From Scardovia wiggsiae F0424 (GTDB lineage Bacteria; Actinomycetota; Actinomycetes; Actinomycetales; Bifidobacteriaceae): DNA of 64,000 nt. A program made the translations under genes and the position numbers. The stretch covers positions 930,001 to 994,000 of the forward strand of contig NZ_AKCI01000001.1 of assembly GCF_000269605.1 (NCBI RefSeq), in the 5' to 3' direction. The notes under the pieces were generated by a model, which worked only from the letters and a program-made list of their open reading frames with translations, ran no database searches and had not been told where the DNA came from. Shown one piece after another: positions 1-64,000 of the stretch; position 1 is the stretch's first letter, and each line of letters begins with the position of its first letter.

Positions 1-1121
1 AGCTCCTCCCCGACTGGAAGAATATAGCCCGTATCCCGTTCAGCCAGGCAATCGCTTCAGACCTTATTGAGCGTTTCGATTACCGGGAACACTATGTTGA
101 TGATCTGAAGAATGTTATTGATTTCCAGCTTATTAAAGATTCCGGGGTACGCCTGGGCATTGACCCGCTCGGCGGAGCATCGGTCAATTACTGGGACCTT
201 ATCAACGAAAAATACGGGCTTAATATTGGCGTAGTCAACCCCAAAGTTGACCCCCAGTGGTCCTTCATGACGATTGACCATGACGGCAAGATACGCATGG
301 ATCCAAGCTCCCCCTACGCTATGAAAGGCCTTGTAGACCGCCTTAATGCAGGGGCCTGGGACCAGTATGACCTTGTAGGCGGGACAGACCCCGACGCCGA
401 CCGCCACGGCATCGTATGCCCCGGTACCGGTGTTATGAACCCTAACCATTACATAGCCGTATGTGTGGAATACCTGTTCGGAGGAAACCGCCCGGGATGG
501 CCGGCAGGTGCGGGCGTAGGTAAAACACTTGTATCGTCATCGCTTATTGACCGTGTAGCTGCTTCGATCAACGCCAGGCTTGTAGAAGTCCCCGTAGGCT
601 TCAAATGGTTCGTTGACCCGCTGTTCAACGGCGAAGTAGGTTTCGGCGGAGAGGAAAGTTCCGGCATGAGTTTCCTCCGCTTTGACGGCCATGTATGGAC
701 TACCGATAAGGATGGCATCATCCCCGACCTCCTTGCTGCAGAGATCACTGCCAAAACAGGTAAGAACCCAGGGCAGCTCCATGAGGAACAGGTAGCGCGT
801 TTTGGCGAAAGCTGGTACAAGCGTGTAGATACGCCCACGACCCTGGAGCAGAAGCAGAAGTTTGCCGGCCTTACGCCGCAGTCGGTAACAGATACCGTTC
901 TCGGCGGAGAGCCTATTGAACAGAAAATGACCGAGGCTCCCGGCAATAATGCACCGATCGGCGGGATCAAGGTAACGACTAAGGATAACTGGTTCGCTGC
1001 CCGTCCATCCGGTACGGAAAATATTTATAAGGTATATGCGGAGTCCTTCGTGTCTGAAGAGGTCCTGGACACAGTGCTTGAAGAAGCCGCATCCGTAGTA
1101 GATAAAGCTCTGGAAGGCTGA
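1..1121 (+). CDS. pgm: Phosphoglucomutase, C-terminal part (5' end outside window)
   Basis: Interconverts glucose 1-phosphate and glucose 6-phosphate in the cytoplasm, linking glycogen and cell-wall sugar synthesis to central metabolism. The frame is open from base 3, well upstream of the first internal ATG at 267, so the gene is cut by the window edge. About 372 codons remain of a family that is usually about 550 residues. Visible are the metal-binding loop GGTDPDADRHG, the substrate loop region GGEESSG, and the phosphate-binding end ARPSGTENIYKVYAE, the order expected of alpha-D-phosphohexomutases of the glucose-specific type. It ends 37 bp before a strong terminator and is transcribed toward the SDR-SRPBCC-Rrf2 operon. 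Identification rests on recognised motifs and is firm. Confidence 0.95.
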   Translation, partial: LLPDWKNIARIPFSQAIASDLIERFDYREHYVDDLKNVIDFQLIKDSGVRLGIDPLGGASVNYWDLINEKYGLNIGVVNPKVDPQWSFMTIDHDGKIRMDPSSPYAMKGLVDRLNAGAWDQYDLVGGTDPDADRHGIVCPGTGVMNPNHYIAVCVEYLFGGNRPGWPAGAGVGKTLVSSSLIDRVAASINARLVEVPVGFKWFVDPLFNGEVGFGGEESSGMSFLRFDGHVWTTDKDGIIPDLLAAEITAKTGKNPGQLHEEQVARFGESWYKRVDTPTTLEQKQKFAGLTPQSVTDTVLGGEPIEQKMTEAPGNNAPIGGIKVTTKDNWFAARPSGTENIYKVYAESFVSEEVLDTVLEEAASVVDKALEG

Positions 1122-1157
1122 TCTGCTCTAAGTTTTTTCGGGCATATAACTCCATAT

Positions 1158-1192
1158 GCGGGCAGTAATGCGTAATGCACTGCCCGCTTTTT
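1158..1192 (+). terminator. Rho-independent terminator after pgm
   Basis: A 9-bp perfect stem (GCGGGCAGT with ACTGCCCGC) encloses a 12-nt loop and is followed by five T residues. It lies 37 bp after the pgm stop codon. Confidence 0.85.
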
Positions 1193-1251
1193 ATTGCCGT
1201 TTTATTTCCCGGAGATACTTTTATGGGGGTGCAGCAAATTTGGTTTCGTAG

Positions 1252-1297
1252 ATCCCAGGATATAAAATAATCCTAGGATACTCAAATATCCTTAGAT
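1252..1297 (+). promoter_or_regulatory. Three phased ATCC-GGAT palindromes before the SDR gene (candidate Rrf2 operator)
   Basis: Three 10-bp near-palindromes occur at 1252 (ATCCCAGGAT), 1270 (ATCCTAGGAT) and 1288 (ATCCTTAGAT). Their starts are exactly 18 bp apart. The middle copy is a perfect palindrome; the third ends 10 bp before the first start codon and touches its ribosome binding site. The operon below encodes an Rrf2-family regulator, so autoregulation through these sites is a reasonable inference. Confidence 0.55.
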
Positions 1298-1307
1298 AAA
1301 GGAAAAG

Positions 1308-1892
1308 ATGAAAGGCATAACAATGACAAATATCGTACTGCTCGGAGGGAATGGATACCTTGGCAGGAATGTGACCAGGAAGTGGCTTGAAAAGGATCCT
1401 CAGGCAACTTTCTACGTAGTATCACGCTCAGGGAAGAATACGCTTGAAGACAGCAGGATTATCAATATCCAGGCAGATGTAACTGACTATGACGATGTAA
1501 TCAGCAAATTACCAGATACGATAGATCGCATAGCAGATTTCGTCGGGCGCCCTGAAAGTGATCCGGAAAAGTTCCGTAAAGTTAACGACGAGCCGGCCGA
1601 AGTCATGCTCGCCATAGCCAGGAATAAAGAAGTACCGGCAATGGGATTCATCAGTGGGGCTACGGGCCCCAAGCCTTTTGTCCGGGGCAAGGCACGCCTG
1701 GCCCGGATGCTTAAAGACAGCGGGATCCCAACAGTAGTCGTAACACCAACGATCGTTTACGGAAATGGCCGCAGTGATACTATAAGCAAATTCGTTCCCC
1801 TGCTCAAATTCTTCGGCATCTTCTCAAAAAACCTGAAGCCTGTCCATGTTGACGATGTTGCGGAACAGCTGGTCTCAGGGCTTGCCGGATAA
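1308..1892 (+). CDS. NAD(P)-binding (atypical SDR / epimerase-like) protein
   Basis: A 194-residue protein with an N-terminal Rossmann fold: the glycine-rich dinucleotide loop is GGNGYLGR, near residues 13-20. It resembles atypical short-chain dehydrogenases of the NmrA/YwnB type. The substrate is unknown. A start at 1308 has AAAGGAAAAG just upstream; an ATG at 1323 is a possible alternative that would begin the protein MTNIVLLGG, which fits the family better. It is the first gene of a compact three-gene operon with an SRPBCC protein and an Rrf2 regulator. In Bacillus subtilis a similar protein, YwnB, is encoded beside the Rrf2 protein YwnA, which supports a regulated redox or detoxification role. 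Confidence 0.75.
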   Translation: MKGITMTNIVLLGGNGYLGRNVTRKWLEKDPQATFYVVSRSGKNTLEDSRIINIQADVTDYDDVISKLPDTIDRIADFVGRPESDPEKFRKVNDEPAEVMLAIARNKEVPAMGFISGATGPKPFVRGKARLARMLKDSGIPTVVVTPTIVYGNGRSDTISKFVPLLKFFGIFSKNLKPVHVDDVAEQLVSGLAG

Positions 1893-1896
1893 TGCT

Positions 1897-2349
1897 ATGG
1901 CAAAACGTGTTGAGATCAGCCTGGAGATAGCGGCTCCCAGGGACGATGTATTCGCATGGTTCTACCACTCCGAAAACTTTACGGCCTCCCCTATAGTCTT
2001 TACATCTGCATGGAGGCCCGGGAAAAGGTATGATGTAGGATCGCAGCGCGATATCATTATGGTCGCAGGCTGGTACCATGAAGAAATAACTGCCGTCGAT
2101 AAAGGGCATTATATCCGCTACAGAGTCAGGCAGTCTTTCCCTGCAGTCAGGCAGGATTTTACGGAGATCGCTTTTACAGAACTGCCGGAAGGCCGCACCC
2201 TGGTAAAGTGGACCATTGAGATTGAAGTCCCTTCTCCCATTTTCAGATCTGCCCTGACAAATGCAGGCGGCAGGATGGCTGAAATACTGTATTCCACGAT
2301 TATGCGGGCCGGCAGGAAAAAGCTGGAACACACAGGACACACGGTATGA
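1897..2349 (+). CDS. SRPBCC-family protein (START/Bet v1-like fold)
   Basis: A protein of 150 residues that I read as the START/Bet v1-like SRPBCC fold: an N-terminal strand with AAPRDDVFAWF, a central WRPGKRYDVGS segment and a C-terminal helix. Such proteins bind hydrophobic ligands or act as polyketide cyclase-like or co-factor proteins; no catalytic function can be read here. The frame is open from 1846, but the ATG at 1897, 5 bp after the upstream stop, gives a natural family N-terminus and avoids a 47-bp overlap. The stop overlaps the next start in an ATGA arrangement, so translation of the Rrf2 gene is probably coupled. Confidence 0.7.
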   Translation: MAKRVEISLEIAAPRDDVFAWFYHSENFTASPIVFTSAWRPGKRYDVGSQRDIIMVAGWYHEEITAVDKGHYIRYRVRQSFPAVRQDFTEIAFTELPEGRTLVKWTIEIEVPSPIFRSALTNAGGRMAEILYSTIMRAGRKKLEHTGHTV

Positions 2350-2831
2350 AGCTTAGTAAAAGCATTGAACAGGCAATCTTCGTGCTCCTCATGCTTGCCC
2401 TCCAGGAAGGCCATAAACCTGTTAAAAGCCGTGTGCTGAGCCGCCTGCTGAACGTTTCGGATTCGTATCTGAAAAAGGTCCTGATGAAGCTGTCCAAAGC
2501 CGGGCTTATTGACGCCAATGCCAGCAAGCGCGGAGGCTATACACTTCATAAACCGATACACGAAACCAGCCTTAAGGATGTTGTCCTTGCTGTAGAAGGC
2601 AGCCGATTTGAGGCGGGATTCCCGTCCCGGGGGCACGTACTTTTCAATGATGGCCCCCACGTGGATGAGGGGGAGACAAAAATAGCCGCTGCCTTCAAAA
2701 AGGGCATGGAGAGCTATTATCGTGAGCTGGACCGGCTCAAACTGTCCGAATTGCTCCATGAACACGCATACCGGGACGGGGCAGTCAACTGGGAAGATCC
2801 GGCCAGGCTCGATAAAGCCGGGAAACACTGA
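2346..2831 (+). CDS. Rrf2-family transcriptional regulator
   Basis: 161 residues with an N-terminal winged helix typical of Rrf2 proteins: the segment VSRVLSRLLNVSDSYLKKV-like recognition region near residues 26-45 and the wing KRGGYTLHKP near 61-70. The protein contains no cysteine at all, so it cannot carry the Fe-S cluster of IscR or NsrR and cannot use cysteine oxidation; it belongs with the cluster-free Rrf2 group such as CymR or YwnA in that respect. It overlaps the SRPBCC gene by 4 bp and is the last gene of the operon. Its likely target is the set of three phased palindromes at 1252-1297, giving autoregulation (inference). Confidence 0.85.
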   Translation: MKLSKSIEQAIFVLLMLALQEGHKPVKSRVLSRLLNVSDSYLKKVLMKLSKAGLIDANASKRGGYTLHKPIHETSLKDVVLAVEGSRFEAGFPSRGHVLFNDGPHVDEGETKIAAAFKKGMESYYRELDRLKLSELLHEHAYRDGAVNWEDPARLDKAGKH

Positions 2832-2857
2832 TACCGATTGATATAAAAGTTAATATG

Positions 2858-2896
2858 AGAAATCCCTGACGGGCACCGGACCCGGCAGGGATTTTT
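2858..2896 (+). terminator. Terminator between the Rrf2 operon and pnp (possibly bidirectional)
   Basis: A 9-bp stem, AAATCCCTG with CAGGGATTT, is followed by TT on the plus strand, and the inner sequence GGG..CCC can extend it. Runs of A/T flank both sides, so it could also stop pnp transcription on the minus strand. Confidence 0.75.
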
Positions 2897-2958
2897 CATA
2901 TACTTTCAGTGCAGCTCCTTAACAGGCGGAATAACCTTGATTACCCGCCGGGAGCCCT

Positions 2959-5613
2959 TTAGTCCTCGTCAAAGGGGTCAAAATCACGACGGATACGGCG
3001 GCGTGGACGGGCTGTACGCTCTTCACGCTCCTGGCGGTACTCACTGTAATCATTATCCTCATAGCGGCTGTTACGGCGTTCTGCCCACTCTGCGCGGCCG
3101 TCATAACGACCCTCATAGCCATCATTGTCATGACGGGTATGGTGCGGACGGTAATCACGGTCATCATCGCTGTACCGCGGGCTGCGGCGGCGGCCGTCAT
3201 CATCATACCGGGAATTGCGGCGATAGGAACGTTCATTCCTGCTGTCACGCTCCCCCAGGTCGTCATCATCATCGCGGCGGGAACGGCGCGGACGGTAATC
3301 ACGGTCATCATCACGGTCCGGCCTCTCATCGCGGCTGCGGTGTTCCGGACGGCGCCCGCCGCGGAACCCGCGGTCCGGACGGCCGGCATTAGGACGGGAA
3401 TTACTCTCCTGCTCCTCAAAACCCGGAATAGCGAGGGAGATCTTCCCTTTATCATCAACACCCTGGACGACTACCTCAACGGTATCACCTTCACGGAGCA
3501 CATCCTCAACAGCATCGATACGATCACCGTTGGCAAGGTTGCGGATCTGGGAAATATGGAGCAGGCCGTCAGTACCTGGGGTCAGGTTGACGAAAGCGCC
3601 AAAGCTTGTAGTCTTCACTACCTTGCCCTGATAAGCCTCCCCTGCTTCAGGGATATGCGGATTGGCGATCTGGTCAATGAGCTCGCGCGCCCTTTCAGCG
3701 GAATCCCCGCCTTCAGAAGCAATATAGACCGTACCGTCATCCTCAATACTGATATCAGCGCCGGTCTTTTCCTGGATCTCGTTGATCATCTTGCCTTTAG
3801 GCCCAATCACTTCGCCGATCTTATCGACCGGGATGGTAGTGGTAATGATGCGCGGCGCATACGGGCTCATCTCATTGACCCCGTCAATGCATTCATCAAT
3901 GACTTCAAGGATTGTCATACGGGCCTCAAATGCCTGCTGCAAAGCGGCTGCCAGGATATCGGCAGGGATACCGTCAAGCTTGGTATCAAGCTGCAGAGCA
4001 GTAATGAACTCAGATGTCCCGGCAACCTTGAAGTCCATATCACCGAAGGCATCCTCAGCACCAAGGATATCCGTAAGGGTCTTATACACCATCTGGCCGT
4101 CAACATCACCCGAAACAAGCCCCATTGCGATACCGGCAACAGGAGCCTTCAGCGGCACGCCGGCGTCAAGGAGAGACATAGTTGAAGCGCACACAGACCC
4201 CATTGATGTTGAACCGTTAGAACCGATAGCTTCCGATACCTGACGGATCGCATAGGGGAAATCTTCGCGGGAAGGGAGCACCGGAATGAGGGCACGCTCG
4301 GCAAGGGCGCCGTGCCCGATCTCGCGGCGCTTCGGGGACCCTACACGCCCGGTTTCGCCGGTGGAATACGGAGGCATTTCATAATTGTGCATATACCTGC
4401 GGGTATTCGGGCCGGACAGCGCATCCGTCGTCTGCTCCATTTTCAGCATATTCAGTGTTGTTACACCCAGGATCTGGGTCTCACCGCGCTGGAAAAGCGC
4501 AGAACCGTGCACACGGGGAACAACATCGACTTCAGCGGAAAGGGTGCGGATATCGCGTAGCCCGCGGCCGTCAATACGGTAATCCTGGGTAAGGATACGG
4601 CGGCGGACTATCTGGCGCTGCAGCTCTTTGAATGCATTGCCGATCTCTTTTTCTTTCTCGGCATCATCCATATCAGCAAATTCATTGGCCAGGGTATCAA
4701 CTACTGACTGCTTGATCCCGGCGATGCGGTCCTGCCTTGGAAGCTTTTCAGCTATAGAAAGAGCATCATTGAGATCATTATGTGCAAGCTGGTCAATACG
4801 GGCATACAGTTCATCCGTATATTCAGGAAACAGAGGGAATTCCTTTGTTTCCTTCGCGGCAATACGCTTCAGTTCATCCTGCGCCTCGCAGATAGCCTTG
4901 ATGAACGGCTTGGCAGCTTCAAGGCCGCCCGCAACAACGACCTCATCAGGCCTGGTCATCCCTTCGTCATAAATAAGCTTCCATGCATTCCTGCCGGCCC
5001 CTGCCTCGATCATAGCGATAGCAACATCGCCATTGTCAAGTACGCGTCCCGCAACAACAAGTTCAAACACTGCACGTTCACGCTCAGACCAGCGCGGGAA
5101 AGCCACCCACTGGTCATCAATCAGAGCCAGGCGCACGCCTGAAACCGGCCCTTCAAACGGAAGGCCTGAGATCATAGTAGATGCTGACGCGGCATTCATA
5201 GCGATCATGTCATAAGAGTCATCAGGATCAATGGACAGGACCGTCTCAACAACCTGTACTTCATTACGGAGCGTATGCGGGAACAGCGGGCGAAGCGGGC
5301 GGTCAATAATACGGCACGCCAGCACTGCCTCATTGGAAGGGCGCCCTTCGCGGCGGAAGAATGAGCCGGGGATCTTCCCTGCTGCGTACATCTTTTCTTC
5401 CACATCGACCGTAAGCGGGAAGAAATCAAAATTTTCTTTAGGGCTGCTGCCTGCTGTAGTAGTAGACAGGATCATGGAATCATCATCAAGATAAGCGGCA
5501 ACAGCACCATCTGCCTGCTGTGCCAGCCTGCCTGTTTCAAAACGCAATGTGCGTGTACCAAAACTGCCGTTATCAATTACGGCTTCTACTGCTTTTATTT
5601 CGGGACCCTCCAT
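2959..5613 (-). CDS. pnp: Polyribonucleotide nucleotidyltransferase (PNPase/GpsI) with long charged tail
   Basis: 3'-5' phosphorolytic exoribonuclease of RNA turnover, cytoplasmic and trimeric in the family. 884 residues: two RNase PH-like domains, a KH domain with the loop GPKG (near residue 600), an S1 domain (about 660-730), then a tail of about 150 residues that is almost entirely Arg, Asp, Tyr, Ser and Asn. The tail makes it longer than the roughly 700-750-residue family norm. Start ATG is supported by AAAGGAGG seven bases upstream. It lies downstream of rpsO, the common rpsO-pnp order, separated by an rpsO terminator and an 8-bp leader hairpin that may serve autoregulation. Confidence 0.97.
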
Positions 5614-5655
5614 GGGTTCCTCCTTTTACTGCCTCATTCGGAGACCCTCTCCGAA

Positions 5656-5676
5656 TCATCATTTCTATATAGTTAC
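5656..5676 (-). promoter_or_regulatory. Perfect 8-bp hairpin in the pnp leader
   Basis: ATTCGGAG pairs with CTCCGAAT around a 5-nt loop, about 45 nt before the pnp start and without a following T tract on the minus strand. In enterobacteria a leader stem is the target of PNPase autoregulation with RNase III; a similar role here is only an inference. Confidence 0.4.
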
Positions 5677-5750
5677 TGTTTAATCTTTACCAAATCATGT
5701 ACTGAATCAGCTCATTAATTATTGGTGTTATCAAATCCAGCCATCAAACA

Positions 5751-5778
5751 TAAAAGAGCCCAGGCATGATACCTGGGC
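5751..5778 (-). terminator. Terminator after rpsO
   Basis: Stem GCCCAGG with CCTGGGC (TATCATG loop) followed on the minus strand by TCTTTTA, 8 bp after the rpsO stop. It would limit readthrough from rpsO into pnp. Confidence 0.8.
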
Positions 5779-5785
5779 ACAAAGT

Positions 5786-6055
5786 TTAATGACGCAGTCC
5801 GAGACGCTCAATAAGCGAACGATAACGATTGATATCCTTATCCCTCAGATATTCAAGCATACGGCGGCGTTCACCGACCATGAGGAGCAGCCCGCGGTCT
5901 GAATGGTAATCATGCTTGTGCTGCTTCATATGGACAGTGAGATTATTGATACGCGCGGTAAGCAGGGCAACCTGTACTTCAGGGGAGCCTGTGTCACCCT
6001 CATGAGTTGCGTACTCAGAAATAATCGTCTGCTTTTCTGCATTAGTAAGTGCCAC
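5786..6055 (-). CDS. rpsO: 30S ribosomal protein S15
   Basis: Binds 16S rRNA in the platform of the small subunit. 89 residues, the standard length, with the conserved GDTGSPEVQ segment and the [12 protein letters not shown] and RRRMLEYL motifs. The start codon is GTG, supported by AAGGAGG five bases upstream. A TATAGT hexamer (plus-strand 6140-6145) lies about 85 bp upstream and could be its -10 element. Followed by its own terminator and then pnp. Confidence 0.97.
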
Positions 6056-6196
6056 AATGGCCTCCTTAGTCCGTTGCGCGGTGCCCCAGCCTTATGCTGA
6101 AGCGCTCTGTATCCGCGGGCGATATATACGCCGCGTCATACTATAGCACGCGAGTGCGAAAACCCGAGGTACAGATACAGGCAAGGCTAGGTAAGC

Positions 6197-6622
6197 CTAG
6201 GCTGCCTGCCCTGCCCCTGAAGTGCCCTGGCCCTGAGCGGACAGCAGGGACTTGATCTCGGCAAGGAGCTGGGTCTGTTTTTCTTCGTCAGAAAGCTCTT
6301 CCTTGCCCTCTTCCTTTTTACGGCTGGACATTTCAGCAAGCTTGTTCATGGGGACAACGATGCAGAAATATACGACGAGGGCGATGATCAGGAAGTTGAT
6401 GATCGCGCCGACAAAAGACCCGAACCTGACTACGGAACCATTCACAGTCACGTTCCACACCTTGTCCATATCCGGCATACTGAAAATAGCTGCTATCAGA
6501 GGGTTGATAACGCTATCTACCAGAGATGTCACAATAGCTGTTACAGCGGAACCCATAACAAAGGCAACAGCCATCTCTACCATATTGCCGCGGGCAATAA
6601 AATCCCTAAAGCCTTTCAACAT
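6197..6622 (-). CDS. mscL: Large-conductance mechanosensitive channel
   Basis: Homopentameric membrane pore that opens under hypo-osmotic shock. 141 residues from the chosen ATG: N-terminal MLKGFRDFIARGN, TM1 (about residues 15-45, AVAFVMGSAVTAIVTSLVD), a short periplasmic loop, TM2 (about 68-95, FLIIALVVYFCIVVPMNKL) and a charged cytoplasmic helix. The frame is open to 6697, but the ATG at 6622 matches the family start and has GGAG eight bases upstream. It lies upstream of rpsO on the same strand, about 140 bp away, and is probably a separate unit. Confidence 0.95.
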   Translation of the reverse strand: MLKGFRDFIARGNMVEMAVAFVMGSAVTAIVTSLVDSVINPLIAAIFSMPDMDKVWNVTVNGSVVRFGSFVGAIINFLIIALVVYFCIVVPMNKLAEMSSRKKEEGKEELSDEEKQTQLLAEIKSLLSAQGQGTSGAGQAA

Positions 6623-6734
6623 TATTTTTCTCCATTTTCCTATGGTTTGATTACTCCAGATTAAATTGTTGCCCCTGCCTATAGAGGACAGTGCCATTAT
6701 AGGAGGACGTGTACCTAAGGATAGCTGGGAATGC

Positions 6735-7391
6735 CTAGGAGATAAAAATGCCGGCTATACCGCTTAGATAAGCCAGGAAGAGCACTATTACCTCAATAAT
6801 GCTGAAACTGATCAGCGACACCCAGCTGCGCGACAGGACGTTGAAAGATGACGTCTTTTTTACTGTAAACAGGATAAACAGATATACCACCACAAATACG
6901 GCAAGGCCTGCAGCCGACGTAAAGACCCCCACATTAAGCGAATTGGCGTAATTGGCGTAAGCACCGTACACTACGCGGGTCCCGTACCAGAAACCCGTTT
7001 TCACAAGCGCTATACCGCAGATGAACTGCTGTGCCGAAAACAGGAAGAGGGCCACAAACCCCCATAAAACCCTACGGTTATCCATAAAGACCATGCCGAA
7101 AGCCATAAATGTAAGCGTCGTGACAGCCCATGCCAGGAATACCATGCTCCGTGCGTCATAAGGCGCAAGGGCCCGGGACACTTCGGCAGTATGCTCCAGC
7201 GCCAGGAAACGTCCCGCGCCGTACGGGGCAGTTATCGCACCGAGGGCCAGGACGGTGAACACAGCAATAAGCACCGGATGCGCCCGTCTGCGCTGCACAT
7301 CTGCAACAGATATGCCGTTTTTCTCGGCGGATTCCACCACCTCATCCCGCACCGGGCGGCTCGCTGCTATAGTGATCCGTTTTCGCGCCAT
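6735..7391 (-). CDS. Five-TM membrane protein of unknown function
   Basis: 218 residues, not recognised as a named family. About 38 cytoplasmic-looking residues rich in Arg and Lys (MARKRITIAASRPVRDE) are followed by five hydrophobic segments near residues 40-60, 82-102, 108-130, 150-173 and 188-216. There is no lipobox, cleavable signal or obvious catalytic motif. It is divergent from the tRNA-Gly gene and lies 112 bp upstream of mscL on the same strand. The base composition and codon use match the neighbours. Confidence 0.7.
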   Translation of the reverse strand: MARKRITIAASRPVRDEVVESAEKNGISVADVQRRRAHPVLIAVFTVLALGAITAPYGAGRFLALEHTAEVSRALAPYDARSMVFLAWAVTTLTFMAFGMVFMDNRRVLWGFVALFLFSAQQFICGIALVKTGFWYGTRVVYGAYANYANSLNVGVFTSAAGLAVFVVVYLFILFTVKKTSSFNVLSRSWVSLISFSIIEVIVLFLAYLSGIAGIFIS

Positions 7392-7450
7392 ACATTCAGA
7401 TTAGCAATGCGGGAGGAACGTAGGCGGCGCGGCATATTCCACGAGTTATG

Positions 7451-7456
7451 TATAAT
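7451..7456 (+). promoter_or_regulatory. -10 element of the tRNA-Gly promoter
   Basis: A perfect TATAAT hexamer 28 bp before the 5' end of the mature tRNA. No good -35 hexamer is seen at the usual spacing. Confidence 0.55.
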
Positions 7457-7483
7457 AGTGATTTGGCTGGCTGGACAGCCGAT

Positions 7484-7557
7484 GCGAACGTAGCTCAATG
7501 GTAGAGCCTCAGTCTTCCAAACTGATTACGCGGGTTCGATTCCCGTCGTTCGCTCCA
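7484..7557 (+). tRNA. tRNA-Gly (anticodon TCC)
   Basis: Cloverleaf drawn by eye: acceptor GCGAACG with CGTTCGC, D arm GCTCAATGGTAGAGC, anticodon stem CTCAG-type with loop CTTCCAA (anticodon TCC), T arm with GGTTCGATTCC. Discriminator U at 7554 and an encoded CCA at 7555-7557. Confidence 0.97.
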
Positions 7558-7582
7558 CTGACAGGCAATCGGCAACAGGCGA

Positions 7583-9739
7583 ATGGGGTATCTGATGGCA
7601 GGTCCTGAGGCAGCAGACAGCGCTGCAGCGTCTGTTCCCGGCACCGCCTCCAGCCCCTTCCATCAGCCGCAGCATCCCAGGCTGGCGCGTTTCTGGCTTA
7701 TCCTGCGCTGGACAGCAGTTTCCCTTGTATGCGCATGGATGGCATTATGCACCGCGGTCGGGCCGCTGTATCGCGCAAATTCCTCTATCACTTCTTTCCG
7801 CGCACATAACTGGATACTGCTTATCACTTTTTTTGCCGGTTATATGGGGATCGTCGGGATCGCTGTGAATATAAGCCAGGCGCATTCGCGGATCAGGGGA
7901 ATATGGCGCTGTGCACAGTCATATATCCTCGATACTGTTGGTCCCGCGGCCGTCCGGCTCTGCAGGGATTCCGGGATGATGCTCCGCAGCACAGTGCGCA
8001 AAGTTGCGGTCCGTTTAAGGGCAGGCCGCAGCGCTCCGGACAGGAATGCAGCTAAAACATCAGCAAAAGATGTAGAACGGAAGCCCTCCGGCAGGAAGGG
8101 GAAAGCCAAAAGGATCGCCGGAATTGCTGCACAGGCCATACAGCATGCTGCACACCTGGTCCGCAGCAACTGGCGCCCCTGGATCGTCAGCCATACGAGG
8201 TATTCCTGGCAGATTGCCTGCGTCCTTGCTGTTGTGTGGGGTATTTTTTTCATCTTCATACCCACTGTGTTCAGCGCTGATGCAATATCACAGTGGAGTG
8301 AAGTAAACCGGTGGGCTTACTTCATGCAGGGCGGGAAACCCGCTTATTCTGAATCTTTCAATGTGGCGGATATCTATCCTATAGCCCACTATCTGTGGCC
8401 GGCTACGTCCACTTACCTCACCAATCAGCACAATATTGTGCTTACCCTGTTTACCGGCGGTACACTTGAGCTTTCCAACCAGTGGACGGGATCAAAGGAC
8501 TGGGGCCTTATTATTGCTTCAGGGCTGCAGGCGGTTTTTGCACTTTTCTGTGTTTCTGTTACTATGGCCCGCTTTTTCCGTTTTGCACGGCCGGCATATA
8601 CATACGGCCGTGCAAACGCTATTGAGCAGAGGGCTCCTGCCGGGCCGTGGACGCGCCTTATCATACTGGCATTTTTTGCTTTTAACCCGCTTCCGCTGTT
8701 CAGCATCTCTGCCCTGACGAAATCCCCCGTTTTCGCTTTTGCTTTCTTATGGTGGTTCGGCCAGTGGTACGAAATATTTGCTGCAGCACCATCCGTAAAA
8801 ATATCCAGGAGGCTTACTGCAGGACTGTTTATAAGCAGCGGAGCTATGCTCATATCCGCAAAATATGCTGTCTATATTATTGCTGTGCAGTGCATCCTCG
8901 TCCTTATTGCCAGCCGTGCACGATGGCGCACCTGGCTCATAGGGCTTGCCATCCCTCTGGTTATCTTCCAGGTGGGGCTTAATATAGCTGTAGGTACGGG
9001 GGCTATAATCAGCGGGGATCCCATTGAAAGCCGGGGGGTGCAGATCCAGCAGATCGCACGGACGATGAAGCTTGCCCCGCTTAATATTTCCACGGAAACT
9101 AAAAACGACCTGTCACCTATTTTCAACCTTTATGCTATGGGGATCACTTATTTCCCCAATGATGCCGATAAAGTCAAATCTTCAGGGACCGATTCCAAAA
9201 TCGAAACATATAAGTGGCGGACAGTAACAGCCAAAGATATGGAAAAATTTAATAAGGCATGGCTTGAACTGGGCAAGCGCAATCCTGTGATCTACTATGA
9301 CGCTTTTATGGCTAAAGTTTACGGATATTTTGATATCAATGATGAGCCCTACACCGGGGCCGCATACTATATCAAGACGCCGCAGCTTGATACCCAGTCG
9401 CAGTGGCTGCGTTATTATTTCCCGCAGGTGCGTGTATTCGTGCAGTCATCAACAGATACAGTCTCGTCAGAACCCATACTGGGATGGCTTATCCACGGCA
9501 ATTTCTACGTGATCATATGCCTTCTCCTTATGTGTGCAGAATTCATCCTCAAACGGTGGAAATACCTTCTCAGGCAGTTTCCGCTGCTGATGCTTATGGG
9601 GGTCATGGTTATGTCGCCGGCCAATAATTTCGACCGCCATATGCTGCCTGTCGCCTTTGTCTGCCTGTTTATCCTCATTAATTTCGCATACGAATCACGC
9701 CGCCATATTGCGCGCGTCCGGCGGGCGCTGCTCATGTAG
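7583..9739 (+). CDS. Large multi-TM protein, DUF6020-like (possible GT-C glycosyltransferase)
   Basis: 718 residues with about a dozen hydrophobic segments: TM1 near 40-60, TM2 near 78-98, a basic cytoplasmic loop of about 100 residues (130-200), then TMs from about 205 on, and an extracellular domain of about 140 residues (about 485-625) before the last three TMs. The segment around EKFNKAWLELGKRNPVIYY in that domain fits my recollection of the DUF6020 family, whose topology resembles membrane glycosyltransferases of the GT-C fold. The substrate is unknown. An ATG at 7595 with GGGG six bases upstream is an alternative start. It lies just after tRNA-Gly and ends 148 bp before the convergent rnhB. 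Confidence 0.7.
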   Translation: MGYLMAGPEAADSAAASVPGTASSPFHQPQHPRLARFWLILRWTAVSLVCAWMALCTAVGPLYRANSSITSFRAHNWILLITFFAGYMGIVGIAVNISQAHSRIRGIWRCAQSYILDTVGPAAVRLCRDSGMMLRSTVRKVAVRLRAGRSAPDRNAAKTSAKDVERKPSGRKGKAKRIAGIAAQAIQHAAHLVRSNWRPWIVSHTRYSWQIACVLAVVWGIFFIFIPTVFSADAISQWSEVNRWAYFMQGGKPAYSESFNVADIYPIAHYLWPATSTYLTNQHNIVLTLFTGGTLELSNQWTGSKDWGLIIASGLQAVFALFCVSVTMARFFRFARPAYTYGRANAIEQRAPAGPWTRLIILAFFAFNPLPLFSISALTKSPVFAFAFLWWFGQWYEIFAAAPSVKISRRLTAGLFISSGAMLISAKYAVYIIAVQCILVLIASRARWRTWLIGLAIPLVIFQVGLNIAVGTGAIISGDPIESRGVQIQQIARTMKLAPLNISTETKNDLSPIFNLYAMGITYFPNDADKVKSSGTDSKIETYKWRTVTAKDMEKFNKAWLELGKRNPVIYYDAFMAKVYGYFDINDEPYTGAAYYIKTPQLDTQSQWLRYYFPQVRVFVQSSTDTVSSEPILGWLIHGNFYVIICLLLMCAEFILKRWKYLLRQFPLLMLMGVMVMSPANNFDRHMLPVAFVCLFILINFAYESRRHIARVRRALLM

Positions 9740-9887
9740 GCCCGAATCAGAATACTCAACAGAGGCGCCGAAGAAAAGAAGGATGTGCCGGACGCTGTAA
9801 AACCCGGTACCCGGCAAAAAGGTTTCCGGGCAGTGCTTACCGGATGCCGGCAAAATCCGGCGGCAAAATGGTAGGAGGATGCCCCCC

Positions 9888-10745
9888 CTACCCCAGGTTC
9901 CATGAGACCCTGTGATAAGGCGTTGCCCCATATAACCGGATCGCCCGGCGATGCTCCGCAGACCCGTACCCCTTGTTTTTCTGCCATGCGTAAGCCGCCC
10001 ACTCAGGATGGCGGCTGGCCAGGCCAACCATGTACCGGTCCCTGGTGACTTTGGCAATAACAGATGCCCCGGCAACGCTGACACATTTCTGATCGCCTTT
10101 GACGACCGGGAATACCTCTATTCCGCAGCCGGACAGGACAGGATATGCCTCGCCGCCGGCTTCGATGGCAGGGGTTATGTAATCATGAGGGCCGTCAAGG
10201 ATCACCGCAGCTTCTCCGCAGGAACAGCCGACGGTTTCCAGTATATGCCTGATCGCGCGGGCAGCGGCATCACCCAAAGCCGCCATGATCCCCTGCCTGT
10301 CGATCTCCTGGTTAGTTGAACTGCCTACCGCATACGCATCGCACCACTCCTGTACCGGATCCACGAGCTGTTCCCTTTTCTTTTCCGACAGCATTTTGGA
10401 ATCTTTAAGCCCCGCAGGGAACAGCGAACCGGCAGCTTTGCTGAGTACTGACGGGACGCTAAAAGCACAGGCCCCCACCATAACGGGGCCGGCGAGGCAT
10501 CCGCGGCCCACCTCATCGCATCCAATCACTATATCAAAATTACTTTGGCCATAGCCGCCCCGGCTGGTATCCTGCTGCGAAGCAGAATGGACCGTCTGTA
10601 ATTCAATATCCCATGTCGGGGAAACTGCTGCCGGAAGGACTGCACGCTGCCTGCCCTGCGGAAAGCCTGGATGGGCGGAGTCCGGACCGGATGCGGGATT
10701 ATCCATGAGACGGGTACCGCTAACTGTTGTAAGGGATAGGGACAT
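9888..10745 (-). CDS. rnhB: Ribonuclease HII
   Basis: Cleaves the RNA strand of RNA-DNA hybrids and single ribonucleotides in DNA. The catalytic core starts with GCDEVGRGCLAGP (Asp77, Glu78 from the ATG at 10745), with further acidic residues in ILDGP and the C-terminal HxxSWN region (YHRVSWNLG). The core begins only after about 70 residues of low-conservation sequence, so the true start may be the ATG at 10706, after the lepB stop. With the 10745 start the gene overlaps lepB by 26 bp. The rplS-lepB-rnhB order is common in Actinomycetota. Confidence 0.95.
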   Translation of the reverse strand: MSLSLTTVSGTRLMDNPASGPDSAHPGFPQGRQRAVLPAAVSPTWDIELQTVHSASQQDTSRGGYGQSNFDIVIGCDEVGRGCLAGPVMVGACAFSVPSVLSKAAGSLFPAGLKDSKMLSEKKREQLVDPVQEWCDAYAVGSSTNQEIDRQGIMAALGDAAARAIRHILETVGCSCGEAAVILDGPHDYITPAIEAGGEAYPVLSGCGIEVFPVVKGDQKCVSVAGASVIAKVTRDRYMVGLASRHPEWAAYAWQKNKGYGSAEHRRAIRLYGATPYHRVSWNLG

Positions 10746-11568
10746 TGTCAAAAACTTTCGTCCCGCCGGTGAGCCCGCGCCACTGGGAAACAGGCCAGAT
10801 CACAGCTACTGCGACCCCGGTAACAGCGCTCATAGGAACGAGACCGTTATTGCCGTCATCGGTATGATAGCGTGAATCGGCGGAATTGGAACGATTATCG
10901 CCCATAACAAATATATTCCCTGCAGTTACACGTACTGTAAAAGCCACATCACTGGGATCTGTCCCAGGCTTCAGATAAGAGCTTTCATTGATCGGCTGCC
11001 CGTTCACGGTGATAGGGTGGCCTGCCCCTTCACATGCGACCGTATCCCCGGGAAGCCCGATGATCCGCTTTATCAGATACCTGTCACCATTTTTGTTCCC
11101 AGTTATCTTATTGAAAAGGCCGGCAAAACCGCCTTGTGTACTGCTTGATTCCGATGAAGACAGCCACCCATGGGTATCTTTGAAAACGATAATATGCCCG
11201 CGTTTAAGGGAAGACTCCCCTCTCATCAGCTTGTTAGCCAGCACCTGGGAACCGACAGGGAGGGTATCCTCCATTGAGGATGACGGGATAATATACTGCG
11301 TGATAACGAAAGTGCGCAGAAGCGCAATAATGATGCCGACAAGGATAATGGTTATAAGGGTATCCCGTATATATGCCGCAGCCTCTTTCCTCCGTGCAGC
11401 CCGCTTGCCGTACTGGGGGATAATGTACCTTCTGCCTGCAGGATCAAAATTTCTGGAATGCACACGCCGGGCCGACTGTCCGGCTGACTTCCTCCGGGCA
11501 TATATCTGGGTCCTGTCCATCAGCCCGGAACCGTCAAAAAGGTTATTGGATTTATCCTGGTCCGCCAT
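10720..11568 (-). CDS. lepB: Signal peptidase I
   Basis: Membrane-bound Ser/Lys protease that removes signal peptides from secreted proteins. About 60 basic N-terminal residues precede one TM segment (about 66-86, LITIILVGIIIALLRTFVI). The catalytic serine lies in PSSSMEDTLP (Ser98) and the lysine in YLIKRIIGLPGD (Lys167); the MGDNRSNSADSR box is intact. The frame extends upstream to a TTG inside the rplS terminator; the ATG at 11568 is the first sensible start. 3' end overlaps rnhB. Confidence 0.95.
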   Translation of the reverse strand: MADQDKSNNLFDGSGLMDRTQIYARRKSAGQSARRVHSRNFDPAGRRYIIPQYGKRAARRKEAAAYIRDTLITIILVGIIIALLRTFVITQYIIPSSSMEDTLPVGSQVLANKLMRGESSLKRGHIIVFKDTHGWLSSSESSSTQGGFAGLFNKITGNKNGDRYLIKRIIGLPGDTVACEGAGHPITVNGQPINESSYLKPGTDPSDVAFTVRVTAGNIFVMGDNRSNSADSRYHTDDGNNGLVPMSAVTGVAVAVIWPVSQWRGLTGGTKVFDNVPIPYNS

Positions 11569-11604
11569 GCTGCAACTAATCTGTTCTGTAACCTGCTGAT
11601 TTGG

Positions 11605-11642
11605 AAGGAGCCCCAAGAGGTCAACTTTCCCTGGGGCTCCTT
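11605..11642 (-). terminator. Hairpin after rplS
   Basis: An 11-bp perfect stem (AAGGAGCCCCA with TGGGGCTCCTT) with a 16-nt loop, 36 bp after the rplS stop. The following minus-strand bases have only a short T run, so termination may be partial, letting lepB be reached. Confidence 0.65.
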
Positions 11643-11677
11643 AAATACTCAAGAAAACCGGATAGCTGTAATCAGAG

Positions 11678-12061
11678 CTACTCTGATTTCTGCGCATTAG
11701 CTTTCTGCGTATTATCACGGCGCTCAACGATTCGTGCAGCCTTTCCGCGCAGCTTACGCAGATAGTAAAGCTTTGCACGGCGTACACGGCCTCTGCGCAC
11801 GAGCTCAATAGAGTCGATCACTGGGGAATGTACAGGGAAGCGCCTTTCCACACCTACGCCGAAACTGACTTTACGGACTATGAAAGTCTCGCGCAGCCCG
11901 GCACCGCTGCGGGCAATCACAACACCCTGGAAAGCCTGGATACGTGCGTTATTGCCTTCCTGGATCTTCACGTTTACCTTGACGGTATCCCCGGAACGGA
12001 AATCCGGGATGCCTGCAGCATCTTTAAGCTGTTTTGCTTCAAACTGTTCTACAGCGTTCAT
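11678..12061 (-). CDS. rplS: 50S ribosomal protein L19
   Basis: Lies at the 30S-50S interface. 127 residues, slightly over the usual 115, with the conserved [32 protein letters not shown], and the C-terminal [23 protein letters not shown]. The ATG has GGAGG nine bases upstream. The leader is about 160 nt, starts from a well-formed promoter overlapped by a 43-bp palindrome, and contains a stable hairpin, which suggests control of expression in the leader. Confidence 0.97.
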
Positions 12062-12149
12062 TATTATCCTCCATCACCGCCGCATACCAGTGCATGATAA
12101 AAATTGAGGTGTATCCAGGTTTGCCTGTATACAGCTGTGACAATCCGCA

Positions 12150-12168
12150 GGCCGTGTAACGCACGGCC
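12150..12168 (-). promoter_or_regulatory. Stable hairpin in the rplS leader
   Basis: GGCCGTG pairs with CACGGCC around a 5-nt loop, roughly midway between the inferred transcription start (near 12222) and the rplS start. No T tract follows on the minus strand, so it is not an obvious terminator; an L19 autoregulatory element is possible. Confidence 0.4.
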
Positions 12169-12228
12169 AGCTTGACCTGAAAGATCCGGCCCTATGCGGC
12201 AAACCAGATCCGACACATGCAAAATCCC

Positions 12229-12257
12229 ATTATACACACAGGGTAAACCAGCCCCAA
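12229..12257 (-). promoter_or_regulatory. rplS promoter
   Basis: On the minus strand TTGGGG (12252-12257) and TATAAT (12229-12234) are separated by exactly 17 bp. The -35 hexamer lies at the centre of the 43-bp palindrome. Confidence 0.6.
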
Positions 12258-12280
12258 GCCTTGGGGCTGGTTTACCCTGT
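12238..12280. repeat. Perfect 43-bp palindrome over the rplS promoter
   Basis: Two 21-nt arms, 12238-12258 and 12260-12280, are exact reverse complements around a single central base (12259). The inner part reads CCAGCCCCAAG with its mirror. It starts 3 bp upstream of the -10 hexamer and covers the spacer and -35 box. Neither side has a T tract, so it is a poor intrinsic terminator for the upstream FAD oxidoreductase gene, although it lies 77 bp after its stop. Operator, cruciform or processing signal are alternatives. Confidence 0.9.
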
Positions 12281-12356
12281 CAAAACGCCAGCCGGATCCC
12301 AGCATCTGCTGGGGATCAGATCACGGCAGACCCCCAGCAGGTATCCTGGCTAAAAT

Positions 12357-13946
12357 CTATTTGGACTCGTGATATGACTTTTCAGTATTCACTGACCAGA
12401 CATTCTTCTTCGATGTCTTTCCTGACTTGATATTGCCGACGGCCTCAATAGCCGTAGCCATCGAATGATCCTGGTTATTGTAATGGTGCTGCCCGTTACG
12501 GCCCACGCAGTACAGATTGCCGAATGAATCAAGATATTCAATAAGCTGGTCGATATCCTTATACGTATCGAAATACGCCGGATATGCCTTCTGGACAAGC
12601 TCACGGTGCGAATCCAGGACATCCTGCTTGCCGCTGATAACACGCATGCGGGTAAGTTCTTTTATCGCAAGGTTTGCGGCTTCCTCATCACTCAGGTTCC
12701 AGAAGTCGTCACCTTCATTGCAGAAATACTCCATTCCGATCCACACAGTATCGTCAACATCTTTGACCAGATATGGGCTCCAGTTGTTGAAAATCTGGAA
12801 ACGCCCGACTTTGTAGCCGGGATCCTGGACATAGATCCAGTTATCGGGGACAATAGGCGGATGCCCAAGCGTGGGGATATCCGTATTATTACGGATGCGG
12901 AGTTTCCTGACCAGCAGGCCAACTGTGACGAAATCGCGGTACGGAAGGCCTGAAGCAATCTCTTTCATATCCTGCGGTGCCTTGGTATCAGACTTATCAA
13001 TAGCATTGACAAGATCTTTCAAGGGCATGGAAGAAATGAACTCATCAGCCTGGAGCGTGTTCTCTTTGCCGCTTTCATCAACGTAAGAAACAGAAGCTAT
13101 CCTGCCGTTAGCCTGGTTTATTTTTGTGACTGTTGAACCGGTCAGTACCTTGACACCCTTAGCACGGGAATTCTCTTCAACAGTTTCCCACAGCTGGCCC
13201 GGACCAAGCTTGGGATACCAGAATTCCTCAATAAGGGAAGTTTCGACTTTGGAATTATCAGTCTTATGCTTAGGCATCAGCTTCAGGAACGCATTCTTCA
13301 GCACGTTCATGATGCTCAGGCCCTTGACCCTCTGGGCACCCCAGTCAGCTGATATCTCAGAAGGATGGCGGCCCCACAGCTTCTCGGTATACCCCTCGAA
13401 AAACATAGAGTAGAGCTTGCGGCCAAAACGGTTGATATAGAAGTTCTCCAGGCTTGTTTCAGGGAGTTTATGGAAAACAGATGCCAGATAGCTGAACCCG
13501 GCCTCGATAGTGATCTTCGGTCCCATAGCCTTCAGTGTGCCGGGGCTCAGCGTGATCGGATAATCAAGGAAATGCTGGTTCCAGAAAATACGGGAAACAC
13601 GATGGCGCTTCAGCATGACCTTATCGGTTTTTTCAGGGTCAGGCCCGTCCGGTTCCAGATCATGATGGCGGCCCAGCTTCTTGTCATCGTAGGAAGGGGC
13701 TCCCTGAAGAGGCAGTACTTCTTTCCACCAGTTCATAATGCTTTCATCTTTGGAAAAGAAACGATGCCCGCCGATATCCATGCGGTTCCCGTTGTATTTC
13801 ACTGTACGGGAGATGCCGCCGAATTCTTTTGTGGCTTCAAGGACGGTCACATCATAAGCATCTGAGCTGTCTTTAACAAGCTCCCATGCAGCTGTAAGGC
13901 CTGCAGGGCCTCCGCCGATAATAACGACTTTCTTCTTTTCTGGCAC
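12357..13946 (-). CDS. FAD-dependent oxidoreductase, UDP-galactopyranose mutase / amine oxidase-like
   Basis: 529 residues. The N-terminal FAD Rossmann motif is [17 protein letters not shown] (residues 7-23), followed by FGGISRT and [11 protein letters not shown], features shared by flavin proteins of the COG1232/UDP-galactopyranose mutase superfamily. Members are often annotated as UDP-galactopyranose mutase or protoporphyrinogen oxidase-like; the length exceeds classical Glf (about 370-400), so I do not assign glf. A role in sugar-nucleotide or glycan synthesis is possible. The ATG is used about 10 bp after an AGGAGG on the minus strand. It lies between DUF2469 and rplS. Confidence 0.75.
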
Positions 13947-14030
13947 ATTTCCTCCTTATAGGAACCAATAAAAAGCCATACTTAGCTTAACTATTTTACC
14001 GATATGGGCGAATAAAACTATCGCCCGGCT

Positions 14031-14342
14031 TTATATACCCTGGGGGACGTCAATGTCAGTTTTCTGTATCTCTTCTACATTAACATCTTTGAAAGTGACA
14101 ATGCGGACGCTTTTAACAAAACGGCTCGGACGATACACATCCCATACCCATGCATCGGTCAGCTGGACATCGAAATATACATCCTGTCCTGCAGAGCGCG
14201 TGTTGAAATCGACCCTGTTAGCCAGGTAAAAACGCCTTTCGGTTTCAACAACATAAGTAAAAAGCTTGATAACGTCCCTATACTCACGGTACAGGGAGAG
14301 TTCCGCATCAGTTTCGTACCTGTCAAGATCTTCTGCACTCAT
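14031..14342 (-). CDS. DUF2469 protein
   Basis: 103 residues, function unknown. The sequence matches the actinobacterial DUF2469 family throughout: MSAEDLDRYETDAELSLYRE, then YVVETERRFYLANRVD, DAWVWDVYRPSRFV and VTFKDVNVEE. The family is almost restricted to Actinomycetota and is usually found near rplS, lepB and rnhB, as here, although the FAD oxidoreductase gene lies between it and rplS. Confidence 0.9.
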   Translation of the reverse strand: MSAEDLDRYETDAELSLYREYRDVIKLFTYVVETERRFYLANRVDFNTRSAGQDVYFDVQLTDAWVWDVYRPSRFVKSVRIVTFKDVNVEEIQKTDIDVPQGI

Positions 14343-14454
14343 AATTGAGATCCTTTCCTGTTGTTTTCCCTGAAAAATAAAGCGGCGGACTGCACGGCGG
14401 GGCGAGACGGCCGCCAGGTGCGCTGTACATACAGCTGCGTACAGCTACTGGTAG

Positions 14455-15870
14455 CTACTGGTCACGCCTCCGGTTCCTGCCGAGCCGGCGCCACCATGGG
14501 ACCTTCTGCGATGCGCCGGATGGACCGGACCCATGTAACGTATCAGACGTATCCGGCGCCTCTGCACTATCCTGCCCGGCGGCTTCGCCTGGACTATTGG
14601 ATATGCCTGATACCTCCCGCCTATCGGCTTCCGAACCGGTGCCATCAGGACTGTTGGAAATACCATGAACGGCAGGATCCCCGGACTTCCTGGCGGATCC
14701 GGGATCCCCTGTACTGCCCTGCTGCGCAGAAGTCCCAGCCCCGGTGGAGTCTCCGCCTTGTGCAGGTATCCCGGCCGCATCGGCTATATCCTGCTGCCCA
14801 ATCTGCGAAGGGATACCGTCGGTATCATCAGTTCCTTCTTCCGGGCCGTACTCGTCATATCCGTCAATATGGTTGCCGCGCCAGTTCTCGCGGTTCGATA
14901 CTGCGGAAGAAGCCTCATCATCAAAAGATATATCAGCAACGTTACGGACAAAAGACCTGTGCTGTTCAATCTCTATGGAATGCTCGTGCATCGACATCGC
15001 CTCGCGGATCCCGGGATTCGTCATAATAGGGCGCATCCCGAATGCTTCAAGGGAGCCTATCGGATCGAACTCATCTGCAAGCATGCCCTGGACCTCAAGG
15101 TCCTGGTACCGCTCATTCCCGTTATCCCACAAAGCATCACGTGAATTGCCTTCTGTTGTGAAACCAAGGGATTTGTAGACCGTTGAGGCACGGGTATTAC
15201 GCTGCGGTACCCCTACCCAGATGCGATGCATACCCAGCCCTGCGGGCTCAGGGGCAAAACCATACGTCATAACACGCGGCATGGCGTCACGGGAAAAACC
15301 GCGGGAGCGGTAATCGCGGCCAAGAAGGACCTGGATACGCGCCGACTTGGCCCAGCCGTCAATATCAATAAGGAAAACCATGCCGATAAGGACAAACCCG
15401 TTGCCGTCGCTTTCGTTCTTATCGTCAGAGCCTGTAAGGTCAGACTGAGCAAACATAGACCAGGCTATGACCCCTCGGGCTTCAGGGTCAGAGAAACTCT
15501 CCTGGGCACGCAACTCCCCGCGGGACCATGACAGGTACCGGGACACCCACGCACGCACAGTAGAGCGCTCCGCTTCCTTGCTCTTGCCTGTGATCCGCGC
15601 AGAATCATGGAATGCATCAAGCTCATCAAGCTTTTCACAGTCTTCCCATACTGCCGGCCGGAGGACCAGCATCTCCCCCTCAATCTCAGGGATAGAAATG
15701 CTGGATGGAAGCGCGCGAATGTCCTTCTGTACATCCTGCATACCTTTATGCGTATCACGGCCCTGTGCGCCCTGAGGGCTGTCCGGCGGCTGATTTTGCG
15801 GAGAATCCGGCTTCTCCCCGTCAGCTGTGTGCGGAACTGTTGATTCTGGTGTCATATCGGATCGTGTCAT
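14455..15870 (-). CDS. GNAT-family N-acetyltransferase with long disordered tail
   Basis: 471 residues. About 55 polar residues precede a GNAT domain of the RimJ/RimL type (about 62-270), with the acetyl-CoA loop in GRDYRSRGFSRDAM and the N-x-x-S-x-x-V-Y-K-S-L-G-F element (NTRASTVYKSLGF). The last 140 residues are Gly/Ser/Asp/Pro-rich and look disordered, ending in a basic RRLGRNRRRDQ. Such domains often acetylate N-terminal amines of ribosomal proteins, but the target here is unknown. It lies 45 bp after gatB and is probably in the gatCAB transcript. Confidence 0.8.
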   Translation of the reverse strand: MTRSDMTPESTVPHTADGEKPDSPQNQPPDSPQGAQGRDTHKGMQDVQKDIRALPSSISIPEIEGEMLVLRPAVWEDCEKLDELDAFHDSARITGKSKEAERSTVRAWVSRYLSWSRGELRAQESFSDPEARGVIAWSMFAQSDLTGSDDKNESDGNGFVLIGMVFLIDIDGWAKSARIQVLLGRDYRSRGFSRDAMPRVMTYGFAPEPAGLGMHRIWVGVPQRNTRASTVYKSLGFTTEGNSRDALWDNGNERYQDLEVQGMLADEFDPIGSLEAFGMRPIMTNPGIREAMSMHEHSIEIEQHRSFVRNVADISFDDEASSAVSNRENWRGNHIDGYDEYGPEEGTDDTDGIPSQIGQQDIADAAGIPAQGGDSTGAGTSAQQGSTGDPGSARKSGDPAVHGISNSPDGTGSEADRREVSGISNSPGEAAGQDSAEAPDTSDTLHGSGPSGASQKVPWWRRLGRNRRRDQ

Positions 15871-15915
15871 CTCGATTGATTTCCTTAATATGTCGGCGAC
15901 CTTCAGCCTTCGGCT

Positions 15916-17415
15916 TCAGCTTTTGACCTTCCGCATAACAATAGCAGATACAGCTTTAGCATCAGCCTGTCCGCGTGTAGCTTTCATAACCGCACCGATG
16001 ATCGCGCCCATCGGCTTCATATTGCCGGCCTTCAGCTTTGCGGCAATATCCGGATCGGCGGCAAGGGCTTTATCTACTTCCGCTTCAAGGGCATCGTCAT
16101 CGGAAACGACCTCATACCCATGTTTTCTGACGACCTCATCAGGTGTGCCTTCACCGGCGAGAACGCCGGCAACCGTCTGCTTGGCGAGTTTGTCATTAAG
16201 CCTGCCTTCAGCTACGAGCTTTTCCACCCGCGCCACATCAGCCGGGGTAATGGGCATATCCTCCAGCAGCGTTTCACGCTCATTGGCTGCACGGCTGATC
16301 TCGCCAAGCCACCACTTGCGGGCCCCGCCCGCAGTGGCTCCAGCGGCGATGGTGGCTTCTATGAGGTCCAGGGCATCAGCGTTGACTACATCGCGCATCT
16401 CAAGATCGGAGAAGCCCCACTCGCCCTGGAGACGGTTGCGGCGTTCCCGAGGCATCTCAGGCATCTGCGAAGCCAGCTCATCAATATGCCCCTTCGTCAC
16501 ATGGACCATAACAAGGTCAGGGTCAGGGAAATACCTGTAATCGTCCGCATCAGTCTTTACGCGGCCGCCCGCAGTAGCCTGCGACGCTTCGTCCCAGTGG
16601 CGGGTTTCCTGCAGTATCTCGCCGCCGTCATCCAGGATCGCAGCCTGGCGTCTGATCTCATAAATGATCGTTTTTTCGATCCCGCGGAAGGAATTGACAT
16701 TCTTTGTTTCTGAGCGTGTCCCCAGTGGGGCCTCAGGGGACGGGCGCAGCGACACATTAACATCAGCACGCATATTCCCCTGTTCCATACGGGCGTGGGA
16801 AATATTCAGAGCGCGCACGATATCGCGGATCGTGCGCACATACGCGCCTGCTACTTCTGCGGCACGTTCACCCGCCCCCGTTATGGGTTTGGTGACAATC
16901 TCCACCAGCGGCACCCCGGCACGGTTATAATCCACAAGCGAATGGTCGGCCCCTTCAATACGGCCGTCGGCACCTCCCACATGGGTATTCTTGCCGGCAT
17001 CATCTTCAACATGCGCGCGTTCCACAGGCACACGGAAAATATCACCGTCTTCAAGCTCAACGTCCAAGTACCCTTCACCATTCAGCGGCTTATCATACTG
17101 GGAGATCTGATAATCACGCGGCATATCAGGATAGAAATAATTCTTGCGCGCGAACTGCGACCATTCAGCGATATTGCAGTGCAAAGCCAGCCCGAGCTTA
17201 ACAGCGTAGTCGATAGCCATCCTGTTCACGACCGGAAGGCTGCCCGGAAGCCCAAGGGACACAGGGGTCAGCTGGGAATTGGGCTCGCCGCCGAAATGGA
17301 CTTCTGCAGGGCAGAAAAGCTTTGTTTGTGTACTTAATTCCACATGTACTTCAAGCCCGATCACAGGATCGTATTTTTTAACAGCATCAGCAAACTTCAT
17401 CAATTTTTCAGCCAT
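15916..17415 (-). CDS. gatB: Asp/Glu-tRNA amidotransferase subunit B
   Basis: Phosphorylates the tRNA-bound Glu or Asp and binds the tRNA during formation of Gln-tRNA(Gln)/Asn-tRNA(Asn). 499 residues, family length. Signature segments: [18 protein letters not shown] (about 18-35), PGSLPVVN, the zinc/metal region with [19 protein letters not shown], and a C-terminal helical YqeY-like domain (about 350-499). 24 bp after gatA. Confidence 0.97.
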
Positions 17416-17439
17416 ATTTACTGTATCCTTTCCTGTGCC

Positions 17440-19008
17440 CTACTCAGCCTGCTCTGGGCGGGTATCGCTGCCTGTATTGAGCCACGCCGCATCCATTGCC
17501 TTCCAGACCGGGCCGCCCCACTTTTCTTCAAGGGCGGATTCAAGCGCCGCAGCAGGTTTATACATCTTATCGTCCTGCATCTGGGGCGCAATAAACTGGA
17601 AACCTGCCGGAAGCCCGTCATCGCTTAACCCGCAGGGAACGGACATCGCAGGCACCCCAGCCAGGTTTGCCGGGATGGTGGCAATGTCATTGATATACAT
17701 CTCCATAGGGTTATCCATTTTTTCACCGAATTTGAATGCGGTAGACGGTGATGTGGGCGATACGAGCACATCAGCCTGTTCAAAAGCTTTCCTGAAATCT
17801 TCGATGATCAGGGTCCGCACCTTCTGAGCGGAACCGTACCACGCATCATAGTAGCCGGCTGACAGCGCGTACGTCCCCAGGATAATACGGCGCTTCACCT
17901 CATCGCCGAAACCTGCTTCGCGTGTATAAGCCATCATATTAGCGGCGGTCTGCGGTTCGCCTTCAGGCGGCATAACACGCAGGCCGTAGCGCATGCCGTC
18001 ATACCGGGCCAGGTTGCTGGAGACCTCCGAAGGCATGATCACGTAATACGCAGCCAGCGCATACTCTGCATGCGGCAATGAGACCTCAACCACTTCAGCA
18101 CCCATTGCCCTGAGCTGTTCCACTCCCTCGTTGAACCGCGCTTCCACACCGGCCTGGAACCCCTTGCCTCCAAGTTCCCTTACCAGCCCGATCCGGACGC
18201 CTTTAAGGTCCCTGCGTTCCCCCAGACGGGCCTGCTCAGCAAGAGCTGGCACAGGCTTCGGGATAGAAGTTGAATCCTTAGGGTCGTAACCGCCGATGAT
18301 CTCCTGGAGCAAGGCTGCGTCAAGCACGGTCCGTGATACAGGGCCTATCTGGTCAAGCGAAGAAGCCATAGCGATGGCTCCGAAACGCGACACACCGCCG
18401 TAAGTAGGCTTTACCCCGACGGTACCGGTCAATGCACCAGGCTGGCGGATAGATCCGCCGGTATCTGTCCCCAATGCCAGGGGAGCCTCAAAAGCCGCGA
18501 CTGCAGCTGCCGAGCCGCCGCCTGAGCCGCCGGGGACACGCGAAGTATCCCATGGGTTGCGCGTTATCCCAAAAGCAGAGTGCTCCGTTGACGACCCCTG
18601 TGCGAACTCATCCAGATTGGTCTTGCCTAAAACAGGCATGCCGGCCTTCTTAAGCCGTTCCACCACTGTTGCATCATACGGAGGCACCCAGCCCTGCAGA
18701 ATCTTGGAAGCGGCTGTAGTTTCAATACCTTTGGTGACGATCATATCCTTAACGGCAACCGGCACGCCTGCCAGCTCGCCTGTATCCTCGCCTGCTGCGC
18801 GGCGCCTGTCCGCTTCATCTGCCTGGCGGCGCGCCTCATCCTCACTGACCCTCAGGAAAGCATGGATATCGCCTTCTGCCGCATGGATCACATCAAGATG
18901 GGCATCAACGAGCTCACGGCTTGATATCTCACCATCAGCCAGCTTTTTTGCCATCTGTGCTGCAGAAAGCCGGACAAGGCTGTTGCGTTCGCTTGTGCTA
19001 AAAGCCAT
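17440..19008 (-). CDS. gatA: Asp/Glu-tRNA amidotransferase subunit A
   Basis: Glutamine amidase that supplies ammonia to GatB. 522 residues, slightly longer than usual. The Ser-cisSer-Lys triad is visible: Lys in [11 protein letters not shown] (about 87), and serines in [14 protein letters not shown] and [16 protein letters not shown]. Lies 20 bp after gatC in the gatCAB operon. Confidence 0.97.
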
Positions 19009-19028
19009 AATCCTTCCTGTCCTCCCCG

Positions 19029-19322
19029 TTAGTCAGCCAGTATCTGAGGTGCAACAAACATACCGTTTTCCCTGGCGGGCGCACCTGACAGGGCTTCTTC
19101 CTGGGTCAGCGGTACCGCCGGCTCATCAGGGCGCATATACGCTTCCAATGGGACGGGATTAGCCGTTGGTTTTACATCATCTTTCGCCACTTCCTGCACC
19201 TTAGCAATAGAATCAGCGATAACATTCAATTCCCCCTGGAGGCGTTCAATTTCCTCATCTGTCAGTGCAATGCGGGAGAGATCCCCTAAATGCTCAATAT
19301 CTTGTCGTGTAAATCTGGACAT
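19029..19322 (-). CDS. gatC: Asp/Glu-tRNA amidotransferase subunit C
   Basis: Small linker subunit that holds GatA and GatB together. 97 residues from the ATG at 19322, which has GAGG nearby and gives the family start [20 protein letters not shown]; the frame extends 10 codons further upstream without a better start. Conserved pieces include the [14 protein letters not shown] helix and [19 protein letters not shown]. First gene of gatCAB. Confidence 0.95.
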
Positions 19323-19428
19323 AACCTCAACTATAAGAGTCCAGCATGACACTTTCAGGGTGCTTTGCCGGCGCTGCAGCAGATCACATCAGCACCGCAA
19401 TATCCGACGGTAAAACACTCATGCTGGA

Positions 19429-20121
19429 TCACCCGTGCTGCATCATCCATGCATGCATTGCTATTGCGGCAGCCGCGCCGGCGTTGAGCGAACGCACTGA
19501 ACCGTACTGTGTAATATACACAACATCATCGGCCGCTTCAAGCGCCTTACCGGTCAGACCGGGGCCTTCAGAGCCGAAAAGCAGGATGCAGTTTTCAGGG
19601 AACTTATAACTCTCAATCGGGACTGCACCCGGAACAATATCCAGGGCAATAATGCGGGTATCCTGCCCAAGCTGAGCGTCCCGGATACGGATGTCGCGCA
19701 TAAATTCATCAACGGATGCATGATATCCAATATCCTGATACAGCTCGGTCATCAGCGAACCCTTGCGGTTCCACTTATGCGGGCCGATAATATGCACCTG
19801 GCGGGCAGTGAATGCATTGGCAGTGCGCACGATAGATCCGATATTGAAATCATGCGTCCAGTTCTCAACAGCCACTTCACACATATGCCGTCCGCGCTGG
19901 TCAAGGTCATGCTTGATCGCCTCAACGCTCCAGTACCGGTAGCGATCCATCACATTACGGGTATCGCCTTCATCAAGCAGCTGCGGGTCATACCGAAGGT
20001 CCTCCGGGTACGGCCGCGGCTCCCCCGGATGTTCGGATTCCCATGGGCCTACGCCGATCTGTCTCAGCCCGGGATCGCCCGCCGCCATTACACGTTTCGT
20101 ATATTCGCTTGGTTCATACAT
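19429..20121 (-). CDS. TrmH/SpoU-family RNA 2'-O-methyltransferase
   Basis: SAM-dependent ribose methyltransferase of the SPOUT knot superfamily. 230 residues; motif 1 is NIGSIVRTANAF (about 92-103), motif 2 is LLFGSEGPGL (about 181-190) and motif 3 is YGSVRSLNAGAAAAIAMH (about 204-221). An N-terminal extension of about 80 residues precedes the fold. The target (tRNA position 18 or 23S rRNA) cannot be read from sequence. It lies 106 bp upstream of gatC on the same strand. Confidence 0.9.
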   Translation of the reverse strand: MYEPSEYTKRVMAAGDPGLRQIGVGPWESEHPGEPRPYPEDLRYDPQLLDEGDTRNVMDRYRYWSVEAIKHDLDQRGRHMCEVAVENWTHDFNIGSIVRTANAFTARQVHIIGPHKWNRKGSLMTELYQDIGYHASVDEFMRDIRIRDAQLGQDTRIIALDIVPGAVPIESYKFPENCILLFGSEGPGLTGKALEAADDVVYITQYGSVRSLNAGAAAAIAMHAWMMQHG

Positions 20122-20199
20122 GATTATCGTTCTGCCTAAAACTCTGCCTCAATACCGGTCCTGGTGCTGTGCCGTTCCAGCTCTTCCCGGTACCGGATA

Positions 20200-21108
20200 T
20201 CAGCCTTCAAAAAGGGGGATGAATGGGACAGACTGTCTGCCGCCAGTTACGGGGTCCACAATATCTATCGTCTTAGCAGTGCCGGCACCTGTTACGCCGC
20301 GGCCCATCAGGCTGTTATCTGCTGTACCGGCAGCAGGTCTGCCCGTATCCTCGCTTCCATCCCCTATGCCGACGCTCCCCACAAGCGATGCAATCGCCAG
20401 GAGCCGGGCACCGCAGCTTTTCAAAACTGCAAAATCAAGATTGAGTTCATTGCCGTGACGAAGCGTGACCAGGGACGAAGTCTGGACGACTGATTTCTCA
20501 GACAGCCATGCATCCAGCAGGATCACGCGCTGGCCTTCAACAGATGGACCTTTCACAGACGGGTATACAAAATCCATTACAAAGCCGTTGACCGCCTGCC
20601 CGCGCGAAGCTGCAGCATGCATAACCGCGCTGACCAGAGGGATCGCAGCCACTGTCAGGGCACCAACCGCATCAAAATCATCAATGGAGAACCCATGCTC
20701 CTCCAAAGTATCCAGCATCACATGCCCGGCAAGCTCTGCGCCTTCATGGTCATAGGTAACGGCTGTCAGTTCGCTGAACGGCTTCCCCGTAATATCGGCA
20801 CGTACCATGCGTTCAAGCCGTTCCCGGGGATCCAGCATATCTGCCGGCAAATGAGCGATTTCTTCACGCAGCCCCTCGGGGCCGGTAGCCCTGAAAGTGC
20901 CTTCCCCAGAAGTTCTGCCGGATACGGTACTATCCGCCCTACCGGATGCGGTACTGGTTGTGCCGCTGCCCGACCTGTCGCCTGCAACGCCTCCCATACC
21001 GCTTTTTTCATCATTTCCCGAGCTGCTTCCCAAACTGCTGTCATTGCTTTTAGCCTGTGTCCTGCCGCTGCCCGCCCTGTTACCGTGCATTCCGCTATCG
21101 TGTGTCAT
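20200..21108 (-). CDS. Phosphoribosyltransferase-like protein (orotate PRTase-like)
   Basis: 302 residues. The first 70 are low-complexity Ser, Gly, Thr and Asp. The rest resembles the type I phosphoribosyltransferase fold: GALTVAAIPLVSAVMHAA (about 147-164) and a PRPP-loop equivalent VILLDAWLSEKSVVQTSSL. The usual pair of acidic residues in the PRPP motif is incomplete (a single Asp), so catalysis is uncertain. It resembles bifidobacterial proteins annotated as orotate phosphoribosyltransferase-like. It lies 78 bp upstream of the TrmH gene, same strand. Confidence 0.65.
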   Translation of the reverse strand: MTHDSGMHGNRAGSGRTQAKSNDSSLGSSSGNDEKSGMGGVAGDRSGSGTTSTASGRADSTVSGRTSGEGTFRATGPEGLREEIAHLPADMLDPRERLERMVRADITGKPFSELTAVTYDHEGAELAGHVMLDTLEEHGFSIDDFDAVGALTVAAIPLVSAVMHAAASRGQAVNGFVMDFVYPSVKGPSVEGQRVILLDAWLSEKSVVQTSSLVTLRHGNELNLDFAVLKSCGARLLAIASLVGSVGIGDGSEDTGRPAAGTADNSLMGRGVTGAGTAKTIDIVDPVTGGRQSVPFIPLFEG

Positions 21109-21233
21109 ACCGATAACTCTAATTCATGCTCAGGAAAGTTCATACACACTTATTGATATACCCATTTTGAATGCCCATTGATATGCCAATTCGCGAATCC
21201 TGCAGAAAATCTCTTCCCAATCTCAAATATCCT

Positions 21234-22190
21234 TCAGGATAACAGCCCTGCAGATAGGTTATTGAGTGCTTCATTAGAATATCTGCGGTTAACCGCCGTT
21301 CTTCCATCGCATAACTGACTGACTGACAAAGGCTTGGGCCGTATATTGATACCTGTCGCTCCAGCATTATACAGAGCGCGGGCTATCTCTGAAATAAACC
21401 TGGCGCGCCAAAGGTGATTGTCTACCATTCTGCTTTCTGCAACGAAAATATGCCATCCCCGGGACTGGAATGCATTGAAGCGATCAAGATCCTCCGCCCA
21501 CTGGCCATGATGGTGCCTCCCATTATACTCCATTCCAACACGGTATTCCGGATAAGCAAGGTCAAGATAGAACCGCTGCCTGGATCCATCCTGGACTTCA
21601 TAATTGACCGTTGGTTCAGGAAGCCCATATCTCAGCAGCCACAGCCGCAGGTATGTTTCCCGCGGGGAATCAGTATCTTCACGGATAAGCCTGAGGGCTT
21701 TGCAGCATTTCCGTGAGCCCCGGAAACGCTCACAATCGGCAAGGAACCGCGCCAGAAGATATTTCGTTGTCCGCCTCAGCAGCCTGTCCCTGCACATAAG
21801 CGCATCCCCCAGCGCTATAAGGTCTTCAAGTTCAAGATACTGAGACATCTGGGCAAACACTGCCTCAGGGGAAGAACATGAATATCCTGCAACATCAATT
21901 GTTGCGCCTAGCGTATCCGCATTTTTGGAATAATGGCAGACCACATTATTGATATGGCGATGGTTACGCCATTCCTTGACAACAATATGCGTGCGAGGAT
22001 CAAGGCTTCGGGGCGGGGCGACGCCCAGCAAACTGATTGCCGTGGCGTGGCTTGCTGTTATATCGGCAAGGTTTCCAGCCCTTATCCTGTGCCCGAGGGA
22101 TCCCATCTGGAGAAACGCATCATTCTGACGCTTCCATGCTCCGTACCGCATTATCTGGCTGCGGACGGGCTGCTGTACTAGCTCAAACAT
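21234..22190 (-). CDS. DUF559-like, Vsr-type endonuclease-fold protein
   Basis: About 318 residues from the ATG at 22190. The C-terminal part reads as the restriction-endonuclease-like DUF559 fold: FYLDLAYPEYRVGMEYNGRH, then a short HHHGQWAEDLDRFNAFQSRGW segment and a helix. The acidic Asp and Glu match the catalytic positions of that fold. The N-terminal 200 residues look helical and may bind DNA. Function, if nucleolytic, is unproven. The frame is open to 22340 (GTG) but would run through the long inverted repeat, so a start at 22190 or later is more likely; there is no strong ribosome binding site. Confidence 0.6.
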   Translation of the reverse strand: MFELVQQPVRSQIMRYGAWKRQNDAFLQMGSLGHRIRAGNLADITASHATAISLLGVAPPRSLDPRTHIVVKEWRNHRHINNVVCHYSKNADTLGATIDVAGYSCSSPEAVFAQMSQYLELEDLIALGDALMCRDRLLRRTTKYLLARFLADCERFRGSRKCCKALRLIREDTDSPRETYLRLWLLRYGLPEPTVNYEVQDGSRQRFYLDLAYPEYRVGMEYNGRHHHGQWAEDLDRFNAFQSRGWHIFVAESRMVDNHLWRARFISEIARALYNAGATGINIRPKPLSVSQLCDGRTAVNRRYSNEALNNLSAGLLS

Positions 22191-22260
22191 GAGCGCAAGG
22201 TTAGCGGATTCTGGCCCTGTCCTGAAGTTATTTTGCCCAATGTGGTCGAATAAGGAACCC

Positions 22261-22343
22261 CTGGTGGTAAAACACGCAGATATAAAAACAAAAAATGTGG
22301 AAACTGCCGAAACCATTTTTGTATCTGCGTGTTTTACCACCAG
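22261..22343. repeat. Long inverted repeat (28-bp arms) before the DUF559 gene
   Basis: Arms 22261-22281 and 22323-22343 are exact reverse complements (starting CTGGTGGTAAAACACGCAG), and pairing continues with one mismatch or wobble to about 22288/22316. The loop is about 27 nt. It sits between the divergent DUF559 and copper ATPase genes. No T tract of the usual length follows on either strand. A small repeat element or a regulatory structure is possible. Confidence 0.8.
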
Positions 22344-22690
22344 CGGTTTTCAGACAACCTCAATTTATAGGTTTCAGATAATCCAAATCCCACAGGAAAG
22401 AAGGCCCGCTAAGTTGTTAGGCTGCGAGAGGGCCGGGCCTTATGCGGCACCGAATCTCCGCAAAAGGGAACATCTGGACCGGGAAACCGAGGCCGGCATG
22501 GCACAAATTTTCACGCAAAATGAATGGCTTTGGCTGCGAACCAGCTGCACTGTCTTTAGCCTTAAGCCCAAAGGCGAACTGCGGAATGGAATACGCTATG
22601 CGCGCAGTTTACAGGTGTGGATTGTTACACAGATGCGAACCGTTACAGATGTGGACCGCCGGTAACATACAGCAGCACAAGGAGTACATT
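22344..22690. other. Noncoding 5' region of the copper ATPase
   Basis: About 350 bp with no convincing gene. It holds the long inverted repeat's right flank, a weak stem pairing AAGGCCC (22401-22407) with GGGCCTT (22435-22441), and the cop-box-like sites near 22610-22653. Open frames here have no start signal and do not look coding. Confidence 0.6.
22610..22653 (+). promoter_or_regulatory. Two cop-box-like sites (TACAnnTGTg) at the copA promoter
   Basis: TACAGGTGTG at 22610 and TACAGATGTG at 22644 each differ at one position from the CopY/BlaI cop box TACAnnTGTA. A possible promoter has TTGTTA (22622-22627) and TACAGA (22644-22649) with 16 bp between, so the second site overlaps the -10 box. 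The spacing between sites is 34 bp. No copY-like gene is present in the window, so the regulator, if any, is elsewhere. Confidence 0.4.
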
Positions 22691-25267
22691 ATGGGAACTG
22701 CCATTACGGTTATCACGATAGCAGCCGCCGCGGCGCTCAGCGTTTTTATCCTCTGGTTCTTCTTCTCCCCCGGCAAGGCTGGGCATGCGGCCGTTGAAGG
22801 GAAACGCCAGGTGGCACAGATAACAGTTAAAGGCGGATATTCCCCGGCACTTGTTGAAGTAAAGGCCGGCATGCCCGTGCAGCTGGTCTTTGACCGGCAG
22901 GAAACGGGCGAATGCACTTCGCACGTTGTATTTTCCGATCTTGGCATTGATGCGCATCTTCCCGGGAATAAGGAAACTTCGGTTGACCTGCCTGCGCTTG
23001 ATCCGGGGGATTACCCTTTCGCCTGCGGGATGAATATGGTACATGGGATGCTCCGTGTCTCAGGGAAAAGTACAAATAGGGAAAACACGGACGCCGCCAC
23101 TGAGGAAGACACAAATGCCGCTGAGGAAGGTACAGGTACTAACGCCAGGAAAAGTGCGGATTCCGCCGCCGGGAAGAGTAGCAGCACAAATAACATAAGC
23201 AACATAAATAATGCAGGCGGCACAAACGCCGTACACACGCCGGAAACGCACAGCACCCGCTCCCCGATTGACCGGCAGAATACCGAAGAGGAAGAACGCA
23301 TCCAGGAAATACGTGAACTCAAGCGCCTTATCCTTATTGGCGCTATCCTCACAACCCCTGTCTTTATTGCGGCTATGGGAAGTATGATCATATCCGGTAT
23401 GCCTGCGTGGCTTATGGATCCATGGTGGCAGGCCGTCCTCATCACACCCGTCATGTTCTACTGCGGCTGGCCGATCCACCGTATAGGCTGGCTTGCGATC
23501 GCCCACCGCTCCCCTGATATGAATTCCCTTGTTACAGCAGGCTCATTCGCAGCATATATATACAGCCTTGTTGTATGCATTGCGCCGCAGATACTCCCGT
23601 CCCAGTCCCGTACTGCGTATTTTGAGTCTGTGGGGGTCGTCATAACCCTGGTCCTTGTAGGGCGCCTTCTTGAAGCGCAGGCACGATCCGGTACAGGCAA
23701 CGCAGTCAAAACCCTGATCAATCTGCGCCCCCAGACAGCAATAAAAATCTCACAGTCAGATATTGACAGCGACATATGGCGCAGGCCGGATATCGGCACA
23801 ATAGTTCAGAGCACTGAAGGCGCAGCACAGAAACAGAAAATGCCTGATTCCGGCACCAGCGGCCCCTCCACAGACAGCTCCGCAATTGCCGTCACCGGCA
23901 GCGGTGAAGCAGATCCCGGATCGGAAGCCGGCGAAGGTACCAAAACCGGCGCAGGCAGCGGGATGGTCCAAATCATTGATGCCAATTCAGTCAGAACCGG
24001 CGACCTGCTCGTCGTCAAAGGCGGGGATACCGTCCCAAATGACGGGATCATTGTAGCCGGTGAGAGTGATATCGACGAATCTATGATAACCGGTGAATCC
24101 CAGCCTGTGCACCGCCGTCCGGGAGACCAGGCGACCGGGGCAACACTGGCCCTTGATTCCCCTATCGTTATCCGGGTAAACAGGACAGGCCGCGACACCG
24201 TCCTCTCCCAGATCATCGACCTTGTGTCCCGCGCGCAGGCCACCAAGGCACCGGTACAGAAGCTTGCCGACCGGATTTCCCGCGTATTCGTCCCCGTCGT
24301 CTTCCTGATCGCCATATGGACATTTGCCGCATGGTCCATCATCGGTCCTCAGCCTCGGCTGGCCCATGCTGTAGTTACTGCGGTCAGCGTAGTCATTATC
24401 GCCTGCCCGTGCGCACTTGGGCTTGCTACCCCGCTGTCAGTCACGATCGGGATGGGGCTTGGTGCACGCAACGGCATCCTGATCACAACAGCGCATGCCC
24501 TGCAGGATGCGCGCCGGATCGGCACGGTTGTTTTCGATAAAACAGGTACGATAACGCGCGGCATAGCCCAGGTGAAGGGCAATGGGAATGAAGGCAGCAA
24601 GGGCGGAGAAAGCGGCAATATCAGGGATAATAAAAGCAGCAGAAACCATACTGAGTTCTCATACAGCAACGATGAGATCAGGCCCTCTGCTCCGGCAGCT
24701 GTGCGGCAGCTCCACGCACTGGGGATCAGGACCATCCTGCTGAGCGGGGATAAAAAGGAAACTGCACAGGATATCGCGGAAAAAGTTGGAATTGACACGG
24801 TCATTGCCGAGGTGCGGCCCGACGGCAAGGCTTACTGGATAGAGCGCATACAAAATGAGATCTATGATAATAGCCGTGCCGGAGGCAGCAGAAACCGCGG
24901 TAAAACACTGGTCGCCATGGTTGGTGACGGCATCAATGATGCCCCGGCACTGGCTCAGGCAGATATAGGCTTCGCTATTGGGACAGGCACCGATATCGCC
25001 ATGAGATCGGCAGATATCACGCTTATGAGCGGCGACCTGCAGGGGGTGGCGCGGACTGTTGCCCTGTCCCGCGCAACCATGCGCAATATCAGGCAAAACC
25101 TGTTTTTTGCTTTCGCCTACAACATTATTGGCATCCCTCTCGCAGCAGGCGTCCTCTACCCGCTGGCCGGATGGCTTCTCAGCCCTATGATTGCAGGTGC
25201 AGCCATGGCATTGTCATCGGTATGCCTCGTGCTCAACGCGAACCGTTTGCGCCACGCCGCCATATAG
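22691..25267 (+). CDS. copA: Copper P-type ATPase with N-terminal cupredoxin domain and shortened nucleotide-binding region
   Basis: Exports Cu(I) across the membrane. 858 residues from the ATG with AAGGAG eight bases upstream. After one TM (about 3-25) comes a cupredoxin-like domain (about 42-123, with CGMNMVHGMLRV), a Ser/Asn-rich linker, then the P1B core: TGES (about 465), CPC (about 571, IACPCALGLATP), DKTGT (about 615), GDGINDAP (about 745), and the Cu(I) motifs YN and MxxSS in the last TMs. Between DKTGT and the SGDKKETA motif only about 70 residues remain, and no HP motif is seen; the nucleotide-binding domain appears replaced by a short Gly/Asn/Ser linker. No metal-binding CXXC domain is present. 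Confidence 0.85.
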   Translation: MGTAITVITIAAAAALSVFILWFFFSPGKAGHAAVEGKRQVAQITVKGGYSPALVEVKAGMPVQLVFDRQETGECTSHVVFSDLGIDAHLPGNKETSVDLPALDPGDYPFACGMNMVHGMLRVSGKSTNRENTDAATEEDTNAAEEGTGTNARKSADSAAGKSSSTNNISNINNAGGTNAVHTPETHSTRSPIDRQNTEEEERIQEIRELKRLILIGAILTTPVFIAAMGSMIISGMPAWLMDPWWQAVLITPVMFYCGWPIHRIGWLAIAHRSPDMNSLVTAGSFAAYIYSLVVCIAPQILPSQSRTAYFESVGVVITLVLVGRLLEAQARSGTGNAVKTLINLRPQTAIKISQSDIDSDIWRRPDIGTIVQSTEGAAQKQKMPDSGTSGPSTDSSAIAVTGSGEADPGSEAGEGTKTGAGSGMVQIIDANSVRTGDLLVVKGGDTVPNDGIIVAGESDIDESMITGESQPVHRRPGDQATGATLALDSPIVIRVNRTGRDTVLSQIIDLVSRAQATKAPVQKLADRISRVFVPVVFLIAIWTFAAWSIIGPQPRLAHAVVTAVSVVIIACPCALGLATPLSVTIGMGLGARNGILITTAHALQDARRIGTVVFDKTGTITRGIAQVKGNGNEGSKGGESGNIRDNKSSRNHTEFSYSNDEIRPSAPAAVRQLHALGIRTILLSGDKKETAQDIAEKVGIDTVIAEVRPDGKAYWIERIQNEIYDNSRAGGSRNRGKTLVAMVGDGINDAPALAQADIGFAIGTGTDIAMRSADITLMSGDLQGVARTVALSRATMRNIRQNLFFAFAYNIIGIPLAAGVLYPLAGWLLSPMIAGAAMALSSVCLVLNANRLRHAAI

Positions 25268-25334
25268 CTCCGCTATAAGATATTTTGTATACAGCTCCGG
25301 CAGACAGCTGGCTGTGCTATAAGTACGGTAAAGC

Positions 25335-25414
25335 GCAGTTACTGGCTGCTGCAACTGCAAGCAGTGTTGTGGATCCCGATCAGCTTTTCGGGCTGAGGCA
25401 GCCAGTTGCACTGC
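25335..25414. repeat. Imperfect inverted repeat between copA and ltrA
   Basis: GCAGTTACTGGCTGC (25335-25349) and GCAGCCAGTTGCACTGC (25398-25414) pair with a small internal mismatch. They flank a short hairpin around CAGCTTTTCGGGCTG. It could end copA transcription or act in the ltrA leader; the region also holds a TATAAT at 25420-25425 that may be the ltrA -10 box. Confidence 0.5.
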
Positions 25415-25480
25415 AGTTATATAATAACGCATAGTTTCTGATATCGGCATAACCTTTTCCCTGTATGAAAGGACACACTT

Positions 25481-26647
25481 ATGGCTGGGAAAACAGCGCA
25501 GGAAAACCGGGCGCATGAAGAGATGGAATCTAAGCGTGTCTCCCTTATAGAGCTGTTTTACGATCTTGTATTCGTATATATGATTTCACGGGCAACTGAG
25601 CTGCTGCACCACCTCCACAATGGCATGATCAGCCCAACCGCCCTGATTATTTTCATATTCGTTGTTATCGTTTTTATCAACTCGTGGATGGTACAGACAG
25701 TTTTCACCAACCGTTACGGCGAATCTTCGTGGACGAACATCCTTTTTTCCTTCGTTGATATGGCGATCATCCTGTATATGTCCAACACTTTTTCCGCCAC
25801 AATAGACTATAACCTGCAGCCGTTCTTTATAGCTGCAAGCCTGCTGTCGGTGACCCTGGCCCTCCAGTACGCCCTGGTCTATATTAAAACCGACAATCAG
25901 GATGACAAGGATATCGCCCGGATATTTTCCATTATCCTCGGCATCAGGGCTTTGTCATTGCTCGCCGCAGGATTCCTCCCCCTGCCGGTTGGGGCGCCTT
26001 TTGCTGCAGCAGGGATACTGCTCAGCTGGATAGCACCGGGATTCACCGGGAAATACACCAGCAGGCATCCTGTTATTTTCTCCCATCTTCTGGAACGTCT
26101 GACACTTCTGATTATTATTACTTTTGGGGAAACGATCGTAGGGATCGCGGGTTATTTCACACGCAATACACTGTCATGGGGATCAGCCTTTATTTTTGTT
26201 ACAGTTGTCAGCCTGTTCCTCACCTACATTATCCAGTTCGATCACGTTATTGAGGACAGGAGGAAAGGTGAAACCGGGAACCGCCTTATTTACCTCCACT
26301 ATCCTATACTTTTTGGCATCAGCATGGTTACAGCGGCTATTGAACTCATCAGTGAGGATAAAGCTAATATCTATTTTGTGATCACTCTCCTGTATGCAGG
26401 GATACTCCTTTTTTATTCCGGGCTTGCTGTTGCGAATACTTACAACAGGGAAGGGTTCCGCCTTAACAGGGCCATTATCGCATCCTTCCTCAGCGTGACG
26501 ATCCTGGCCTATCTGCTGTGCATAGCCCTGCATACCTTCTTCGCAGCCACCCTGATAACTGCTGTCTCTACAGCAGCCTGCACAGGCATCCTTATCAGGG
26601 CCCTTACCCTGGATTCGCGGAAGCAGCCTGCTTCCCTGCCTCGGTAG
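25481..26647 (+). CDS. ltrA: Low temperature requirement protein A (LtrA) family membrane protein
   Basis: 388 residues with about ten TM segments. The family signature ELFYDLVFVY lies at about residues 24-33, and the later HLLERLTLLIIITFGETIVG motif includes the conserved His/Glu pair. LtrA was first linked to growth at low temperature in Listeria; the biochemical function is unknown. Start ATG has GAAAGGA eight bases upstream. Transcribed in the same direction as copA, 213 bp away. Confidence 0.85.
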   Translation: MAGKTAQENRAHEEMESKRVSLIELFYDLVFVYMISRATELLHHLHNGMISPTALIIFIFVVIVFINSWMVQTVFTNRYGESSWTNILFSFVDMAIILYMSNTFSATIDYNLQPFFIAASLLSVTLALQYALVYIKTDNQDDKDIARIFSIILGIRALSLLAAGFLPLPVGAPFAAAGILLSWIAPGFTGKYTSRHPVIFSHLLERLTLLIIITFGETIVGIAGYFTRNTLSWGSAFIFVTVVSLFLTYIIQFDHVIEDRRKGETGNRLIYLHYPILFGISMVTAAIELISEDKANIYFVITLLYAGILLFYSGLAVANTYNREGFRLNRAIIASFLSVTILAYLLCIALHTFFAATLITAVSTAACTGILIRALTLDSRKQPASLPR

Positions 26648-26749
26648 GCAGATTTCCGGCATCGGATATGGGCATGGTACAGTGGGATATCCGCCTCTGC
26701 GCTCTGCTGCTGTATCCTTATCCCTACCAGCTAATACGTCTGTCAGAGC

Positions 26750-27223
26750 TTATTCCAGCCCGGCCTGCTTAAGCCACGCATCAACACTGGCCGGAGAAGA
26801 CAGAACTGCACCAGGTTTAACATCAGGGCCGAGCAGCCTGTCCATTATCTGCTGCGCACCGCTGTATCCGGAGCCTCCCGAGGTAGCGAAGGTTGCCACT
26901 GTTTTCCCTGTGAAGTCCATGTGTCCGATCACTGTTTCGATAATGCGGGGAGGTATCCCCCACCATGTGGGATGCCCTATGATCACAGTATCATACCGGC
27001 TGATGTCGGGAAGCTCACCCTGATAAGCAGGCCTGCTGCCCCCGTCATTCTGTTCGCGGTTCGCGCGGCTGCCGGGATCGTTCCAATCCAGATCAGCCGG
27101 CGTATAAGGGTTTTCAGCCTTGATCTCGTACGTATCGGCATTGAGCTTTTGCGCGATAATATCAGCTGCCCTGCGGGTATGCCCTGTACTGGAAAAATAC
27201 ATGACTAAAGTTTTATTGGCCAT
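26750..27223 (-). CDS. Flavodoxin
   Basis: 157 residues with the FMN phosphate loop SSTGHTRRAAD near residues 11-21 and the flavin-flanking segments HPTWWGIPP (about 84-92) and SGGSGYSGAQQ. It matches the flavodoxin_4 type that acts as an electron carrier or quinone reductase. It is the last gene of a same-strand redox cluster with a monooxygenase-family pseudogene, an NAD(P)H oxidoreductase and an alcohol dehydrogenase. Confidence 0.9.
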   Translation of the reverse strand: MANKTLVMYFSSTGHTRRAADIIAQKLNADTYEIKAENPYTPADLDWNDPGSRANREQNDGGSRPAYQGELPDISRYDTVIIGHPTWWGIPPRIIETVIGHMDFTGKTVATFATSGGSGYSGAQQIMDRLLGPDVKPGAVLSSPASVDAWLKQAGLE

Positions 27224-27270
27224 ATCTGCCTTCCTTTACACAATATAACTGTTTACACTATCCCTGCCAT

Positions 27271-27568
27271 CTATGCATTGTCTATGCTGCTGAAACGCTC
27301 GACCCGCATACGAAGACGGTATTTTTTACGGAGCTCAGCGATTTTCCCCATCATTTCAGATTTATGATGGGCATCCAGGCTGGCCTGGTCTTTCCACTGG
27401 TCTATCAGAAGGACTGTTTCCGGATCATCTATGGGGAAGAAATAGGCGTAGCGGAGAGTGCCTTCCTCAGCGCGGATATCGGAAACTACACCGCTGGAAA
27501 CCATCTCCTCAGCGTACCGCCGTGCAGAACCATCCCCCCGTATAATAAATATTAACTGTCAGGCTCAT
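27271..27568 (-). pseudogene. Antibiotic biosynthesis monooxygenase (ABM) family gene, frameshifted in a G6 tract
   Basis: The intact C-terminal 77 codons (from an internal ATG at 27504) are typical ABM/YgiN-like sequence, ending with RMRVERFSSIDNA. The natural start is the ATG at 27568 with GGAGG before it, reading MSLTVNIYYTG, but a run of six G on the minus strand (27534-27539) then shifts the frame. Removing one G would join MSLTVNIYYTGDG to SARRYAEEM and the rest, giving a protein of about 98 residues, the usual family length. It is therefore a pseudogene, a phase-variable gene, or a sequencing error. It belongs to the redox cluster. Confidence 0.75.
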
Positions 27569-27632
27569 GGGACCTCCAATCAGCCAGTCTACATAACTGC
27601 GATATTCATATAATCAGTGAGCCTACGCCTGT

Positions 27633-28181
27633 CTATTCGTACGCCCCTAAAGCTTCCAGCTGTCCGCGGGTAATATATTCAACATATTCCTGTGCCTTCC
27701 GGGCGGCCTCCCCGTCAGTCATGCCTGAAGCACCGGCAGTAATAAATGGTTTGATATATTTCGTACCGATAAGGTTACTCGTTGCCTGGAGCGGTCGCAA
27801 AAGATCAGTAACGGTATAATTTTTACCGCTGCCGTGCACATAGTCGTCCCCGGAACCGCCGGGCGAAACAGCGACGATCAGCTCCTTGCCTCGGAGTGCA
27901 GTCCCTGTACTGCCATACGCCCAGCCGTATTCAAGCACATCATCTTCCCACTGTTTAAGCAAGGCAGGGGTGCTGTACCAGTACATAGGGAACTGGAGGA
28001 CTATCCTGTCAGTATGTGTTAATACTTCCTGCTCCCTTTTGATATCGATCCTGAAATCAGGATATATCATATACATATCCCTGACATCAAGCCCTATCTG
28101 CCGCGCAGCATCAGAGAGCTTTTTATTGACCCGGGAGCTGCCCTCCAGGGAAGGGTGGAAAACAAAAACTGTTGTATTCAT
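27633..28181 (-). CDS. NAD(P)H oxidoreductase, flavodoxin-like fold (KefF/MdaB type)
   Basis: 182 residues from the ATG at 28181, the start that matches the family (MNTTVFVFHPSL); the frame extends 60 codons upstream without support. The flavin-contact region is FPMYWYSTPALLKQW (about 79-93) and the SPGGSG loop follows. Such enzymes reduce quinones with NAD(P)H. A 16-bp palindrome lies about 115 bp upstream, possibly an operator. The ABM gene follows. Confidence 0.85.
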   Translation of the reverse strand: MNTTVFVFHPSLEGSSRVNKKLSDAARQIGLDVRDMYMIYPDFRIDIKREQEVLTHTDRIVLQFPMYWYSTPALLKQWEDDVLEYGWAYGSTGTALRGKELIVAVSPGGSGDDYVHGSGKNYTVTDLLRPLQATSNLIGTKYIKPFITAGASGMTDGEAARKAQEYVEYITRGQLEALGAYE

Positions 28182-28294
28182 AATAACCTGCCTTCTTGCA
28201 TAATACCGGGTATCCGCCGAAACCGGCCGGATACTGGCCGAAATAACGGGTGCCGATTCTCCAGCCAGATCAGCCGGATCAGGGGGTCCGTTTA

Positions 28295-28310
28295 CAGTAC
28301 ACATGTACTG
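28295..28310 (-). promoter_or_regulatory. Palindrome CAGTACACATGTACTG upstream of the NAD(P)H oxidoreductase
   Basis: Two 7-nt arms, CAGTACA and TGTACTG, separated by two bases, in the leader of the redox cluster. It resembles an operator for a dimeric regulator; no regulator gene is adjacent. Confidence 0.4.
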
Positions 28311-28415
28311 CAGACGTCCCCATGATCCCGACCTGTATGGGGGTCTGGCCCGGTCCTGCATCCGTTAAAGTGCCTGTACCTGTAGCCTCTGCGCGGAGCC
28401 CGGACCCGCCCGCTC

Positions 28416-29456
28416 TTACTCCATAACAACCAGAGACTTTATCGCCTCGCGGTTATCCATTGCCTTATAGGCATCATCGATCTCATCAAGGCTGAAACGC
28501 TTCGTAAATACCTTTCCGGGGTCAATATCGCCTTTAAGCACAGCATCAAGAAGTACCTGCTTGTCATATGTAGTTACTGAAGCAGGACCGCCGGCAAGGG
28601 CGATATTGCGCATAAACGAAGATCTGATATCCATCTTGGGGACATGGGGCAGCCCAACCCGGCCAATAATGGCGCCAGGCCTGCCGACTTTCATCGCAGT
28701 GTCAGTAGACAGTTCCGTGCCCACGCATTCCAGTACTGCATCAGCCCCGGAGCCATTGGTCAGCTCCATAACCTTGCTGACTGCCTCATCACCACGTTCT
28801 GCAACAATATCCGTTGCGCCGAATTCGACGGCGAGTTTCTGACGGTCTTCGTGCCGACTCATCATAATGATGCGCTTCGCACCGCGCAGCCGGGCCGAGA
28901 TAACTGCACACAGCCCTACCGCACCGTCACCGACAACAACTACGGTGTCGCCGGTTTTTACATCAGCCACACGCGCAGCGTGGTATCCGGTAGCCATAAC
29001 GTCAGAAAGCGCCAGGAACGAATTAAGCATGCCGTCGCTGTAATCCTCCGGCTTCCCGGGAACCTTCACAAGGGCCCAGTCAGCATGCTGGAAACGCACA
29101 TACTCGGACTGATACCCCGAGCTGAAATTATCCGAATGGCTCTGGCAGTCAGCATCGAAACCTGCACGGCATGCAGCACAGTGCCCGCAGCCGTGGGTGA
29201 ACGGTGCAATCACGAAATCCCCCGGTTTTACCGACGTAACAGCAGGACCGGCTTCTTCAACAATACCGATCGCTTCATGGCCTGTATTCTCGGAATTATT
29301 GCTTTTACCGTCCTGCCCGCGGTAAGACCACAAATCTGACCCGCAAACACAGGCGCGGACCACGCGGAGGATAACATCGTCATCAGCCTTGATCACCGGT
29401 TTGGGGGCTTCCCGGGCTTCAACTTTCCCTGCCTCTACAAAAATAGTTGTTTTCAT
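28416..29456 (-). CDS. Zinc-dependent alcohol dehydrogenase
   Basis: 346 residues. The catalytic-zinc cysteine is in CVCGSDLW, the ligand GHEAIG follows, and the structural-zinc loop is GCGHCAACRAGFDADC. The NAD(P) loop is GDGAVGLCAV (about 177-186). The frame opens 98 codons upstream in clpB sequence, but the ATG at 29456 with GAAAGGG before it is the real start. It lies immediately after clpB on the same strand and may be co-transcribed with the downstream redox genes. Confidence 0.9.
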   Translation of the reverse strand: MKTTIFVEAGKVEAREAPKPVIKADDDVILRVVRACVCGSDLWSYRGQDGKSNNSENTGHEAIGIVEEAGPAVTSVKPGDFVIAPFTHGCGHCAACRAGFDADCQSHSDNFSSGYQSEYVRFQHADWALVKVPGKPEDYSDGMLNSFLALSDVMATGYHAARVADVKTGDTVVVVGDGAVGLCAVISARLRGAKRIIMMSRHEDRQKLAVEFGATDIVAERGDEAVSKVMELTNGSGADAVLECVGTELSTDTAMKVGRPGAIIGRVGLPHVPKMDIRSSFMRNIALAGGPASVTTYDKQVLLDAVLKGDIDPGKVFTKRFSLDEIDDAYKAMDNREAIKSLVVME

Positions 29457-29508
29457 ACTGAATATCCCTTTCTTCCGGCAGATGCCGGAATGTGAAGCTA
29501 CTATTTTA

Positions 29509-32175
29509 CTACTTTTCCGAAACAGGCTCACTGACCAGGTCTTCTGTCGGCCATGCGGTGAGTTCCAGATGCTCGCCGCCGGTATGGTCAACAAGCACGG
29601 TATCACCATCGTGGACCTGCCCTGCCAGCAGCATCCGTGCAAGCTTATCGCCGACTTCGCTCTGTACCAGGCGCCTGAGCGGGCGGGCGCCATACGCAGG
29701 GTCATATCCCGTGTCCGCAAGCCACTGGCGTGCAGAATCAGTAACGTCAAGCGTAATGCGGCGGTCAGTCAGGCGCGATGCGACCTGCTCGACCTGGATA
29801 TTGACGATCTTCCCCAATTCCTCGCGGGTAAGGGGGTTAAAGATGATCAGGTCATCCAGACGGTTGATGAACTCAGGCTTGAAATTCATATGGACTGCAT
29901 CCATCACAGCCTTGCGGCGCGCATCGGCATCCATACCCATATCCACGAGGAACTGCGACCCCAGGTTGGATGTCATGATGAGGATCGTATTCGTGAAGTC
30001 CACGGTACGGCCCTGCCCGTCAGTCAGGCGCCCATCATCCAGGACCTGCAGGAGGATATCGAAAACCTCGGGATGGGCTTTCTCGACTTCATCGAAAAGG
30101 ACCACTGAATAAGGCCTGCGGCGGACGGCTTCAGTCAGCTGGCCGCCCTCCTCATATCCGATATATCCCGGGGCTGCGCCAATCATACGCGACACGGAAG
30201 CTTTCTCCATGTATTCGCTCATATCTATGCGCACTACTGCGCGCTCATCGTCAAAGAGGAAATCTGCAAGCGCTTTTGCCAGTTCTGTTTTACCCACGCC
30301 GGTAGGCCCAAGGAACATGAAACTTGCAGTCGGGCGGTCAGGGTCGGAAATACCCGCACGGGAACGCCGCACAGCGTCCGAAACAGCCTGTACTGCTTGC
30401 TGCTGGCCGATAACGCGCTTACTCAGTTCGTCTTCCATATGGAGAAGCTTCTCATTTTCACCCTGCATCAGGCGCCCTACGGGGATGCCTGTCCAGCTGG
30501 ATACGATAGCTGCCACGGAGTCGGCATCCACATGGTCAGGGACCATCGGTTCCGTATCCGGGCTGCCGCCCTCAGCACCTGAACTGCCGGCCTCCGCGGC
30601 ACCGCCATGCTGATCGGCTTTAGATTCAGCTTCGGTAAGCTGTTTCTGGATTCCAGGGATCTGCCCGTACAGGATCTTGGAGGCATGCTCCAGGTCACCT
30701 TCACGGGTTGCCTTATCTGCTTCCACACGCAGTGCATCAAGCTGTGCACGCAGATCGCCGATCTTGTTATGGCCGGCTTTCTCCGCACTCCAGCGGGAGT
30801 TCAGGCCTGCAAGCTGTTCGCGGGTATCGGCCAGTTCTGACTGGATCTTTTCCAGGCGCTCGCGCGAAGCTGCATCCTCAGCTTTTTTAAGCTGCATTTC
30901 CTCCATTTCCAGCCTTGTAACGCGGCGCTGGAGCTCATCGATCTCTTCCGGCTCAGAATCCAGTTCCATACGCAGATGGGCAGCAGCCTCATCGACCAGG
31001 TCGATCGCCTTATCCGGAAGCTGCCGGCCTGAAATATACCGGTTTGACAGTGTGGCAGCAGCCACCAGCGCATCATCGCCGATAGTAACTTTATGATGTG
31101 CCTCATACCGCTGCTTCAGCCCCCGAAGGATAGCGATGGTATCTTCCACACTGGGTTCTCCGACGAAGACCTGCTGGAACCTGCGTTCGAGGGCAGGGTC
31201 TTTTTCAATATTCTCGCGGTATTCATCAAGCGTTGTAGCACCAATAAGCCTCAGCTCGCCGCGGGCCAGCATAGGCTTGAGCATGTTGCCGGCATCCATG
31301 GACCCTTCGGTTGCGCCTGCACCAACGATAGTGTGGATCTCATCAATGAAAGTGATAATATTGCCGTCAGACTTTTTGATTTCATTGAGCACTGCTTTCA
31401 TACGCTCTTCAAATTCACCGCGGTATTTGCTGCCTGCAACCATAGAGCTCATATCAAGGGAGATGATCCGCCTGTTCTGCAGCCCCGCAGGGACGTCACC
31501 TGCAACTACGCGCTGGGCAAGTCCTTCTACTACAGCCGTTTTCCCTACTCCCGGCTCGCCGATAAGGACAGGGTTGTTTTTGGTCCTGCGGCTCAGTATC
31601 TGGATGACACGGCGTATCTCTGCGTCACGACCGATTACGGGGTCAAGCTTCCCTTCGCGGGCACGCTCTGTCAGGTCGATTGAATATTTCTCTAAAGCTT
31701 TATATGACCCTTCCGCATCCGGGCTCGTAACTTTAGCACCGCCGCGCACCTCAGGGATAGCTTTGCGGAGGGCTTTTGCATCGGCACCTGCGCTGCGCAG
31801 GATATCCCCTGCTTCCCCGTCGCTCTGGGCAATAGCAATCAGCAGATGCTCTGTTGAGATATATTCATCTCCCAGGCTGCCCATTTCCCTGCGGGCGTCT
31901 GACAGCACTTTTGCCAGCTGGCGGCTGGCATCGGGCTGGGCCGTAGAGGATCCGCTTGCGCTTGGCAGGCTGGCCAGTGCGCGGCGTACCTGCGCCCCTA
32001 TCTTCTGCGTATCAGCACCCGAAGCCTGGATCAGCCCTTTGACGACCCCGCCATCCTGGCGGAGGAGGGAATCAAGCAGATGCAGCGGCCCCACCTGGGG
32101 ATTCCCTGCAGCGGAAGCGCTCTGCACCGCATCACCTATGGCCTCCTGGGCCATCGTTGTAAACTTTTCGTCCAT
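29509..32175 (-). CDS. clpB: ATP-dependent disaggregase ClpB
   Basis: Hexameric AAA+ chaperone that works with DnaK to solubilise aggregates. 888 residues: an N-terminal repeat domain (about 1-145), the first ATPase with GEPGVGKTAVVEG (about 206), a coiled-coil middle domain (about 410-530), the second ATPase with GPTGVGKTELAKA (about 621), and a C-terminal domain. A Gly/Ser/Glu-rich insert (HGGAAEAGSSGAEGG) follows the middle domain. Start ATG has GGAG five bases upstream. A HAIR operator lies in the promoter region. Confidence 0.98.
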   Translation of the reverse strand: MDEKFTTMAQEAIGDAVQSASAAGNPQVGPLHLLDSLLRQDGGVVKGLIQASGADTQKIGAQVRRALASLPSASGSSTAQPDASRQLAKVLSDARREMGSLGDEYISTEHLLIAIAQSDGEAGDILRSAGADAKALRKAIPEVRGGAKVTSPDAEGSYKALEKYSIDLTERAREGKLDPVIGRDAEIRRVIQILSRRTKNNPVLIGEPGVGKTAVVEGLAQRVVAGDVPAGLQNRRIISLDMSSMVAGSKYRGEFEERMKAVLNEIKKSDGNIITFIDEIHTIVGAGATEGSMDAGNMLKPMLARGELRLIGATTLDEYRENIEKDPALERRFQQVFVGEPSVEDTIAILRGLKQRYEAHHKVTIGDDALVAAATLSNRYISGRQLPDKAIDLVDEAAAHLRMELDSEPEEIDELQRRVTRLEMEEMQLKKAEDAASRERLEKIQSELADTREQLAGLNSRWSAEKAGHNKIGDLRAQLDALRVEADKATREGDLEHASKILYGQIPGIQKQLTEAESKADQHGGAAEAGSSGAEGGSPDTEPMVPDHVDADSVAAIVSSWTGIPVGRLMQGENEKLLHMEDELSKRVIGQQQAVQAVSDAVRRSRAGISDPDRPTASFMFLGPTGVGKTELAKALADFLFDDERAVVRIDMSEYMEKASVSRMIGAAPGYIGYEEGGQLTEAVRRRPYSVVLFDEVEKAHPEVFDILLQVLDDGRLTDGQGRTVDFTNTILIMTSNLGSQFLVDMGMDADARRKAVMDAVHMNFKPEFINRLDDLIIFNPLTREELGKIVNIQVEQVASRLTDRRITLDVTDSARQWLADTGYDPAYGARPLRRLVQSEVGDKLARMLLAGQVHDGDTVLVDHTGGEHLELTAWPTEDLVSEPVSEK

Positions 32176-32268
32176 TGAGTCTCCTGTTCATACTGCTGCC
32201 GGGTCCTCCCGGCATCACTTTATATATCCTGCAGTATTTAACAGGGCTTCCAGCACTATTATTCCAAA

Positions 32269-32289
32269 CTTGAGTGTTTGCGGCTCAAG
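32269..32289 (-). promoter_or_regulatory. HspR (HAIR) operator of clpB
   Basis: CTTGAGT-N7-GCTCAAG, one base from the consensus CTTGAGT-N7-ACTCAAG; AAA and TTT extend the dyad on both sides. It lies about 95 bp before the clpB start. In Bifidobacterium and other Actinomycetota HspR represses clpB and dnaK through this element. Confidence 0.8.
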
Positions 32290-32331
32290 TTTTTAGATGG
32301 TCCTGATACATACTGAGATGCCTTGCTGCCC

Positions 32332-33369
32332 TTACCTTTGCGGATACTCCGAACACACCTTCAGCAGGCGCTTACGCCACGCAGATACAAAACGCACAGA
32401 ATCAACGCCAAGGGCTGCCCGAGTATGGGAGACAGATGCCTTGCTGCCCGGCTCATCCGCAGACGTATGGAGCATAGCTGGATCACCGACAGTACGGCCG
32501 CGCACCCCATAGCCGTCCCCTGTCCTCGTTTCTGCACGAAGGCTGATCGGGAACAGTTGCACCAGAGAAGGCTCAAGGGCAACAGCCGCAGCAAGTGGGT
32601 CATGGAGCGGGCTTCCCTGTGCAAAAACCGGATCTGCGGCTTCGTTAGCGGAAATATAATAATCCGCCATCTGGCAGATAAACTCCGCCAGCGGTGTATC
32701 CGCCTGCCTGACAGCACGCATATGGCCGCGGGTCATCAGGCACTGATGGGTCACGTCAAGCCCGACCATTGTAATATCAGCGCCTGAATGGAAAACCCTG
32801 TCGGCAGCTTCCGGATCATTGATAATATTCGTCTCGCACACCAGATCATAACAGTTGCCGGGCTGGGTAAGGGTCCCGCCCATCATCACCAGCTTCATCT
32901 TCGGGGCAATATCCGGTGCCCGGCGAAGGGCTTCATCAATATCAGTCAGCGGCCCTGTAGCAAGTATGGTCATACCAGTGCCGTAACGCCTCACCGCTTC
33001 AGCTATTGCCGCCGCACCATCTGCATATATACTGCCGCGGGAGTACGAAGAAGGGAGGCCGGGAAGCTGTGCCCCTCCAAATCCGTTTTTCCCATGGAAC
33101 CGCTCACATCCCGGGTCTATTGTATACGGCTTCCCTGCGGTCCCGGGGCCGGCCTGCCAATATGACGGTTCGCCGGCACCTTCATACACAGGGATATCCG
33201 GCCGCCCAAGGCAGTCCAGCAGGCCGCGGCTGTTGCGTACAGCCACACTCCCCTGCACATTGCCGAAAACCCCCGTTACCCCAATCAGCTCAGCATCCGG
33301 CGACCCCAAAAGGTACAGGATGGCCAGGGCATCATCAATACCGGTATCGCAGTCCATCATGATCCGCAT
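32332..33369 (-). CDS. Nucleoside hydrolase (IunH family)
   Basis: Cleaves the N-glycosidic bond of ribonucleosides for salvage. 345 residues; the calcium-binding cluster MDCDTGIDDALAI is at residues 5-17, and the family's ATGPLTDIDEALRR (about 136-149) and LDVTHQCLMT (about 198-207) are present. Specificity for purine or pyrimidine nucleosides is not clear. It is 27 bp after the substrate-binding lipoprotein gene, so the two form a unit. Confidence 0.9.
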   Translation of the reverse strand: MRIMMDCDTGIDDALAILYLLGSPDAELIGVTGVFGNVQGSVAVRNSRGLLDCLGRPDIPVYEGAGEPSYWQAGPGTAGKPYTIDPGCERFHGKNGFGGAQLPGLPSSYSRGSIYADGAAAIAEAVRRYGTGMTILATGPLTDIDEALRRAPDIAPKMKLVMMGGTLTQPGNCYDLVCETNIINDPEAADRVFHSGADITMVGLDVTHQCLMTRGHMRAVRQADTPLAEFICQMADYYISANEAADPVFAQGSPLHDPLAAAVALEPSLVQLFPISLRAETRTGDGYGVRGRTVGDPAMLHTSADEPGSKASVSHTRAALGVDSVRFVSAWRKRLLKVCSEYPQR

Positions 33370-33396
33370 AGCAGTCCTTCCTTCCTGGGCCCTGAG

Positions 33397-34521
33397 CTAT
33401 CTTTCAATACCTTTAAGCACAGCCTCCTGGCTGGCCAGATACTTTCCGGTCGCCTGTGCCGCAGCGGCCGGAGCAGATTTTACCGGCCGGCCCTGCGCGT
33501 CCTTATACGCACCGGATTCGAAGAGGAAATCGAAATATTTCTGCCCTGAAGCATAATCTATAGCCCCAAAAGTAGATGTGCCGTTTTTCAGGCGGGAAAT
33601 ATCCCCCCAGTACTGACCGGAAGTAATGGCTGCCATACTGCGTTTTACAAAATCAGGCCTGAGCCCGGCGACTTTGCCTTCAGAAGAACTGGCAAGTATC
33701 TGTGCCGCATCGTCAGGGTGAGTATACGAGTACATGTAGCCTTCCTGGGTCGCTTTCACGAATTTCTCTGCAATATCAGGGTGCTGTTTTAAGTAAGAGC
33801 TGCTGGAGACTATGCCCAGCTCATCAGCATTGCCGGGTACACCGTAGTCGGGTTCAGTGAAACATTTCAGCTTAGGGCCGTACATTTCAGCCTGTATGCC
33901 CTCCCATGTGGCATAAAATCCGCCAAAATCAGCCCTCCCTGAAGACAGGGCGCTGAACGTTGATGTGCCTGCTGTGACCTTGTCGAATTCGCCTTTGCCT
34001 CCCGCTTTCCTGATCATCCTTTTGACAACAGCATCAGATTCGCTGCCGCCAAAAGTTGCAAAAGTCTTGCCGTCAAAATCTTTGGGGGAAGCAATGGCTT
34101 TGTTTGAAGCCAGAGAGCACCAGATAGCAGAAGTTTTCTGCTGTACCTGCATAATAAGGGAAAGCTGCCCGTCTTTGATGTTCGCATCTGCAACGTTAGC
34201 CATACTGGACAGCGTAAAATCAGCCCCGCCCCCGGAAACAGACTGCTCGGCACCGGTCTGGCTTGCTGCCAGGATATCAACATCAAGGCCAAGCTTCGCA
34301 TAATACCCTTTTTCACGCGCCACGAACACGCCGATATGATTAGTATCGGGCGCCCACGACATCATAAAAACCACTTTAGCCAGGCCTTTGCCGCCTGTTT
34401 TCCCCCATGGGGCCGAACATCCGGCTATGCTGCTGCCCGCGATGAAAACCGCAAGCACTGCTGCGATGATTTTTACAGTGCGACGCCTGGAGTTACCTTT
34501 AACAAACACCTTCGCATGCAT
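33397..34521 (-). CDS. ABC substrate-binding lipoprotein, NMT1/THI5-like
   Basis: 374 residues. A basic N-terminus and hydrophobic core lead to the lipobox SIAGC (Cys35), so it is a membrane-anchored lipoprotein. The fold resembles NMT1/THI5-like periplasmic proteins, which bind pyrimidine precursors of thiamine or related compounds: FMMSWAPDTNHIGVFVAREKG near the start and the GLDVDI, GGADFTLSS segments. No permease or ATPase lies beside it. Pairing with a nucleoside hydrolase suggests uptake of a nucleobase- or pyrimidine-like compound (inference). Confidence 0.8.
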   Translation of the reverse strand: MHAKVFVKGNSRRRTVKIIAAVLAVFIAGSSIAGCSAPWGKTGGKGLAKVVFMMSWAPDTNHIGVFVAREKGYYAKLGLDVDILAASQTGAEQSVSGGGADFTLSSMANVADANIKDGQLSLIMQVQQKTSAIWCSLASNKAIASPKDFDGKTFATFGGSESDAVVKRMIRKAGGKGEFDKVTAGTSTFSALSSGRADFGGFYATWEGIQAEMYGPKLKCFTEPDYGVPGNADELGIVSSSSYLKQHPDIAEKFVKATQEGYMYSYTHPDDAAQILASSSEGKVAGLRPDFVKRSMAAITSGQYWGDISRLKNGTSTFGAIDYASGQKYFDFLFESGAYKDAQGRPVKSAPAAAAQATGKYLASQEAVLKGIER

Positions 34522-34765
34522 AACAGTAAAACTGCTCCCCCGCCTCCGGCACTAAGCCCTATACCTATGCGACGGCAGGGATCGGCAGAGACGGGAGGTT
34601 CAACCCCAGCCGCCCCGATGCCATGCGGGATCATACGTCTGAAGCCGTCACGTGCCACGCACCGGTAAGCTTGATAATTATGGGGCATCAGCAGGACATC
34701 GCCGGCACCGTACGGCACCCTGCCATGTTACAGCAGTGTCTGCAGCAGCATACTCCGCAGCAATG
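34522..34765. other. Intergenic region between argS and the lipoprotein gene
   Basis: Noncoding. No TPP, preQ1 or purine riboswitch core was found. An 81-codon open frame (34473-34718, minus) runs into the lipoprotein gene in another frame and shows no start signal. Confidence 0.5.
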
Positions 34766-36538
34766 CTACATTTTATCGGGAGCTGTGACTGCCAGCAGCC
34801 CGAGGCCGTTCTCGAATACCTGGCATGCAGCATCGTTCAGCTTAAGGCGGGCGGCAGCGCAGGCAGGACCAGGGTTTTTGGCCGCGCGCAGGGCCTCGGC
34901 ATCTGCCGCCTTTTCTTCCGGACCCGTCAGCGGCATGGGGACCACCCGTTCCGCAGCATACCACTGGTGGTATTTGCCTGCGAGATCCTCCAGATAATGG
35001 GCGATCCTGTGCGGTTCGTTAAGGTCCGCAGCTGTCAGCACTGCTGCCGGATACAGGGCCAGCTGGGCCAGCAGCTCGGAATCCGCCGCCGTATCCAGAA
35101 GGCCCAGGTCGGCATCCTCTCCGGTAATGCCTGCAGCCTGTGCGTTACGGTCAACATTTCTGGAACGCGCATGCGCATACTGCACATAGTATACGGGATT
35201 TTCATTGGAATGCTTCGACATCAGATCCAGGTCAATATCGATATTCTGGTTATACGTAGTCCGTTCCAGGGAATAGCGCGCAGCATCGACCCCAATGGCA
35301 TCAACAAGGTCATCGATCGTCACTACATTGCCGGCGCGCTTGCTCATGCGGACCGGCTGCCCATCCTTGATAACGTTCACCAGCTGCCCGATGAGGATCT
35401 GCATATTGTAATTCTGTTTATCGCCGAAAGCCGCGCATACCGCCTGCAGGCGCTGCACATACCCGTGATGGTCAGCCCCAAGCATATAAACAGCAATATC
35501 TGCAGGATCCTGTGCACGGTGACGCTTATTGAGGTAGTAAGCAATATCGGCCATGATATAGGCTGCCTCGCCATTGGACTTAATAATGACCCTGTCTTTA
35601 TCATCACCGTACTTTGTAGACCGGAACCATGTAGCACCGTCCTTCTCGTAAATATCGCCAAGGCTTTTAAGACGTTCTACAGCTTTATCGACCTCACCGT
35701 CCTCATAAACGGAGTTCTCATGGAAGTAGACATCAAAGTCCACGCGGAAATCAGCCATGGACTTCTTGATCTCATCAAACATCATGGCAACTCCGCGGTT
35801 GCGGAATTCTTCACGCTGCGGGCTGTCCCCTTCTGCCCCATCTTCAGCTTTTACGCGGGGCAGGCTGAGGATATCGATACCTTCAGCATGAGCCTGGGCG
35901 ATAACAGCATCGGCAATTTCATTGATATACGTGCCTTTATAACCGTCTTCGGGGGTAGGCTCGCCATGGGCGGCAGCCACAAGCGACCGGGAAAACCTGT
36001 TGATCTGCTCGCCGTGGTCGTTGAAATAATACTCACGGATAACCTTCGCACCGTTCGCTTCCAGCACCCGTGCAAGGGCATCGCCGATAGCAGCCCAGCG
36101 TGTCCCCCCAATATGGATAGGCCCTGTAGGGTTTGCCGAAACGAATTCAAGGTTCACAGTTTTCCCTGCAAGATGGCTGTTCATGCCGAACCTGGGACCC
36201 TGCTCCAGTATCTCATTGACGATCTGGGAGGCAGAAGCTGAATCCAGGGTAATGTTGATGAAACCCGGTCCTGCTACTTCCACGGAAGAAATGCCGTCAG
36301 CCGCAGAAAGCACATCAGCAAACCTCTGCGCCAGGTCACGGGGTGCCATGCCTGCCTTTTTGCCCAGCTGCATGGCAATATTTGTTGACCAGTCACCGTG
36401 CGCCCGGTCTTTGGGACGCATAACGACGATTTCGCCGTCTTCAGGAAGCATGGTATCGGTAAGATCCCCGGCCTTCCCTTCAGCAACAAGGGTATGTGCG
36501 GCCTGCGCAATAATCTGTGCGAGTTTTTCAGGGTTCAT
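34766..36538 (-). CDS. argS: Arginyl-tRNA synthetase
   Basis: Class I synthetase. 590 residues from the ATG at 36538 (GGAG nearby). The HIGH-like motif is GPIHIGGTRW (about 132-141), the KMSKS-like loop is RMSKRAGN (about 390), and the C-terminal anticodon domain ends LAVTAPDKM. A tRNA-Arg gene lies 46 bp upstream on the same strand, suggesting a shared theme but probably separate promoters. Confidence 0.97.
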   Translation of the reverse strand: MNPEKLAQIIAQAAHTLVAEGKAGDLTDTMLPEDGEIVVMRPKDRAHGDWSTNIAMQLGKKAGMAPRDLAQRFADVLSAADGISSVEVAGPGFINITLDSASASQIVNEILEQGPRFGMNSHLAGKTVNLEFVSANPTGPIHIGGTRWAAIGDALARVLEANGAKVIREYYFNDHGEQINRFSRSLVAAAHGEPTPEDGYKGTYINEIADAVIAQAHAEGIDILSLPRVKAEDGAEGDSPQREEFRNRGVAMMFDEIKKSMADFRVDFDVYFHENSVYEDGEVDKAVERLKSLGDIYEKDGATWFRSTKYGDDKDRVIIKSNGEAAYIMADIAYYLNKRHRAQDPADIAVYMLGADHHGYVQRLQAVCAAFGDKQNYNMQILIGQLVNVIKDGQPVRMSKRAGNVVTIDDLVDAIGVDAARYSLERTTYNQNIDIDLDLMSKHSNENPVYYVQYAHARSRNVDRNAQAAGITGEDADLGLLDTAADSELLAQLALYPAAVLTAADLNEPHRIAHYLEDLAGKYHQWYAAERVVPMPLTGPEEKAADAEALRAAKNPGPACAAARLKLNDAACQVFENGLGLLAVTAPDKM

Positions 36539-36583
36539 GGGATCTCCATCTGTCTCCTGCATCCAGGAATTCCACTGTTTCCG

Positions 36584-36656
36584 TGGGCTTGAAGGGATTC
36601 GAACCCTCGACCTTCTGTTCCGGAGACAGACGCTCTATCCACTGAGCTACAAACCC
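36584..36656 (-). tRNA. tRNA-Arg (anticodon CCG)
   Basis: Acceptor GGGTTTG with CAAGCCC (one G-U pair), D arm GCTCAGTGGATAGAGC, anticodon stem TCTGT/ACAGA with loop CTCCGGA (anticodon CCG), and T arm GGGTTCGAATCCC. No encoded CCA. Confidence 0.97.
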
Positions 36657-36848
36657 GAGCGCTTCTACTTTAGCGTATCTGGCGGTCAAAATCGCCGGTC
36701 CGGGCGCGCAGGGTTTCATATACAGGCGCCCAGGCCCTTATTTAGGCCATACTGAGAGCCATATGAGGGCTCTGCCGCTGCTCATATATGCATGGACTAT
36801 TTTATTTATCTTTTATCTATCCTGATGCCTGCCTGTTTTACTGCGTAC

Positions 36849-37562
36849 CTACTGCATATCTGTTATTTTCCCGTCAGAAATAGTAATAATACTGTCGCAC
36901 TGTTCAGCGAGCCGCATATCATGTGTCGCCACTATCAGCGCCCGAGGGGTATCCGGATCATGCGCAAGGCTGAGGAGCCGCCCTGTTATATCCGCTGCAT
37001 TTTTATGGTCCAGCGCTGCTGTAGGCTCATCGGCAATAATAATCGACGGATCATTGACCAGGCACCGCGCAATAGCTGCCCTCTGCTGTTCCCCGCCTGA
37101 CAGCGCATCAGACTTACGGTGTATCGCCCATTCCATCCCGACCTTCTGCAGCGAAGAAAAAACCCTGCTGCGCCGGTCAGCACGTTTCACTTTAGGCACG
37201 GCATATTCAAGCGGTATGGAAACATTATGCCCTACAGTCTCCGTCCCAATAAGCGCATAATCCTGACGGATATATCCGAAAGTGCTGTTCCGCAGCTGCG
37301 ACAGTGTTTTGTCTGTACGCTTCGGCTCATGCCCTTTGATAAGCAGCGTACCCGAGTCCGGAGCCAGCAGGCAGCCGATAATATTGAGAAGGGTCGTTTT
37401 CCCGCAGCCTGAAGGCCCGACGACCGCGACTGCACGTGAGGGAAGGATTTTAAGCGATACTCTTTCCAGCGCCTGGACCTTTTCCCTTCCCTGCCGGTAT
37501 GCCTTGCTGATATCCCGGCACTCCACAAAAGCAAAGTCCTCAGAACCCTGTATCTGCGCCAT
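36849..37562 (-). CDS. ABC transporter ATP-binding protein (LolD/MacB type)
   Basis: 237 residues with Walker A GPSGCGKTT (about 49-57), signature LSGGEQQRAAIARCL (about 151-165), Walker B IIIADEPTAAL and the switch His in ATHD. It partners the downstream-overlapping permease sequence, which is frameshifted, so the transporter may be inactive. Substrate unknown. Confidence 0.9.
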   Translation of the reverse strand: MAQIQGSEDFAFVECRDISKAYRQGREKVQALERVSLKILPSRAVAVVGPSGCGKTTLLNIIGCLLAPDSGTLLIKGHEPKRTDKTLSQLRNSTFGYIRQDYALIGTETVGHNVSIPLEYAVPKVKRADRRSRVFSSLQKVGMEWAIHRKSDALSGGEQQRAAIARCLVNDPSIIIADEPTAALDHKNAADITGRLLSLAHDPDTPRALIVATHDMRLAEQCDSIITISDGKITDMQ

Positions 37563-37563
37563 T

Positions 37564-38633
37564 TCAGATCACATCCTTCGAAGTAAGGTATCGTGTTGCC
37601 CGTACAGCTGCGAAAGCATAAATCAGCGCAATTATCCCAGCGATCACAGCAGCGGACTGATGATAAGGGGAAAGCATCGAATAGAACAGCAGCGGAGCCA
37701 GCGCCGGCAGGACTATAACGAATGCGAGGAAAGAATACACCCTTGTAAGGAGCAGGCTTCTGGGAGCACCGAACAGCCTGCGGACAGCCAGATCAGGCAA
37801 GCTTTCCCTCAATGTTTCAAGGCTTGCTGACGAAAACAGGATAAGCGCGATAAGCATAAGGGCAAGGGCTCCAACAATGTAAACTGCGGAAACGACAAGA
37901 AGGCTTCGGAACGATTCTGGCTGTTCACGGTCCAGGTCATGCTCAACAAGATACAGAAAATCATTTCTTGCCAGTTCAACAAGAGTGCCAAGATCAGCAT
38001 CAAAGAAAACTGCAGAGCATAGTGCGGTTGATTTCTCAGTCTGCCCTACTCTCCCGATTGCTTCCCCAGGAAGAAAAATCAGTATTTTATTATTTAAGCT
38101 TCCGCCGTTTCCTTCAGGATCGAAATAAGACTGCCCCCGGGGGATATAGCCATCTGCTTTCAGATGATAACCGGCATAATCCACAGTTGAATGTTTATCC
38201 ATATCCTGCACATCCGGTCCCAGAAGCATACAGAAAGGCTTGCTGCGGCATTGTGCTACAGCAGGCACAGCTTTCTGCGACTGCCATAACATCGCTGCTG
38301 CCGGCCGACATCACCTGTTTTGCCCATCGGATGGAATGGGAGGGGGAATAGACAACAGCCTGAGGGAATGAATCCCCTGTCGGGACAGCAACTATATCAA
38401 TATTTTTCCGATCTAGAAAATCTTTCAGCTTTGAAATAGCGCCGCTTTTTCCGATCCGTTCACGATCGGCCCTGCTGAGAGCGCTGTCGTCCTGCACGAC
38501 TAAAGAGGAATAGCTTCCCTGTATACCGAAAAGAATCTGTATGCACATTTTCAGCAACCCACGACACAGCAAAAGCAAAGAATATGATTATCACACCCAT
38601 CAGGGCAGAAATAACAGTATTCTTTATCCGCAT
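37564..38633 (-). pseudogene. FtsX/MacB-like ABC permease with two frameshifts
   Basis: The natural start is the ATG at 38633, with AAGGA eight bases upstream, reading MRIKNTVISALMGVIIIFF and one TM. The frame then shifts by +1 near 38520-38550 and again near 38200-38310. The three frames together give an N-terminal TM, a large extracellular domain and, near the C-terminus, three TMs that end TRYLTSKDVI, the FtsX-like layout. The ATPase gene starts right after it. Pseudogene or assembly error; each shift would be repaired by removing one base. Confidence 0.75.
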
Positions 38634-38862
38634 TCCCAGTTCCTTGCATCATGATACTGCCTGTAACCGTGTGTCCTGCTGCTAAGTTTAATACAGCCTG
38701 TCCCATACGGGACCTGTGCAGACACAGATGCACAATAGGGACAAAAACCATACGGATGGCTGCCCATGCCTTAGCCGTATCTTAGCGGATGTAAAGATAT
38801 AAAGTACGCAGAAACATCTAAAATATGGGTGAAGAGCAAATCTACGGAATGGAGTTCCAGCG

Positions 38863-39492
38863 ATGAGCGACCCTTTTTCTGATTTTGAATACGACCGCCG
38901 GTTTTTCTGCTACAGCCTTCCAGGCGACCTCACCATCAGCGAAGAGCCTTCCCTGATAATCCAGAGCTATTACATACATGAAGATAACTACGCTCTGCGG
39001 GTCCGGATCAGGGCTGCGAATACAGACGCACAGGTAGATGAACATACAGACCCCCTTGAGGCCGTTGATAAATACCGCAACCGTTTCCGCTCAGCATCGG
39101 TAACAGTCAAGGGCCCTTCCATGAGCGGGACACGCTACGAAGCAGACAGGGAGATCGACCCTGACATCGCTGTGGAACTCATCAGGCGGGGAGGCAAATC
39201 CTTAGTCAAAACACGGTATACCGCGTGGATAGGCGAAGACGGATGGAACCTTGATGTATTCGGCGGGGACAACTATCCGCTTGTAGCTGTGGAAACAAGC
39301 CGGAGCAAGCCTGTAACTAATCTGCTGATCCCCGAATTCTGCATCACCGAAATAACCGATGACTGGCGTTTCTCCAATGATGGCCTGGCCGAGCATCCCT
39401 ACAGCAGCTGGAAAGACCGTTATATTGCCGAGCTGGATGCCTCCGGCCCCCAATTCCACGAAGGTTTCGGGACGAACCGCATATCAGCCTGA
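38863..39492 (+). CDS. CYTH-domain protein (triphosphate tunnel metalloenzyme-like)
   Basis: 209 residues. The features fit the CYTH/TTM fold: EYDRRFF near the start, RVRIRA (about 47-52), SVTVKGPSMSGTRYEADREI (about 79-98), a KTRYTAWIGEDGWNLDVFGG strand pair (about 116-135), and a C-terminal EITDDWRFSN. Family members hydrolyse triphosphates or inorganic polyphosphate. The canonical ExExK start is changed to EYDRR, so activity is uncertain. Divergent from the ABC permease. Confidence 0.6.
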   Translation: MSDPFSDFEYDRRFFCYSLPGDLTISEEPSLIIQSYYIHEDNYALRVRIRAANTDAQVDEHTDPLEAVDKYRNRFRSASVTVKGPSMSGTRYEADREIDPDIAVELIRRGGKSLVKTRYTAWIGEDGWNLDVFGGDNYPLVAVETSRSKPVTNLLIPEFCITEITDDWRFSNDGLAEHPYSSWKDRYIAELDASGPQFHEGFGTNRISA

Positions 39493-39513
39493 AAGGTGCA
39501 GCAGGGATAATGG

Positions 39514-39539
39514 GCAGACCGGCATATTGCCGGTACTGC
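39514..39539. terminator. Hairpin between the convergent CYTH and YbbN-like genes
   Basis: Perfect stem ACCGGC/GCCGGT (39518-39534) with outer GCAG/CTGC pairing and one bulged base. No T tract. Probably a shared 3' structure. Confidence 0.4.
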
Positions 39540-39566
39540 CGGTACTGTGTCAGTACATTAAAATTG

Positions 39567-40586
39567 TCAGTACATTAAAGCGGAAAGCCGCGCACGCGCC
39601 CTGCGTACCCGGTCATCACCAGCCTCAGGGATAGCAAAATATTCAAGGAGCCTCTGCCTGACAGCATCAGTATTCTGCTTATGGCCTGCTGCGAGGAAAT
39701 CGAGAAGCCTGCTGAAAGCATCCTCAATGTGCCCGCCGATCATATCGATATCGGCCACATCCATCTGGGCCTCCACGCTGTCCGGATCATCCCCCGCAGC
39801 CTGGCGCACAGCACGCACATCTGAGGTGCCGTTGCGGTCGAGAAGCGCAGCCTTGGCATACTCACGCGCCGCAACACTGTCATGGGGATCGGATTCGGCG
39901 ATCTTCTTATACGCGGCCGCAGCCTTCGCATATTCACCGTTACGGGCAAAACCGTAAGCTTCTTCATGGCCGGCGGGGATCTGCGGTCCGGAGGGGCCGG
40001 CATCCCCTGCATCGGAAGCATCCTGTCCGCCGCTGCCCTGCGTGCTGTCAGAAGAATCAGGGCTGTCGTCACCGATATACGGTGCGTTCCCGGTTATGCC
40101 TGACTGCCGGGCTGCGGCTATAAGCTGCGGGAGTATCTGATCCCTGACCTGTGCAAGCTCGTCATCAGAAGGCATCCCCTGAAGGATCGGCATAGGCCTG
40201 CCGCCAATAAGCGCATACAGAGCGGGAGCGCCCTGCATCCGTAGCGCCTGGGCTATCTGAGGGTTCGACCCGATATCCATGCGGGCAAGCTGCATCTGGC
40301 CCTTAAGCCCGTTAACGATATCGGCAAGCTTCCCGGCCAGGTCAAAATACCTGTTATCATCCGACTGCCACATCAAAAGCAGGATCGGATACGTAGCTGA
40401 CATACGGACCATCGATTCGAAGCCTGAAGAATCTACATCCGTCACATACCCGCCGGCTGCGGGGGCGCCGCCCGATTCGCCTGCAGCAGCATCTACTTTA
40501 TGTTTAAGCGCCTCCAGGTCCACAGCACCGGCAAGGTTCATGCCCGAGAAAGGCTGGGGCTGTGCGCCGCTTTGAGAATTAGTCAT
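39567..40586 (-). CDS. Thioredoxin-like TPR protein of the YbbN/CnoX type
   Basis: 339 residues: an N-terminal thioredoxin-fold domain (about 50-150) without the CxxC pair (LLLMWQSDDNRYF instead), and a C-terminal TPR-like helical repeat (about 210-330). This layout matches the YbbN/CnoX co-chaperone family; the missing cysteines mean no thiol redox activity. The stop codon lies in a 17-bp tandem duplication of TTAATGTACTGACA. Confidence 0.85.
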   Translation of the reverse strand: MTNSQSGAQPQPFSGMNLAGAVDLEALKHKVDAAAGESGGAPAAGGYVTDVDSSGFESMVRMSATYPILLLMWQSDDNRYFDLAGKLADIVNGLKGQMQLARMDIGSNPQIAQALRMQGAPALYALIGGRPMPILQGMPSDDELAQVRDQILPQLIAAARQSGITGNAPYIGDDSPDSSDSTQGSGGQDASDAGDAGPSGPQIPAGHEEAYGFARNGEYAKAAAAYKKIAESDPHDSVAAREYAKAALLDRNGTSDVRAVRQAAGDDPDSVEAQMDVADIDMIGGHIEDAFSRLLDFLAAGHKQNTDAVRQRLLEYFAIPEAGDDRVRRARARLSALMY

Positions 40587-40717
40587 AATATCCCTCTTTT
40601 ATCCAGTTATCCAGTTATCCGATCACCCGCTATGCTATGCTGTGCTGTTCCCCATGCAGCGGTGCCGCCTCTGTTCAGGAGCAGCACCGTCTGTCATACG
40701 CAGCAGCCTGCTGCAGG

Positions 40718-41785
40718 TTACCGCGCCTCTACGGACACGGGGACCCGTTCGGCCCCCACACACTCCACTTTGGCATTAGAGCCGCTGTTCGCATAGGGGA
40801 CGTATAAGGCAACCACATTAGTGTAATTGGCTACTATTGTCTGCTTGCCTTCCTGGTCACCGAACAGTGCTTTTTCTGCATCAGAGATCGGAAGCGATGT
40901 ACGGTCCTCACCTGCTGTCCTTGTCCACGAAGAATCGATCTGGGCAATGACCAGCGCCCCCAGCTTCGCCCCTTTCAGGCGGGAGGCCTGGGCAGTCATA
41001 AGCACGCGGATCGCCCCATCCTTATATGTGAATGTCTGCTGCTGCGTACCGCCGTTGCGCTTCACACCGTCATCTATAGTCGCAGTAAGTTTCGCAAGTT
41101 CAGTGCGCAGGGAATCGTTCTCAAAACTCTTCGCATACTTGCTTGAAGATCCGTTCTGCAGGATATCTGCATACTGCCGTACCGCATCGGCAGGGGTCAT
41201 AACAAGCCCGCCCTGATCTGCCATACCGGTATGGTTCGGATCATTGATCTCAGCAGAGCTTTTTGTTGCCGGGGTCTGCTGACGGAACGTAGGCAGCTGG
41301 ACACCTGAAAACAGGCGGACCAGCCCCCACAGCTTATAATTCTGACGGGCAGAATCCTGTGAAAACACCAGCAGGCGGCCTGACTGCTGGTTTTCTGTGG
41401 TCGTTGTGATGGAGAAGATCGAACGCGGCCAGTTTGCCTCAGTCGGGATCATGATCTGCTGCACGCCGTCAGGGATATCTGCAGTCTGGTCTATGGAATC
41501 CGTTGCCTTAGCTACTGCCAGCTGGCTTGTCCGCACTGTCAGTTCAGGGCCGGAGGCAAACTGTTTGAGCGCCTCAGTATCTTTTGAATCATCAAGCTCT
41601 AAAATACGCTGGATGATACGCTTGCGGATCCTCTCTTCCTGGCTTACCGTTACCACTGTTGTATTCGACATGTCCGTTTTCTTAGGTCCGGGAGTACCAC
41701 ACGAAGCAAGGGCAGCCACAGCAGCTATACTGAACAGGGCAGCCCCTGCCCGCTTGGCAGTCCGTATCCACTTATCTTTAGTCAT
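40718..41785 (-). CDS. Lipoprotein of unknown function, coupled to the upstream gene
   Basis: 355 residues from the ATG at 41785, which has GGAGGTG five bases upstream. Signal: KWIRTAKRAGAALFSIAAVAALASC, with lipobox AASC-like (LASC) at about residue 28. The rest is not recognised. It overlaps the membrane protein gene by 8 bp (ATGACTAA), so translation is coupled and the two proteins likely act together at the cell surface. Confidence 0.75.
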   Translation of the reverse strand: MTKDKWIRTAKRAGAALFSIAAVAALASCGTPGPKKTDMSNTTVVTVSQEERIRKRIIQRILELDDSKDTEALKQFASGPELTVRTSQLAVAKATDSIDQTADIPDGVQQIMIPTEANWPRSIFSITTTTENQQSGRLLVFSQDSARQNYKLWGLVRLFSGVQLPTFRQQTPATKSSAEINDPNHTGMADQGGLVMTPADAVRQYADILQNGSSSKYAKSFENDSLRTELAKLTATIDDGVKRNGGTQQQTFTYKDGAIRVLMTAQASRLKGAKLGALVIAQIDSSWTRTAGEDRTSLPISDAEKALFGDQEGKQTIVANYTNVVALYVPYANSGSNAKVECVGAERVPVSVEAR

Positions 41786-43466
41786 TGGCACCTCCGCTGC
41801 TTTCGGTATTCTCATCAGTATTCCTGTCCGTGCCGCCGCTGTCGTTGCCAGTGGGACCAGGAGCCTCAGCATCATCTGCGGCCGGCCCCTGGATATCACG
41901 GCTGCCATCCAGCGCCGATTCTATGTCTGTTATCTGTGTATTGTCAGAGTTTTCAAATAGCCTGCGGCGGGCAGCATCTTCTTTTTCATCCGCAAGGATA
42001 TCAACTGTATTATCTTCCGGAGGCTCGGACCCTTCGCGCCTGACACGCTCAAGCCATGCTGCCATTTCGCTGAACGATGCGGTAGTAGATGCATCTTCAG
42101 CTGCCTCGCTGCCGCTGCCCTCTGCACCGGAAGGCCTTTCTGCGGCCCGGGCTGCCAGTGCGGACAGCCTTTGATTTGAGGGGCTGTCAGCATCGCTGCA
42201 GGAACCTCTGTGCGAACGGGCACGGTTGAGTATATCGGCTGCAGTCACGGCAGAATCGGGGGATCCGCCGGCAGTAGCATCACTTCCCTCTGAAGCATTA
42301 TTCCGGGCTACCCGCTCAACCATATTCGCCCTTCTGGGATCAACGATCGCAGGTGTCCCCGAAGCAGCATCCAGCTGGGAATCAGCAGTAAGCGCCTCTT
42401 CAGCGCTTATCACTCCACGGTTCCTGCGCCGGAACAAGCCGCGTCCGCGCTGCCGGCCGGGATCACGGTGGGTAGGGACTACATCAGGCCGCTGATACCG
42501 GAACTGCTCTGTAACATCCATAAGCACCTGTGTCTGTTCTGCATCCTGATGCTCAGCGCCATCTGCCGCCAGATTCCTTTTCGCCTTTGGCCGGCGCTTG
42601 AATGCAGCGAGTATAGTAGCGCTCAAAATAGCAAGTACGGCGCACACTCCGGCAGCGATGTACCATGGCCGGCTAAAGTTTACAGGCGTGAGACGCACCC
42701 AGTCCATCGTTACCGAACTGATTGGCCGGGACGAGCCTGCAATAACAGCCTTCCCGTCAGAATCTGGGACATTCACGGTCACAGACCCCTGGTTACAGGT
42801 AACGGACTGCCACAGGTCAGAACTGCGGAAGGTATCCATGCTGCTTTGCGCAGCGGTGCCGCCTCCAACCCGTGAGGAAAGGGAAGACCATGATGCCAGC
42901 CCGGTGAGGACAGTATGCTTTTCGCTGGCTGCCCATTCAGAAATATCACGTGCATTGGCAACCGCCACACATACTTCAGTACCAGTTCTGCCTGTAACTT
43001 TTACCGTCAGGCGGGAACCGCTGATATTCGCCACACCATCGGCCGTATATACAATATTGGTGTTCAGGTTTTCAGCACGCGCGCTTAAAGTGTGCCGCGG
43101 CCCCCATACCGTTGAAAACAATATCCCGGCAACAAGCGCAATAACGGCAGCTACCGCAAAAAATGGCGCCAGTATATACCGTGCAATAAATTTACGTGTG
43201 GATTTCCGTGTTTTTCGCGGCCGTTCGCGATGCGATGCCCGGCCGCCGGATCCCGCCTCAGCTTCGCCTTCCTGACCGTTATCAGAAACATCAGCTGTAT
43301 GCCCCGCATTGCCATCCTGCAGCCGGTCTTCCGGCACAGCAGCGCCCGGACCCTCGCCGCGCCCACTGTCCCCGCTGCGGAAAGCCAGCCTGCTATCCGG
43401 CTCACCGGCCTGAGGACCACCATTCTCTTCAAGCTTCTCATCAGTTTCTGTTTCGTTGTTTGTCAC
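41778..43466 (-). CDS. Two-TM membrane protein with long acidic tails
   Basis: 562 residues, not recognised. An acidic, low-complexity N-terminus of about 90 residues, a basic stretch, TM1 (about 96-118), an extracellular domain (about 125-260), TM2 (about 268-290), and a long cytoplasmic tail rich in Ser, Gly, Asp and Glu. It is coupled to the lipoprotein gene downstream and may form a complex with it. Confidence 0.6.
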   Translation of the reverse strand: MTNNETETDEKLEENGGPQAGEPDSRLAFRSGDSGRGEGPGAAVPEDRLQDGNAGHTADVSDNGQEGEAEAGSGGRASHRERPRKTRKSTRKFIARYILAPFFAVAAVIALVAGILFSTVWGPRHTLSARAENLNTNIVYTADGVANISGSRLTVKVTGRTGTEVCVAVANARDISEWAASEKHTVLTGLASWSSLSSRVGGGTAAQSSMDTFRSSDLWQSVTCNQGSVTVNVPDSDGKAVIAGSSRPISSVTMDWVRLTPVNFSRPWYIAAGVCAVLAILSATILAAFKRRPKAKRNLAADGAEHQDAEQTQVLMDVTEQFRYQRPDVVPTHRDPGRQRGRGLFRRRNRGVISAEEALTADSQLDAASGTPAIVDPRRANMVERVARNNASEGSDATAGGSPDSAVTAADILNRARSHRGSCSDADSPSNQRLSALAARAAERPSGAEGSGSEAAEDASTTASFSEMAAWLERVRREGSEPPEDNTVDILADEKEDAARRRLFENSDNTQITDIESALDGSRDIQGPAADDAEAPGPTGNDSGGTDRNTDENTESSGGAND

Positions 43467-43638
43467 TATGAAGCTCCTGGTTTTTCCTTTAACGTACCTA
43501 TTTTAACGGAACATGGGCATAACTCCCTCATACTTCGCCCGAAGCTGTAGAAATTCAGGAGGCTTTCAGGGTTTTCCCACTCCCGGGGAGCGGCCCTCAT
43601 ACCCATCTTTTTACACTCGCCCCACTACCATAGGTACT

Positions 43639-44604
43639 ATGGTAAATAAGACTGTTCGAAAAATCGCGTACACCCTTACAGCAATAATCTGCACAGGGGC
43701 CATATGCATAACTGCGACCGCCTGCGGTTCATCTTCACAAAAAGAAGGGACGAAAGATGCTTTCGCTGAACTGAGCGACAAACCGTTCACCGTCAAAGGC
43801 GAAATGGGTAAAAAGCCCACGATCACTTTCAAGACCCCCTACGATGTAAAAAACTATACCTATCAGATTGCCCGCGAAGGCAACGGGAAAAAGGCTGAAG
43901 ACGGTGATCAGCTATGCCTCCATCAGATAGTGCTGAATCCCTCTACAGGAAAAGAGATCAGCTCCACATGGGCAAGCAGCCCTGTATGCAATACTCTCCT
44001 GACTAAATCGGGGATGCAGGAGGGGTTCTACAAGCTTTTCAAAAATATGCGGGTAAACTCAACTGTTGTTATTGGAGTAAAAAGCAGCAGCACTTCCACG
44101 CAAAGCAGCTCAGCGCAGCCCGCCAGCTACCTTCTCGCCCTCACCCTGACCGATGCGAAGAAAGTGCCCACCCGCGCATCGGGTACACCAGTTACCCCTA
44201 CCAACCCTTCGCTGCCTAAAGTAGCCCTGGGGAAGAACGGGGAACCGTCAATTTCAGGGCTTGATACGTACAAATCCAATGGAAGCCTGGTAGCGCAGAC
44301 GCTTATCAAAGGATCGGGCGCAGCAGTCAAAGCCTCTGATACCGTGACCGTGCAGTATAAAGGCTGGCTTCTGGGCGGAGACGCCAGCAAGCCGTTCGAC
44401 AGTTCATGGTCACGCGGAGGCCCCGCGACTTTCAGCCTCTCCCAGGTGGTCAAGGGCTGGACGAACGGGCTTGCCGGCCAGACTGTCGGCTCACAGGTCC
44501 TGCTGGTAGTCCCTCCGTCCGAGGGTTATGGCGATACCGCGCAGAACGGCATCCCGGCAAATTCGACCCTCGTGTTCGTTGTTGATATCCTGAGCGCCCA
44601 ATAA
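43639..44604 (+). CDS. FKBP-type peptidyl-prolyl isomerase, lipoprotein
   Basis: 321 residues from the ATG at 43639. The signal KIAYTLTAIICTGAICITATAC ends in a lipobox-like ITATAC, so it is probably a lipoprotein. The FKBP domain is at the C-terminus (about 230-321): VQYKGWLLGGDASKPFDSSW, then LSQVVKGWTNGLAGQ, and the family ending STLVFVVDIL. Expected to assist folding of exported proteins. The weak Shine-Dalgarno and an upstream open frame leave the start uncertain. Confidence 0.85.
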   Translation: MVNKTVRKIAYTLTAIICTGAICITATACGSSSQKEGTKDAFAELSDKPFTVKGEMGKKPTITFKTPYDVKNYTYQIAREGNGKKAEDGDQLCLHQIVLNPSTGKEISSTWASSPVCNTLLTKSGMQEGFYKLFKNMRVNSTVVIGVKSSSTSTQSSSAQPASYLLALTLTDAKKVPTRASGTPVTPTNPSLPKVALGKNGEPSISGLDTYKSNGSLVAQTLIKGSGAAVKASDTVTVQYKGWLLGGDASKPFDSSWSRGGPATFSLSQVVKGWTNGLAGQTVGSQVLLVVPPSEGYGDTAQNGIPANSTLVFVVDILSAQ

Positions 44605-44642
44605 AACCGGATTCGGAAGCTATCCTGAAGCTATTCCGGCAG

Positions 44643-46268
44643 CTAATTATACTCCGGTACCCATTTTTCAGATGCGATAGCTGCATCGATATCAGTGATA
44701 TCCTTACGGTTCAGCTTCTGTTCAAGTACACTTTCAACAACGGCATGGGCGATAGTATCGGAGAACTCCGTCAGGTCAGAAACAGACGGAAGCACAGCAG
44801 CGCCCGGCTTAGAGGCATCAACGATACCTCCCAGGGCATGGCTTGCACGGGATATCGTTTCGCCATTAAGTACTTTTGCGCCAGATACCAGGATACCCAA
44901 GCCAAGCCCGGGATACATCAAGGCATTATTTGCCTGCCCAATCTGATACGTCACACCATTGTATTCAACATCCGCAGCAGGTATGCCTGTGCCCACGAGC
45001 GCACGGCCTTCCGTCCAGCGGATCAGGTCCTCAGCCTTGGCCTCAGCGAGCTCTGTGGGGTTCGACAGCGGGAAGATAATAGGCCGTTCGGTATGGGAAG
45101 CCATCTCCCTGACGACCTGCTCCGTAAAAGCGCCGGCCTGGGTAGATGTGCCGATCATCACTGTGGGATGTACCGCCCTGACGATTGCCAGAAGGCCTGT
45201 CAGGCTATCTGCATCCTCAAATTCAGAACGCTGGCGGGCAAATGGCTTCTGCTCTTCAGTCAGGCCTTCAGTATCCTCAAACAGCAGCCCCTGCTTGTCA
45301 ACAAGGTAGAAATGCTTTCGGGCTTCCTCTTCGCTCAGGCCTGAACGGACCATCTCATCCATAATGAGGTTTGCAATACCAACGCCGGCAGTCCCTGCAC
45401 CAAAAGTCAGCACACGCTGGTCAGCAAGCCTCTCCCCCGAAATATTGAGGCCGCCAAGGATGCCTGCCATGGAGACAATACCCGTCCCCTGCACGTCATC
45501 ATTAAATGTTGTGATCCTGTCCTGATACTTTTTAAGGATTCTCGTAGCATTCGAGCGCCCGAAATCTTCCCAGTGGAGGTAAAGCCCCGAGAACAGCCCC
45601 TCAGCTGCCTCAACGAATTTTTCAATAAAACCGTCATATCGCTCCCCATATATCCGCGCATGACGGTTCCCCAGATACAGAGGGTTTTCGCGCAGTCTTT
45701 CATTATTCGTACCGACATCAAGGGATACGGGCAATACTTCTGCAGGGTCAATACCGGCAGCAGCCGTGTAGATCATCAGTTTCCCGACAGATATCTCCGA
45801 CCCGTTCGTCCCCCAGTCGCCAATGCCCAGGATACCTTCGGCATCAGTGGCCACGATAAGGCGGATATGGCGTCCGTCAGCAGCATTTTCAAGGCTTGCC
45901 CGGATATTTTCCGGATGGTTGATATCCAGATAGGCTGTTCCCTGCGGCTGGATGAACAGCTCATGGTAATGTTCAATATCCTGCGCAATAACAGGGTCGT
46001 AGACTATCGGCATGAATTCCACCAGATGCTCTGACATCAGCCTGTAAAACAGGACCCTGTTCGTATTGAAAACCGTCATAAGGAAATTGCGTTTTTCAAT
46101 ATCCGAATCTTTGGAAAGGAACTGGGCATACGTCTGTGCAGCCTGTTCCTCCAGTGTCTGGACGTGGATAGGGAGCATCCCTGTTAAACCGTATTCTTTA
46201 CGCTCCTCTACTGTAAAAGCCGTACCCCTGTTCCGAAAAGGGTCGTTCAAAATTGCCTGGCCATCCAT
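44643..46268 (-). CDS. mleS: Malolactic enzyme
   Basis: Decarboxylates L-malate to L-lactate with NAD and Mn bound, a way to de-acidify and conserve energy. 541 residues from the ATG at 46268 (AAGGAGG upstream), the same length as lactic-acid-bacterial MleS. The N-terminal [18 protein letters not shown], the [18 protein letters not shown] segment and [13 protein letters not shown] match that subgroup, and the NAD loop [10 protein letters not shown] is present. A malic enzyme is the alternative; the overall resemblance favours malolactic. No malate transporter follows. Confidence 0.75.
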
Positions 46269-46311
46269 AAAATGAACCTCCTTAAACTGCCAGTATAAAT
46301 GAAAATTATGG

Positions 46312-46324
46312 TACATATTATGTA
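46312..46324 (-). promoter_or_regulatory. Palindrome at the mleS promoter
   Basis: TACATATTATGTA, a perfect palindrome around one base, overlaps a possible mleS -10 (CATAAT). TTGACT lies 18 bp upstream on the minus strand (plus-strand 46341-46346) as a possible -35. Confidence 0.45.
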
Positions 46325-46377
46325 TCCCTACAGAGCCTATAGTCAAACCTGATAACAGTGATAGAAGACTCCTATAT

Positions 46378-46395
46378 GATGCGTTATGTAGCATC
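46378..46395 (+). promoter_or_regulatory. Likely LysR-type operator (GATGC-N8-GCATC)
   Basis: An 18-bp dyad with 5-bp arms in the mleS-mleR intergenic region, 20 bp before the regulator start, with the T-N11-A pattern of LysR binding sites. Confidence 0.5.
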
Positions 46396-46415
46396 GAAAC
46401 CATAGGATAGTATAA

Positions 46416-47321
46416 ATGCGGTTAAAAGACATCCAATATTTCATCGCCCTTACCGAAGAAAAAAGCTTCACCAGGGCAGCTGAAAAGTACCATGTCAGCC
46501 AGCCTACTATTTCATATGCTATAAAACACCTTGAGAATGACTTCAAAGCGCAGCTGATTATACGGAACCAGTCCCACAAAAGGATGGCTCTGACGCAAAA
46601 CGGCAAAATATTTTATAAGCACGCAAAATCAGCCCTGTCAGAACTGGGAAAGGCGCAGGAAGAGATTTCCAGCATAAACGGCGCAGTCATACATGCGGGT
46701 ATCCCTAATACTATCGCTTCCTATTATATGGCAGCAATAATCCCCGCACTCGAGAAGGCCGGCATCAGCGGTAATGTGGCCCTGACTGAGGGCAGTTCCC
46801 ATGACTTGCTTAACGCTCTTGATAACGGTGATATTGAGCTGGCAGCGATATTCTCTCTGGAACCACTCACAGTCCCCTACCTAAAAAGCGAGACGATACT
46901 GCATATCCCTTTTGAAATCACTGTCAGCCCGCAGCACCCTCTGGCGGACAGGAGCAGCGTCAGGTTTGAAGAGCTGGCAAATGAAAAATTCATTTTATTG
47001 AGCCCAAAAAGCAGCCATTATAAGGCATTCAGGCTAATTTCACGCAAAACTGGCACCTACCCTTCTATCCTGTATCAGAACAAGAATATCAACATAGTCA
47101 ACAGCATGGTAGAAAACAACGCAGGGATCGGTTTTCTGGCAGATATCGACCCGTTAAAGGACAGGGGGAGGCTCCATCATCTGAAACTGGAGAATACGTC
47201 AGTACCGCCGCTTCTGCTGAGCATCGTCCAGCCCAGGCAAAAGCAGCTGTCCGCCATACATACGCTGTTTACGGATATTTTTAAGGAGATAATTAAAGGA
47301 TCCCTGCCGGCAGCCTGCTGA
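46416..47321 (+). CDS. mleR: LysR-family regulator (MleR-like)
   Basis: 301 residues: N-terminal winged helix [20 protein letters not shown], then [17 protein letters not shown], followed by an effector domain (about 90-300). Divergent from the malolactic gene with a 147-bp shared promoter region, the usual mleR-mleS arrangement in lactic acid bacteria. It probably activates mleS in response to malate or acid (inference). Symbol by position and family. Confidence 0.75.
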
Positions 47322-47336
47322 ACCCGTCAGGACAGC

Positions 47337-48122
47337 TTAGAACAGCATGATCTCGCTGGAATTGTCATCCTTCATTTCCTCATAATCAAGGATAAGGCAT
47401 TCAAAACCGCGGTCTTCCGCCAGGGTGCGCGCCTGTGCCGTGATAGTCTGTGCGGCGAATATCCCGCGTACCGGCGCCAGCGACATATCACGGTTGAGCA
47501 GCTCACAGTAGCGCGTCAGCTGTTCCACACCGTCAATACCTCCGTGACGCTTGATCTCAATTGCCACATGCATGCCGTCAGCATCCACTGCCATGATATC
47601 CACCGGTCCGATAGCAGTTGGATATTCACGGCGCACCAGTTTTGCGCCTTTCCCTATGCGTTCGATCTGCACGGCAAGATAGTGCTGCAGATGGTCTTCA
47701 ACCCCATCCTTGGTCAGCCCCGGGTCTTCGCCAAGATCAAAATCACTGTCGCTGAAAATATCCCACAGCGCAATAATGAGGGTGTCGGAAGACTTGTCAG
47801 CCGATACGTGAAGGAACTTCCTGGGAGGGGCAGGCATATCCTGGGGGCCGGGAACACCTTCAGGGGCCTCATCCCTATCGCCCCTGCCCTCACTGTCGAT
47901 ATCCATATCGGTGCACGCAGACGCATACCGGGGGCTGCCCTTGCTGATCTCACGCAGCGTACATGGCGCAGCCATCCAGTTGAGCGGTTTATACGACCCA
48001 AGCTCGGAAAAGATCAGGCAGCTCTGATCAGCTTTAACCAGTATCACCCTTTTTGCTCGGGGAAGCGAAGCATTGAGGCGCCCTGAATACCGGGCGGAAC
48101 AGTCTGCAACTATTATGCGCAT
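47337..48122 (-). CDS. nucS: Mismatch-specific endonuclease NucS
   Basis: Dimeric endonuclease of the non-canonical mismatch repair pathway of Actinomycetota and archaea. 261 residues. The N-terminal domain has CSARYSGRL and SYKPLNWMAAPC; the C-terminal nuclease domain has the EIKRHGGIDGVEQLTRY and LLNRD motifs; the final EIMLF could bind the sliding clamp. A polar insertion of about 35 residues (about 65-100) makes it longer than the usual roughly 225. Confidence 0.92.
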   Translation of the reverse strand: MRIIVADCSARYSGRLNASLPRAKRVILVKADQSCLIFSELGSYKPLNWMAAPCTLREISKGSPRYASACTDMDIDSEGRGDRDEAPEGVPGPQDMPAPPRKFLHVSADKSSDTLIIALWDIFSDSDFDLGEDPGLTKDGVEDHLQHYLAVQIERIGKGAKLVRREYPTAIGPVDIMAVDADGMHVAIEIKRHGGIDGVEQLTRYCELLNRDMSLAPVRGIFAAQTITAQARTLAEDRGFECLILDYEEMKDDNSSEIMLF

Positions 48123-48134
48123 GCCCCAAGCCTA

Positions 48135-51104
48135 TCATTCATCACTAACGGCATTGAGAACCGGTATTTTAAGGGCGCTTCGGGCCGGCCACAGGCTTGC
48201 TATAAGGCCTATCACTACAGACAGCCCCAGGAATACGAGGATCTGCTGCCATGGGATATCCAAAGTCCCCAGGCCATTATCAGTGTAGACCTTCTGGACA
48301 ACTGCCCCTGCAGCGACCCCGGTAATGATCCCCAGCACAGTGCCAAGGACAGATATCATAACTGCCTCTATGGCTATCATGCCCCTGACCTGCCCGTTGC
48401 CGGTACCGATAGCCCGCAGCAGGCCGATCTCCCGGGTCCGTTCAGATATTGACAGCGCCATAGTGTTGACTACACCAAAGACTGCAATAATGATCGACAG
48501 TGCCAGCAGCGCATAAATGATCACCATGATGCCGTTGATCATCGTAGCGATCGTGGATTTGAACTCTTCCTTGTTGAGCACAGAGATCACGTAATATTTC
48601 TTGACTTTTTCCTTTATCCTTTTCTGGACTGCGTTCAGGTCCGTACCCGGTTTTGCAGTAACGTACATGACTGTTGTATGTTCAGCAGTGGTTTTCGACA
48701 GCTTTTCGGTCACGGCCTTCGGAAGGAAGACAACATAACTGAACTCCGTAGAATCGGTAATGGCGCCGACCCTGGCTTTGGTCTCGCCCTCTGCCGTAGA
48801 AAGGGTAAGGGTCTGGCCGACTTTCCATTTATTATTGTCAGCCAGCGTTTTGCCTACAACGAGTTCACCCCTGTTCACAGCGGAATCGGCAGTGCCGCTG
48901 ACCATGTGCACATCCATGACATCCCTGAAATAGTTCCCTGAAACATTGACGCTCCTGCTTCCCATGCCAGAAAGCTCTTTGCCGTCATACTTCACATTGG
49001 TTACAAGGTTCATGCTGGTCACGGATTTGACACCGCCGACCTTTTCCAGATCTGCCTTCAGATCTGAGGGCAGAGGCGATGTTAAAACTTGCGAGCGCAC
49101 AACAAAGTCCGACTTCATCCCGTTATCAACTATCCCCGCTGTTGATGCCGTAATGCTGGAGGTCAAAGTGCCTACACAGCTGACAATGGCAAGGCCGACA
49201 AAAAGCGCAGCAGCCGTGTTCGCAGTACGGCGTTTGGACCTGTCAAGATTGCGCGAAGCCAGTTTCCCGGAAACCGGGAAAAGGAGCTGCGGTATAGCCC
49301 CCAGCACTTTCTGCGCAGGTACCACCAATGAAGGCGTGATAATGATGACAGACAGCACTACGAAACCTGCGCCGATGCCCAAAGCAACGTCAGCAGGCAG
49401 CGAATTGAGCCATCGGACCGGAGTCGGCCCTTCGCCTGCCTTTCCGCTGTACATTGCACGGGCAGCGGCGAACCACCAGAACAGTGCCCCGATGACCATC
49501 ATGGCAAGCCCCAGCCACCCGCGCAGCCGGGTAGGCTTCTGAGGGTTGACAGTTTCATTCATCGCCTGGATTGGAGGGGCCAGGGCAGCCCTGCGCGCAG
49601 GAAGCGCTGCACCGATAAGGGAAATGATGAGCCCCACGGCAAAGGCAGTACCGACGGCATCAAACCCGGGGATTGAAGACCCTGACATCGCAAAGCCGAA
49701 GCGGGCAAGGCCTGCTGATATAAGTGCGATCATGCCCCATCCCAGAAGGACGCCAATCACTGAACCGACAACACCCATCATGAGCGCCTGGATGATCACG
49801 GTGCTGAACACCTGGCTCGGGCTCGCCCCTACTGAACGCAGGAGGGCATATCCGCGCATAGATTCGCGTACTATCATGGAGAAGGTATTGGCAATAATGA
49901 ATGTACCTACAAAAAGTGCAATGAAGGCAAATATCAGGATCATCGGCTGGACAAACCCCATAGTGTCGTTGATACTGTCCTTCTGCTCGGAACGCAGGGT
50001 ATCGCCTGTGACTGCACTGGCCTTATGCTTCCCTGAATTTGCAGGGGCGTTTTTGATCTGTGAACCGATCTTCTGCGCAAGTGCTTCCTGCTGAGACTGC
50101 GTCAGAGGTTTTCCGTTATTGGTATCTCCATAGACCGTTATTGATGTGACGTACTCATTTGCGGAATCAATGGCTTCCTGGCGTTTACGTTCAGCCTGTT
50201 CCCGAGCTTCACGGAGCCTGCGTTCCTGGAGCTCCTTCTGCTGCGCGGCACTGCGCCTCGCCTGCGCGGAGGAAAGTCCGGAACCTGCGGAGGAGTTCTT
50301 CTTAACCCCGGCAGAGGGGGATGAGGAAGGGCTGGGGGCCGATGCGGGGGAACCTGAAGCGGATACGGAAGAACCGCCTGTACCTGAAGCAGAGGAAGCC
50401 GCAGCTGCCTGCGCTGCAGCATCAGACGCCTGTTTGGAAGTTGCACCGCCTGTGAGCATATACGCGGTTTCCTCCCTTGCTGTAGAAGGGTCAATGCCCA
50501 CAAAAAGGGTCCCCTGGGCGACTTCATCCAGCGTAAAGATACCGCTGACTTTCACTTTCTTCGGGCCGCTGGGATATACAAAAGTTGTGCTGTCCCCTGT
50601 TTTCAGACCGGCAGCATCTGCTGTCGCCTTAAGCAAGGCTATCTGCTCCAGACCCTTCGGATACGTACCGGAAGTAAACCGGGTAGAACGCCACGTGGCA
50701 TCTTTAGCCATCGATACAGTCGTTACACCCGCTGTCCCCGATGTTACCACTTCTTCATTCCTGCCCACCAGGGCTGTACCGCTTACCGTAGTAAGGGCAA
50801 AAGCTGTCGCAACTCCGGGGGTTTTCTTTATTTCCGAAACCAGCTTTTCAGAGACCGTATTATAATTTGCCGACGAAGACGCTAAAGAACCGAAAGAGGC
50901 TGAGGACCCTTCTGCCTTATCGGCACCGCGCACATAAACATCGCCTTCGCTTGAGGAAGCATATGCAGCGGCCAGCTGGTCTTCCAGCATATTCCGGAAA
51001 CTGAACGATCCCACAATAAAAGCGGTACCCAGCGCAATGGCGATAATAGACATGATAAAGCGCGTAAAATGGGAGCGCGCATCCCTGAAACCGATTGTAA
51101 ACAT
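48135..51104 (-). CDS. ABC permease with two FtsX domains (MacB-like)
   Basis: 989 residues. TM1 lies near residues 15-37, an extracellular domain of about 320 residues includes a coiled-coil with RSAAQQKELQERRLREARE (about 280-320), a central four-TM block (about 390-640) follows, a second extracellular domain and a C-terminal TM trio (about 880-985). Two FtsX cores place it with MacB-type transporters. The downstream ATPase lies 18 bp away and completes the transporter. Substrate unknown. Confidence 0.85.
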   Translation of the reverse strand: MFTIGFRDARSHFTRFIMSIIAIALGTAFIVGSFSFRNMLEDQLAAAYASSSEGDVYVRGADKAEGSSASFGSLASSSANYNTVSEKLVSEIKKTPGVATAFALTTVSGTALVGRNEEVVTSGTAGVTTVSMAKDATWRSTRFTSGTYPKGLEQIALLKATADAAGLKTGDSTTFVYPSGPKKVKVSGIFTLDEVAQGTLFVGIDPSTAREETAYMLTGGATSKQASDAAAQAAAASSASGTGGSSVSASGSPASAPSPSSSPSAGVKKNSSAGSGLSSAQARRSAAQQKELQERRLREAREQAERKRQEAIDSANEYVTSITVYGDTNNGKPLTQSQQEALAQKIGSQIKNAPANSGKHKASAVTGDTLRSEQKDSINDTMGFVQPMILIFAFIALFVGTFIIANTFSMIVRESMRGYALLRSVGASPSQVFSTVIIQALMMGVVGSVIGVLLGWGMIALISAGLARFGFAMSGSSIPGFDAVGTAFAVGLIISLIGAALPARRAALAPPIQAMNETVNPQKPTRLRGWLGLAMMVIGALFWWFAAARAMYSGKAGEGPTPVRWLNSLPADVALGIGAGFVVLSVIIITPSLVVPAQKVLGAIPQLLFPVSGKLASRNLDRSKRRTANTAAALFVGLAIVSCVGTLTSSITASTAGIVDNGMKSDFVVRSQVLTSPLPSDLKADLEKVGGVKSVTSMNLVTNVKYDGKELSGMGSRSVNVSGNYFRDVMDVHMVSGTADSAVNRGELVVGKTLADNNKWKVGQTLTLSTAEGETKARVGAITDSTEFSYVVFLPKAVTEKLSKTTAEHTTVMYVTAKPGTDLNAVQKRIKEKVKKYYVISVLNKEEFKSTIATMINGIMVIIYALLALSIIIAVFGVVNTMALSISERTREIGLLRAIGTGNGQVRGMIAIEAVMISVLGTVLGIITGVAAGAVVQKVYTDNGLGTLDIPWQQILVFLGLSVVIGLIASLWPARSALKIPVLNAVSDE

Positions 51105-51122
51105 GCCTCTGCCTACCTTCCT

Positions 51123-51992
51123 TTATTCGTTGCCGGAAGCGAAAACATCAAGGATGTCGTCGTATGTGGGTTCATCCATATCATTGGTAATGCGGCCGTC
51201 AGCAAGGACAAGGACGCGGTTGGCGTAAGACGCTGCTTTCGGGTCGTGGGTCACCATAATAATGGTCTGCCCGTCTTCCTGTACAGAATTGCGCAGGAAG
51301 GACAGTACTTCCCGGGAAGACCGGGAATCAAGGTTCCCTGTAGGCTCATCCGCAAAGATCACTGCGGGCCGCGACATAAGCGCACGGGCGCAGGCGACCC
51401 TCTGCTGCTGCCCTCCTGAAAGCTGGCTTGGCCTGTGGTCCAGGCGGTTTTTCAGCCCTACCACATCTACGATCCGGTCGAACCAGCTGCGGTCGATCTT
51501 CTTATGCCCTATCTGCAGCGGAAGAAGGATATTCTCTTCTGCGGTAAGGGTAGGTACCAGGTTGAAGCTCTGGAAGATGAAGCCTATCTGCTCCCGGCGA
51601 AGTTTCGTCAGCTGTTTCTGCTTCATTGACGATACTTCAAGGCCTTCAACTATCACCTGGCCTGAGGAAGGGGTATCAAGACCCGCCATACAATGCATCA
51701 ATGTAGACTTTCCTGATCCTGAAGGGCCCATGATCGCCGTCATTTTTGCCTTCTCAAAATCAACATTAAGATGGTCCAGCGCAACTACCTGCGTGTCCGC
51801 AGATCTGCCGTATACCTTATAAAGCCCTATCGCACGGGCAATAACTTTATCCTTCGGGATATCACGGATACCAGCGTGCCTGGCATGATGCGGGGAGGCG
51901 CTGCTTACAGTGCCGTCGCTGTGGAGCCCGCTGCCGGCACCGGTACTGGTGACGGGGGCTGTGAGGTCTGCTGTTCCTTCTGATGCGTCCAT
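51123..51992 (-). CDS. ABC transporter ATP-binding protein
   Basis: 289 residues with an N-terminal polar extension of about 50. Walker A GPSGSGKST (about 90), Q-loop IFQSFN, signature LSGGQQQRVACARAL (about 190-204), Walker B and the switch His THD. Expected partner of the permease downstream, 18 bp away. Confidence 0.92.
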   Translation of the reverse strand: MDASEGTADLTAPVTSTGAGSGLHSDGTVSSASPHHARHAGIRDIPKDKVIARAIGLYKVYGRSADTQVVALDHLNVDFEKAKMTAIMGPSGSGKSTLMHCMAGLDTPSSGQVIVEGLEVSSMKQKQLTKLRREQIGFIFQSFNLVPTLTAEENILLPLQIGHKKIDRSWFDRIVDVVGLKNRLDHRPSQLSGGQQQRVACARALMSRPAVIFADEPTGNLDSRSSREVLSFLRNSVQEDGQTIIMVTHDPKAASYANRVLVLADGRITNDMDEPTYDDILDVFASGNE

Positions 51993-52381
51993 AAGGTCCT
52001 GCCTTTGCGTCCTGTTCCGGCCAGGCTATAGCTGCTGCCGGAATGCTAGCTTGCCGACGATTTTAGCACGCAGCAGATAAATCATCCGCCGGACCCTGCC
52101 CCCGCTATTCGCGCTCCAGACCCTTATACTTCTTATACCCCTTCATACCTTTTATACCCTTTATACACCGCAATGCCTGCGCTATTTTCCCTGCTCCTGC
52201 CCGTTCCCCGATGCCTGCTGCATCATGTCTGCTGCCCTCAGCTCTGCACTCCTTGCCCTGCACTCTCCGTTCTACACTCCCTGTTCTACACCCCCGGTGA
52301 ACTTTTACATTCCGCTGGAAAGTTGTTCCATGTTCCTTTACTATGAGTGATAGCTATTCGTGATGAAAGAAAATAGAAAAT
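51993..52381. other. Divergent intergenic region with short tandem repeats
   Basis: No gene. It holds five TTATAC-like units (starts 52124, 52133, 52143, 52152, 52161; the third is TCATAC) at 9-10 bp spacing, and two TTCTACAC units 14 bp apart near 52270-52290. The start of the exporter gene lies at the right end with a weak binding site. Confidence 0.6.
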
Positions 52382-55300
52382 ATGTTCAACAAAAAAATGA
52401 TGCAACTGCCGGGCGTATCCGTAAAACGTTCTGTCCTCATTGGGCTGCGGCGGTCCCTGTCTTTTCTCACCGATATTGCCATTATCATCTATCTGGCGGA
52501 TATCCTGGCGCTGCTGTGCGGCGCTCATACTTCCGGCGGATCACCGGCGGCACACGTATACGGCTGCTTCCATTCAGTTCTCCCGGCTGCTGCCGGGGCG
52601 GCAGCAGCGTCAGTAACTGTGCCTTCGCTGATACTGGTAGTGGTACGCATACTCCTGTCGCGGACCGCAGACTCGGCTGCAGTAAAAAGCGACGAAACGG
52701 TTGCCCGCGCCCTGACGTCTGATATGACGCATGCATTCCTTGTACCGCAGGATATTTCAGTCAAAAGCCTGAAAAGCAGCGGGAGGCCGAACCAGACCCT
52801 TGCTATGCTTGATACTGAGGGGATCAAAACTGTCTGTTCGTATTTCAGCAATTTTATCCCGGCAATGGTGCAGACAGCTTTTATGATATGCACTGCGGTC
52901 CTTATTTTCCTGCCTTTCAATGTATGGGCCGGTATAGCCATTGCTGCCGGGATGCTTGTGATGCCGGTATTTGCCAACATGATCCGCGATTCCAACCTTA
53001 AATATCTGTCTGCGCATCTGTCCAAATATGATAAAGTCGGGATCCACTTTGAACAGGCGGTGCGGGGCCTTTCTACCCTGACAATTTTCAGGGCCGATAA
53101 GAGGGAATCCGAGAAGATCAGAGAGGAATCTGAAGGCTTCAGGCGTATAACTATGCAGATCCTTAAAGGGCAGCTGCGGAGCCTTATTGCTGCAGATTTC
53201 GTTATAGCGGCAGCTGTGATAGCTTCTGTCCTTATTGCTGTTTTTACTTCTGCGCCTGCAGCCCCGGTCGGGGCTGCAGGTACTGCCCTGCCTGCAGCGG
53301 CATTCAACGGGATCCTTGTAGCGGTACTGGGGGTGCGGCTTTTCATCCCCGAACGGTCCCTGATCTATCTGGTGCACGATGCAGCAAAGGCAATGAAGCT
53401 CGGCAGGCAGATCGTTGAGGTCCGGGATGATTTCACAGCTGGACAGCAGGCCTCTGCCACAGTCCCGCTGCCTGCGCCGGATACTGCCTCAGTACCTGCA
53501 CCTTCCCCAATCCCTGTCCCGGCCGGGGACAGCAGCGGCGGGCGTCGTGTCCGCGCTGGCACCGCCGGCACCGGCGCAGATACTGCTGTTACCAGTACTG
53601 CCGGCGATGAGCTTATTTCCCTGTCCGGCCTGTCAGTAGCATACAGCGACGGCTTTGAAGCCCTCCGCAGCATCACTGCCTCATTTAAAGCCCATGGGTT
53701 CGTCGGGATCGCCGGGCGGAGCGGCAGCGGCAAGTCAACACTTGTCAATGTGCTTACAGGGCTTCTGCCGCAATACGCGGGTTCCGCCGTTATTGATGGA
53801 CGGGAAGCCTCCTCGTACAGTTATGCGGAACTCTCCCATCTCGCAGTGGCGGTCCGCGGTACAGATACATTATTTGCCGGGACTATTGCGGACAACATGG
53901 ATATCGGAAAGCGCGGCATCAGCAGAGAGCACATAGCCAGTGCACTTAAGCGGGTGGATATGTGGCCGAAGATTGAAAGCCGGGGCGGGCTTGACGCACC
54001 CGTCAGTGCCGGCGGGTCAAACTTCTCAGGCGGGCAGCGCCAGCGGCTGTGCATCGCTCGAGGCTTGCTGCATGACGCACAGATATACATTTTCGACGAA
54101 GCGACAAGTGCAGTGGACGCCGCCCATGACCGGGCCCTGGAGCGGCTCCTCCTGGACCTTTCCCATGAAGCATGTGTCATCGCTGTTACCCACAGGCTTT
54201 CCAATATCCGCCATGCAGATACGATCATGATGCTTGACGGCGGGAACATCGCAGAAATGGGGACTTACGACGAACTTATGGGCATGGACGGGCTTTTTGC
54301 AGACCAGTGGCGGCATCAGAATACTGTTGAGAATGCAGGGGCCGCGCCAGAGCAGGACCGCGGGCATGGGCCGAAACCGGGAGCTGAAGCGGCAGCACCG
54401 GCAGAGAGTATCCCCGTGCCAGCTTCGGATGCCGGCAGCAGCAGCCCGGCAGCAGCCGTCAGGGGCGCACCGGAACCTGTACCCGGCAGCAGCCCCTCAT
54501 CCCCATCCGGCAGCGCGGCACTTTTCCGCACCGTGAAGCGTATGGCACGATTCCTGGGCAGCCACAGGAGGACCGTAGCCGGTGCAGCTGCCGCAGGGCT
54601 GACTGGGCACCTGCTTTCAACCATCGCAGTCATGGCAGCAGTCATGGCGATTTTTACAGGATTCCAGGGGCACACGGCTGTATGCGCCCTGCTGGCGGTT
54701 ATCGCCTCAACAGCCGGGCTGGTGCGGGGGATGTTCTCTTTCCTCGAACAGTACCTCAACCATCAGGCAGCATTCAGTATTTTACGGGATGTCCGGGTGC
54801 TGGCTTTTGACCATGTACGCTCGCTCTCCCCCGCAGGGGTCGCCGGGAAAGCCCGGGGCAATCTTGTCACAGTCCTCACTGAAGATATTGAGCTGCTTGA
54901 AGTATTTTACGCCCATACCCTTTCGCCGCTTATGATAGGCGCAGGCAACAGCATCATTATGTGGGCAGTACTCAGTGCCATCCATCCCCTTCTCGGCGGC
55001 ATAGCCCTCGGAAGCTACCTGATCGTTGGCATACTGATCCCCCTCTTCTTCGCAGGCCCTACGAGTGCATATGCGTATAAAGAACGTCAGAGCCAAGGGC
55101 AGGTGCACACACAGGTCCTTGATTACCTTGACGGGAAAAATACCCTTCTCCAGTTTGACGCCAGCAATGAAGCGTACTCGCAGGTCATGGATGCCAGCGG
55201 CACCATGCTGGGAAGCCGGTCACACGCAACTTCATACCGCTACTCAAATATGCGCACTGCAGATGCCGCAAGCCTTATCATGCTTATCCTGTTCACGCTT

Positions 55301-56182
55301 GCCGCTGCTTCCCTGGCGGCCCACGGGAACCTGCCTATTGCACCAGCCTTCGCCGCCGTCACCGGTTTTGCCACATCCTTCCCTTCCCTGATCTCAGTAT
55401 CGCGGCTCGGTGCGGGGCTGCAGCCCACCCTTGCATCCGCCAGGCGTGTATTTGCACTTCTTGACGAAAAACCCGCAGCAGCACCGATCATTGACGGAGC
55501 CCGCATCGAAACCATGCCTTTTACCGGCGAGGCTGCATCGCAGATGGGCTTCAGCTACTCAAACGGCAGAGCCGTACTCCGGAATATCGACCTGACGATA
55601 GCCCCCGGCAGCAGCATCGCTGTCCAGGGGCCGAACGGGGCAGGGAAATCTACCCTCATCGACCTGCTTATGCGCTTCAGGGTACGCAGCACCGGGAATA
55701 TCAGCATCGACAGTACGGATATCAATACTGTTGCCACCGACAGCCTGCGTACCGTACAGACGCTGTCAAGCCAGGATATTTTCATATTCGACTCAACACT
55801 CCGTGACAATATCGCCGTCGCAGACCCGGATGCCTCTGAAAACCGCATCATGCAGGCCGCGCATCATGCCTGCCTGGATGATCTCATTGACCAGCTGCCG
55901 GACGGCCTGGATACACAGCTCAGCCGCAACGGTTCGCAGCTGTCTGACGGGCAGCGCCAGCGTGTAGCCATTGCACGTTCTTTCCTGAGCAGTGCCAGCC
56001 TCATGTTCTTCGACGAGCCAACGAGCAATATGGATGCCCTGCTCGAAGCAGAACTGATGCAGTCCCTTATGAAGCATCAGGGCAGCAAATCCTATGTGAT
56101 CGTTTCCCATCGGGGAAGCACCCTCAGGTATGCGCAGGAACTCTTCACGCTTGACGGTGGGTCACTGGCCAGGATCCGCTGA
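52382..56182 (+). CDS. Single-chain full ABC exporter (TMD-NBD-TMD-NBD)
   Basis: 1266 residues. TMD1 (about 20-350), NBD1 with Walker A GRSGSGKST (about 443) and signature NFSGGQRQRL; a Pro/Ala/Ser linker (about 655-710); TMD2 (about 725-1000); NBD2 with GPNGAGKST (about 1083) and signature LSDGQRQRV, in which the usual second Gly is Asp. A further Pro/Ala-rich linker lies near 355-400. It resembles CydDC-type fused exporters, but the substrate is unknown. Start: ATG at 52382; the ribosome site is weak. Confidence 0.85.
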   Translation: MFNKKMMQLPGVSVKRSVLIGLRRSLSFLTDIAIIIYLADILALLCGAHTSGGSPAAHVYGCFHSVLPAAAGAAAASVTVPSLILVVVRILLSRTADSAAVKSDETVARALTSDMTHAFLVPQDISVKSLKSSGRPNQTLAMLDTEGIKTVCSYFSNFIPAMVQTAFMICTAVLIFLPFNVWAGIAIAAGMLVMPVFANMIRDSNLKYLSAHLSKYDKVGIHFEQAVRGLSTLTIFRADKRESEKIREESEGFRRITMQILKGQLRSLIAADFVIAAAVIASVLIAVFTSAPAAPVGAAGTALPAAAFNGILVAVLGVRLFIPERSLIYLVHDAAKAMKLGRQIVEVRDDFTAGQQASATVPLPAPDTASVPAPSPIPVPAGDSSGGRRVRAGTAGTGADTAVTSTAGDELISLSGLSVAYSDGFEALRSITASFKAHGFVGIAGRSGSGKSTLVNVLTGLLPQYAGSAVIDGREASSYSYAELSHLAVAVRGTDTLFAGTIADNMDIGKRGISREHIASALKRVDMWPKIESRGGLDAPVSAGGSNFSGGQRQRLCIARGLLHDAQIYIFDEATSAVDAAHDRALERLLLDLSHEACVIAVTHRLSNIRHADTIMMLDGGNIAEMGTYDELMGMDGLFADQWRHQNTVENAGAAPEQDRGHGPKPGAEAAAPAESIPVPASDAGSSSPAAAVRGAPEPVPGSSPSSPSGSAALFRTVKRMARFLGSHRRTVAGAAAAGLTGHLLSTIAVMAAVMAIFTGFQGHTAVCALLAVIASTAGLVRGMFSFLEQYLNHQAAFSILRDVRVLAFDHVRSLSPAGVAGKARGNLVTVLTEDIELLEVFYAHTLSPLMIGAGNSIIMWAVLSAIHPLLGGIALGSYLIVGILIPLFFAGPTSAYAYKERQSQGQVHTQVLDYLDGKNTLLQFDASNEAYSQVMDASGTMLGSRSHATSYRYSNMRTADAASLIMLILFTLAAASLAAHGNLPIAPAFAAVTGFATSFPSLISVSRLGAGLQPTLASARRVFALLDEKPAAAPIIDGARIETMPFTGEAASQMGFSYSNGRAVLRNIDLTIAPGSSIAVQGPNGAGKSTLIDLLMRFRVRSTGNISIDSTDINTVATDSLRTVQTLSSQDIFIFDSTLRDNIAVADPDASENRIMQAAHHACLDDLIDQLPDGLDTQLSRNGSQLSDGQRQRVAIARSFLSSASLMFFDEPTSNMDALLEAELMQSLMKHQGSKSYVIVSHRGSTLRYAQELFTLDGGSLARIR

Positions 56183-56204
56183 CCCTGCTTCGGCATAGAA
56201 CAGA

Positions 56205-57521
56205 TCAGAAAGGCAGATAGTAAGGAAGCACCTCAGGCTCGGTTTCATACAGCTTTGCTATATCCTCACTGAGATACTTTTTATTGACAACGACCTCAAA
56301 CGTGTATTCATCGAACCACGGATCAGTCATCACAAAATACCCCTTCTGGCCGTTCTCATCGCCCCAGCTGTTCTCGACCTTCCACCGCACAGGCTTGCCG
56401 TCGATCACATCAACGCCTGCAAGGGTCATGGCATGGGTAGCTGCACTTTCACGGGTCATTATGCGTTGACGCTTATCCATGGTAAAATCAACGCCTACGA
56501 GGGTGGCCATATCATACAGGTCAGTGTCCATAACACCGCTTTTACGGTCTGAAGACTGGCCGACATCGCATCCAAACCATACCGGCTCACCGTCCTGCAG
56601 CTGCTTCACTGCAGCAACCTTCATATCATCAGCCGTAACATTGAGCCAATGAGGGTCAGGGCTGCCTACCATATTGCCCATCAGCTCCCGGGAATAATGC
56701 CTGTTGAACTGGAGCCTGTCTGCCGGATAACTGCCGAGTGCTACATAATCATCCATATCAGCGCCAATGAATGTGTCAAAGAACCCTTTAGGCGTCATAA
56801 CACCTTCATCATGGTATTTCTTATCTTTATCCTGGTACTGGAAACGGAAACTCTCAGGAGGCGTCCCCAGTGCTACAGACACGATGCTGTACACACCCTC
56901 AAGCATATGGGCACGCGCAGCCTCAATATCATCGCCGGAAGCGCCTGCCCTGACCATGTCGCGGAGCCTCAGGGCATCCTGGCGGAGCTTGCGGTTAAGG
57001 AGCTCATTCATTGCATCAGAGTTCTCGGTATTGGCGGTTTCAGGCATGGAATTTTTGGGGATCACGCCATACTTCTTTACCAGGTTGACCACATACTGCC
57101 ACCAGCCGCCGTCGCTCTCGGGTTCTTCAAAGAGCATGGCTGTCTTGCGATCATCAAGGCTGTCATCAGCTGTAGCAATAACGTTCTCATAAAAATAGTT
57201 GGATTTCTCCAGCTTGTCATAAAAATAAAGGAAATTCTGGGAAAGCTCGAAATTTTCAACATTGAGCTTCTTCTCCAGATGGAACCGCAGCACATTGAGC
57301 CCGGCAAACATCCAGCACCGCCCGGAATGCTTCTGGTTAGTCACCTCGTCAGAAACCAGATCGGTCGAGTACGGGTTTCTGTTGCGGGCAATAACGAACG
57401 GGTCTTCTGCCGCCTTCAGCAGGCCATTCGTCGCCGACGCACGCTGCGCAAGGATATTCTTTTTATCCTGGCTGAACGCCTCTTTCATCTTCAGTGTATC
57501 CTCACTGGAAATAACTGCCAT
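56205..57521 (-). CDS. pepC: Aminopeptidase C (peptidase C1, bleomycin hydrolase type)
   Basis: Cytoplasmic cysteine aminopeptidase of peptide use. 438 residues, family length. The catalytic Cys69 lies in GRCWMFAGLNVLR, the His is in ATHAMTLAGV (about 359), and the Asn in WKVENSWGDENG (about 382). Starts with MAVISSEDTLKMKEAF. Upstream on the minus strand is a repeat-rich 385-bp gap, then the GH5 gene. Confidence 0.95.
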   Translation of the reverse strand: MAVISSEDTLKMKEAFSQDKKNILAQRASATNGLLKAAEDPFVIARNRNPYSTDLVSDEVTNQKHSGRCWMFAGLNVLRFHLEKKLNVENFELSQNFLYFYDKLEKSNYFYENVIATADDSLDDRKTAMLFEEPESDGGWWQYVVNLVKKYGVIPKNSMPETANTENSDAMNELLNRKLRQDALRLRDMVRAGASGDDIEAARAHMLEGVYSIVSVALGTPPESFRFQYQDKDKKYHDEGVMTPKGFFDTFIGADMDDYVALGSYPADRLQFNRHYSRELMGNMVGSPDPHWLNVTADDMKVAAVKQLQDGEPVWFGCDVGQSSDRKSGVMDTDLYDMATLVGVDFTMDKRQRIMTRESAATHAMTLAGVDVIDGKPVRWKVENSWGDENGQKGYFVMTDPWFDEYTFEVVVNKKYLSEDIAKLYETEPEVLPYYLPF

Positions 57522-57906
57522 CGCTGTCCTTTCTTAAGCCCGGATGCCGTACCTGTATCCGGATGGCCTGTGGTCCTGATCGTGATTCTTATCATAGAGT
57601 GAGGGCAGTATCAGATATTCCCATATCCGAAACTATGCTCCCTGCTCCTGCCTGGGGGAAAATCCGCCTCTTCTGCCCGGGACGCTCACCCAACACGCAT
57701 ATATGGATTTGCCGGATCAGACACAAACGGCAGGCTGCAGCCAGTACTGAAAGGATACTGTGTTGCAGTACCGCGCACATCTGCGCTTTGGGTGAGCCGA
57801 CACATTTGTACGCTGGGCGAGCCGCGTTGGCAAACACGCGGCCGGGACTCTGAAGGGTATGCTAAATCCAGCAGGAATACAGAAGGGCGGGCATCATGCG
57901 GAAAGG
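57522..57906. repeat. Repeat-rich intergenic region between pepC and the GH5 gene
   Basis: No gene is supported. Three copies of a roughly 24-bp motif (GCTCACCCAAnnCGCAnATnTG) lie at 57683-57705 (one orientation) and at 57776-57800 and 57801-57824 (opposite orientation, exactly 25 bp apart). A hairpin pairing CTGCA...CAGTA with TACTG...TGCAG (57735-57768) lies between the first and second copies, giving a nested imperfect palindrome of about 118 bp. Confidence 0.65.
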
Positions 57907-59022
57907 TCAGACGATCCCTGCATCATGGCACATGCGCCAGTCCCAGAATTCTTTCCATGTACCGCGCATCGAATCCCGCCGGGCCGGATCCCTTTCTATC
58001 TGATAGCTCCAGAAAAACTGGCGGGGAAAAGCTTCCCGGTGAAGCTGCGCTACAAAAGAAGTGAAACGGGGAGCCTCTGCAATCCCCTTCGCACTGGCCT
58101 GCAGCTTGCCGACAGAACTCTCTGCACACCATTCCCCTGCTATCACAGGGACGATCTTATCCACACTGCGGATGAACAGTTTATCGAGCCCTATGCCCCA
58201 TGTATACAACAGCTGACGGTGGCGCTCACGCGGAGTACGCCCGGCATGCATGCCGGGGGTATGCTTTAGAAACCGCTCGATCTTCTGTTCCGTGAAAGTA
58301 AGGTACACATGCGTATCCACATATACGTTATCCATTGACCTGAAGCGTCTGTCTGCCAGGAATGCGGCTGCCATACCAGGAAGGTTGAAACCGTCATGGA
58401 AAACTACTGCTTTCTCCGGCGGGAGTATCCGCCGCAACCTTATATACGCTGTTGCATAGAACCTTTTCAGGAACCGCATCGGGAGCTTGGGCTCGTTCAG
58501 CACTTCAATGCCGAACAGTGCGTCATCCCTGCCGTATCTGCGGGCCATACGGTCAAGCACAGACAGGGCAAACGCAATATCCTTGTGCGATGTATGCCAG
58601 GAGACCACACCAATCTGTCCGCCGTTGTCAAAACCGTTCTGGCTTCCCGGAACGGTATGGAGGTCAAGCAGGATCTTCAGCCCATAACGGTTAGCCCAGG
58701 CAAAAGCTTTATCCACATAGCTGGTACACCCGATATAGGGAGGGCAGCCGCCGAAAAGGAAAAAGGGCACGGGAAGCCTCACTGTGTCTATACCTTCTGC
58801 AGCGAGACAGGCAAAATCTTCTTCCGTAATATACGTATCCCTGTGAGCCTCCAGCCGGCGCGCAAGTTCATCATACGCAAGGTTCCGGGAAAGGGAATAC
58901 TCATCTTCTGCCCCGCCTGCATCAGCAAAGACAGAAGGGGACATCCATTTTTCAAGGACAAGCCAGTTGCCCAGATTGACGCCGCTGATACCTGCCGCAA
59001 TCCTGTGCTTCCTGTTATCCAT
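57907..59022 (-). CDS. GH5-family glycoside hydrolase (exo-1,3-beta-glucanase-like)
   Basis: 371 residues from the ATG at 59022; the frame extends 21 codons upstream without support. The N-terminus GVNLGNWLVLEKWMSPSVF matches exo-1,3-beta-glucanases of GH5. The general acid is the Glu of EVLNEPKLP (about 172) and the nucleophile the Glu of VIAGEWCAE (about 305). No signal peptide is seen, so it is probably cytoplasmic and acts on imported oligosaccharides. Confidence 0.85.
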   Translation of the reverse strand: MDNRKHRIAAGISGVNLGNWLVLEKWMSPSVFADAGGAEDEYSLSRNLAYDELARRLEAHRDTYITEEDFACLAAEGIDTVRLPVPFFLFGGCPPYIGCTSYVDKAFAWANRYGLKILLDLHTVPGSQNGFDNGGQIGVVSWHTSHKDIAFALSVLDRMARRYGRDDALFGIEVLNEPKLPMRFLKRFYATAYIRLRRILPPEKAVVFHDGFNLPGMAAAFLADRRFRSMDNVYVDTHVYLTFTEQKIERFLKHTPGMHAGRTPRERHRQLLYTWGIGLDKLFIRSVDKIVPVIAGEWCAESSVGKLQASAKGIAEAPRFTSFVAQLHREAFPRQFFWSYQIERDPARRDSMRGTWKEFWDWRMCHDAGIV

Positions 59023-59142
59023 ACTAACAGGGTATGCGCAGGCACCGATCATAATAAAAACGGATCCTGATGCCTGGGATACCACGCGGTATCATCACAG
59101 CTGCCGCCCAATGCCGCGCCTTCCTGCAACCTTTCCCCAGGC

Positions 59143-62100
59143 TCAGGCTTCAATGCACCGGGGCCCAAAAATCGATTTAAGCTCACCAAAAAGCGATGTG
59201 TCGCGTGTAACGCGGTACTTGTCCCCAAAGCGGATAATCTCGGTCTTCCTATCCGGCTGCATAACCGCCAGACTGACTTCACAGTATCCCGGGTGATGCG
59301 CCAGCACTGCCGACAGCCGCTGGAGCCTCCCCTGCTCAAGCGCCCTCGCAGGAAGGCTGATCTGCACCGGCTGTACATCAACAGAATCCACATTGGGGAT
59401 CTCGACTTCACGGCCGTAAATGCTGACGCCGTCATCGCGCACAGATACACTGCCCTTGACCTGGACAATACTGTCGATGATGAGCTTATCCTGGTTCTCT
59501 GTATACGACTTGCTGAAGAACAGGCACTGGATGCTGCTTTCCAGATCCTCTATGGTCACCAGCGCCCACGGCTTGCCGGCTTTAGACACACGGCGGTCAA
59601 CACCGGTTACCAGCCCTGCGATGGTTATCTGGGAACGCTCCGGCATATCAGAAGCGCGGTTCAGCAGCTGCGGGATGGACATGTCGCTCAGGCTGGACAG
59701 TACTGCGGCAAGGCCGCTCAGGGGATGGTCGGATACATACAGCCCAAGCATCTCACGCTCAAAATTGAGTTTGGTCTTTTTATCCCATTCGTCAATAGGA
59801 GGAACGCTGATATTGGCATCGCCCAGGGCCGCAGAAGCTGCTGATCCCGAGCCGCCAGCATCGGCGAACAGGTCGAACTGCCCCTCAGCCTCCTTGCGCT
59901 TCAAAGGTATCACCTGGTCGATCGCCGATTCATGGACAGTGAACAAAGCCCGCCGGTTAGGGTCAATACTGTCGAACGCACCGCTTTTTATAAGGGATTC
60001 CACAGTACGCTTATTAAGCGTGGATACAGGCATCCGGTCCACCCAGTCAAGGAAGCCGGAAAATTTCCCTTTCCCGTCTGCGCGTTCACGTTCTTCGACT
60101 ATTGATTCAACGATTTTTGTGCCGACGTTGCGGACTGCCCCCAGGCCAAAACGGATATCATCCCCCACAGCGGAATAATGGTCAACTGATTCATTGACAT
60201 CCGGCGGTAGGACCCTGATATTCATACGCCTGCATTCGCCCAGATACAGTGCCGTTTTATCCTTATTCGAATGCTCGCCCTGCAGCAGCGCAGCCATAAA
60301 CTCCACCGGATAGTGGGCCTTCAGGTACGCTGTCCAGTACGATATCAGCCCATACGCCGCGGAGTGGGCTTTATTGAAAGCATATCCCGCAAAAGGCACC
60401 AGGACATCCCATACAGCCTGCGCTGCCTCCTGGGAATACCCGTGTTCTTCCATACCCTCGAAGAAAGGCACTTTCTCTTTTGCCAGCACCTCGGGCTTCT
60501 TTTTGCCCATAGCGCGCCGCAGGACATCTGCGCGCCCCAGGGAATAGCCTGCAAGGATACGCGCAGCAGACTGGACCTGCTCCTGATACACGATCAGGCC
60601 GTATGTCTCGTCAAGCACCGACGCAAGAGGCTTCTCCAGTTCAGGATGGATCGGCTTGATCTCCTGAAGGCCATTCTTACGCTTTGCATAATTATTATGT
60701 GAATCCACATCCATGGGACCAGGCCGGTACAGTGCGATAAGGGCTGAAATATCGTTGAAGTTATCGGGCCGCAGCTGTTTGAGCAGGCTTTGCATACCGT
60801 CGGAATCCAGCTGGAACACGCCCAGGGTATGCCCCGAAGACAGGAGCTCATATGTAGCCTTATCATCAATGGGGATCTGGGCAATATCAACATGGCCTTT
60901 ACCGTTTGCTTCAATATTGTTAAGGGCCTCCTTGATCACTGTCAGGTTGGCCAGCCCCAGGAAATCCATTTTTACAAGCCCGAGGGTCTCACATGTATGG
61001 TATTCAAAAGTCGTTGTGATAGTGCCGTCAGTACGCCTGAGTAGCGGCGAGGTATTTGTGATAGGCTGCGATGCCATAATGGTAGCGCATGCGTGCACGC
61101 CTGTCTGGCGGATCAGCCCTTCAATACCTTTTGCTTTCTCTGTAATTTTCTGCACATCAGGATTCCCGTTGTACAGGTCGCGGAATTCCTGGGCTTCTGC
61201 ATAGCGTTTGGCTTTAGGGTCAAAAATATCATGAAGGCCGATATCCTTGCCGCCCACAGCCCCGGGCAGCGCTTTTGTGATCGTTTCACCCATCTGGAAT
61301 TCATAATCAAGGATGCGGGCGGAATCTTTAAGCGCCTGCTTGGTTTTGATGGTCCCGTATGTTACGCACTGGGCAACTTTATCAGCGCCGTATTTCTGGG
61401 TGACATACTGCAGGACTTCATCGCGGCCTGCAGGGTCGAAATCCACATCGATATCAGGGAGGGATACACGCTCCGGGTTCAGGAAGCGCTCAAAAATAAG
61501 GCCATGCTCAAGCGGATCCAGCTCTGTGATGCCCATCGCATAGGAGACCATGCTCCCTGCAGCAGAGCCTCTTCCCGGACCTACCATAACACCGTGGGTT
61601 TTGGCCCAGTTGATATAATCAGCCACAACAAGGAAGTAGCCGCAGAACTGCATCTGGCAGATCACGCCGCATTCATAATCAGCCTGTTTCGCCACTTTTT
61701 CAGGGACGCCGTCAGGATAGCGCTTCTCCAGGCCCTTCTCAACATCACGCAAAAACAGCGATGTAGCATCCCATCCTTCAGGACAGTCAAATTCGGGCAT
61801 ATAAGCGCCGTCTTCATGGTCGTCGAACATGACATTGCACCGCTCTGCGATCTCAATAGTGTTATCGCATGCACCGGGAAAATCCTTGAAAAGCCTGCGC
61901 ATCTCTTCAGCAGGTTTAATGTAGTACCCGCTGCCGTCAAAATGGAACCTGTTGGGGTCAGTCAGCCGTGACCCCGAGTTGATGCACAAAAGGGCATCCT
62001 GCGCCTGGGCATCTTCTTCCAAGCCATAATGCGAGTCATTCGTCGCCACCAGCGGGGCGCCAATCTCATCCGCGATCCTCAGCAGGTCCTCAGCCACACG

Positions 62101-62712
62101 CTTCTCAATAGGCAGCCCATGGTCCATAACTTCAACATAGAAATTGTCCCTGCCAAAAATATCCTGGAGCTCCCCCGCTTCCCGCAGCGCCTCCCTGTAC
62201 TGCCCCAAACGGAGCCTTGTCTGCACAGCACCTGACGGGCAGCCCGTAGTAGCAATGACCCCGGAGTGGTATGTGCTCAGGATATCCCTGTCCATACGCG
62301 GATTCTTGCCCATAAGGCCTTCAAGGTTCGCCAGGGAAGACGCTTTGAGCAGGTTGACCAGGCCTTCATCATTTTCAGCCCACATGGTCATATGTGTATA
62401 GGAGCCGTTGGCTGAAACATCGTCAGAATGCTGATCCTGCGTCCCCCAGTGCACCCGGGTCTTATCTGACCGGGCCGTCCCCGGGGTCACATACGCTTCG
62501 ATCCCGATAATCGGCTTGATCCCTTCATCAACTGCAGTACGCCACATTTCATACGCACCATGCATATTGCCATGGTCAGTGATGCCCACGGCTTTCTGGC
62601 CCAGGGATTTGACTACGCTGACCAGCTTCTTTACCGGTACCGCCCCGTCAAGGGTAGAGTAATCCGTGTGGTTATGGAGATGCACGAAATCCGCGGTAGT
62701 CGAAGAAGCCAT
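59143..62712 (-). CDS. dnaE: DNA polymerase III alpha subunit
   Basis: Catalytic replicative polymerase. 1189 residues: PHP domain (about 1-280, HLHNHTDYSTLDGAV), the palm acidic motif SLPDIDVDFDPAG (about 425), fingers, a helix-hairpin region and a C-terminal OB fold. The ATG at 62712 is preferred to a TTG three codons upstream. Downstream of a pseudouridine synthase gene and lspA on the same strand. Confidence 0.97.
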   Translation of the reverse strand: MASSTTADFVHLHNHTDYSTLDGAVPVKKLVSVVKSLGQKAVGITDHGNMHGAYEMWRTAVDEGIKPIIGIEAYVTPGTARSDKTRVHWGTQDQHSDDVSANGSYTHMTMWAENDEGLVNLLKASSLANLEGLMGKNPRMDRDILSTYHSGVIATTGCPSGAVQTRLRLGQYREALREAGELQDIFGRDNFYVEVMDHGLPIEKRVAEDLLRIADEIGAPLVATNDSHYGLEEDAQAQDALLCINSGSRLTDPNRFHFDGSGYYIKPAEEMRRLFKDFPGACDNTIEIAERCNVMFDDHEDGAYMPEFDCPEGWDATSLFLRDVEKGLEKRYPDGVPEKVAKQADYECGVICQMQFCGYFLVVADYINWAKTHGVMVGPGRGSAAGSMVSYAMGITELDPLEHGLIFERFLNPERVSLPDIDVDFDPAGRDEVLQYVTQKYGADKVAQCVTYGTIKTKQALKDSARILDYEFQMGETITKALPGAVGGKDIGLHDIFDPKAKRYAEAQEFRDLYNGNPDVQKITEKAKGIEGLIRQTGVHACATIMASQPITNTSPLLRRTDGTITTTFEYHTCETLGLVKMDFLGLANLTVIKEALNNIEANGKGHVDIAQIPIDDKATYELLSSGHTLGVFQLDSDGMQSLLKQLRPDNFNDISALIALYRPGPMDVDSHNNYAKRKNGLQEIKPIHPELEKPLASVLDETYGLIVYQEQVQSAARILAGYSLGRADVLRRAMGKKKPEVLAKEKVPFFEGMEEHGYSQEAAQAVWDVLVPFAGYAFNKAHSAAYGLISYWTAYLKAHYPVEFMAALLQGEHSNKDKTALYLGECRRMNIRVLPPDVNESVDHYSAVGDDIRFGLGAVRNVGTKIVESIVEERERADGKGKFSGFLDWVDRMPVSTLNKRTVESLIKSGAFDSIDPNRRALFTVHESAIDQVIPLKRKEAEGQFDLFADAGGSGSAASAALGDANISVPPIDEWDKKTKLNFEREMLGLYVSDHPLSGLAAVLSSLSDMSIPQLLNRASDMPERSQITIAGLVTGVDRRVSKAGKPWALVTIEDLESSIQCLFFSKSYTENQDKLIIDSIVQVKGSVSVRDDGVSIYGREVEIPNVDSVDVQPVQISLPARALEQGRLQRLSAVLAHHPGYCEVSLAVMQPDRKTEIIRFGDKYRVTRDTSLFGELKSIFGPRCIEA

Positions 62713-62754
62713 ATACACCAATCTAGCGTAATGTATAGTCCAGTTTACCGGCAG

Positions 62755-63702
62755 CTAAACGGCCTGCCTCTGCTGCCGGCTGCGGGCACGGAGCGTTTCC
62801 AGGGAATGTGCCAGGTCCCCGGGAAGTTCAGATTCTACATGGACCACGAGCCGGGTATGGGGATGCTTGAATTCAAGTTTCATCGAGTGCAGCCACTGGC
62901 GGCCGATGCCGAGCCCGCGGGCCAAAACGGGGTTAGCCCCGTACATAGTATCGCCTACAAGGGGATGGCCTATAGATGACATATGCACGCGGATCTGATG
63001 TGTGCGCCCGGTCTCCAGATTAACGGAGATATATGTCGTCTCACCGAAACGTTCCATAACATCCCAATGGGTAATGGCAGGACGCCCGTCAGGCATTATA
63101 GTGAACCTGAAATCGGCAACAGGGTCACGGCCGATCGGAGCGTCAACAGTAGCTTTATCCTGCTTAAGGCTGCCCTGGGCTACCGCATAATAGATCTTGG
63201 TTACTTCATGCTCGGAAAACTGCCGGCGCATTTCCCTATATGCCAGCTCGGACTTGCATACCAGCATCAGCCCGCTGGTTCCTGCATCCAATCGTGATAC
63301 TATGCCCTGCCTTCCCTGCGGGCCGTATTCCGTGATGTGCACGCCGCGCGCTTTCAGCGTCCCCAGGACGGTAGGGCCGGTCCATCCTACGGATGGGTGC
63401 GCAGCCATACCAACCGGCTTATCCACTATAACAAGGTCATCATCTTCATAAACAATACGCATACCGTAATCAACCGGTTCAGGCTTATCCCTCTCTTCCG
63501 CAATCGCAACTTCAATCGAATCGCCCTGTGCCAGTTTTTCTGATTTCTGTGCTGACCTCTGAGACCCGCGGCCGGCAATCGATACTTCCCCTCTGTCAAT
63601 ATAAGCCGCTGCCTGTGAACGCGAAACCCCCAGCATCCTTGATACCGCAATATCAAAACGCATACCTATCAGCGCTTCGGGGACAGGCATGACGCGGTCC
63701 AT
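62755..63702 (-). CDS. rluD: RluA-family pseudouridine synthase
   Basis: Modifies 23S rRNA (RluD-like) or another RNA. 315 residues. N-terminal S4 RNA-binding domain (about 15-75, SRMLGVSRSQAAAYIDRGEV) and the catalytic Asp in SRLDAGTSGLMLV (about 135, the family HRLDxxTSG). The ATG overlaps the lspA stop by one base (TGATG), so the two are translationally coupled. The symbol is tentative. Confidence 0.9.
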   Translation of the reverse strand: MDRVMPVPEALIGMRFDIAVSRMLGVSRSQAAAYIDRGEVSIAGRGSQRSAQKSEKLAQGDSIEVAIAEERDKPEPVDYGMRIVYEDDDLVIVDKPVGMAAHPSVGWTGPTVLGTLKARGVHITEYGPQGRQGIVSRLDAGTSGLMLVCKSELAYREMRRQFSEHEVTKIYYAVAQGSLKQDKATVDAPIGRDPVADFRFTIMPDGRPAITHWDVMERFGETTYISVNLETGRTHQIRVHMSSIGHPLVGDTMYGANPVLARGLGIGRQWLHSMKLEFKHPHTRLVVHVESELPGDLAHSLETLRARSRQQRQAV

Positions 63703-64000
63703 CACACTGCCCCCCGGGGAGGATCCTGTGCATTGCCTCCGGGGCCTTTTGCCGCTGCTTCCCTGCTTCGCAGCGGTACCCCCTTAAATATAAGGATAAT
63801 AAACCCTGCAGCGGCAAAAGTAAGGAACACATCGGCCAGGTTCCCTACCGACCAGCCATAGTTGATAAAATCAACGACTTTGCCGTCCATGAAACCGCCG
63901 GCATAAACGATCCTGTCGATCGCATTGCCTCCTGCACCGGCAAGTGCCAGCCCCAGTACACAGGACCATGCAGCCGAATCAGACCGGATGCCCGCAATGA
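63702..64000 (-). CDS. lspA: Lipoprotein signal peptidase, C-terminal part (5' end outside window)
   Basis: Removes signal peptides from prolipoproteins. The frame is open from the right edge of the window. The catalytic aspartates are visible in GGNAIDRIVY and NLADVFLT, and the last TM lies in between and after. The 3' end overlaps the pseudouridine synthase start. The lspA-rluD order is common. Confidence 0.95.
   Translation of the reverse strand, partial: IAGIRSDSAAWSCVLGLALAGAGGNAIDRIVYAGGFMDGKVVDFINYGWSVGNLADVFLTFAAAGFIILIFKGVPLRSREAAAKGPGGNAQDPPRGAV

Follow-up and report, generated by a model that had tools for sequence, protein, structure and literature searches.

In P-type pumps, the N-domain holds ATP and the P-domain performs the chemistry. 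To our knowledge, every P-type ATPase is considered to need three cytoplasmic domains, of which the N-domain is one, and our literature searches, for which subscription papers were largely beyond reach, found no description of a P-type ATPase clade without an N-domain. Amongst the P1B-1 Cu(I) ATPases, a CxxC heavy-metal-binding domain is common, though not universal. Here, we describe a copper pump of Scardovia wiggsiae F0424 that carries neither, encoded in a stretch of 64,000 nucleotides (contig NZ_AKCI01000001.1, positions 930,001 to 994,000) that we call the window and from whose first letter all positions are counted.

A cupredoxin-fused copper ATPase without an N-domain

The open frame spans positions 22442-25267 on the forward strand, where all features of the protein lie, and its likely start is the ATG at 22691, six bases downstream of an AAGGAG at 22679-22684. 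The product of 858 residues (22691-25267), identified as a cupredoxin-fused copper P1B-type pump by domain matches, TIGR01511 and an AlphaFold2 model, consists of one membrane helix, a Cupredoxin_1 domain (residues 19-121, 22745-23053; PF13473, E=1.3e-19), a hydrophilic linker and the copper P1B-type ATPase body. The cupredoxin domain stands where the usual CxxC metal-binding domain would be. In addition to an E1-E2_ATPase domain match (E=1.3e-50), the protein scores 492.3 bits against TIGR01511 (442.3 in the genome search), above the cut-off of 397, and a genome-wide search found it to be the only S. wiggsiae gene above this copper-ATPase cut-off. Because the cut-off is passed, annotation pipelines would label such genes, referred to here as N-less, ordinary heavy-metal ATPases.

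The original prediction that this copper ATPase lacks its nucleotide-binding domain is borne out by motif spacing, a gap in the TIGR01511 alignment and a partial match to Pfam PF00702. Only 69 residues, in place of the roughly 150 of an interval with an N-domain, separate D616 of the phosphorylation motif DKTGT (616-620, 24536-24550) from the third motif (685-687, 24743-24751), and D to GDG takes 129 residues, compared to 198 in N-domain-bearing Actinobacterial relatives, where SEHPL is present; an [S/C]EHP motif is absent from the pump protein. TIGR01511 aligns at model positions 87-280 and again at 356-542, leaving 281-355 unmatched, and PF00702 is matched only over 95-191 versus 1-191 in the N-domain-bearing relatives. 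The interval is occupied by a low-complexity, mostly disordered Gly/Ser/Asn linker (AQVKGNGNEGSKGGESGNIRDNKSSRNHTEFSYSN; residues 625-660, 24563-24670, delimited by alignment and pLDDT) that includes the conserved Y658 and falls below pLDDT 50 at residues 635-652. Thus the short Gly/Ser/Asn-rich interval first described after DKTGT stands, at 69 residues where about 71 had been counted, with its closing motif corrected from TGD, the form found in N-domain-bearing relatives, to SGD. The rest of the machine was described as intact, and we indeed find the dephosphorylation motif TGES (467-470, 24089-24100), the CPC copper site (572-574, 24404-24412), DKTGT, the Mg/hinge motif GDGINDAP (745-752, 24923-24946) and MxxSS as MALSS (839-843), the last joined by a further transmembrane copper-site motif, YN (810; together 25118-25219).

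In its membrane, A and P portions, the AlphaFold2 model of the whole pump (mean pLDDT 78, weak at linkers 129-188, 376-421 and 635-652) superposes on copper ATPases: 530 residues align with 7r0g_B at Z 23.1 and rmsd 3.8, and the whole-model alignment to 4bbj gives Z 23.0 over 512 residues at rmsd 6.5. For a Bifidobacterium thermophilum homologue, the compact P-domain without N-domain is predicted to fold at pLDDT 85 and matches the CopA P-domain of 4bbj (Z 24.7, 175 aligned, rmsd 3.6), with a weaker likeness to YrbI/KdsC-type capless HAD phosphatases (Foldseek E about 1e-10).

We also looked at the surroundings of the gene. The pump protein ends before the C-terminal YHS domain found in most relatives, and positions 25200-25480 of the window hold no in-frame YHS remnant 3' of the stop. 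Upstream of the gene, at 22256-22348, lies a 33-nt inverted repeat with arms that are 94% complementary and 27 nt apart. The arm core, TGGTGGTAAAACACGCAGATA, occurs in 21 copies per strand genome-wide, nearly always paired about 60 nt apart, and a reversed-pattern control gave 0 occurrences in the genome; we read the repeat as a dispersed, MITE- or REP-like palindromic element. No known RNA family was found near the pump gene. A CsoR-type repressor was searched for in the S. wiggsiae genome and not found; copA has a CsoR neighbour in L043 and L102 as well as in several relatives with the N-domain.

Distribution of the N-less layout

After removing duplicates, we compared 50 N-less and 25 N-domain-bearing proteins. 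Distances from the phosphorylated D to [ST]GD form two non-overlapping groups, 48-85 residues in the N-less proteins (n=49) versus 152-207 in the N-domain-bearing ones (n=24), a split far beyond chance. Within the N-less group the median is 48 residues, a value taken exactly by 28 of the 49, and the linker of the window protein is a longer version of the usual one. A profile of the N-less catalytic region matches 57 of the 189 family genomes searched, spread over 4 of 16 genera. Protein searches of the family and of named genomes gave homologues with this layout, the named genomes being Bifidobacterium thermophilum, boum, apri, moraviense and goeldii and Alloscardovia macacae, criceti and omnicolens. 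N-domain-bearing relatives were obtained from 21 family genomes, none of which overlaps with the 57.

Outside the family, the searches covered genome samples of the phylum, order and class as well as plasmids, the chromosomes of other phyla lying beyond their scope. A DNA pattern run over 396 genomes of the phylum, which recovers just 29 of 60 known N-less loci and misses the window's own gene, found no N-less form outside the family. With the N-less profile, matches amongst 297 genomes of the order were confined to family members, and the window's gene was the sole match amongst 394 genomes of the class. Two apparently contiguous matches in the order search, G843 and G807, both turned out to carry the N-domain. 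A tblastn search of 72,556 plasmids likewise gave no N-less form, the best 40 rows all being two-piece matches with an N-domain-sized gap.

A single loss followed by purifying selection

In a tree computed without the N-domain columns, and with other Actinobacteria lying outside, the N-less proteins group together as a single clade (support 100), nested inside the N-domain-bearing forms and requiring one change of state. Its stem branch is long, at 1.03 changes per column. A second tree omitted L051, a long-branched HMA-type CopA found beside a cupredoxin copA. The gene order TrmH, hypothetical, (RmuC), copA, ClpB recurs, though not always exactly, in the window, in Alloscardovia, in the same-genus relative and in Bifidobacterium genomes; copA is near ClpB in g12, and RmuC adjoins copA also in two N-domain-bearing genomes (L103, L110). 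Because the N-less proteins are a single clade with conserved synteny, we attribute the layout to a single loss of the N-domain inherited over a long time, which the sequences place in a Bifidobacteriaceae clade of putative Cu(I)-exporting P1B-type pumps.

Pairwise Nei-Gojobori dN/dS values of 0.04-0.27 across the A-domain/TM4, P-domain and C-terminal parts indicate that the gene is under purifying selection. By regular expression, TGES, CPC, DKTGT and GDGxND are each present in 50 of 50 N-less homologues, [ST]GD and YN in 49 and MxxSS in 44; CxxC occurs in only 2. The N-less pump is therefore probably a working protein, and the suggestion that it may be inactive becomes unlikely, given these dN/dS values and catalytic and metal-site motifs that vary little or not at all amongst 50 distinct homologues. 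A comparison with relatives, proposed at the outset, finds the N-less layout in all of these homologues. The sequences themselves establish that the N-domain is missing, that this state is conserved and that the remaining motifs are kept.

An artefact or decay, whether a collapsed assembly, a recent deletion or a pseudogene, would be suggested by the odd layout itself and by G187, whose match is interrupted by two stop codons in its N-terminal part. We regard this explanation as vanishingly improbable. Assembly collapse or a private deletion, the earlier thought that a segment had been lost, is ruled out by the occurrence of the layout in 57 genomes, several of them single-contig, with D to SGD so often exactly 48 residues, and a pseudogene is ruled out by open frames, low dN/dS and motif conservation; the shared layout, single origin, synteny, purifying selection and kept motifs together lead us to reject all three.

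Individual homologues show further variation. In the same-genus nearest relative (G187, loci L008/L114), the two stops are in-frame TAA codons and the open frame is without a cupredoxin domain, which may have been lost or split. Two Bifidobacterium genomes (L012 and L009) carry a long insert after SGD and before GDGIND, that of L012 holding near-repeated copies of an 'SGMTKE..ARAHGTHDAQ'-like unit; judging from these inserts, the SGD-GDGIND loop tolerates large expansions.

Residue changes in the P- and A-domains

To identify residues that distinguish the two groups, we compared 30 N-less rows with only 8 N-domain-bearing rows. Residues fixed in the former and differing in the latter are F615, Y658, S685, T703, G712 and W716, which cluster in the P-domain. 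The third motif begins with S (685) in 30 of 30 N-less rows and with T in 8 of 8 N-domain-bearing ones. G712 and W716, constant in the N-less group alone, flank the catalytic Lys713 in PDGKAYWI (710-717, 24818-24841), and GKAxWI is invariant across 27 P-domain rows. Together with the long stem, these group-specific changes in the active region of the P-domain suggest retuning after the loss.

The A-domain differs as well. Only the N-less group has an insert there, of at least about 11 residues and with a fixed Trp (W363 in 30 of 30 N-less and 0 of 8 N-domain-bearing rows), which in the window protein is lengthened and disordered (residues about 363-426, 23777-23968; pLDDT<50 at 376-421). While TGES is found in 50 of 50 N-less proteins, it is present in only 12 of 25 N-domain-bearing relatives, which often have TGEP, indicating that the A-domain changed together with the loss of the N-domain.

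What might power an N-less pump

Small donors that need only the P-domain are known to work in other P-type ATPases. SERCA can use acetyl phosphate 'like ATP' to transport Ca2+ (PMC7961605), and blocking the nucleotide site of H+,K+-ATPase with FITC leaves the enzyme able to hydrolyse acetyl phosphate and p-nitrophenyl phosphate (PMC4215238). Bifidobacterial phosphoketolase converts F6P and X5P to acetyl phosphate (PMC5315409), and a phosphoketolase is encoded in the S. wiggsiae genome (XFP_N, E=1.4e-189). Based on these P-domain-only donors and the presence of phosphoketolase, we tentatively propose, at somewhat less than an even chance, that the N-less proteins are a conserved Cu(I)-exporting clade that has kept the phosphoenzyme cycle and feeds it with a small phosphodonor, most plausibly acetyl phosphate, of which these bacteria produce large amounts. 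Copper would enter via the cupredoxin domain and the CPC site. D616 of the P-domain would receive the phosphoryl group directly from a small donor needing the P-domain alone, for which acetyl phosphate, a product of the phosphoketolase ('bifid') shunt, is the most plausible candidate. The A-domain TGES would then dephosphorylate E2P, as in other P-type pumps. We infer the fuel, the transport direction and the copper specificity in this scheme. In its broader form, it is possible, though open to real doubt, that this is a lineage of P-type pumps that gave up ATP and exports copper directly at the expense of bifid-shunt acetyl phosphate, or of another acyl phosphate, its P-domain working like a self-phosphorylating capless HAD that draws on a metabolite. 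Metabolism alone does not predict the loss, since the members that keep the N-domain also come from this acetyl-phosphate-making family.

The use of another ATP site, raised in the original prediction, is possible, but we think that a non-ATP phosphodonor, which it did not mention, is the most likely answer. The P-domain might accept ATP, or a different NTP, directly but with low affinity, millimolar cellular ATP being enough for slow copper efflux; every phosphoryl-transfer residue is retained, the P-domain fold is predicted to be intact and detoxification would not demand a fast pump. In P-type pumps, however, affinity for ATP comes mostly from the N-domain, and the short linker of compact homologues shows no conserved adenine-binding feature, so that we consider direct ATP use unlikely. 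Nucleotide binding might instead be supplied in trans, by a diverged or unrelated domain or by another P-type ATPase that lends its N-domain within a complex. To look for such a source, we searched 24 N-less genomes and six controls with an N-domain profile (E<=0.01). Other N-domain-bearing P-type ATPases occur in some N-less genomes, including S. wiggsiae, and an unrelated partner would escape such profile searches; nevertheless, 9 of the 24 genomes gave no match at this threshold while controls scored 5e-31 to 4e-50, and there is no conserved extra flanking gene, the neighbours being TrmH, hypothetical, RmuC and ClpB. All matches in N-less genomes lay inside long ATPase-sized frames (639-820 residues), with no recognisable free N-domain in a small open frame in any of the 24. 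We judge supply in trans quite improbable.

Having lost an ATP-binding domain, the protein might no longer pump and serve as a copper sensor, storage or leak protein, its phosphorylation site kept for regulation, for instance by an inorganic phosphate or acetyl phosphate signal; the cupredoxin domain, and in most relatives a C-terminal YHS domain, could bind copper. Yet TGES, CPC, YN, MxxSS, DKTGT and GDGxND form the full set for alternating access and are kept together, the gene is the sole one above the copper-ATPase cut-off in its genome, and a second P1B N-domain was not found in nine tested genomes, which makes a non-pumping role improbable. As a passive channel would not need DKTGT, TGES, CPC and GDGxND, their presence in 50 of 50 homologues favours a phosphoenzyme cycle.

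The acetyl-phosphate reading predicts possible parallels in heterofermentative lactobacilli. More broadly, a selected, monophyletic N-less group poses the question of what the N-domain is for. Its pumps give structural studies a catalytic core reduced to the minimum and make it possible to test whether metabolites other than ATP can drive primary active transport. Bifidobacterium and Alloscardovia species are amongst the carriers, which puts genetics and biochemistry within reach.

Comparison with known copper ATPases and HAD phosphatases

Compared to P1B-1 CopA (Legionella LpCopA 3rfu/4bbj, Archaeoglobus CopA 3a1c), the pump shares the membrane core, the A-domain TGE, CPC, DKTGT, GDGxND, YN and MxxSS, and phmmer aligns it with LpCopA 3rfu at E=2.7e-133. 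Unlike CopA, it has no N-domain or SEHPL, a cupredoxin replaces the CxxC domain, SGD stands for TGD and the A-domain carries an insert. Amongst P1B-1 features, we thus find a TIGR01511 score above the curated cut-off, DKTGT, TGE, [ST]GD and GDGxND, and CPC with YN and MxxSS, while the N-domain with HP (SEHPL) and the N-terminal CxxC heavy-metal-binding domain are absent. The pump descends from P1B-1 copper ATPases and is a non-canonical member, and its motifs suggest that it probably runs the P1B-1-type phosphoenzyme cycle. Capless HAD phosphatases (YrbI/KdsC) resemble its P-domain in having neither cap nor N-domain and act on small phosphorylated molecules, but they are soluble hydrolases, unlike a membrane pump, and share 18-22% identity. 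The closest relatives are Actinobacterial cupredoxin/YHS-type copper ATPases with an N-domain (L048-L050, L072-L088), which share the cupredoxin start and membrane core; most have a C-terminal YHS, and CsoR adjoins several. They differ in their N-domain with SEHP and D-to-TGD distance of 152-207 residues, and the window protein is also without the YHS domain.
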